NCBI GenBank assembly: GCA_017984755.1
Contig: JAGNYW010000030.1
Location: 1 to 34,282 of the forward strand
DNA from: Methyloversatilis sp.
Lineage (GTDB): Bacteria; Pseudomonadota; Gammaproteobacteria; Burkholderiales; Rhodocyclaceae
Reading direction: 5' to 3'
DNA length: 34,282 bases
Shown: positions 1 to 34,282 of the stretch, piece by piece
Layout of the letters: each line of letters begins with the position of its first letter
Numbering within the stretch: the stretch's first letter is position 1
Translations under genes and position numbers: made by a program
The notes under the pieces: model-generated
Databases searched by the model: none
The model's input: only the letters and a program-made list of their open reading frames with translations
What the model was told of the DNA's origin: nothing

Positions 1-1185
1 GCCTTTTCCGCCGTGCTGTGCGCCGCCCTGCTGCTGCTGGTCACCATGGGCGTGCGCCAGTCTTCCGGCCTCTTCATGTCGCCGATCAATACCAGTACCG
101 GACTGGGCGTCGTAAGCCTCAGTCTTGCGCTGGCAATCGGGCAGTTCGTCTGGGGTGCCATACAGCCGGTTGCCGGTGCGGTGGCCGACCGCTACGGACC
201 GGGCCGGGTGCTGGCTGCCGGCCTGGTGGTGCTGGCGCTGGGCTGCGCACTCACACCCTTCATGGACAGCACGACCGGCATGGTGATTGCGCTCGGCCTC
301 CTGTCGGCCGCAGGATCGGGCGCCGGCAGCTTTTCGGTGCTGATCGGTGCCGTATCGCGCAAGCTCGATTCGGCGAAGCGCGGACAGGCGGCGGGCATGA
401 TCAACGCCGGCGGATCGCTCGGACAGTTCGTCTTCGCGCCGCTGGCACAGAAGCTGATCGCCAGCGTCGGCTGGATGGGCGCCATGTATGCGTTCGCCAT
501 CGCAGCGCTGGCGGCACTGCCGCTGGCCCGCGCACTGCGTGCGCGCGAACCGGTGATCAGTCACGCTACGGCGGACGGCAGCGGCGGCCTGCGCCACGCG
601 GTGCGCGACGCGCTGCGTGACCGCAGCTACCTGCTGCTGCACGCGGGCTTCTTCACCTGCGGCTTCCATATCGCCTTCCTGGTGACGCACCTGCCGGGCG
701 AAGTCGGTCTGTGCGGACTGCCGGCCGAAGTGGCGAGCGGTGCGCTGGCGCTGATCGGTCTGGCCAACATCGCGGGCAGCCTGCTTGCCGGCTGGGCCGT
801 GGGCCGCTGGCGCAGCAAGATGATCCTGTTCTGGATGTATGCGTCGCGCGCGATGCTGGTGCTGATCTATCTTGCGGCACCGCGCACCGAATGGACCTTC
901 TATCTGTTTGCCATCGGCCTCGGCCTGACCTGGCTGGCCACGGTGCCGCCGACCGCCGGCGTGGTCGGCAAGCTGTTCGGCACGCGCTATCTCGCCACGC
1001 TGTTCGGGCTTACCCTGCTGTCACACCAGACCGGCGGCTTCTTCGGCGCATGGCTGGGCGGTCTGGCGCTGGCCCACACCGGCGACTACCAGTGGATGTG
1101 GTATGCCGACGCCGCACTGGCCGCCGCCGCAGCGCTGGTGAACCTGCCGATCCGCGAGGCGCGCATGCGCGAATCACACGCGTAG
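1..1185 (+). CDS. MFS transporter (5' end outside window)
   Basis: This is a major facilitator superfamily permease of the inner membrane. The reading frame is open from the first base (Ala-Phe-Ser-Ala before the first GTG at 13), and the motif GVRQSSGLF sits where the end of the first membrane helix is expected, so the gene very probably starts just upstream of the window. About 12 hydrophobic segments can be counted. The sequence GAVADRYGPGRVL after helix 2 is the typical MFS loop 2-3 signature (GxxxDRxGxRxx). The overall style resembles the oxalate/formate-antiporter-like MFS group, but the substrate cannot be read from the sequence. It ends 69 bp before the next gene on the same strand, and I see no functional link to it. 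Confidence 0.85.
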   Translation, partial: AFSAVLCAALLLLVTMGVRQSSGLFMSPINTSTGLGVVSLSLALAIGQFVWGAIQPVAGAVADRYGPGRVLAAGLVVLALGCALTPFMDSTTGMVIALGLLSAAGSGAGSFSVLIGAVSRKLDSAKRGQAAGMINAGGSLGQFVFAPLAQKLIASVGWMGAMYAFAIAALAALPLARALRAREPVISHATADGSGGLRHAVRDALRDRSYLLLHAGFFTCGFHIAFLVTHLPGEVGLCGLPAEVASGALALIGLANIAGSLLAGWAVGRWRSKMILFWMYASRAMLVLIYLAAPRTEWTFYLFAIGLGLTWLATVPPTAGVVGKLFGTRYLATLFGLTLLSHQTGGFFGAWLGGLALAHTGDYQWMWYADAALAAAAALVNLPIREARMRESHA

Positions 1186-1254
1186 TCATTCGCCGATGGT
1201 CAGAAGGGGCTTCGTGCCACACAATCCGGCCACAACAACTCGGGGAGACACCGC

Positions 1255-1686
1255 ATGAAAGTACTCGGCGCACTCGGCATTCTCGTCATGGGCCTGCTGG
1301 CCGCCTTCGTGATCGCCAACTGGAGCGTGCTCGCCACACCGGTCAGCGTGTCGATCCTCGTGGCCACCATCGACGCGCCGGCCGGCATCATCCTGCTCGG
1401 CGCCACGGCATTGCTGCTTGTACTGCTTGGCGCCTACACACTGAGCCTGCACACCTCGACACTGCTCGAAGCACGACGTCACGCGAAGGAACTGCGCGAA
1501 CAGCGCCTGCTGGCCGACCAGGCCGAGGCATCGCGCTTCACCGAACTCGGTACCGCGATGCGGGCCGAATTCGCCGAACTGCGCGCCGCCATGCAGCAGA
1601 CGACGACCGAGTCCGTGAATTCGCTCGCCGCCGTCATCGGCGAGGTCGAGGACAAGCTCGACCGGGCGCTCACCGCGCCGCGGTGA
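1255..1686 (+). CDS. LapA-domain (DUF1049-like) membrane protein
   Basis: This 143-residue protein has two hydrophobic helices (about residues 5-25 and 42-64) followed by a charged, Glu/Ala-rich C-terminal part that should form a coiled coil (about 70-140). This layout is that of small LapA/DUF1049 proteins, which in E. coli are linked to LPS assembly and heat-shock genes. I assign it by layout and style only. The ATG follows a GGGGAGA ribosome site with good spacing. The stop codon overlaps the first base pairs of an inverted repeat (1685-1776) that may end transcription. It could also be an unrelated small membrane protein with a coiled coil. Confidence 0.6.
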   Translation: MKVLGALGILVMGLLAAFVIANWSVLATPVSVSILVATIDAPAGIILLGATALLLVLLGAYTLSLHTSTLLEARRHAKELREQRLLADQAEASRFTELGTAMRAEFAELRAAMQQTTTESVNSLAAVIGEVEDKLDRALTAPR

Positions 1687-1776
1687 GATTCAAGATACAA
1701 GTTTCAAGACGCAAGAAAAACCCACCCGGCACGGAAACCTGGCCACTTGAACCTTGCGTCTTGAATCTTGAATCTC
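1685..1776. repeat. Imperfect long inverted repeat between convergent genes
   Basis: The left arm (1685-1715) and right arm (1753-1776) are complementary over two 12-bp blocks (GAGATTCAAGAT and TCAAGACGCAAG). The left arm carries a 7-nt insertion (acaagtt) between the blocks. The arms consist of repeated TTCAAG/CTTGAA units, and the loop is about 37 nt. The element fills almost the whole gap between the LapA-domain gene and tamB, which converge. A TTTT run follows the right arm, so it may act as a terminator for the plus strand. Its composition also fits a dispersed intergenic repeat; no second copy was seen in the window. Confidence 0.7.
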
Positions 1777-1782
1777 TTTTCG

Positions 1783-4700
1783 TTACCTGAACGAAAACAC
1801 ATAGCGCACATCGACCGCCTGCTCCGTGCCGGTGCTGCCGATCAGGGCGAGGTGGCGGGTGAGGTTCCACGTGAGCTTGACGATGCTGGTGGCCCCGGCC
1901 ACGCCCTGTTCGTAGGTCAGCAGCGCGTTCGATGACAGGCGTTTGCCGACGCTGACCACCTGCCCGCCGACCGTGGGCGTGCCGCGCTGCGAGCCGCTGA
2001 CCACCTGACTGCGCGGCCCGGTCGCGGTGCTCGCCTGCGAAAGCGATATCTGATCCAGACCCAGCGCCTGCGCGAGCGAACCCGTGATGCCGTCGCCCTC
2101 ACCACCCAGCAGTGCGCCGGCAGCTGTGGCAAGCAGCGACAGATCCGAACCGCCAGCCGTGTCCTGCCCCCTGCCCAGCACGATCCACGACAGCTTTTCG
2201 CTGTCCGGCATGGCCGTATCGGACACCAGACGCACGCGCGGCCGCTGCACCGTGCCGGTCACTTCGACGCCGGCCTGAACCGGCAGGTCGGGACGGATGG
2301 CGCGCACATTCAGCCCCGGGTTGGCGAGCGAACCCTGAAAACTGACGATGCCGCGTTCGATGTCCAGATTCTGACCATAGGCGCGGTAGCGACCGCCGAT
2401 GGTCCGGATGTTGCCGGTTGCGCTCACCCCGCGGCCTTCGTCGCGCAGCGCGAGGCGGCCGGTGAGGCGGGTATCGAGTCCGCGCCCCCTGAAATACAGG
2501 CGTTCGCCGAGATCGATGTCGATCTGCAGCGCCAGCGGCGTGCTGGCCGACACGGCGCCTTCGCGGCCCTTGATCACCACATCGTCGCCCAGTGCCGGCG
2601 GCGATTGTTCGGGTACCGAAAACAGCCCCGCATCGGCCACCAGTGCAAGCTGCAGTTTCATGCCGGCCGACGCCGAGCCGCTGACGGCACCGTCGCCGGA
2701 CAGCATGAGCCACTGGTCGCCGCCCTGTAGCGGCACGAAGCGCTGCACCTTGATCGCGATGTCGGCGCGTGCCGTGGCGATGTCGACCTCGCCGGAGGCC
2801 GACAGACGCCCCGGCTCGCGGGTCAGCTCGGCCGCCTTGAGACGGGCGTCAGGCGGCGGGCGGGCGTTGTCGCTTTCGAAATTCAGGCCATCCAGCTTCA
2901 GCGTATTGCCCGCGAAACGGGCACGCAGCTGACCGCGTTCGAGCTTCAGCCCGGCATCGGCAAGCGCAAACGCAAGGCCATCGCCATCGATGCGACCCGA
3001 CAGTTCGGGTTCGCGCAGCGGGCCGGCCATTTTCACGTCGGCCTGCACGCGACCGGCAGTCGTCATGTCGAGCCGCAGCGCGCGACCGATCCAGGCCAGC
3101 GAAGGCACATCGAGCGTGGCTTCGCCAGCGGTGTGTGCATCGACATCAGGCTGCCAGAAACTGCCCGTGCGTTTCATCGGCACCGCCACGCGGGCACGCG
3201 CCTCGCCGATGTCCGGGCCGGCAATGCGTGCCGACACGCTGGCCGTGCGGCCGCTGAAATCGGCCTGCGCACGCGCTTCGCTGATGGCCAGCACGACCCG
3301 TCCTTCACCCGACACGACGACATCGCCGCTTTCGCGGAACAGTGTTACGCGGCCGTCCAGCGTTTCGTCGCCGGTCAGCGCGGCGCTCAGCGACCAGTCG
3401 GCGCCGAGCTTCAGCGGGGCGCGCGCCGCGATGCCGGCTGCACGGTCGCGCCACACCAGACGCAGCGGAAAGCCACGGGCGCGACCACGGGTATCGACCC
3501 GGTCCGGTGTCCAGACGGTATGCAGCAGCGCAAGCTCACCCCCGGCGGTGAGTGTGAAAGCCGCACCATCGAGTGCTACGCGGCGAGGCGACGCGGCGAG
3601 CGGCGCGGGTGCAGCCAGCGTCGCGGTCAGTTCGGACGACAGTACGACCACCATGCGATCGATCGTGCCGGACCACGACAGCCCGTCCGCCAGCGCGCCG
3701 CGCGCCGCCAGTTCGAGCGACTGGCGCGCCGGCGCGTCGCCGTTGGCAGCGGGCAGCGGCGCCGTGCGCACATCGGCCGACAGACGGTGCATCGCCCGCG
3801 TGCCGTCGATATCCAGGCGCACGCTTTCTATCGGCGCCGGTGCCGACGGACTGCGCAGATCGGTCGCCGACGCGGTCAGGTGCAGCAGGCCTTGCGCCCC
3901 CGGTTCCAGGCGGGCGTCGACGCCGGCACGCGCCACGCTGCCCAGATCGCCCAGCGCAAGCGCAACGGCTTCCAGCTTCAAGCTGCCGTTCGGCGCACCC
4001 AGGGTGCCGGCCAGACTGCCGCTGCCCGAAATGCGGCCTGCCAGCTCGACCCCGGTCAGCGCACGCAGCGCGCCCAGGCGGCGTGCGTCCAGCGTCCAGT
4101 CGAGCACGTCCTGCACACGACCGCTGGTGCCGCCGAACGCGCCGCGCACGGCGAGCCGGTTGCCCGCCCAGTCCAGCCGGATGTCGGCGTCGGACAGGCG
4201 CGTGCCTTGAATCCGTCCCCTGACGGCGCCGGAAAGCGGCTCGCCCATCAGCGTGCTGGGCGCGAAGTCGAGCGCAACGCGCGCATCGATCGCGGGCCGC
4301 ACCTGTCCGCCGGCGGTGAACGCTGCGGACAGACTCGCGGCAGGCAACCGGGCGAAAGCGGACGGATCGAATTTCCGCAGGCTGCCGTCGAGCCTGAAGG
4401 CAAGCGTGTCATCGAGCTTCAGCGTTCCGGCCAGCCTCGCCTGCGCGCCCTGTGCCGACAGCTGCGCCTGTTCGAGCATCAGTTGCTGCTGCGCCACCGC
4501 GCCCCGCGCTGCGAGCGCCAGGCGCCGCGGGCCGCGGTCATTCAGATCGACATCGAACTGCTGGCGCTCACCCGATGCCTTGATATCGATGCGCCCGCCC
4601 AGCCGGGTCGGCAGGCCACGCACGTGCAGCGCGGCGGTGTCGATGTCGCGCAGCGCCAGCGCGGCCTGCACCGGCAGGTCGCCGCCGGCGCGCCAGCCGG

Positions 4701-5790
4701 CGGTGCCGCGGATGTCGCCGCCACCCGCCAGCAGCACGGACAGATCGCGCAGGTCGACGTGCGCGGTCGATGCTTCGATCTGCGCGGACAGCGCCGTGAC
4801 CGGCAGCTGCCCCTGATCGATGCGGCCGGCAGCGCGGTTTTCCGCACGCAGCGGACCGACCAGCGTCAGCGCGTCACCGTCGCGCGGCTTCAGGTCGGCA
4901 TCCACCGTCCATCGTCCGGACGGCGCCGGGGCATGCAGGCGCTGCGGATCGAATTCATCGAGCGCGAGCCTGAGTGCGGTGAGCGGCTGTGCGGCGAAGG
5001 GACGTGCGCTCACCTGCGCGCTGCCCGACAGGCCGAAGCCCTGCGCCTGCAGCGTGGCAGTCACGCCGTCGGCCAGCGCGCCGCCGAGCACGGCACGGGC
5101 CAGGTAGTCGGTACCGGCAAAGGCCAGCTCGCCGGCCAGCGCGAAGGGCGCGTCGCCACCCAGCGTCGTCGCGCCGGTCAGCGTGCCCCACGGTGTGACC
5201 AGCGACAGGTCGGTGAGCCGGTGGGTCACGCCGTCGGAATCGATCTGCGCCTGCAGGTCGGTCAGCAGCAGCGTGTCGACGTCCGGTTTTGCGTGGTCGG
5301 CCAGCACGATGCGCCCCACCGTCAGTGGCCCGCGCAGGCCGAGCGGCAGCGAAAGGCCGGCGGGCACGGAGGGCGGAGCGTCGCTGGGCGTGGTCGCGAT
5401 GCGCAGCACATCCAGCCGCAGCTGCGCCATGTCGAGCCGGCGGCCGAACAGCGCGGCGGGCTGCCAGTCGAGCGCGAATCCGCTCGCGTCGATGCGCAGG
5501 GCACCGTCGTCGTAGCGAACGCTGCGCAGCCGCGGCGACGACAGCAGGCTGCCGGATTCGACCTCAACCTGCTGCAGCGCGGGTACGGCCCATTGCGCCG
5601 CGGCAGTCAGCGCACGCAGGCCGGCTTCGGTGGCAAGCACCCAGAACAGGATCACGAACGGCAGCGCGATGAGCGCGATATCGGTCAGTGCGATGCCGGC
5701 GCCGCCCAGCCGGCTGCGCGCGCGCAGGCTGCGGCGCGGCGCGGACGGCTCCTCCGTGGGTCGTTCGGCGGGTTCGGGCGTGCTGTTCAT
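1783..5790 (-). CDS. tamB: Translocation and assembly module subunit TamB
   Basis: This 1335-residue protein has one N-terminal membrane anchor (about residues 33-55, after a charged Pro/Glu/Arg-rich leader). A very long, repetitive beta-rich region follows, and a conserved C-terminal TamB (DUF490) domain ends in an aromatic beta-strand (YVFSFR). TamB is an inner-membrane-anchored periplasmic protein. With TamA it helps insert outer-membrane proteins, and as an AsmA-like protein it is implicated in phospholipid transport between the membranes. The length is usual for the family. It starts at ATG 2 bp after the tamA stop, so the two are co-translated. A 905-codon open frame on the opposite strand inside it is a composition artefact of GC-rich DNA. 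Confidence 0.93.
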   Translation of the reverse strand: MNSTPEPAERPTEEPSAPRRSLRARSRLGGAGIALTDIALIALPFVILFWVLATEAGLRALTAAAQWAVPALQQVEVESGSLLSSPRLRSVRYDDGALRIDASGFALDWQPAALFGRRLDMAQLRLDVLRIATTPSDAPPSVPAGLSLPLGLRGPLTVGRIVLADHAKPDVDTLLLTDLQAQIDSDGVTHRLTDLSLVTPWGTLTGATTLGGDAPFALAGELAFAGTDYLARAVLGGALADGVTATLQAQGFGLSGSAQVSARPFAAQPLTALRLALDEFDPQRLHAPAPSGRWTVDADLKPRDGDALTLVGPLRAENRAAGRIDQGQLPVTALSAQIEASTAHVDLRDLSVLLAGGGDIRGTAGWRAGGDLPVQAALALRDIDTAALHVRGLPTRLGGRIDIKASGERQQFDVDLNDRGPRRLALAARGAVAQQQLMLEQAQLSAQGAQARLAGTLKLDDTLAFRLDGSLRKFDPSAFARLPAASLSAAFTAGGQVRPAIDARVALDFAPSTLMGEPLSGAVRGRIQGTRLSDADIRLDWAGNRLAVRGAFGGTSGRVQDVLDWTLDARRLGALRALTGVELAGRISGSGSLAGTLGAPNGSLKLEAVALALGDLGSVARAGVDARLEPGAQGLLHLTASATDLRSPSAPAPIESVRLDIDGTRAMHRLSADVRTAPLPAANGDAPARQSLELAARGALADGLSWSGTIDRMVVVLSSELTATLAAPAPLAASPRRVALDGAAFTLTAGGELALLHTVWTPDRVDTRGRARGFPLRLVWRDRAAGIAARAPLKLGADWSLSAALTGDETLDGRVTLFRESGDVVVSGEGRVVLAISEARAQADFSGRTASVSARIAGPDIGEARARVAVPMKRTGSFWQPDVDAHTAGEATLDVPSLAWIGRALRLDMTTAGRVQADVKMAGPLREPELSGRIDGDGLAFALADAGLKLERGQLRARFAGNTLKLDGLNFESDNARPPPDARLKAAELTREPGRLSASGEVDIATARADIAIKVQRFVPLQGGDQWLMLSGDGAVSGSASAGMKLQLALVADAGLFSVPEQSPPALGDDVVIKGREGAVSASTPLALQIDIDLGERLYFRGRGLDTRLTGRLALRDEGRGVSATGNIRTIGGRYRAYGQNLDIERGIVSFQGSLANPGLNVRAIRPDLPVQAGVEVTGTVQRPRVRLVSDTAMPDSEKLSWIVLGRGQDTAGGSDLSLLATAAGALLGGEGDGITGSLAQALGLDQISLSQASTATGPRSQVVSGSQRGTPTVGGQVVSVGKRLSSNALLTYEQGVAGATSIVKLTWNLTRHLALIGSTGTEQAVDVRYVFSFR

Positions 5791-5792
5791 GA

Positions 5793-7622
5793 TCAGAAGG
5801 CAATGGCCAGCGAAAAGTGCGGCCGCCAGGTACGTTCGCGTTCGCCGTAGGCGATGTCGAAGGCGATCGGACCCGCCGGAGAGCGCCAGCGCACGCCGGC
5901 GCCCGCACCATAGGCAAGGTTGAAGTCCTTGCGGCTGTCGGTGGCGTCACCGGCATCGAGGAATACCGCGGCGCCCCACTGTCCGGACAGCCAGTGCACG
6001 TACTCCGCACTGGCCACGCCGAGCACGCGACCGCCCACGATGGCATTGCCTTCGCGCACGCCCAGCTGAAGGTAGTCGTAGCCGCGCACCGAGGTCGCCC
6101 CGCCGGCACGGAACAGAAAATCCTGCGGCAGCGAGCCGGTTGCGCCACCGGTCAGACCGGCTTCGCCGCGCAGGATGATCTGATCGCGCAGGCCGACCGG
6201 TATGAACCACTGCGCCTTCGCATAGCCGCGCAGGAAGTTGGCATCGGACAGCAGCCCCTTCACGCCGCCGCCGATCTGCGCATTGAGCACCCAGCCATCG
6301 CGCGGATCGAACAGGTCGTCCACGCGGCGCCAGGTCCATGAGGTGTTCAGGGCGAGCGACTGCTGCGTGCTGACTTCCTGCCCGTCGATCTCACGCTGTT
6401 CGCGCTGAAGGTTCAGCGAATGGCGGATTTCGACGTCGCCACGGATGCGCGCACGCACGGCGCCGATGCCGACGCGGCGCGTGACCAGATCCTGAATGTC
6501 GGCGTTTTCGCCAAGCACGCCGAAACTGTCGCGATAGCCCTTTTCGGCCGGCGGCAGCATGACGTCGGCGAAGGCGATCTGCCGCAGCTGATCGACGCGA
6601 AGCGCCGTACTGAGCATCCACGAGCGATTCCACAGATTGTTGTCGGACCAGCCGACTTCGGCGCGGTACCCGGTGTTGCTGCTCAGACCGGCGCCGAAGG
6701 AAAGGCGTCGCGAACTGGCTTCGGCAAGCGTGATGCGCACCGGCGTCGCGGCCGCGTTGGCCGGGTCGCGGTCAGCGTTGATCTGTGCGGAACTGAAATA
6801 AGGTGAGGACAGCAGCGCGCGCTCGAAGGCAAGCAAGGCATCGGTCGAGTACGGATCACCAGGCTCCAGGGTGGCATAGCGGCGCACCAGATCGAGGTCG
6901 TGCAGCGCCAGCCCGGTCGCTTCGATGTCGCCGAAGCGGAAGGCCGGCCCACTGTCGAGCTGCACGCGCAACGCGACGCGCGCCGTTTCGGGATCGACCT
7001 CCGCCAGGCTGTCGGCCAGCGTGCCGGCTGCGTAGTCACGTGCCGTCAGATCGTCGAGCAGCCGCTGCTTGGCCGCTGACCAGTCGGCCTGACGGAACGG
7101 CTCGCCAGGCGGCAGGCGCCAGGCCTGGCGCAAGGCGCCGCGCCTCGCCTCGCGCTCGGCGTCTTCGCCGGCCAGATCGCCTTCGAATGCGATGTCGACC
7201 GCCTCGATGACGGCGCGCTGCCCGAGTTGCACATGCAGCGCCGGCGGATCACCGGCAATCTCCACGACCGGGCTGAAATAGCCTTCGGTGGCGAGCAGCG
7301 TCGTCACTTCCCGACTGACACGCCACAACAGCCTGCGCCGCGCGCGCTCGTCGGCGAGCGGCTCACGCAGTATCAGCGTGCGCGCGTGCCGGTCGAGCAT
7401 GTCGCGGATGTCGTCGGACAGGCCGTCCGGGGCGATCGGCAGTTTGCCGAACACCGCGGCTGGCTCATCGGGCACGGAATCGGACAGCAACTCGGGCGAC
7501 ACGTCCGTCACCGGACCACCGGTGACGGATTCAGGGTCTGCCGCGAACACGGGCGCGGGGACGGTCAGGCAGAGCAAGAGCAGCAGCCCTGCCGGGCTGC
7601 GAAGTAGCGGCAGACGGAGCAA
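5793..7622 (-). CDS. tamA: Outer-membrane assembly factor TamA (BamA/Omp85 family)
   Basis: This 609-residue protein begins with a clear signal peptide (about residues 1-27, ending PVFA). POTRA-type repeats follow (about 80-280), then a C-terminal outer-membrane barrel of the Omp85 family with the conserved SVRGYDYLQLG segment and a closing aromatic strand ending in Phe. It works with TamB in outer-membrane protein assembly. The start appears to be TTG at 7622-7620. The preceding codon in frame is the stop of the FKBP gene, so the frame cannot extend upstream, and the signal peptide begins right at this codon. The FKBP stop and this TTG are directly adjacent (TGATTG), which suggests translation by termination-reinitiation. 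Confidence 0.9.
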   Translation of the reverse strand: MLRLPLLRSPAGLLLLLCLTVPAPVFAADPESVTGGPVTDVSPELLSDSVPDEPAAVFGKLPIAPDGLSDDIRDMLDRHARTLILREPLADERARRRLLWRVSREVTTLLATEGYFSPVVEIAGDPPALHVQLGQRAVIEAVDIAFEGDLAGEDAEREARRGALRQAWRLPPGEPFRQADWSAAKQRLLDDLTARDYAAGTLADSLAEVDPETARVALRVQLDSGPAFRFGDIEATGLALHDLDLVRRYATLEPGDPYSTDALLAFERALLSSPYFSSAQINADRDPANAAATPVRITLAEASSRRLSFGAGLSSNTGYRAEVGWSDNNLWNRSWMLSTALRVDQLRQIAFADVMLPPAEKGYRDSFGVLGENADIQDLVTRRVGIGAVRARIRGDVEIRHSLNLQREQREIDGQEVSTQQSLALNTSWTWRRVDDLFDPRDGWVLNAQIGGGVKGLLSDANFLRGYAKAQWFIPVGLRDQIILRGEAGLTGGATGSLPQDFLFRAGGATSVRGYDYLQLGVREGNAIVGGRVLGVASAEYVHWLSGQWGAAVFLDAGDATDSRKDFNLAYGAGAGVRWRSPAGPIAFDIAYGERERTWRPHFSLAIAF

Positions 7623-7967
7623 TCAGCCCGCGCTCAGCAGTTCGACCTCGAACACCAGTGTGGCATTCGGCGGGATCACACCGCCGGCGCCGCGCGCGCC
7701 GTAACCGAGGTGCGGTGGAATGGTGAGTTTGCGCACGCCGCCTTCCTTCATGCCTGCCACGCCTTCGTCCCAGCCTCCGATGACCTGACGCGCACCGAGG
7801 TTGAAACCGAAAGGCTGGTTGCGGTCCTTGCTTGAATCGAACTTGCGGCCATCGGTCAGCCAGCCGGTGTAATGCACGCTGACCTTGTTGCCGGCGACGG
7901 CTTCCGCGCCGGTACCCGGAGTGATGTCTTCGATGATGAGACCGCTTTCGGTGGTGATGGCGGACAT
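7623..7967 (-). CDS. FKBP-type peptidyl-prolyl cis-trans isomerase
   Basis: This 114-residue, single-domain FKBP lacks a signal peptide, so it is probably cytoplasmic. It shows the family's core motifs: [16 protein letters not shown], then [16 protein letters not shown], then [29 protein letters not shown]. The aromatic and Asp residues of the prolyl-binding pocket are present. It catalyses cis-trans isomerisation of Xaa-Pro bonds and aids protein folding. It is the first gene of a three-gene block with tamA and tamB and is directly adjacent to tamA. The ATG is preceded by GGAA about 8 nt upstream. A TTGACG hexamer on the minus strand (8023-8018) could be the -35 element of its promoter, but no good -10 partner is visible. 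Confidence 0.93.
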
Positions 7968-8440
7968 GTGACGGGTTCCATAAAAAAGATCGAACTTCGA
8001 AGTTTAGGGGCTGTTGGCGTCAAATCCAGATTCGCGTGTGCGGAATTGTCGAATGCCCCTTGTATCCACGGCCGGGGCGGCGGGCGCCGGCTGACCGAGC
8101 GCACCCCGGTGTTCGGATTGCGCAATGCGACGAAGGTTTCGGACAACGGGCAGCCGGCGGGACGAGACGCCTCCCTGAGCGCGCCGCACAGGATGCGATG
8201 GATTAACGTCGTTCGCGCAACGAAAACGGCCTCGTCCGCAGGGCGGTCGCTGTCGGCGCCGCCCTGCATGAAATCCTCTTCGAAAGGATGTTGCCCCCAT
8301 GCATGCGTACGACTCGCCACGCGACGAGGTTCATCGCTGCAGTGAGACAGGTGCCTCGCGCCGCAGCATGCGCGCGCGAATCAAACCTTGTATTGTTCCG
8401 GCAGTTCTCCGCCTCACAAACCGAGTCAGAAAGTCCGTTG
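7968..8440. other. Divergent intergenic region between FKBP gene and moxR
   Basis: This gap of 473 bp separates the divergent FKBP-tamAB and mxaR operons. I found no open frame with recognisable protein features on either strand, although several short GC-rich frames exist. It must hold the promoters for both directions. The only promoter-like element I can point to is TTGACG reading leftward at 8023-8018. No convincing promoter for the rightward operon was seen. Confidence 0.5.
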
Positions 8441-9460
8441 ATGCTCTCCCAGGAAGCTTTGCATGATTGGCGCGGCCTTGCGCTGCGCGTCGAAGAAGAA
8501 GTACGGCGGGCGGTCGTCGGTCAGGACGATACGCTTCGCCTGATCAACGTCGCGCTGTTCGCGCGCGGCCATGTACTGCTCGAAGGCGATGTCGGTGTCG
8601 GCAAGACAACGGTGCTGCGTGCCTTTGCGCGCGCCGTGGGCGGCGATTTCGAGCGCGTCGAAGGCACGGTCGACCTGATGCCGAACGATCTCGTCTATCA
8701 CACCTATGTAGACAGCGAGGGCAAGCCACGCATCGAACCGGGGCCGCTGCTGCGCCACGGCGAGCGGCTGACCACGTTCTTCTTCAACGAAATCAACCGC
8801 GCCCGACCGCAGGTGCAATCGCTGCTGCTGCGTGCAATGGCCGAACGCACGCTGTCGGCGTTCAACCGCGAGTACAGCTTTCCGCACATGACAGTGTTCG
8901 CCGACCGCAACCGCGTCGAGCGCGAAGAAACCTTCGAACTGGCGTCCGCCGCGCGCGACCGCTTCATGTTCGAACTGCGCATGCTGACGCCGGCCGACGA
9001 CGAAACACGTCGGGCGCTGGTGTTCGACCCGCGCTTTCATGACACCGACGCGCTGATCGATACGGTCACGCCCGGGGTGGTCGACTGGATGCAGATGAAC
9101 ACCATCGGTGCGGCAATCCAGCAGGGTGTGAGCGCATCGGACGCGCTGCAGCGCTACGCGATGGACATCTGGGCGGCCACCAGCGATCCGGTGAAATACG
9201 GGCTGCAGATCGACGGTGTCGACATGTCGCGCCTGATCCTGGCCGGCGCCAGCCCGCGCGGCATGGGCATGCTGATGCGCGCTGCGCGGGTCGTGGCGTG
9301 GATGGCCGATCGCGACTACCTGACGCCGGAAGACATCCGCGCCGTACTGCCGTCGACGCTGGTGCATCGCGTGTTCTTCACACCGGTGTATGAAATGCGC
9401 CGCAGCGAACTGGCCGATGCACTGGTGTCGCAGATGCTGGAACGGGTCGCCACGCCCTGA
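8441..9460 (+). CDS. mxaR: MoxR-family AAA+ ATPase (MxaR-like)
   Basis: This 339-residue MoxR-type AAA+ ATPase has a Walker A motif (GDVGVGKTT, residues 49-57) and a Walker B-like segment FFFNEINRARP typical of MoxR proteins. A sensor region and a C-terminal lid helix bundle follow. MoxR proteins act as chaperones with VWA-domain partners, inserting metals or assembling enzyme complexes. In methylotrophs MxaR/MoxR is needed for active methanol dehydrogenase. ATG 8441 was chosen because homology-like sequence begins there; a TTG lies directly before it. The frame continues upstream to 8288 but that part looks non-coding. It is the first gene of a six-gene operon, and its stop overlaps the next start by one base (TGATG). 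Confidence 0.9.
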   Translation: MLSQEALHDWRGLALRVEEEVRRAVVGQDDTLRLINVALFARGHVLLEGDVGVGKTTVLRAFARAVGGDFERVEGTVDLMPNDLVYHTYVDSEGKPRIEPGPLLRHGERLTTFFFNEINRARPQVQSLLLRAMAERTLSAFNREYSFPHMTVFADRNRVEREETFELASAARDRFMFELRMLTPADDETRRALVFDPRFHDTDALIDTVTPGVVDWMQMNTIGAAIQQGVSASDALQRYAMDIWAATSDPVKYGLQIDGVDMSRLILAGASPRGMGMLMRAARVVAWMADRDYLTPEDIRAVLPSTLVHRVFFTPVYEMRRSELADALVSQMLERVATP

Positions 9461-10338
9461 TGCCCGGCAAGGGCACGACACGCATCATGAGCAACACGAA
9501 AGACTTCCATTACCGCATGCCCGGACGCGTCGGTGGACAGCGCCCCGGGGCGCACCGCAGCGTCACGGCGGGCAGCGGTCAGGAATTCATCGCCCACCTG
9601 AACCTGTTCGACCGCCCCGATCCGCGCAGGCTGGATCTGCGCGCCAGCCTGCGTGATCCGGAACAACGCTGGCTGGTACGGGTCACCCGGCAGCGGGCGG
9701 GCGTTCCGGTCTACCTGCTGGCCGACGTATCGACTTCGATGCGTTTCGGTTCGGGTGCCAGCAAACTCGAACGGGTGGCCGCGTTCGCCTGCTCGCTCGG
9801 CGATTCGACGTTCCGCACGGGTGACGCGCTCGGTCTGCTGGCCTTCGACAGTCGCGAACGCACCGACCTGATGCTTGCGCCCATGCGCTCGCGCGGCGCC
9901 GGTCTGATGATCAGCGAATCGCTGCTGCGCGCGCCTGCCGACAACCCGTCCAGCGCGGGCATGGCCGAGGCCTGCGTGCGCATCGCGGGTCGTCAGGCGC
10001 TGGTCTTCATCGCGTCGGACTTTCACGCGCCGCTTGCGCAGCTGGGTGCGGCACTCGATCTGCTGTCGCATGCCCATGTCGTGCCGATGGTGGTCTGGGA
10101 CGAAGTGGAGCCGGAAGCACCCGCCGGCGATGGATTGCTCGCACTGCGCGACATCGAAACCGGCCATCGGCGCGGGCTCTGGCTGCGACCGGTGATCCGC
10201 CGGCGCTGGAAGGAAGCATTCGAACAGCGCCGCGCCGACCTGCAGAAGCTGTTCGCAGACCGGGGCATGCGGCCGTTCTTCATGACCGGGCCGTTTGATG
10301 CCGATGCGCTGTCGCGTTATTTTTTCGAGGCCGTCTGA
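9460..10338 (+). CDS. mxaS: DUF58 protein, MxaS-like
   Basis: This 292-residue protein of the DUF58 type has a VWA-like core. The segment LADVSTSMRFG (residues 87-97) carries a MIDAS-type DxSxS pattern (Asp89, Ser91, Ser93), and a later stretch LVFIASDF resembles the second VWA strand. It has no obvious membrane segment. DUF58 proteins almost always sit beside MoxR ATPases, and in mxa clusters this one is called MxaS. Its exact role is unknown but it is presumed to act with the ATPase in dehydrogenase maturation. The start overlaps the mxaR stop; a second ATG at 9487 is possible and would remove nine residues. The stop is 1 bp from the next start. Confidence 0.85.
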   Translation: MPGKGTTRIMSNTKDFHYRMPGRVGGQRPGAHRSVTAGSGQEFIAHLNLFDRPDPRRLDLRASLRDPEQRWLVRVTRQRAGVPVYLLADVSTSMRFGSGASKLERVAAFACSLGDSTFRTGDALGLLAFDSRERTDLMLAPMRSRGAGLMISESLLRAPADNPSSAGMAEACVRIAGRQALVFIASDFHAPLAQLGAALDLLSHAHVVPMVVWDEVEPEAPAGDGLLALRDIETGHRRGLWLRPVIRRRWKEAFEQRRADLQKLFADRGMRPFFMTGPFDADALSRYFFEAV

Positions 10339-10339
10339 C

Positions 10340-11254
10340 ATGCAAGCTTCTTTCTGGCGCGTGCGTCTTCTCAGCATCTGCGCGGCGCTCGCGCTGGTGT
10401 CCTGGGGATCCTGCCAGGCGCAGCAGCAAGCCGCGCCCGCGCAGTCCGCACCGGCTGCGTCCGTCACGCCCGCGCTGCAATCACCGCGTCCCTTCGGCTA
10501 CGTGCTCGGCGATGTACTGACCCAGCGCATTGCGCTCGAGTACGAAGGGCGCGCGCTCGAACCGACGGAACTGCCCGCGCTGGAGCGCACCGGCAACTGG
10601 TTCACGCGGCGCGACGCCCGCCTGGAACGCGATGCGGCGGGGCGAAGCTGGCTGACGCTGGATTATCAGGTCATCAATGTGCCGGACGAACTGAGTGCGG
10701 TTGAACTGCCTGCGCTCGATCTGGCGACCGCCGACCCGAAGCTTCGCATCGAAATACAGGCCATGCCGGTGACGGTGGCGCCGATCACGCCGGCAACCGT
10801 GCTGTCGCGTGCCGGTCTCGAGGAAATGCAACCCGACGCCGAAGCGCCGCGGATGGACGTATTGCCGCTGGAACGCAATCTGCGCCTCACCCTGTATTTT
10901 TCGGCGCTTCTGGCAATCGCGTGGATGGTGCTTTTTGCGATCCGGCTGCTGCGCGCCCGGGGTCGCCTGCCCTTCGCCCGGGCGCGGACGGACATGCGCC
11001 GGCTCGATGATCCGACCGCGATCTGGCGTCGCCTGCATCGAGCGCTGGATGACACGGCCGGCCACGTGGTGCGCGGTCACAACCTGCATTCACTGCTGGC
11101 ACGAGCACCATGGCTGGTACCGATGGAACAGGATCTGAAACGCTTCTTCGAGGCCTCGCAGGAGCGATTCTTTGCCGGCCGCGCCGCTGACGGGGTGGAG
11201 CCGCTTGCGCTGTGCGCGCGTGCCGCGAAGCTGGAACGGAAGGCGCTCGCATGA
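10340..11254 (+). CDS. mxaA: MxaA-like methanol dehydrogenase maturation protein
   Basis: This 304-residue exported protein has a signal peptide or anchor (about residues 1-26) and a periplasmic domain rich in acidic and aromatic residues. A second membrane helix (about 183-204) and a cytoplasmic C-terminal domain of about 100 residues follow. The layout and its place between mxaS and mxaC identify it as MxaA. In methylotrophs MxaA, with MxaC, MxaK and MxaL, is required for putting calcium into the MxaFI methanol dehydrogenase. Here the nearest dehydrogenase is XoxF instead. It starts 1 bp after mxaS and its stop overlaps the mxaC start by 4 bp. The family identity relies partly on gene order. 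Confidence 0.78.
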   Translation: MQASFWRVRLLSICAALALVSWGSCQAQQQAAPAQSAPAASVTPALQSPRPFGYVLGDVLTQRIALEYEGRALEPTELPALERTGNWFTRRDARLERDAAGRSWLTLDYQVINVPDELSAVELPALDLATADPKLRIEIQAMPVTVAPITPATVLSRAGLEEMQPDAEAPRMDVLPLERNLRLTLYFSALLAIAWMVLFAIRLLRARGRLPFARARTDMRRLDDPTAIWRRLHRALDDTAGHVVRGHNLHSLLARAPWLVPMEQDLKRFFEASQERFFAGRAADGVEPLALCARAAKLERKALA

Positions 11255-12279
11255 CCGAATGGATCACCCCGATGCTGTCCGACGTGGTCGAGTTCTCGAC
11301 TCCGCTCTGGCTGCTCGCGATCCCGCTGGCGCTGCTGCCGCTGTGGCCGCGTCGGCGCCACGCACTCGACTACGCATGCACCGACTGGCTGCCGCGCGAC
11401 AGGGTCGGCGACACGGTGCTGCGCGCCGGACGCCTCGCCGCCGCGCTGGCCATTCTCGCAGCGGTGCTCGGTCTGGCCGGCATCGGCCAGCCGGCCACCG
11501 AACTGCCGCGGACCGGACGCGGTGCGGAAATCGCCATCGTGCTCGATCGCAGCCGCAGCATGGACGAAGCCCTTGTGCCCAAGGGGCGCCAGCCGGTGAT
11601 CGATTCGTCGCATGAATCGAAAGGGCACGTCGCGCGCCGGCTGCTCGCCGAATTCGCCGCACGGCGACCGCAGGATCGTTACGCCTTCCTGCTGTTCAGC
11701 TCGACGCCGATGGCCGTGGTGCCTTTCACGCAGCACGGCGAAGTCGTCCAGGCCGCGATCCAGGCAGGCGGCATCGGCCGCGGCCTGTCCGAAACAGACA
11801 TCGGCCGCGCGCTGCTGGCCGGCGCCGAACAGTTCGAGCGGCGCGCCTACTCGGGCAGCCGAATCGTGCTGCTGGTGTCGGACGGCGCTGCGCAGATCGA
11901 TCCGGACATGCGCGAACGCATCGCACGTGCACTGAAAAAGCATCGCATCGCCGTGTATTGGGTATTCATCCGTTCGGCACTCAGTCTGGGACTGGAGGCG
12001 GACGACTACGAAGGCAACGTACCCGAAGCGGCGCTGCACCGCTTCCTGCAATCGACCGGTGTGCCGTATCAGGCATTCGAGGCGGAAGACCCCGAAGCGG
12101 TCAAGCAGGCGGTGGCCGAGGTAGATCGCCAGCAGAATCTGCCGCTCGACTATACCGAGCGCATCCCGCGCCGGGACTTTTCCGCCTGGTTTTTCGCACT
12201 TGCGCTGCTGGCGGGCGCACTCGCGCTGGCTTGCCGCCTGCTGACGCGGCCGTCGTGGAAAGAGGAACTGCAATCATGA
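11251..12279 (+). CDS. mxaC: VWA-domain membrane protein, MxaC-like
   Basis: This 342-residue protein has hydrophobic helices near the N-terminus (about residues 17-33 and 60-78). A VWA domain follows with an intact MIDAS motif (IVLDRSRSM: Asp99, Ser101, Ser103) and a later strand VLLVSDGA, and the C-terminus has a membrane helix (about 312-332). This is the layout of BatA/MxaC-type proteins, with the VWA domain on the periplasmic side. MxaC belongs to the set linked to metal loading of methanol dehydrogenase. Both ends overlap neighbours by 4 bp (ATGA), so the gene is translationally coupled to mxaA and mxaK. Confidence 0.85.
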   Translation: MTEWITPMLSDVVEFSTPLWLLAIPLALLPLWPRRRHALDYACTDWLPRDRVGDTVLRAGRLAAALAILAAVLGLAGIGQPATELPRTGRGAEIAIVLDRSRSMDEALVPKGRQPVIDSSHESKGHVARRLLAEFAARRPQDRYAFLLFSSTPMAVVPFTQHGEVVQAAIQAGGIGRGLSETDIGRALLAGAEQFERRAYSGSRIVLLVSDGAAQIDPDMRERIARALKKHRIAVYWVFIRSALSLGLEADDYEGNVPEAALHRFLQSTGVPYQAFEAEDPEAVKQAVAEVDRQQNLPLDYTERIPRRDFSAWFFALALLAGALALACRLLTRPSWKEELQS

Positions 12280-12815
12280 AGTTGCGCCAACTGGGATCAG
12301 CGCTTGCATCGCTGTGCATGATCGGCCTGCTGTTCGCAGCCTACGAGGCCTACCGGCTCTCTCAGGCTCGCGAGTTCAACCGCCAGATTGTCAGCGCCAT
12401 CGATGCCGCAGCCACCCAGAACTCTCCGGAAGCGGAATTCGCGCGCGCACTGTCGCTGTCCGGACACGACGACTACGAAGGTGCGGTGCGCGCCTACAAG
12501 ACCCTGTCGCGGACCAGCGAAGGCACGCTCCTGCAATCGGTGCTGTACAACCTGGGCAATCTGCATCTGCGCGAGGCGCTCAAGTACGGGCCGGACGAAA
12601 TCGGTCGCTCGCTGCCGCTGGCTGAACTCGCGAAGACCAGTTATCGCGAACTGCTGCACCTGAACCCGGGGCACTGGAACGCCAAGTACAACCTCGAACG
12701 CGCCCTGCGGCTGGCGCCCGAGCGCGAGGACGTCTTGGTCGAAGCACCGCCGCTGCCGCAGAACAGCGAGCGCGCGGTCACGACGATGAAGGCATTCACG
12801 CTGGGGTTGCCATGA
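12276..12815 (+). CDS. mxaK: MxaK-like TPR protein
   Basis: This 179-residue protein has an N-terminal membrane helix (about residues 7-25) and a periplasmic part containing TPR-like helices (EFARALSLSGHDDYEGAVRA; a second unit is around SVLYNLGNLHLREALKYGP; a third around LNPGHWNAKYNLERAL). By gene order it is MxaK, one of the proteins linked to calcium insertion into methanol dehydrogenase. TPR proteins between two VWA proteins are also typical of Bat (aerotolerance) operons, so the fold alone does not decide. The ATGA overlaps at both ends place it firmly in the operon. Confidence 0.78.
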   Translation: MKLRQLGSALASLCMIGLLFAAYEAYRLSQAREFNRQIVSAIDAAATQNSPEAEFARALSLSGHDDYEGAVRAYKTLSRTSEGTLLQSVLYNLGNLHLREALKYGPDEIGRSLPLAELAKTSYRELLHLNPGHWNAKYNLERALRLAPEREDVLVEAPPLPQNSERAVTTMKAFTLGLP

Positions 12816-13789
12816 TCGCGCCGCTGCGCACCCTGGTCGCCCGTGCGCGAAGCGCGCACGCACTGCCCCTGACGCTGGCCACGGCCCTGTTCGCGGTCGC
12901 CGCCGTGCTGCCGCCCCTGCCAGTCCCGGGTCGCAGCTACCACCACATGGTGGTGCTGGACATCACGCAGAGCATGAATACGCGCGATTACGAACTGAAC
13001 GGCAATCCTGCAAGCCGCCTCGATTACGCCAAGCACAGCCTGGCCATTTCGCTGCGCGGACTGCCTTGCGGCTCAAGTGTGGGGTGGGGTGTATTCGCCG
13101 AATACCGGCTGCTCACGCTGATGACGCCGGTCGAGGTGTGCGGCAACTATCATGAACTGCTGGCAACACTCGCCAATATAGACGGGCAGATGTCGTGGGC
13201 CGGAGCGAGCGAAGTATCGAAAGGGCTGTTTTCGTCCATCCGTATCCTCAAGGACATGGAACAGGCGCCGTCGCTGGTGTTCGTGACGGACGGCCACGAG
13301 GCGCCGCCACTGAATCCGAAGATGCGCCCATCGTTCGACGGCGAGCCGGGTGCCGTGAAGGGCCTCATCGTGGGTACCGGGGGCGAGACGCTGGTGCCGA
13401 TTCCGAAATTCGACCCCGATGGCGCACCGCTCGGGTTCTGGAGACCTGACGAGGTGGTGCAGGGAAATTCGTCCTCACGCGGTCGCGGGGGTTCCGCGGA
13501 AACCATGGTGGATGAGAGCGGCAAGCCCATCGAGCAGACCACGGCCAGCGGAACCGAACACCTGTCGAATCTCAAGGCATCGCACTTGCGCGATCTCGCG
13601 TCGCAAACCGGCATGGTCTACGAAGCCCTCGCGTCCCCCGATGAACTCGGCAAGGCACTGAACAATCCCGCATTCGCCCGCTCGGGCTCAGTGCCGACAC
13701 AACTCGGATGGATTCCCGCACTGATCGGCCTGCTCTGTCTTGTCTGGACTTACCGTCCGGATTCATGGCGCACCGGAAACCGAGTCTGA
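12812..13789 (+). CDS. mxaL: VWA-domain membrane protein, MxaL-like
   Basis: This 325-residue protein has an N-terminal membrane helix (about residues 19-38) and a VWA domain with a MIDAS motif (VVLDITQSM: Asp50, Thr52, Ser54). The domain continues through SLVFVTDGHE, where the second acidic residue of the metal site is expected. A C-terminal membrane helix (about 297-313) ends the protein. It is the last gene of the mxaRSACKL-type operon and matches MxaL by layout and position. It is presumed to act in the periplasm with MxaA, MxaC and MxaK in metal loading. The operon ends here: 531 bp without a gene follow before xoxF. No mxaD-like gene was found. Confidence 0.82.
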   Translation: MIAPLRTLVARARSAHALPLTLATALFAVAAVLPPLPVPGRSYHHMVVLDITQSMNTRDYELNGNPASRLDYAKHSLAISLRGLPCGSSVGWGVFAEYRLLTLMTPVEVCGNYHELLATLANIDGQMSWAGASEVSKGLFSSIRILKDMEQAPSLVFVTDGHEAPPLNPKMRPSFDGEPGAVKGLIVGTGGETLVPIPKFDPDGAPLGFWRPDEVVQGNSSSRGRGGSAETMVDESGKPIEQTTASGTEHLSNLKASHLRDLASQTGMVYEALASPDELGKALNNPAFARSGSVPTQLGWIPALIGLLCLVWTYRPDSWRTGNRV

Positions 13790-13905
13790 AGCCTCCGAAG
13801 CCGGGGATTCGCCGGCCGAAGGCATCGGTCTCGCACCGGCTGCGATTGCACGCACCCGTTTCGCCCGCTGAACTTCGTAACACGCATACGTTGCGCTTTC
13901 AACGA

Positions 13906-13941
13906 ATCAGCCCGGCACACGGCCTCTCCCCCCGGGCTGAT
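13906..13941. repeat. 10-bp inverted repeat downstream of mxaL
   Basis: The arms ATCAGCCCGG (13906-13915) and CCGGGCTGAT (13932-13941) are perfectly complementary with a 16-nt loop. The repeat lies about 116 bp after the mxaL stop. No T-run follows, so it is not a classical intrinsic terminator; it could stabilise the 3' end of the mxa transcript. Confidence 0.55.
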
Positions 13942-14037
13942 GCCACCGGCCAAGGGCCATCGTCGATCGCGGAACCGACTGTTCGACAGAGGCTAAAAAG
14001 CTCAAATCCGCTCGCGATTTCCTCGAGCGGGCGCGTT

Positions 14038-14080
14038 GCGCACTGCAACATGCAGAGATTTTCTCTATGTTGCAGTGCGC
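14038..14080. promoter_or_regulatory. 43-nt hairpin/palindrome upstream of xoxF
   Basis: The 14-bp arms GCGCACTGCAACAT (14038-14051) and ATGTTGCAGTGCGC (14067-14080) are perfectly complementary. Inside them, AGAGA (14054-14058) pairs with TCTCT (14062-14066) around a TTT loop, leaving only a 2-nt bulge. It is centred about 261 bp upstream of the xoxF ATG. No T-run follows. It could be a double operator for a dimeric regulator or a structured RNA element. Its TGCA-rich half-sites vaguely resemble PhaR-type sites, but that link is a guess. Confidence 0.6.
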
Positions 14081-14320
14081 TACAAGCCGACACTCGAATT
14101 CACACCAAGCCCTTTATACGAGCACGAGAGCAAGCTTCAGATTAGTTGTCAACCATAAAATTTTAGGGGACTGCGGGGAAAACTTCCCGATCTTCAAAAA
14201 TCGTGTGCTATATCTTCATTACCCCGATGCCCGAGGCTACTTATGGGCACCGGAGGGCAACAGCGGCTGAAGCTTTCGACATGGAGCTTCGGCCTTTCTG
14301 GTCGCATTGAGGAGGAGCCT

Positions 14321-16123
14321 ATGTCTATCAAGATGAAACAACTGCCCCTGTGGGTTGCAGCACTTGCCATCCCGGGTACCGCGCTGGCCAACGCCGACGT
14401 CGCCAAACTGATCAAAGACCCGAAAAATTGGGCAATGCAGGCCGGCAATTTCGAAAACCAGCGTTACAGCACGCTGAACCAGATCAACAAGAAGAACGTC
14501 AAGGACATGAAGGTGGCGTGGACGTTCTCGACCGGTGTTTTGCGCGGTCATGAAGGTGGCCCCCTGGTGATCGGCGACACGCTGTTCGTACATTCGCCCT
14601 TCCCCAACAAGGTTTTCGCGATCGATCTCGAAACCCAGAAGATCAAGTGGAAGTACGAGCCGAAGCAGGACCCGTCGGTCATTCCCGTGATGTGTTGCGA
14701 CACGGTCAATCGCGGTCTCGCCTACGCCGAAGGCAAGGTGTTCCTGCAGCAAGCGGACACCACGCTCGTCGCGCTCGATTCGAAGACCGGCAAGGCATTG
14801 TGGTCGGTCAAGAACGGCAACCCGAAGATCGGTGAAACGAACACCCAGGCACCGCACGTATTCAAGGACAAGGTCATCACCGGCATTTCCGGCGGCGAAT
14901 TCGGCGTCCGTGGTTTCGTTGCTGCCTACGACATCAACACCGGCAAGCAGGTCTGGAAAGGCTACAGCACCGGTCCGGACGCAGAAATGCTGATGGATCC
15001 GGAAAAAACAAAGACCTGGACGAACGGCAAGATGGCGCCGGTGGGCAAGGATTCGTCGCTGAAGACCTGGCAGGGCGACCAGTGGAAGATCGGTGGCGGC
15101 ACGACCTGGGGCTGGTACTCGTACGACCCGCAGGAGAACCTGATGTACTACGGTTCGGCCAACCCCTCCACCTGGAACCCGGTGCAGCGTCCGGGCGACA
15201 ACAAGTGGACGATGACCCTGTGGGCACGTGATGTCGACACCGGCAAGGCGCGCTGGGTCTACCAGATGACCCCGCACGACGAGTGGGACTTCGACGGCAT
15301 CAACGAAGTCATCCTGGCTGACGTGGATGTGAAGGGCAAGAAGCGCAAGGTTGCGGTGCACTTCGACCGTAACGGCTTCGCCTACACGATGGACCGCGTG
15401 ACCGGCGAACTGCTGGTGGCCGAGAAGTTCGACCCGAAGGTGAACTGGGCGACCCACGTCGACATGAACACCGGCCGTCCGCAAGTCGTGGCCAAGTACT
15501 CCACCCGTCAGAACGGTGAAGACGTGAACACGAAGGGCATCTGCCCGGCCGCGCTGGGTTCGAAGGATCAGCAGCCGGCTTCGTTCAACCCGAAGAATGG
15601 CCTGTTCTACGTGCCGACGAACCACGTCTGCATGGACTACGAGCCGTTCCGTGTTGAATACACTGCTGGCCAGCCGTACGTCGGTGCCACGCTGTCGATG
15701 TACCCGGCGCCGGGCAGCCATGGCGGCATGGGCAACTTCATCACCTGGGACGCTGGCAAGGGCAAGATTGTCCAGTCCAAGCCGGAGAAGTTCTCGGTTT
15801 GGTCAGGTTCGCTTGTTACGGCCGGTGGCATCGCCTGCTACGGCACGCTTGAAGGCTACCTGAAGTGCGTCGATGCTGACGACATCAACAAGGAGCTGTA
15901 CAAGTTCAAGACCCCGTCCGGCATCATCGGCAACGTCACGACGTGGGAATTCAAGGGCAAGCAGTACATCGGTATCCTCTCGGGTATCGGCGGCTGGGCC
16001 GGTATCGGCCTCGCAGCAGGTCTCGAGAAGCCGACCGATGGTCTGGGTGCGGTGGGTGGCTACGCTGAACTGGCCAGCTACACCGAACTGGGCGGCACAA
16101 TGACGGTGTTCGCACTGCCGTAA
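14321..16123 (+). CDS. xoxF: Lanthanide-type PQQ methanol dehydrogenase XoxF
   Basis: This 600-residue periplasmic quinoprotein has a signal peptide (about residues 1-23, ending TALA) and an eight-bladed propeller typical of PQQ alcohol dehydrogenases. The adjacent cysteines of the PQQ-site disulfide are Cys125-Cys126 (VMCCD). Glu193 (GGEFG) and Asn281 (SANPS) match metal ligands, and Asp323 is the catalytic base. Asp325, two residues on (WDFDG), is the extra acidic residue that marks XoxF enzymes; calcium-type MxaF has Ala there. The close match to Methylorubrum-style XoxF suggests the XoxF5 group. It oxidises methanol to formaldehyde or formate and passes electrons to XoxG. AGGAGG precedes the ATG. 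Codon choice is strongly biased (Lys almost always AAG), as expected for a highly expressed gene. Confidence 0.96.
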
Positions 16124-16135
16124 TCGTGCGTTGAG

Positions 16136-16160
16136 TGGAAGGCGCTTCCGGCGTCTTCCA
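16136..16160 (+). repeat. Small hairpin just after xoxF
   Basis: TGGAAGGCG (16136-16144) pairs with CGTCTTCCA (16152-16160) with one G-U pair and a 7-nt loop. It lies 13 nt after the xoxF stop and directly before the intrinsic terminator. No T-run follows it. It may protect the 3' end of the xoxF message. Confidence 0.5.
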
Positions 16161-16173
16161 CAAGGTTCCCTGA

Positions 16174-16209
16174 CTGGCACCGTGCGGAAACGCCGGTGCC
16201 AGTTTTTTT
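16174..16209 (+). terminator. Intrinsic terminator between xoxF and xoxG
   Basis: The 9-bp stem CTGGCACCG/CGGTGCCAG (16174-16182 and 16194-16202) is extended inside by GCG/CGC around a GAAA tetraloop, with one unpaired T. Seven T residues follow immediately (16203-16209). This is a strong rho-independent terminator shape. It would separate a short, abundant xoxF transcript from xoxG and xoxJ, either fully or with partial read-through. Confidence 0.88.
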
Positions 16210-16263
16210 GTCCGTACCTGCCTGTGAAGGCAATGGCAGCTTTCGGCAGACCCTGGGGGAAAA

Positions 16264-16653
16264 ATGATTAAATTCAAGGCAATGACAATACTTCTCCTTG
16301 CCGGCGCGCTTACCCAGACAGCTAAGGCGCAGACGACGCCCTATCAGGTGCGCGACGGCAACAAGGTTGACGAGCGCACGCTCGCCGGCTGGCGTGCGTG
16401 GCGCAATGCCGCCTGCGAACGCTGTCACGGACCCAATCAGGAAGGCATGGTCGGCCCGTCCCTGATCGCCAGCCTCAGGACACTCGACCAGGCCGCCTTC
16501 GCGACCGTGGTGACCAAGGGCCGCGTGGATCGCGGAATGCCCAACTTCGATGGATCGAAGCAAGTCATGGACAACCTGGGCGGCTTGTATGCTTATCTGA
16601 AAGGCCGTTCCGACGGGGCTATCCGCCCGGGTCGCGTAGAAAAGATGGACTGA
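16264..16653 (+). CDS. xoxG: Cytochrome c XoxG
   Basis: This 129-residue c-type cytochrome has a signal peptide (about residues 1-22, ending AKA) and one heme motif, CERCH (Cys51, Cys54, His55). The probable axial Met is Met92 (RGMPNF). Placed between xoxF and xoxJ, it is the likely electron acceptor of XoxF, carrying electrons towards terminal oxidases. It is small for the XoxG/MxaG (cytochrome cL) family, with a short C-terminal part after the Met loop. A GGGGGA ribosome site lies just before the ATG. A strong terminator separates it from xoxF, so it may be expressed from its own promoter or by read-through. Confidence 0.85.
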   Translation: MIKFKAMTILLLAGALTQTAKAQTTPYQVRDGNKVDERTLAGWRAWRNAACERCHGPNQEGMVGPSLIASLRTLDQAAFATVVTKGRVDRGMPNFDGSKQVMDNLGGLYAYLKGRSDGAIRPGRVEKMD

Positions 16654-16764
16654 GTCAAACCAAACCCGTTGTGGCGCTGTCACAGACGCCATTGCAGGTG
16701 ATGAAGCATCGGGCGGCTCGCTCACACCGACAGCCGGGCCGGCAACCAATACATCCGGAGGAGA

Positions 16765-17643
16765 ATGAAAATAATGAAATACAGACTCATCGCCGCTGTT
16801 CTTTCGCTGGGCACCGCAATCGCATCCCCCGCCCTGCACGCTCAGGAAACCGGCGACGACAAGGTCTTGCGTGTCTGTGCGGACCCGAACAATCTTCCGC
16901 TGTCGAATGACAAGGGCGAAGGCTTCGAGAACAAGATCGCTGAACTGCTGGCGAAGGATCTCGGCTACGCGCTTGAATACACCTACTTCCCTCACCGGAT
17001 GGGCTTCATCCGCATGACGCTGAAGGCGAAGCACGAAAGACTTCCCGGAAGGTACAAATGCGACCTGATCGTTGGTGTGCCTGTCGGTTTCGACATGGGC
17101 GCGACGATCAAGCCGTATTTCCGCTCGACCTACGCGATGGTGTTCAAGAAGGGAACGGGTCTGGACAGTGTGAAGGTGCCTGACGACCTGCTGAAGCTGC
17201 CGCCGGAGAAACTCAAGTCGCTCAAGTTCGGCATCTTCTCCCAGACCCCGCCGGTCGATTGGCTGCTGCGCAACGGACTGTTCGATCAGGCGATTTCCTA
17301 TCAGCGCCAGTCCGGTGATCCGGGAGCCTATCCAGGCGAGATCGTCGAGAAGGATCTGGTCGCCGGCAAGCTCGACGTCGCCATGACATGGGGACCGATT
17401 GCCGGTTATTTCGGACGCAACGCCAAGGCCGCCGATCTGGTGACGATCGGCTTCCCGCCGGAGAACGAGATCAAGTTCGACTACGCAATCACGATGGCCG
17501 TGCGTTACGGAGAAAAGGACTGGAAGAACAAGATCGAGGAAGCGGTACAGCGGAATATGCCGGGAATCCAGGCCATCCTGACCTCCTACGGCGTGCCGCT
17601 GCTGGATGAGTCTCAGGCGAGCCAGACCGCAGCCGATCGCTGA
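16765..17643 (+). CDS. xoxJ: Periplasmic solute-binding-like protein XoxJ
   Basis: This 292-residue protein has a signal peptide (about residues 1-26, ending ALHA) and a bacterial extracellular solute-binding fold (family 3 type). The N-terminal strand LRVCADPNNLPLSN and the segment KCDLIVGVPVGFDMG are characteristic of MxaJ/XoxJ. XoxJ is thought to help activate or assemble XoxF, possibly by binding a partially folded dehydrogenase, rather than to feed a transporter: no ABC permease genes are near. The ribosome site GGAGGAG is very close to the first ATG (16765), so the second ATG at 16774 may be the real start. It follows xoxG by 111 bp. Confidence 0.9.
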   Translation: MKIMKYRLIAAVLSLGTAIASPALHAQETGDDKVLRVCADPNNLPLSNDKGEGFENKIAELLAKDLGYALEYTYFPHRMGFIRMTLKAKHERLPGRYKCDLIVGVPVGFDMGATIKPYFRSTYAMVFKKGTGLDSVKVPDDLLKLPPEKLKSLKFGIFSQTPPVDWLLRNGLFDQAISYQRQSGDPGAYPGEIVEKDLVAGKLDVAMTWGPIAGYFGRNAKAADLVTIGFPPENEIKFDYAITMAVRYGEKDWKNKIEEAVQRNMPGIQAILTSYGVPLLDESQASQTAADR

Positions 17644-17665
17644 CAGACAGGTGAAATCCGCCGTG

Positions 17666-18718
17666 ATGACACCCCGAAAACCTTTTTTCGTGCCGTACGC
17701 GGTCGCACTCACGCTGGCGCTTCTGCCGGGTGCCGCTGCCGCTCTGGGCGAACAGGACATTGCGGCGCTGATGCTTCTGCGCCCCAGCGTCCTGAAAATA
17801 GAAGCCTTCGATGACCGCGGCAACATTTCGGTGGGTACCGGTGTGGCGGTCGGCCCGGGCATCATCGCCACGGCCTGCCACGTCACGGCGCGCGCGACGA
17901 CGATTCGCGTCGTCAGCAACGGCGAACGCATGCAGGTGAGTTCGCAGCGGGCGCAGGTGCAACGCGACCTTTGCCTGCTCGACGTTCCCGGTGCCTCGCA
18001 GGTACCGGTGGTCGAATTGCGCGAGACCCCCCTGAAAGCAGGCGAAGAACTGGTGGCACTGGGCTACATCCTCGGCGCGGCGCCGCGCGTCAGCAATGGC
18101 AGGGTGCTTCGTCTCCACCCCTACGATGGCGGGCGGATCATCCAGAGCACCACACCCTTCACGTCCGGCGCCAGCGGGGGCGGTCTGTTCGACCGCGAGA
18201 ACCGGCTGGTCGGCGTGATGACCTTCAAGTTCAGGAGTGGCACCGACAATCAGTTCTCGCTGCCAGTCCGGTGGATACGCGAAGCCATGACGTTGCCGGA
18301 AGGACCGGAAGTCACGCCGTTGTCGGGCCGCGCATTCTGGGACGCCGCCGAAGCGGCTCTTCCTCCCTTTCTGCAGGTGCTGCGCCTGCAGGCTGAATCC
18401 CGCTGGTCGGAACTGGAATCGCGGGCGCGTGGCTGGATCGGAGGCAATGCGGACGATGCATCGGCCTGGCACGCGCTGGGCCGCGCCCAAGTCGCGCAGG
18501 GGCGTTCCGGCGACGGCGTCGGATCACTGCTGCGCGCGAACGCGATCGACACGGAGAATCCGGTGTTCCTGTCGGATCTCGCTGTGGCGCAACGTCAGCA
18601 GAAGGACGAAGCGGGGTACGCACTGACCCGCTCCCGGCTCGAGCAGCTGGCACCGGCCGCGGTGACGGCACTCGATGAACGGCTGGATCGCTGCGGCAGC
18701 ACCGTTCCCGCCTGCTAG
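17666..18718 (+). CDS. Exported trypsin-like serine protease with TPR-like tail
   Basis: This 350-residue protein has a signal peptide (about residues 1-26) and a chymotrypsin/HtrA-type protease domain (about 35-215). The likely triad is His72 (TACHV), Asp101 (RDLCLL) and Ser170 (SGASGGGLF). There is no PDZ domain. Instead the tail (about 225-330) has helical repeats resembling TPRs (WHALGRAQVAQGRSGDGVGSLL and a following unit). It should act in the periplasm, perhaps in quality control of exported proteins. It begins 22 bp after xoxJ on the same strand, so it may be co-transcribed with xoxGJ. ATG 17666 was chosen, with a GTG just before it, because the signal peptide begins there. Confidence 0.78.
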   Translation: MTPRKPFFVPYAVALTLALLPGAAAALGEQDIAALMLLRPSVLKIEAFDDRGNISVGTGVAVGPGIIATACHVTARATTIRVVSNGERMQVSSQRAQVQRDLCLLDVPGASQVPVVELRETPLKAGEELVALGYILGAAPRVSNGRVLRLHPYDGGRIIQSTTPFTSGASGGGLFDRENRLVGVMTFKFRSGTDNQFSLPVRWIREAMTLPEGPEVTPLSGRAFWDAAEAALPPFLQVLRLQAESRWSELESRARGWIGGNADDASAWHALGRAQVAQGRSGDGVGSLLRANAIDTENPVFLSDLAVAQRQQKDEAGYALTRSRLEQLAPAAVTALDERLDRCGSTVPAC

Positions 18719-18788
18719 AACAATTGGAACATCCGACACCACCCAACCGGACACCACGATGTCCGGACACATTGATCGAGGAGGCATC

Positions 18789-19472
18789 ATGAAACACCCC
18801 ATCAAGTCATCCGCCCTGTTTGCCGCACTTTGCATGGTGGTCGGCCTCGCGCACGCCGAACCCAAGGACGAAATCACGGAAGCCGAGCGGCAACTGTTCA
18901 TGAACGACCAGCTGTCATCGCTCAAGGTACCCGCCATGCTGAGCTACACCTTCAAGCGCTCGGGCACCCAGGAGGCCGCCTTCCAGGACAAGATCGAAGT
19001 ACGCATCACCGAAGAGAACGGCAGCCGGAAGGTCAGCACGGCCTGCCTGAGCGGCACCCACAGGAAGGAAATACCGGAGGTCGACGGAGCGCTCAGCAAC
19101 CCGGCCCTGATGTGCTTTCTCGAACGTGACATCGCGGAAATGGAACGGCTGACCGGTGGCAAGGCCGCCTACTTCCGCAAGCGCATCCGCCTCGCGCTAT
19201 CCGAAGGGCCCACCGGTGCACCCGTCAAGGTGAGCTTCGGCGGCAAGACGGTAGATGCCAGGGAATACCGCATCAAGCCCTACACCAACGATCCGAACAA
19301 GCAGAAATTTCCGAAATACATCGGCAAGACCTACGTCTTCGTACTGTCCGACGCCGTACCCGGCGGCATCTACCGCGTCGACAGCGTGATACCGGATCCG
19401 GCTGGTGCCGACGGCAAGGCCGTGCTGATCGAAGAGGATATGGTGCTGGCCAGCGGCGGCTCGCCGCGCTGA
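18789..19472 (+). CDS. Exported protein of unknown function
   Basis: I do not recognise this 227-residue protein. It has a signal peptide (about residues 1-22, ending AHA) and a soluble, charged mature part with two cysteines (in STACLSG and LMCFLERD). The conserved-looking segments are LMCFLERDIAEMERLTGG, YFRKRIRLAL and YVFVLSDAVPGGIYRVD, which suggests a compact mixed alpha/beta periplasmic domain. The ATG follows GAGGAGG with good spacing. It starts 70 bp after the protease gene and ends before a GC-rich hairpin, so it is probably the last gene of the xox-side transcript. Its role is unknown; position suggests a link to the xox genes or to the protease. Confidence 0.8.
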   Translation: MKHPIKSSALFAALCMVVGLAHAEPKDEITEAERQLFMNDQLSSLKVPAMLSYTFKRSGTQEAAFQDKIEVRITEENGSRKVSTACLSGTHRKEIPEVDGALSNPALMCFLERDIAEMERLTGGKAAYFRKRIRLALSEGPTGAPVKVSFGGKTVDAREYRIKPYTNDPNKQKFPKYIGKTYVFVLSDAVPGGIYRVDSVIPDPAGADGKAVLIEEDMVLASGGSPR

Positions 19473-19492
19473 TTTCGCATCGAGTTCATGTT

Positions 19493-19514
19493 CCGGCCGG
19501 CTGCGTCCGGCCGG
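19493..19514. terminator. GC-rich hairpin between convergent genes (possible terminator)
   Basis: CCGGCCGG (19493-19500) and CCGGCCGG (19507-19514) form an 8-bp stem with a 6-nt loop, between the exported-protein gene and the convergent GGDEF/EAL gene. There is no T-run on either side, so a bidirectional terminator is likely only by position. Confidence 0.45.
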
Positions 19515-19519
19515 TAAAT

Positions 19520-21604
19520 TCAGCCGGCGGCTTCGATCTGCTGCATGAACGCTTCGGCCGGTTGGGGTCTCGAGAACAGGAAGCCCTGTATCAGTTCGCA
19601 ACCGCGCTGTACGAGAAAGACCCGCTGGGCTTCGGTTTCCACACCTTCGGCCACGACGCCCAGCCCGAGGGCATGCGCCATCGCGAGGATGGCCTCCACG
19701 ATCGACGCATCGCTCTCGTCGTCCGGCAGATCGCGCACGAAGCTGCGATCGATCTTCAGCAGATCGATCGGAAACTGCTTCAGGGTCGATAGCGACGAAT
19801 AGCCCGTGCCGAAGTCGTCGATCGACAGCTTCAGCCCGAGCGCCTTGAGTGACTGCAGCATATCGAGCGCATTTTCCGGCTCCTGCATGACCGCACTTTC
19901 AGTCAGTTCGACGTGCAGGAATCCATGCGGTACGTCGTGCAGTGCGAGTGCATCGACAATGGCCGGCAGCAGTGAATCCGAACAGAAATTGAAGGCCGAC
20001 AGATTGACCCCTATCGGCACCGCCGGCCGGCCAGCCGCCCGCCATTCCGCGATCTGGCGACAGGCCTCCTGCACCACCCACTCTCCCAGCGGTACGATCA
20101 GGCCGCTCTCTTCGGCCACCGGAATGAATTCCACCGGCGAAACCGAACCGCGCTGCGGATGCACCCAGCGCAGCAATGCCTCGGCTGAAACGATGCGCCC
20201 GGTCACCGCATCGACCTGCGCCTGGTAGTTCAGCAGGAACTCGCCGTTTTCCAGCGCATGCACCATGTCCTGTTCCAGCGACAGGCGCTCGACCGCCTGT
20301 TTCTGCATGGTTTCCGTGAAGAACTCGACCGTGTTGCGGCCCCTTTGCTTCGCCTCGTACATCGCCATGTCGGCGTGTCGCAGCAATGTCTCGGCATCGC
20401 TGCCGTTTTCCGGGAACAGCGCAATGCCGACCGAGGCCGTCACCACCAGTTCGGCATGTTCGACCTGAATGGGCTGCGCAAGCTCCCCGCAGATGCGCCA
20501 GGCAACGCGCGCAGCATCCTCGCTGCGCTCGAGGTCGGTCAGCAGTACGGTGAATTCATCGCCGCCAAGCCGGGCCACCACCTCGTCGGGTTTCAGTCCT
20601 TCACGTCCGACGAAGTCAGCCGAACGTACCGAGCCGAGCAGCCGGCTGGCGACTTCGCGCAGTATCTGGTCTCCCGACGTGTGACCGAAGCTGTCATTGA
20701 TGCGCTTGAGGCGATCGAGATCGACATACAGCAGCGCGCAGCGCGCATTGATGCGCATCGAACGCGCGAGCGCGTGATCGAGCATTTCGCGGAACATCTG
20801 ACGGTTGGCCAGACCGGTCAGGCTGTCGTGATAGGCCAGGAAGCGGATGCGCTGCTCGGCGAGCCGGCTTTCGGTCACGTCCTGCGTCACACCTTCGATC
20901 CGGACGACCCGGGCAAACTCGTCGCGCACCGGCAATGCCTGCTCGTACAAAGTGACCAGAGAGCCGTCGCTGCGCTGCACGCGGAAGCTCATCTGGTAGG
21001 ACTCCCCTTCGCGAGCCCGCTCCATGGCTTCGCGCAGATACTGACGATCGGGACTGAGCACGCGCGACAGCAGGCCAAAAGGTTCGAACTGCGCGGAGGC
21101 GCGATGATCGCCCCACAGATCGAGACACAGCGGGCTGCGCTCGCAGCGATCTTCAGCCAGATGCCACAGCCAGCCACCGAGCCTGGCAACCCGTTGCGCC
21201 ACCGCAAGACGCCGCTCGGAAACTTCCAGATCCATCAGCGTGGACGCCGCGCGCAGCGCATAGCGCACGCGATAGACCAGCAGCGTCCAGTTCAGCGGCT
21301 TGGTGACGAAATCGGTGGCACCGAGTGAGTACGCCTTGTCGATCGATACCGTATCGTCCGCCGCCGTCATCATGATGATGGGCAGACGGTGTCCGTGCGG
21401 CCGCTCGCGCAATCGCCGGCACACCTCGAAACCATCTGCGCCCAGCAGATTTGCATCGATCAGCACCAGCGAAAATTCGTGACGATCAAACAGCACGAGC
21501 GCCTCTTCGCCACCCGCCGCCTCGGTGACACCGAAACCGGCGATGATCAGCATCTGGGTGGCCGTCAGCCTGATCATCGGGTCGGCGTCGACGAGCAGGA
21601 TCAT
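19520..21604 (-). CDS. Response regulator with PAS, GGDEF and EAL domains
   Basis: This 694-residue protein has a receiver domain (about 1-118; acidic pair Asp6/Asp8, phosphoacceptor Asp50, Thr80, Lys102), a PAS-like region (about 130-250), a GGDEF domain (about 260-430) and a C-terminal EAL domain (about 445-690). The GGDEF active site is intact (RLGGDEF), but the inhibitory RxxD site is missing: KPDE stands there. The EAL motif (AEALLRW) and the downstream catalytic motifs LTESAV, DDFGTGYSSL, KIDRSFV and EGVET are complete. It could therefore both make and break cyclic di-GMP in response to phosphorylation. The start at 21604 has GGAG 7 nt upstream; an ATG at 21634 is an alternative. No sensor kinase is adjacent. 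Confidence 0.9.
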   Translation of the reverse strand: MILLVDADPMIRLTATQMLIIAGFGVTEAAGGEEALVLFDRHEFSLVLIDANLLGADGFEVCRRLRERPHGHRLPIIMMTAADDTVSIDKAYSLGATDFVTKPLNWTLLVYRVRYALRAASTLMDLEVSERRLAVAQRVARLGGWLWHLAEDRCERSPLCLDLWGDHRASAQFEPFGLLSRVLSPDRQYLREAMERAREGESYQMSFRVQRSDGSLVTLYEQALPVRDEFARVVRIEGVTQDVTESRLAEQRIRFLAYHDSLTGLANRQMFREMLDHALARSMRINARCALLYVDLDRLKRINDSFGHTSGDQILREVASRLLGSVRSADFVGREGLKPDEVVARLGGDEFTVLLTDLERSEDAARVAWRICGELAQPIQVEHAELVVTASVGIALFPENGSDAETLLRHADMAMYEAKQRGRNTVEFFTETMQKQAVERLSLEQDMVHALENGEFLLNYQAQVDAVTGRIVSAEALLRWVHPQRGSVSPVEFIPVAEESGLIVPLGEWVVQEACRQIAEWRAAGRPAVPIGVNLSAFNFCSDSLLPAIVDALALHDVPHGFLHVELTESAVMQEPENALDMLQSLKALGLKLSIDDFGTGYSSLSTLKQFPIDLLKIDRSFVRDLPDDESDASIVEAILAMAHALGLGVVAEGVETEAQRVFLVQRGCELIQGFLFSRPQPAEAFMQQIEAAG

Positions 21605-21986
21605 CGGTAGGCTCCGTGCGTCGTGGCGCTCCATCTCGCGTTCTGTGGCCAACCTTGCACTCCTTGTTCTGTCATCTAGGGTCCCGCACCCCTGATTCTG
21701 CCGGGCACAGCCTGCAAATGGTCGGTGTCGCAACATCGCGGTACAACGAAATAATGCGCAAGTGCCGGCGGTCTGCACAATCGCAGCGGGAACATCCTTT
21801 GCAATGGAGTTCGCAACTTGCAGTCGCACCGCCTGTCGTGACACACGGCACAGGCAACATCTCTGACACGCCGCGCCGGTATTCGGCCGTTCGTGAAGCG
21901 GCCGAAGGCCGGGTTGATGCAGGCGGCGCTAGAATCGACTCCGAAGCCCGATCGGGCACTCTGACTGAACCGCTTTCCGGACAAAC
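21605..21986. other. Divergent intergenic region
   Basis: This gap of 382 bp lies between the GGDEF/EAL gene and prlC, which diverge. A TAGAAT box (21930-21935), 52 bp before the prlC start, looks like a -10 element, but no -35 partner fits at the usual distance. A short hairpin, CGGCCG (21884-21889) with CGGCCG (21899-21904), lies just before it. No coding potential was recognised. Confidence 0.4.
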
Positions 21987-24062
21987 ATGAACACGAATCC
22001 GCTGCTCGATTTCTCCTCCCTTCCGCGTTTCGATGCCATACAGCCGGAGCACGTAGCCCCCGCGATCACCGAACTGCTCAGCCGCTACCAGGCGCTGATC
22101 GACGAGCTGATTGCCCGCCCGGAAGCGCCGACCTGGGACGGCTTCGCCGCGCCGATCACCGACATGGGCGAACAGCTCGGCCGCGCGTGGGGCGTGGTCG
22201 GTCACCTGCACGGCGTGAACGACGTCCCGGCCTGGCGCGAGGCCTACAACGCGTCGCTGCCCGAAATCACCCGCTTCTACAGTTCGCTCGGCCAGAATCT
22301 GGCGCTGTTCGCCAAGTACCGCGCGCTGCATGACAGCCCGGAGTACGCGAGCCTGTCGCCGGCACGTCAGCGCATCCTAGACAACGAGGTGCGCGACTTC
22401 CGCCTGTCCGGTGCCGAACTGCCGGAAGAGCAGAAGCCTCGTTTCAAGGAGATCCAGGAAGAGCTGGCGTTGCTGTCGGCAAAGTTCTCGGAGAACGTAC
22501 TCGATGCCACCAACGCCTTCGCGGAGTACGTCACCGACGAAGCACTGCTGGCCGGCCTGCCCGATGACAGCATCGAAGCGGCGCGCGATGCCGCGCAGCG
22601 GGACGACCGCGAAGGCTGGAAGTTCACGCTGCACATGCCGTCCTACCTGCCGGTCATGCAATACGCCGACAACCGCGATCTGCGCGCCCGCATGTATCGC
22701 GCCAGCGCTACCCGCGCATCGGAATTCGACGATGCGGTGCGCGACAACACGCCGCTGATCGACCGCATCCTGTCGCTGCGCGCCGAAGAGTCGAAGATGC
22801 TCGGCTTCGACAGCTTCGCCGAATTGTCGATGGTGCCGAAGATGGCCGACAACCCGACCCAGGTCATGGCCTTCCTGCGTGATCTCGGCATCCGTGCCAG
22901 GCCGCACGGCCAGCGTGATCTGGACGAACTGCGCGCTTTCGCCCGCAACGAATTCGGGCTGGACGAACTGCAGTCCTGGGACATGACCTGGGTGTCGGAA
23001 AAACTGCGCAGCCACCGCTACAACTTTTCCGAGCATGAAGTGAAGCTGTACTTCCCCGAACCCAAGGTACTGGAAGGCCTGTTCCGCGTCATCGAGGGTT
23101 TGTACGGCGTGACCATCAAGCCGGACACGGCACCGGTCTGGCACCCCGACGTGCGCTTCTTCCGCATCGCGCGCACCGGCGCACAGGGCGACGAACTCGT
23201 GGGCCAGTTCTACCTCGACCTGTACGCACGCGATACCAAACGCGGTGGCGCCTGGATGGACGAAGCCATCACCCGCCGCCGTCTCGGTACCGGCGTGCAG
23301 ACCCCGGTCGCCTATCTGAACTGCAACTTCCCGTCGCCGGTCGGCGAGAAGGACGGCAAACAGAGGCCAGCCACCTTCACGCACGACGACGTGATCACGC
23401 TGTTTCACGAATCCGGCCACGGCCTGCATCACCTGCTGACCCGGGTCGATGACCTGCCGGTGTCGGGCATCCACGGCGTCGAATGGGACGCGGTCGAACT
23501 GCCCAGCCAGTTCATGGAAAACTTCTGCTGGGAATGGGACGTGCTGTCCGGCATGACCGCCCATGTCGACACCGGCGAGCCGCTGCCGCGCACGCTGTTC
23601 GACAAGATGATCGCCGCGAAGAATTTTCAGAGCGGCCTTCAGACGCTGCGTCAGGTCGAGTTCTCGCTGTTCGACCTGCGTCTGCACCACGATTTCGTGC
23701 CGGGCGGCGAGCAGACCATGCTGCAGCTGCTGCAGGAAGTGCGCGACGAGATCGCCGTGGTGCGTCCGCCTGAATGGAACCGCTTCCCGCAGAGCTTCAG
23801 CCACATCTTCGCCGGCGGCTACGCGGCTGGTTACTACAGCTACAAATGGGCGGAAGTGCTGTCTGCCGACGCATTCGAAGCCTTCGAAGAAGCACGCGAG
23901 CGCACCGGCACCGTACTCGACACACAGACCGGTCGTCGCTTCTGGGACGAAATTCTCGCCGTGGGTGGTTCGCGGCCCACGCTTGAATCCTTCAAGGCCT
24001 TCCGCGGTCGCGAACCACGGCCCGATGCCCTGTTGCGCCACAGCGGCATGGTCACCGCCTGA
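21987..24062 (+). CDS. prlC: Oligopeptidase A (M3 metallopeptidase)
   Basis: This 691-residue cytoplasmic zinc peptidase of the M3 (thimet) family has no signal peptide. The zinc site is FHESGHGLHH, with His474, Glu475 and His478 forming HExxH, followed by the family block GVEWDAVELPSQF that supplies the third ligand. Length and N-terminal style (NPLLDFSSLPRFDAIQPEHV) match OpdA/PrlC. It degrades short peptides, including cleaved signal peptides. It is followed 19 bp later by a DUF4124 gene on the same strand, so the two may form an operon. The ATG at 21987 fits the usual family N-terminus. Confidence 0.95.
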   Translation: MNTNPLLDFSSLPRFDAIQPEHVAPAITELLSRYQALIDELIARPEAPTWDGFAAPITDMGEQLGRAWGVVGHLHGVNDVPAWREAYNASLPEITRFYSSLGQNLALFAKYRALHDSPEYASLSPARQRILDNEVRDFRLSGAELPEEQKPRFKEIQEELALLSAKFSENVLDATNAFAEYVTDEALLAGLPDDSIEAARDAAQRDDREGWKFTLHMPSYLPVMQYADNRDLRARMYRASATRASEFDDAVRDNTPLIDRILSLRAEESKMLGFDSFAELSMVPKMADNPTQVMAFLRDLGIRARPHGQRDLDELRAFARNEFGLDELQSWDMTWVSEKLRSHRYNFSEHEVKLYFPEPKVLEGLFRVIEGLYGVTIKPDTAPVWHPDVRFFRIARTGAQGDELVGQFYLDLYARDTKRGGAWMDEAITRRRLGTGVQTPVAYLNCNFPSPVGEKDGKQRPATFTHDDVITLFHESGHGLHHLLTRVDDLPVSGIHGVEWDAVELPSQFMENFCWEWDVLSGMTAHVDTGEPLPRTLFDKMIAAKNFQSGLQTLRQVEFSLFDLRLHHDFVPGGEQTMLQLLQEVRDEIAVVRPPEWNRFPQSFSHIFAGGYAAGYYSYKWAEVLSADAFEAFEEARERTGTVLDTQTGRRFWDEILAVGGSRPTLESFKAFRGREPRPDALLRHSGMVTA

Positions 24063-24081
24063 GCACACGAGGAGACAGTCG

Positions 24082-24660
24082 ATGAAACGCTTGAGCGGAG
24101 TGCTGTGCCTGGCAATCGCGGGCGCGCTGATCACCGGTTCAGCCTGGGCGCAGACCTACAAATGGGTCGACGCCCAGGGCCGGACCCACTACACCGACAC
24201 GCCCCCGCCGCCGGACGCACGCAAGGCGACCGAAAAGAAGATGCAGGCCAACGTGGTTGAAACCAGCGGCGGCAGTTACGCCGAGCGTCAGGCCATGCAG
24301 AAGGCGCCGGTCACGCTGTGGCTCGGCAACGAATGCGACGCGCTGTGCGAATCGGCCCTGTCGCTGCTTCAAACCCGCGGCATCGCCTACAGCGAACAGC
24401 GCATCACGACCGAAGCGAAGAAGCAGGCCTTCGTCGACAGATTCAAGCTGAAAGAAGCGCGCGTCCCGACCATCTCGGCCGGCGTCGACCATCTGGTCGG
24501 CTTCAGCGCCGAAGCGTGGAACCGCCTGCTCGACCGGGCCGGCTACCCGGCGAAAGGCAGCGCGAAACCGCCGGCCATCGCCAAGCCTGCGACCGCGTCC
24601 GAGGCCGCGGAATCCACACCGGAACCCACCCCGGAAACCGTCCCGGAAGCCACCCGGTGA
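24082..24660 (+). CDS. DUF4124/glutaredoxin-like exported protein
   Basis: This 192-residue protein has a signal peptide (about residues 1-23, ending AWA). A DUF4124 motif follows (QTYKWVDAQGRTHYTDTPPPP). A thioredoxin-fold segment then carries two cysteines in a CxxxC arrangement (Cys85, Cys89) and the VPT turn (128-130) that usually holds the cis-proline. The tail is rich in Pro, Glu and Thr. This combination is common in betaproteobacteria, where it is annotated as glutaredoxin-like. A periplasmic thiol role is plausible but unproven. GAGGAGA precedes the ATG. It converges with the DNR-like gene, with only 35 bp between their stops, including a 12-bp GC palindrome (24677-24688). Confidence 0.85.
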   Translation: MKRLSGVLCLAIAGALITGSAWAQTYKWVDAQGRTHYTDTPPPPDARKATEKKMQANVVETSGGSYAERQAMQKAPVTLWLGNECDALCESALSLLQTRGIAYSEQRITTEAKKQAFVDRFKLKEARVPTISAGVDHLVGFSAEAWNRLLDRAGYPAKGSAKPPAIAKPATASEAAESTPEPTPETVPEATR

Positions 24661-24695
24661 CGCTGATCCGCGACACGGGCCGCGGCCCACACCGC

Positions 24696-25457
24696 CTACT
24701 GCATCGGATAACTCGCGAGGCGGCTCAGGTCGGGTATGTAGATGTCGCGCTTGTCTATCTTGATCAAACCCTGCGACTCAAGCTCGTGCAGCACGCGTGA
24801 AAAGTACTCTGGGGTCAACGAAAGCCGCGAGGCAATGGTCGCCTTGCTGACTGGAAACGACAGGTGGAGGTCGCGTGTCGTACCTGCGTCGTTTCCGCAC
24901 ATCGGCGCACAACCGCCGCTGCCGGTCCCGGTCATTGAAGCAGGCAGCACTGCGTCCTCGGGCAGGTCGCGCAGAAGGTAGCCGATCACGCGCTGCAGCC
25001 CGCTGTGCAGCGCATAGGCTTCCACGTCATGCACCAGACCATGCAGCCGGCGCGAAATGCCGGCCAGCATGCGCATTGCGAAACGCGAATCGCGTTCGAT
25101 CTCGCTGAGCACCGCGGTCTTGCTCACCGTGAGCAGCAGGGAATCGGTCAGCGCCTGGGCGTTGATGATGTAGTGCTTGCCGGCGAACATCACTGCCTCG
25201 GCAAAGCTGTTGCCGGGTCCCACCAGCTCGATCACCTTTTCCTGGCCGGCAGGCGACACGGCGAACAACTTGATCTGTCCCATCACCGTGACATGAAACT
25301 CCTCGCACGGCTCGCCGACACGGAACACGTTGTCACCGCGAGCGAGCCGGTTCAGACGACAGCCGACCGCCAGGCGCTGCAGTTCCGCCTGAGTCATTTC
25401 CTGAAACAACGGCAGTACCGACAGGTAGCGCGGCAGATCGAAACTTCTGTCATCCAT
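24696..25457 (-). CDS. dnr: CRP/FNR-family regulator, DNR-like
   Basis: This 253-residue CRP/FNR regulator has an N-terminal cyclic-nucleotide-binding-like domain (about 12-125), a dimerisation helix (about 128-165) and a C-terminal winged helix. The recognition helix carries Glu217, Ser220 and Arg221 (ExxSR), the FNR set that reads TTGAT half-sites. It lacks the N-terminal cysteine cluster of FNR, so it is not an oxygen-sensing Fe-S FNR; DNR-type nitric oxide sensing is the best fit given the nor operon upstream. About 25 extra residues (about 170-196), with a CxxxC pair (Cys183, Cys187), separate the dimerisation helix from the DNA-binding domain. ATG 25457 has AAGGAGA upstream. A matching box lies 68-81 bp before the start. 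Confidence 0.87.
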   Translation of the reverse strand: MDDRSFDLPRYLSVLPLFQEMTQAELQRLAVGCRLNRLARGDNVFRVGEPCEEFHVTVMGQIKLFAVSPAGQEKVIELVGPGNSFAEAVMFAGKHYIINAQALTDSLLLTVSKTAVLSEIERDSRFAMRMLAGISRRLHGLVHDVEAYALHSGLQRVIGYLLRDLPEDAVLPASMTGTGSGGCAPMCGNDAGTTRDLHLSFPVSKATIASRLSLTPEYFSRVLHELESQGLIKIDKRDIYIPDLSRLASYPMQ

Positions 25458-25524
25458 GCAGATCTCCTTGTCGGAAGGGGGTGGCCGACCGCCGGCATTG
25501 TCGGAACGGAAGCTGCGATCAGCC

Positions 25525-25538
25525 TTGATGCGGGTCAA
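25525..25538. promoter_or_regulatory. FNR/DNR box upstream of dnr
   Basis: TTGAT-gcgg-GTCAA (25525-25538) differs at one position from the FNR/DNR consensus TTGAT-N4-ATCAA. On the minus strand a GACAAT hexamer (25502-25497) is centred exactly 32 bp downstream, where a -10 element should lie if the box is at -41.5. This fits a class II activated promoter for the regulator gene. The distance from box centre to ATG is about 74 bp. Confidence 0.75.
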
Positions 25539-25598
25539 CAGCATGCCCGACTGCACCACCTTGGCGCAATGAAGCTGTGAATGTCTCCTGAATCCGGG

Positions 25599-27431
25599 TC
25601 AGTGTCGTGTCAGTGCAGCATGAACGCCTGCCAGACGCTGCACCAGATCCTGCGGTCGGTGCACCAGCGCCCAGCCATGCTGGCCGAAAAGCAGCGGCAG
25701 GTAATCGTGCGCGGTTTCGTCGATGGTGACGCAGAACGGTGTGAGTCCCGCTGCGTGTGCAGCCTGCACCGCACGCCGGGTGTCTTCCAGCCCGTAGCGC
25801 CCTTCGTAGATATCGAGGTCGTTGGGCTTGCCGTCGGTGAGGATCAGCAGCAGGCGCTGGCGCTCCGGCCGTGCCTGCAGACGCAGCGTGGCGAGACGGA
25901 TGGCCGCCCCCATCCGCGTGTAGTAGCCGGGTTTGATGGCGCCGACACGGTCTCGCGCCGCGCCGCGCCACGGCTCATCGAACCCCTTCAGGTGCTGGAT
26001 GCGCACGTTCTGCCGCCTCACCGAGGTGAAGCCCAGCATTTCGAACGGATCGTCGCTGGCCGAAAGGGCTTCGCCGAAAACATAGAGCGCATCACGGATC
26101 ACATCGATGACGCGCGCCGTGTTGCTGGCGTAGGCGTCGGTCGAGAGCGAAAGGTCCGCCAGCAACAGCGTGGCCAGACTGCGTTCATTGCGTACCCGGC
26201 GGGTGAACACGGCGGGTGATTCACTGCGCGGGAATTGCGCGGCGTCCACGTGATGACGCACCCAGGCATCGAGATCGATCTCGTCGCCTTCGGACTGCGC
26301 ATGGGCTCGCGACGGTGCTGCACGCAGCACCTCCAGCCGTCGGCGAATGCGGCGCGCGGTCGCGCGCAGTGCCGGCGGCGGCACGAACGCGGCGGACGGC
26401 GTCGCCATCAGGATCTGCGCCGAACAGTGGTCCGGCAGCAGGCAGGCACGCCTGAAATCCCATTCCGGCAAGCGGATGCCCGGCCCCAGCGGCACATCGT
26501 CTGCGGCGGCACTGGGCAGGTCGAGATCGAACTTCACCCTTGATGCCGCGCTCTTTCCGTCAGGTGCGATGGCAAGGACCTCCATGTCGTCGGCTGCGGC
26601 CACCGCGTTCCCGTCCTCATCGTCGTCGCTGGCGCGATTCACCTTGATGAACTCACCCCACGACAGGATGGATTCGCCACGGAAGAACATCACAAGCGGC
26701 GCCTTGCCTCGCTCGTCCTGCACCGCCTCCGAACGACGGCGGCGCCCGTCCTGCTGTGAGCGCGGAGCCGACGGCGCCGCCTGGCCATCATCTTCAGCCT
26801 GCGAGCGCGATGCCGGTGCAGCCGGCGGGAGGCCGGCATCGAGCCACAGCCACACCGGTGCCACATCCACCGGGCGTATGCCCGTCGGCGACAGCAAGCC
26901 GTCGCCGCGCAGTGCCCGCTGCACGCACGCCTCGGCGCTGGCCGCTGCGCCCTTCAGGCGAGCCGTGTCGGGTCTGAGCGCGAGCTGTCCCTGCAGCAGC
27001 TGCGCGTGGCGCTCGCGCAATCCGGGAAGGATGTCGAGCGCGACCGCACCGGCACGCAGGTTGTCTCCGACCCAGTCACCGGTATGTTCGGTGACCGCCG
27101 CGAGTGCAGCCAGCCACAGATACAGCGCACGGTTGAGCGCCGGGTCCTCGAATACCGCGATGACCGGCGGCAGCGACAGCACTTCCGGCTCCAGCAGGCC
27201 GGTGGCAGCGTGGGTACCGGTGCCGGCCACGCGCTGCAGCCAGCCGCGCGGCCCGCCCGCGCGGCTGGCTGCAGCCGGCGCCACCCGCACCGCTGCGGGT
27301 CCGCCCGCCGCACGAAAGAGCATCCCGATGGCCCTCTGCATATCCGCCAGGCGTATTGCCGCCGCTTCGTACCGGGCGTCGGCTGCGCGACTGATGAAGC
27401 GGTGCCACTGTCGGCCGACCCACTCTTCCAT
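25599..27431 (-). CDS. norD: Nitric oxide reductase activation protein NorD
   Basis: This 610-residue protein ends in a VWA domain. The MIDAS motif DLSLSTD begins at Asp426, and a later strand LLLILTDGKPNDLDIYEGRYG is strongly conserved in NorD. The N-terminal two-thirds is helical and low in recognisable motifs. NorD works with the AAA+ protein NorQ to activate the NorCB complex, probably by helping insert the non-heme iron. The start at ATG 27431 overlaps the stop of the upstream gene (ATGA), so upstream in-frame codons were rejected. It is the last gene of the nor operon; 141 bp follow before the dnr gene, including a DNR box. Confidence 0.92.
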   Translation of the reverse strand: MEEWVGRQWHRFISRAADARYEAAAIRLADMQRAIGMLFRAAGGPAAVRVAPAAASRAGGPRGWLQRVAGTGTHAATGLLEPEVLSLPPVIAVFEDPALNRALYLWLAALAAVTEHTGDWVGDNLRAGAVALDILPGLRERHAQLLQGQLALRPDTARLKGAAASAEACVQRALRGDGLLSPTGIRPVDVAPVWLWLDAGLPPAAPASRSQAEDDGQAAPSAPRSQQDGRRRRSEAVQDERGKAPLVMFFRGESILSWGEFIKVNRASDDDEDGNAVAAADDMEVLAIAPDGKSAASRVKFDLDLPSAAADDVPLGPGIRLPEWDFRRACLLPDHCSAQILMATPSAAFVPPPALRATARRIRRRLEVLRAAPSRAHAQSEGDEIDLDAWVRHHVDAAQFPRSESPAVFTRRVRNERSLATLLLADLSLSTDAYASNTARVIDVIRDALYVFGEALSASDDPFEMLGFTSVRRQNVRIQHLKGFDEPWRGAARDRVGAIKPGYYTRMGAAIRLATLRLQARPERQRLLLILTDGKPNDLDIYEGRYGLEDTRRAVQAAHAAGLTPFCVTIDETAHDYLPLLFGQHGWALVHRPQDLVQRLAGVHAALTRH

Positions 27432-28411
27432 CAGGCATCCCTCCGCGTATCGGCGGCCTGCTCGGCCTTGCGCTGACGCAGGTTTTCCCTCACGGCATCG
27501 ACGCCGATCTTCCACGTCAGCAGCGGCGGATGCGCCTGCCGGCCCTGTGCTTCGTCACATGAATCCAGGCACTGACCGCACTGCACGCAGGAAAACATCA
27601 TGCGTTTGATGTTGCGAGGATGGAGGCGCATCGGGCAGCCGTGGTCGCAGGCAGCGCCCTTCGGGGAGACGTCCGTGGCACAGCTGCGGCAGTCGCGCGC
27701 ACGCTCGCGCTCGAAAGCCACCACCATGCCCTTGGGATTGAGCATCCAGACGAGGCTCTGGAAATAACCGACGGCACAGCCGAAGCGGCAGAACAGATGG
27801 CGTGCGAAGGCGAATTCGGCGGCGAAGAGCGCGGTACCGATGAGCAGGAAGCGCGCCTGATTGGCAGTGAGCGTTCCGGCGGCCAGATTGCCCCAGATGG
27901 TTGCCGGCGGCAGCAGGTAAGTCAGCAGCGTGATCGCCCACAGAAAGCCGAACACCAGACACAACAAGCCAAAAATCGGCCACCAGCGCCCGTCCGGAAC
28001 ACGGCCGGCGCGGTCGGTGCCCTGCCGGTCCCACAGACTGAGCTTGCCGCAGGCACGATGCAGCGTGGTGTTGAGCACTTCGACCAGCGTGAAGTGCGGG
28101 CACAGCCAGCCGCAATACAGACGGCCGTACCGCCAGGCAACGGCGAGAAAGGCGGCGATCACGACGATGGCGGGCAGGAAGCCGCGCAGGATGATGGACA
28201 GCGCCGCCTCATCGGCACTGATGCGCCCGGCACGGAACTCGTCGATGCCGAGACTCCAGCGCTGCCCGAGAAACCACAATTGCGTCTCGTTCAGGTCGAA
28301 ACGCAGCAGGTCAAGCGCCGGCGCCAGCAGAAACACTGCGAAGAAGGCGATCTGGAAGTAGAGGCGGCGCTGCTGCATGGGCAGGAAGAATCCGGGATAG
28401 GGGCCGCGCAT
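27431..28411 (-). CDS. Membrane polyferredoxin (NosR/NapH/CcoG-like)
   Basis: This 326-residue inner-membrane protein has about five hydrophobic helices and two ferredoxin-type cysteine sets near the C-terminus: Cys241, 244, 255, 259 and Cys275, 278, 281, 285. Two membrane-proximal pairs, CGWLCP (Cys100, Cys104) and CRFGC (Cys208, Cys212), match the NosR/NapH/CcoG group. Such proteins move electrons from quinol to periplasmic redox partners or act in metal handling. Placement between norQ and norD, with coupled translation into norD, implies a role in NO reductase assembly or electron supply. This place is not usual for the classical norE/norF. GTG 28414 directly before the ATG is a possible start. 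norQ ends 28 bp upstream. Confidence 0.85.
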   Translation of the reverse strand: MRGPYPGFFLPMQQRRLYFQIAFFAVFLLAPALDLLRFDLNETQLWFLGQRWSLGIDEFRAGRISADEAALSIILRGFLPAIVVIAAFLAVAWRYGRLYCGWLCPHFTLVEVLNTTLHRACGKLSLWDRQGTDRAGRVPDGRWWPIFGLLCLVFGFLWAITLLTYLLPPATIWGNLAAGTLTANQARFLLIGTALFAAEFAFARHLFCRFGCAVGYFQSLVWMLNPKGMVVAFERERARDCRSCATDVSPKGAACDHGCPMRLHPRNIKRMMFSCVQCGQCLDSCDEAQGRQAHPPLLTWKIGVDAVRENLRQRKAEQAADTRRDA

Positions 28412-28439
28412 CACCGAAGCAGCGGTGATGGCGCCCCGG

Positions 28440-29251
28440 TCAGCAGGCGGTCCCCAGCACCGCCTGCACCACCTCGTCCAGAGCGGCTGCGGTGTCGGCG
28501 TCGTCGGTCAACGCATCGACGATCGCGGCGCGGCATGCGGTGAGCATCGGCACGCCCGATTCGGCCAGCCGTGCAGCCATCACCAGCAGACGCGTGCTGA
28601 CGGTTTCTTCGAGGTCGTGTTCGGTCAGCCTGCGCAAGGCCTCGGCCAAGCGCACCAGCGCCTGCGCGCGTGCCGCGTCGACACCCGCTTCGGTCTGCAG
28701 GATCGCCTGTTCGACCGCCGCGGGAGGATAGCGGAAAGTGAGCGCCACGAAGCGCTGGCGCGTACTCGGCTTCAGGCTTTTCAGCAGGTTCTGGTAACCA
28801 GGGTTGTAGCTGATGACCAGCATGAACTCCGGTGGCGCCACCAGTTGTTCGCCGGTTCGCTCGATCGGCAGTACGCGCCGATCATCCGCCAGCGGGTGCA
28901 GCACCACCGTCGTGTCCTTGCGTGCCTCGACCACTTCGTCGAGATAGCAGATGGCACCCGTGCGCACTGCCCGGGCCAGTGGTCCGTCGGCCCATACGGT
29001 GCCGTTCAGGCCGATCAGGTGACGGCCAACCAGATCGGCTGCGGACAGGTCGTCGTGACAACTCACGGTGATGAGCGGCCGCCCGAGACGGGCGGCCATG
29101 TGCTCGACGAAACGCGTCTTGCCGCAGCCGGTCGGACCCTTGATCAGCAGCGGCAGGCGCTGGCGGAAGGCGTGCCCGAACAGGGCAACCTCCTCCGCCT
29201 GCTCCGCGTAGTAAGGCGTTGCGTCGAAACGCCGCGCTTCACTCTGATCCA

Positions 29252-29252
<1 letters not shown>
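28440..29252 (-). CDS. norQ: Nitric oxide reductase activation ATPase NorQ
   Basis: This 270-residue AAA+ ATPase is of the NorQ/CbbQ type. Walker A is GPTGCGKT (residues 39-46), Walker B is around AICYLDEVVEARKD, and VISYNPGYQNLLKSLKPSTRQRF is a NorQ/CbbQ hallmark. It forms a complex with the VWA protein NorD and drives the final metal insertion into NorCB. The start codon overlaps the norB stop (ATGA), which shows translational coupling. It is the third gene of the nor operon. Confidence 0.94.
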
Positions 29253-31154
<1,902 letters not shown>

Positions 31155-31209
31155 GGAAGCCCTCCTCCGATCATGACCGGCATAGCCTAGGGATTCGCTC
31201 GGGTATTTT

Positions 31210-31227
31210 CCTTGAACCGGTTCAAGG
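31210..31227. promoter_or_regulatory. FNR/DNR box upstream of norC
   Basis: CCTTGAACCGGTTCAAGG is a perfect 18-bp palindrome holding TTGAA-N4-TTCAA, one base per half-site away from the FNR/DNR consensus. Its centre is about 64 bp before the norC ATG. A TAGGCT hexamer on the minus strand (31189-31184), centred 32 bp downstream, is a weak -10 candidate at the distance expected for a class II site. Confidence 0.75.
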
Positions 31228-31300
31228 AAGCAGCAAGCTCATGTGCCGCGGGTGACGATGACCCTGATTGGAGAAGGGACATCCCGGACGGGACTGCAGC

Positions 31301-32887
31301 TCAGTGCGAGGTACCTTCGGAGCGGGAAATCTTGTTCCACACGTTGTACTTGCCGACCGGCTTGCTCATCGGCAAGCGCTTCACTTCCTTCAGCGTCGCG
31401 GCATCGAACACGACGAGTGCGCCCTCCATCTCCCACACGCTGGCCAGCGCGTAGCGACCGTCACGCGTGAACTCGACATGGGCCAGTGTCTTGCCCGGCT
31501 CGCGCACCGTGGCGACGGGCTGCAGCGTGGTCTTGTCGATCAGCGTCAGCGTGTCCTTCGCGGTCGGGCTCATCATCGAGTCGGTCCACGCGTAGCGCGT
31601 GTTTTCGTGACTGCGCATGAAGAAGCCGGGGCCGGGCGTGGGAATCGTGGTCACCAGCTTCCATGTGGCCATGTCGATCACGTCGATCGCCCCGTCCTTC
31701 AGATTCGGACTGGCGAGCACGGTGGTGCCCTTCCATGCGAAGGTGATGCCCGAACCCAGATGCGGCATGCCGGCGATCGGCAGTTCGGCGATCCTGCGCC
31801 TGATGTCCAGATTCACCACCTGCGCCGTCGGCGTGCCGTCCGTCTTCGAGCGCGTGGAACCCAGTACGTGGCGGTAGCTCTGGTCGAAGAAGAAGTCGTC
31901 GAGCGGCTCGTCCAGCAGCGTGCGGCGAACGCCGAGATAACCCGGCGTCGCAATGGATTCGCCCATCTTGTAGTCATGCACCAGACCGTCGTGTATCAGC
32001 TCGGCCTTAGGGTCGTAGGAAATCTCCCACAGTTCCGGAATGTCCTTCAGCGCCACCACGAAACTGCGGCGCGGTGCCGCGTCGTAGACCGCCGACACGC
32101 GCGACGCGGTCTTGCCGTCCAGCGTGGCGGCAGGGTAATTCCTGACGAGGTTCAGGTCGGCGTCGAACAGCGCCAGCGTGCGCGGCAGATAGTTCGCCGC
32201 CATCACGTACCTGCCGTCGCCGCTGACCGCGACGTTGCGCATGTTCAGCCCGGCGCGCACCTCGGCCACGACGGTGAGGTTCCACAGGTCGTACTTGGTG
32301 ATCCAGCCATCGCGCGAGCCGAAGAACACGAAGCGCCCGTCGGGCGTGAACTTCGGTCCGCCATGCAGCGCATACCGGCTGGCGAAACGATGGATGACCT
32401 CGAAGCGGTCGCCATCGACCAGCGACACATGATGATCGCCGCCTTCGACGACGACGAACAGGTTCATCGGATCAGCCGTCCAGACAGGCTTGTGCGGCAA
32501 GTTCGAAGCGTCGGCGCTTGCAACGCGGGAGGTGCGGATGTCATTTTCCGACCAAGTGGGCGCCGGCGTCACCGGCTGCAGGATCCAGTCGGTCAGTGCA
32601 CTGATTTCAGCCGCCGACAGGGTGCTGCGGAAGGCGGGCATCTGCGTGGCCCTGCGGCCGTCGGCAATCACTTTCGCCAGTTCGGCCGGACGCTGCCGCG
32701 CCAGACTTTCCGGCAGCAGCGCCGGACCCATGCCGCCGGTGCGCTGATCGCCGTGACAGGCGGCGCATTGCCGGCCGTACAGCGCCGCGGCATCCACATC
32801 CTGTGCGCGAACCTGGCCACAAACCATCCACATCAGGCCGGCGACCAGAAACAAGCGGCCGGCACCCATCCCATTCACATCAGGCAT
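31301..32887 (-). CDS. nirN: Cytochrome c/d1-domain protein NirN
   Basis: This 528-residue periplasmic protein has a signal peptide (about residues 7-29, ending VRA). A cytochrome c domain follows (CAACH: Cys41, Cys44, His45; axial Met83 in TQMPAF), then an eight-bladed d1-type propeller. NirN catalyses the last step of heme d1 synthesis, oxidation of dihydro-heme d1, before transfer to NirS. Segments such as SRVSAVYDAAPRRSFVVALKDIPELWEI resemble NirN/NirF; the NirS segment with the paired active-site histidines is not evident. ATG 32887 overlaps the end of nirJ; ATG 32869 is an alternative that would still keep the signal peptide. It follows nirJ directly, so nirH-nirJ-nirN form one unit. 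Confidence 0.83.
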   Translation of the reverse strand: MPDVNGMGAGRLFLVAGLMWMVCGQVRAQDVDAAALYGRQCAACHGDQRTGGMGPALLPESLARQRPAELAKVIADGRRATQMPAFRSTLSAAEISALTDWILQPVTPAPTWSENDIRTSRVASADASNLPHKPVWTADPMNLFVVVEGGDHHVSLVDGDRFEVIHRFASRYALHGGPKFTPDGRFVFFGSRDGWITKYDLWNLTVVAEVRAGLNMRNVAVSGDGRYVMAANYLPRTLALFDADLNLVRNYPAATLDGKTASRVSAVYDAAPRRSFVVALKDIPELWEISYDPKAELIHDGLVHDYKMGESIATPGYLGVRRTLLDEPLDDFFFDQSYRHVLGSTRSKTDGTPTAQVVNLDIRRRIAELPIAGMPHLGSGITFAWKGTTVLASPNLKDGAIDVIDMATWKLVTTIPTPGPGFFMRSHENTRYAWTDSMMSPTAKDTLTLIDKTTLQPVATVREPGKTLAHVEFTRDGRYALASVWEMEGALVVFDAATLKEVKRLPMSKPVGKYNVWNKISRSEGTSH

Positions 32888-34112
32888 GCCGCGCCTTCCG
32901 GCGTTCTTCGACCGCACTGAACGGAAGGATGGGAATCCGCCGGACATCGCTGCCGCTGATCGCGCCGATTTCGTCATCGCGCAGGTAGCAGCCGGGATCT
33001 TCGGCCCAGGGGTCGTTGGTCAGCTGCTGCGCACGCACGCGGGTGTTGCCACCGCAGATGTCGAAATATCGGCAGTCGGCGCAGCGGCCGCCGACCGGAC
33101 GCGGATGCGCCTTCAGACCGGCCATCAAGGGATCTGAGGTATCGGCCCAGATCTCGCTGAACGGGCGCTCGCGAACCGATCCCAGCGAGTAATGCCACCA
33201 CATGGTGTCCGGATGCACATGGCCGAGATTGTCGATGTTGGCCACATTGACGCCGGACGAATTGCCGCCCCAGGCCACGAGGCGAGCGCGCAAGGCGTCG
33301 GCCCACTGCGGCATGCGCTGCTGCACCCACTGCAGCAGCCAGGGCCCGTCGGCATCGTTGTTGCCGGTGACGTATTCATCCGGCCTGCCGGCGACGGCCG
33401 CCACCCAGGCCCGCTCGAACAGCAGGTCGAGCGCCGCACGCGTGGCAGCGAACTGCGCGTCCGTGCCGCGATGGATGTTGCCGCGACCGGCGTAGTTCAG
33501 ATGCGAGAAATAGAACTTTTCCGCATCTTCGGTCTGCATGAGGTCGAGCAGCGCCGGCAGGTCGTGCGCATTGAATGCCGTCATCGTGAAGCGCAGGCCA
33601 ACCTTCACACCACGCTCGTGCAGCAGGCGCACGGCATTCAGGCTGCGGTCGAATGCGCCATCGAGGCGGCGGAACTTGTCATGCGTCTCGCGCAGGCCGT
33701 CGAGACTGATGCCGACATAGTTGAAGCCGGCTTCGGCCACGCGGTCGGCCATCGCCTCGTCGATCAGCGTGCCGTTGGTCGACAGGCCGACGTAGAAGCG
33801 CATCGCCTTCGCCCGCGCCGCGATGTCGAAAATATCCGGCCGCATCAGCGGCTCGCCGCCGGACAGGATCAGCACCGGCACGTGGAACGCCTTCAGATCG
33901 TCCATCACGCCGAACACTTCGTCGGTCGACAGCTCACCCGCGTAGTCGCGGTCGGCAGACAGCGCGTAGCAGTGCCTGCAGGTCAGATTGCAGCGGCGGA
34001 TCAGGTTCCAGATCACCACCGGGCCGCCCGGTTTAACGCTGCGGACCGACGGATAGACACCGCTGGATTCGGCTTGCGCGAGTTCGCGCATGAACTGGCT
34101 GATGCGGAACAT
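32880..34112 (-). CDS. nirJ: Heme d1 biosynthesis radical SAM protein NirJ
   Basis: This 410-residue radical SAM enzyme has the CxxxCxxC cluster motif CNLTCRHC (Cys41, Cys45, Cys48). The SAM-binding segment LILSGGEPLMRPD follows. A C-terminal SPASM-like part has further cysteines (GGRCADCRYFDICGGN and GCYL) that should hold a second cluster. NirJ replaces two propionate side chains of the heme d1 precursor by oxo groups. It lies 2 bp after the preceding Lrp-like gene and overlaps the nirN start by 8 bp. Length is slightly above the roughly 390 residues usual for the family. Confidence 0.94.
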   Translation of the reverse strand: MFRISQFMRELAQAESSGVYPSVRSVKPGGPVVIWNLIRRCNLTCRHCYALSADRDYAGELSTDEVFGVMDDLKAFHVPVLILSGGEPLMRPDIFDIAARAKAMRFYVGLSTNGTLIDEAMADRVAEAGFNYVGISLDGLRETHDKFRRLDGAFDRSLNAVRLLHERGVKVGLRFTMTAFNAHDLPALLDLMQTEDAEKFYFSHLNYAGRGNIHRGTDAQFAATRAALDLLFERAWVAAVAGRPDEYVTGNNDADGPWLLQWVQQRMPQWADALRARLVAWGGNSSGVNVANIDNLGHVHPDTMWWHYSLGSVRERPFSEIWADTSDPLMAGLKAHPRPVGGRCADCRYFDICGGNTRVRAQQLTNDPWAEDPGCYLRDDEIGAISGSDVRRIPILPFSAVEERRKARHA

Positions 34113-34114
34113 GG

Positions 34115-34282
34115 TCAGTTTCCCGTGAGGCGCAATCCGGTCTTCTTCAGGATCGCAGTGGAATAGAGGATGTCGTGACCGCGGCAGGACGCGCCGAGCA
34201 GCGCTTCGACGTGGCGCGCCTGCTGCTCCACGTCTTCGTGCGAACGGCCATGCAGCATCGCGAACAGGTTGTAGGGCCAGTC
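34115..34282 (-). CDS. nirH: Siroheme decarboxylase subunit, NirH-like (partial)
   Basis: Only the last 55 residues are inside the window. They contain WPYNLFAMLHGRS and the end ILYSTAILKKTGLRL, both typical of the Lrp/AsnC-type NirD/L/G/H family that decarboxylates siroheme to didecarboxysiroheme, the step before NirJ. Position just before nirJ fits NirH, as in the common nir order, but NirL or NirG cannot be excluded from this fragment. The stop is 2 bp from the nirJ start. The rest of the gene lies beyond the right edge. Confidence 0.75.
   Translation of the reverse strand, partial: DWPYNLFAMLHGRSHEDVEQQARHVEALLGASCRGHDILYSTAILKKTGLRLTGN

Follow-up and report, generated by a model that had tools for sequence, protein, structure and literature searches.

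MoxR-VWA systems, of which the Bat operons and NorQ-NorD are general examples, pair an AAA+ ATPase with VWA partners. A set of this kind, mxaRSACKL, long associated with calcium loading, accompanies the calcium-type methanol dehydrogenase in the classical mxaFI cluster, and calcium is reported to rescue mxa mutants; lanthanide-type XoxF5 enzymes are encoded in xoxFGJ clusters. According to a passage of PMC7391723, lanthanides turn down the mxa operon of M. extorquens AM1, RSACKL included, and turn up xoxF1GJ; a table in PMC6414531 agrees with this response in a passage that does not give the conditions, and a table in PMC9291206 shows a fall of the MxaR and MxaS proteins and a rise of XoxF5 in Methylocella with La. 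A 2024 review states that XoxF does not require mxa genes (PMC11845868). A close precedent comes from the Methylophilaceae, in whose core genome XoxF and MxaRSACKL have been listed together in print since 2014; the relevant section of that paper (PMC4109929) describes Methylotenera without mxaFI as XoxF-only methanol oxidisers that retain the set, and M. mobilis 13 as having one island with the set three genes from xoxFJG. However, the location of the extra Methylotenera copies is not strictly conserved, and the same section does not assign them to XoxF.

The window analysed here is a 34,282-nucleotide stretch of Methyloversatilis sp. (GCA_017984755.1, contig JAGNYW010000030.1). Six intact plus-strand ORFs at positions 8441-13789, in the order R-S-A-C-K-L, are homologues of mxaRSACKL and share with the classical set the six genes, their order and the MoxR ATPase and VWA motifs. 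The junctions are tight: neighbouring genes overlap by 1 or 4 bases, apart from S and A, which are separated by a 1-base gap (for R, A, C and K, an internal ATG was chosen as the start). The arrangement has the appearance of a single operon. The mxaR homologue (8441..9460) encodes a MoxR-type AAA+ ATPase (Pfam AAA_3, 91.2 bits; Walker A GDVGVGKT and FFFNE) whose five closest named records, of which three bear the title Methyloversatilis, are 91-96% identical to it. It is followed by the mxaS homologue, a DUF58 protein (9460..10338; Pfam DUF58, 69.6 bits; metal-site motif DVSTSM), and by two VWA proteins, the homologues of mxaC (11251..12279; Pfam VWA, 42 bits; DRSRSM) and mxaL (12812..13789; Pfam VWA_2, 32.1 bits; DITQSM). 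The Walker A motif and the metal-site motifs of S, C and L were thus all found in the window (4/4), and across the compared sets they are retained in R 129/129, S 118/129, C 121/121 and L 117/119.

The two remaining products, MxaA and MxaK, match no Pfam or NCBIfam family at E <= 0.01. The mxaA homologue (10340..11254) was recognised by its gene position and by 42 relatives at 27-58% identity. Its AlphaFold model (pLDDT 88.9) comprises an N-terminal helix (signal or anchor), a strand-rich domain, a long helix, which is probably a membrane span, and a helical C-terminal domain; in spite of the good model, no PDB entry matched it at E <= 0.001. The mxaK homologue (12276..12815), placed by gene position and alignment, was modelled (pLDDT 85.2) with TPR-like helices, the best PDB matches being the TPR folds 1na3 and 1na0 (E 0.005-0.008), and with a long N-terminal helix that is probably a membrane anchor. 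The ATPase with its VWA partners and a sub-threshold NCBIfam BatA match of MxaC (51.5 bits) liken the set to the Bat and NorQ-NorD systems, from which it differs in A and K, devoid of family models, and in the proposed client, a periplasmic quinoprotein. A NorQ-type ATPase is also encoded in the window, within 28443-29786.

Just downstream of the set, xoxF, a cytochrome gene and xoxJ occupy positions 14321-17643. The ORFs, their order, the motifs and the Pfam matches therefore bear out the earlier note, which had described an mxaRSACKL-type set upstream of a xoxF cluster. The xoxF gene (14321..16123, plus strand, as are all features of this region) starts at an ATG preceded by a ribosome site, GAGGAGGAG, and is predicted to encode a lanthanide-type PQQ methanol dehydrogenase (TIGR03075, 728.8 bits). 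Its motif PHDEWDFD has an extra Asp two residues past the catalytic Asp, which we take to be the lanthanide-type mark, and among solved structures it comes closest to two XoxF entries, 6DAM (986.9 bits) and 6OC5 (962.9 bits), compared with 605-652 bits for methanol dehydrogenase large-subunit chains; the lanthanide Asp claimed for this enzyme is hence indeed present. The protein presumably belongs to clade 5 (XoxF5). It is followed by a c-type cytochrome in the xoxG position (16264..16653; Pfam Cytochrome_CBB3, with a sub-threshold match to the methanol-metabolism cytochrome TIGR03874) and by the periplasmic binding protein XoxJ (16765..17643; TIGR03871, 278.6 bits, above the cut-off). The order is that of XoxF5-type xoxFGJ clusters, from which the window cluster differs in being preceded by the maturation set. 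A trypsin-like protease with a TPR-like tail (17606..18718, the start may be 17666; Pfam Trypsin_2, 84.8 bits, and a sub-threshold TPR match) recurs 3' of xoxJ in relatives, and a literature search on xoxF-linked serine proteases found no paper.

Between mxaL and xoxF lies an intergenic region of 531 bases (13790..14320), with a conserved block before xoxF; at nine loci of the genus this gap measures 219-534 bases and contains the block. The length of the gap argues against a single transcript, and together with the conserved block suggests that xoxF probably has a promoter of its own within 13790-14320, so that the stretch probably consists of two adjacent transcription units. A consensus sigma-70 site was not found in this region. 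The consensus promoter search gave 0 against 1.7 expected and the terminator search 9 against 9.3 expected; Rfam at gathering scores gave no match in the window.

The window genome is Methyloversatilis-like, 93.8% complete and divided into 96 contigs. The window contains neither mxaF nor mxaI, just as previously noted, and mxaF, mxaI and mdh2 types were likewise not found when the genome was searched. The same search for MxaI (PF02315) did give matches elsewhere, in 4 of the 27 genomes of the order that carry MxaR and in 7 of 13 from the genus, and none of the five dehydrogenases found in the window genome is of the WDYA (MxaF) type. These absences, taken for the window genome alone, are not final because of its 93.8% completeness. 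The earlier note had allowed that the set might serve a calcium dehydrogenase elsewhere, such as an Mdh2 type. More broadly, the client could be any other PQQ dehydrogenase, whether calcium-dependent (ExaA/Mdh2) or lanthanide-dependent (PedH/ExaF); the genome does encode a PedH-like enzyme on contig C46 (nearest solved chain 6ZCW) and further PQQ dehydrogenases on C27 and C5, and a passage of PMC6028718 reports a calcium ExaA/PedE/Mdh2 enzyme for Methyloversatilis strains. However, neither the window genome nor the related genome G306 yielded a WDFS ExaA-type calcium dehydrogenase, as opposed to 11 of 13 genus members which have one, and the consistent company of XoxF described below also makes such a client improbable. 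With neither MxaI nor a WDFS enzyme found, the calcium dehydrogenase alternative is disfavoured, and an Mdh2/ExaA client is rejected for the window genome at its present completeness.

Comparison of 13 genomes of the genus revealed three distinct types of mxaRSACKL set. Type 1, to which the window belongs (MxaR 91-100% identity), occurs in 12/13 genomes and adjoins xoxF in all 12, as the comparison of xoxF neighbourhoods in relatives made clear; type 2 (77-78%) stands alone in 10/13; and type 3 (57%) is present in exactly the 7/13 that have MxaI and adjoins mxaF. Six genomes carry both a type 3 set by mxaF and a type 1 set by xoxF. The sole genome lacking type 1, G304 (91% complete), has only type 3 with mxaF, and XoxF5 was not found in it. 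Conversely, the window genome and G306 (listed as 100% complete) have type 1 only, and neither MxaI nor a WDFS dehydrogenase was found in either. There are two tandem xoxF copies in six mapped genus members and one in the window. Since relatives within the genus keep separate sets for mxaFI and xoxF, the statement that the client is not decidable no longer holds; the relatives largely decide it.

The same partition bears on the possibility that an mxaFI cluster was lost and left the set behind, retained by chance or decaying. MxaI, not found in the window genome, is present in 7 of the 13 genus members, and the Sphaerotilus authors, in a passage of PMC13300288, interpret the presence of mxa genes in the absence of mxaFI as reductive evolution. 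Yet the six genomes with mxaI have a distantly related set by mxaI in addition to the window's type by xoxF, and Sphaerotilus mobilis itself has all six mxa genes and XoxF. Moreover, pairwise dN/dS of the six intact genes against six relatives, four of them without mxaI found, is 0.05-0.37, from which the window set is shown, at the sequence level, to be intact and selectively maintained. We thus regard a leftover as very improbable: it is rejected on the genus partition and on selection, and contradicted by the co-existing paralogues.

In a tree of 119 sets (FastTree), the 10 sets linked to mxaF group together in a single supported clade, apart from the clade of 11 rows that includes the window's set, showing by sequence that the window set is of a different lineage from those accompanying mxaFI. 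Long branches were flagged and warnings on letter make-up were given, therefore the deep order is unsure. The order of the detected genes, R-S-A-C-K-L, is kept in all mapped clusters of relatives; A or K went undetected in some, mostly mxaF-linked and Methylophilaceae-like, and other mapped clusters are incomplete owing to contig ends.

Beyond the genus, a sample of 300 genomes of the order contained 27 with true MxaR, all of which have XoxF (one truncated at a contig end), none with MxaR without XoxF, 15 with XoxF without MxaR, and 258 with neither. Just 4 of the 27 have mxaI. The set is missing from 15/42 xoxF genomes, so XoxF can persist without it, and in one genome (G036) a deletion has left, upstream of an intact xoxF, only a remnant in which mxaR and mxaL are fused. 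Among 80 named loci with flanks up to 10 kb, xoxF was found in 30 and mxaF in 0; for the 50 without flanking xoxF, 38 genomes were examined and XoxF was present somewhere in all 38. The set and xoxF are joined in several different arrangements, and compared with Methylotenera, the pairing seen in the window is kept throughout a genus and is met again in other genera. Many mxaRSACKL sets are not adjacent to xoxF. An ORF comparison of 34 loci, counting ORF families present in at least four of them, found no dehydrogenase shared by the stand-alone sets and, apart from the six genes and their antisense shadows, no neighbour that the groups have in common.

On the basis of the genus partition, the tree, the co-occurrence in the order and the dN/dS values, we conclude, with a probability of about 0.75, that the window set is an XoxF-associated paralogue of the mxaRSACKL maturation set; it is neither a relic of mxaFI nor an Mdh2 partner. 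It differs from the classical set in standing by xoxF instead of mxaF, in its separate lineage and in a genome where no mxaI was found. Of the earlier alternative that the set serves metal loading of XoxF, the client is thereby strongly favoured by the relatives, and the metal loading itself is a putative role. Counted against XoxF as client are the 15/42 genomes without the set, the deletion remnant, the sets away from xoxF, the 531-base gap, the down-regulation of mxa genes by lanthanides and the review calling these genes dispensable for XoxF. The maturation set here thus stands beside the lanthanide enzyme and appears to serve it instead of a calcium enzyme, at variance with the published view that lanthanide enzymes do without such helpers.

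As for the mechanism, MxaR and MxaS would act at the cytoplasmic face and drive MxaA, C, K and L, which would be anchored in the membrane and whose VWA domains would bind partner proteins and a divalent ion. With XoxJ, these proteins may keep apo-XoxF in an open state in the periplasm until both PQQ and the lanthanide are in place. The step performed could concern metal, PQQ or folding. There is a slim chance that the set assists all MDH-type quinoproteins irrespective of their metal, by opening them, seating PQQ or handling disulfides or subunits, and that the calcium role of mxaACKL is indirect. Homologous sets do stand alongside both the calcium-type MxaF (WDYA) and the lanthanide-type XoxF (WDFD/WDYD), and two Methylotenera strains without mxaFI retain two copies (table in PMC4109929). 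However, separate paralogues for each enzyme within one genome suggest some client specificity, and a metal-blind helper leaves the 15 XoxF genomes without MxaR unexplained. A more specific form of the XoxF-associated reading, in which type 1 is a dedicated lanthanide-insertion machine, a MoxR-VWA complex, acting with XoxJ and driven by ATP, that inserts Ln3+ (and PQQ) into XoxF and has diverged from the MxaFI calcium-loading set, is possible but rather doubtful.

The findings bear on the route of lanthanides into the active site of XoxF, an enzyme for which the mxa genes are dispensable according to the review cited above (PMC11845868). Within a single genus, the paired paralogues allow this to be tested directly: 6/13 genomes have separate sets for the calcium and the lanthanide enzyme, and the lanthanide enzyme with its set alone was found in the window genome and G306. 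Should the set prove necessary, the label “calcium insertion genes” would be too narrow, and it would be misleading to read mxa genes as indicating mxaFI or as its remains (cf. a passage of PMC13300288). If lanthanide insertion is indeed its task, a single cell could contain two versions of the machine, each specific for its metal.

The window spans the complete contig C63 of a 3.27-Mb genome in 96 contigs (93.8% complete). Six ORFs at 8441-13789, joined by 1- or 4-base overlaps and a single 1-base gap, follow the order mxaRSACKL, and the MoxR ATPase, the DUF58 protein and the two VWA proteins are backed by profile searches (Pfam, NCBIfam), so that order and profile matches agree on an mxaRSACKL-type set, as proposed in the earlier note. 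For the A and K proteins, neither Pfam nor NCBIfam gave a match at E ≤ 0.01. In the predicted structure of the A protein, which has no match in the PDB at E ≤ 0.001, a strand-rich domain is followed by a long helix and then by a helical domain; that of the K protein comprises an N-terminal long helix and TPR-like helices. XoxF starts at 14321, and the genes after it encode, in this order, a cytochrome, XoxJ and a trypsin-like protein. Since a gap of 531 bases with a block conserved within the genus separates mxaL from xoxF, the stretch is read as two neighbouring units rather than a single operon. The same gap harbours an inverted repeat (14038-14080) whose 14-base arms match perfectly (GCGCACTGCAACAT and its reverse complement). 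The repeat is also found in locus L146 (AG20) and is absent in six other relatives checked.

The trypsin-like protease, which has a TPR-like tail (17606-18718), recurs downstream of xoxJ, with or without the mxa set, in 15 of the 30 xoxF stretches checked (some misses are cut stretches). Within the genus, each of the seven mxaF-linked sets that were mapped likewise has a 33-40% relative downstream. The protease is a possible candidate for a processing or quality-control protease of methanol dehydrogenases. Denitrification-type genes occupy 28443-32977 on the minus strand and encode a NorQ-type MoxR ATPase (start uncertain), a COX1-family (NorB-like) subunit and a cytochrome cd1-type protein; the contig therefore carries a second MoxR-type system.

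The MxaR proteins of the five nearest named records, three of them titled Methyloversatilis, are 91-96% identical to that of the window. Across 13 genomes of the genus MxaR splits into three identity bands: type 1 (91-100%; 12 genomes, all except G304), to which the window belongs, type 2 (77-78%; 10 genomes) and type 3 (57%; seven genomes). The genomes with type 3 are exactly the seven that have MxaI, and the two lie at most a few hundred bases apart; the adjoining dehydrogenase, split across two contigs in G304, has the WDYA motif of MxaF. Comparison of xoxF neighbourhoods in relatives, suggested in the earlier note, placed the type 1 set beside xoxF in all 12 genomes having it, with xoxF cut by the contig end in G305, G307, G308 and G309. 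A tandem duplicate xoxF follows the set in six members (L263, L274, L277, L282, L291, L294); the window and G306 have a single copy. No PQQ dehydrogenase was found near type 2 sets within the stretches read. These sets stand alone at L149, L152, L264, L275, L290 and L298, some near ORFs which, judged by eye, resemble a response regulator and a sensor protein. G304 (91% complete) combines MxaF with a type 3 set, and neither a type 1 set nor an XoxF5 match was found in it.

The earlier note had considered that the set might serve a calcium dehydrogenase elsewhere in the genome. The family search returned five PQQ alcohol dehydrogenase family genes at E ≤ 1e-40. XoxF carries WDFD, the enzymes on contigs C46, C27 and C5 carry WDYD, and the protein on contig C17 (4799-6592; L012) reads WGYD, with Gly at the expected catalytic Asp position; matches scoring like the latter (252-266 bits) occur in 12 of the 13 genus genomes, the motif having been read in only two. 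The second Asp of the motif denotes a lanthanide enzyme. The solved chain nearest to the C46 enzyme is 6ZCW, which we take to be the lanthanide enzyme PedH, while 1FLG is presumably the calcium enzyme ExaA; the database names both only "quinoprotein ethanol dehydrogenase". A WDFS dehydrogenase, nearest to 1FLG, was read in 11 of the 13 genus genomes and was not found by the family search in the window genome or in G306. Nor was MxaI found among the contigs of the window genome by a model which evidently works, as it is positive in 4/27 MxaR-bearing genomes of the order and 7/13 of the genus. G306 (listed as 100% complete, about 10 contigs) mirrors this state: type 1 is present alone, MxaI was not found, and five of six dehydrogenases read as Asp type, the C17-like sixth lying outside the motif pattern used.

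In a sample of 300 genomes of the order, MxaR is cleanly split, with 27 genomes at ≥369 bits and the remaining listed matches at ≤159 bits. XoxF was initially counted in 41 genomes, G148, G224 and G294 being left out (best matches 42-47% identical); the xoxF of G001 (L107), missed at first, adjoins the set at the end of a contig and raised the total to 42. MxaR and XoxF co-occur in 27 genomes, MxaR alone in none, XoxF alone in 15 and neither in 258 (Fisher p = 5e-28); by genus, all 18 MxaR genera fall among the 23 XoxF genera of 135 (p = 3e-18), relatedness being retained in both tests. The surroundings of the set, mapped in 26 of the 27 genomes (not G252), contain xoxF or xoxGJ in 10, mxaF in four and neither in 12, several of these last stretches being cut by contig ends. 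Among the named loci, a non-random sample because it comprises the best 80 of at least 551 confirmed, the fetched flanks contain xoxF in 30 and mxaF in none. Of the 50 loci without flanking xoxF, 39 were entered in a whole-genome search, and all 38 genomes that it covered carry XoxF (69-81% identity, one match partial); the other 11 loci, five of Methyloversatilis type 2 and six on short contigs, fell outside this search.

Of 136 sets, 119 entered a tree of R+S+C+L (seven duplicates and 10 sets lacking one of the four genes were dropped). The 10 mxaF-linked sets, which come from Methyloversatilis and family f25 (apparently Methylophilaceae), fall in a single clade (support 99). The type 1 sets group in a clade of 11 rows at a great distance from it (support 100), and an 8-row clade, likewise with support 100, holds the type 2 sets. 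Because the tree program flags long branches, the clades are trusted and the deep branching order is not. Linkage of xoxF takes several arrangements: downstream of the set in Methyloversatilis, G073, G170 and one Rhodocyclaceae MAG, upstream in Variovorax, Paraburkholderia and Ramlibacter, tail to tail in family f2, and divergent in Granulosicoccus and G264. The pairwise dN/dS of window genes against six relatives (R 0.05-0.10, S 0.12-0.23, A 0.29-0.35, C 0.13-0.19, K 0.19-0.37, L 0.13-0.18, XoxF 0.05-0.10) indicates at the sequence level that the six set genes and XoxF are maintained.

In the literature, PMC4109929 places XoxF and MxaRSACKL in the Methylophilaceae core, with the set present in Methylotenera without mxaFI, and PMC6028718 names MxaACKL calcium insertion proteins. 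According to PMC11845868, mxa maturation genes are not required for XoxF, and in PMC13300288 Sphaerotilus mxa genes without mxaFI are interpreted as reductive evolution. A search of partial texts, with most subscription journals outside its coverage, returned no description of a XoxF-linked set distinct from an mxaFI set in the same genome.

Several results speak against a strict need for the set. MxaR is missing from fifteen XoxF genomes of the order sample; completeness is 92% or higher in 13 of these, and MxaI was found in none of the 15. In G036 an intact xoxF is preceded by a short ORF (L127, 8313-8597) in which a fragment of mxaR is fused to the end of mxaL: a set formerly upstream of xoxF was lost by deletion and xoxF retained. 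Moreover, in published AM1 and Methylocella data, mxa genes or proteins fall with lanthanides, although the sets there are mxaFI-linked. The need for the set is therefore conditional at most.

The set of the window is a XoxF-associated paralogue of mxaRSACKL. Its best reading, to which we assign a probability of roughly three in four, is that it serves the maturation of XoxF; a putative lanthanide-specific insertion role is plausible, though less likely than not.
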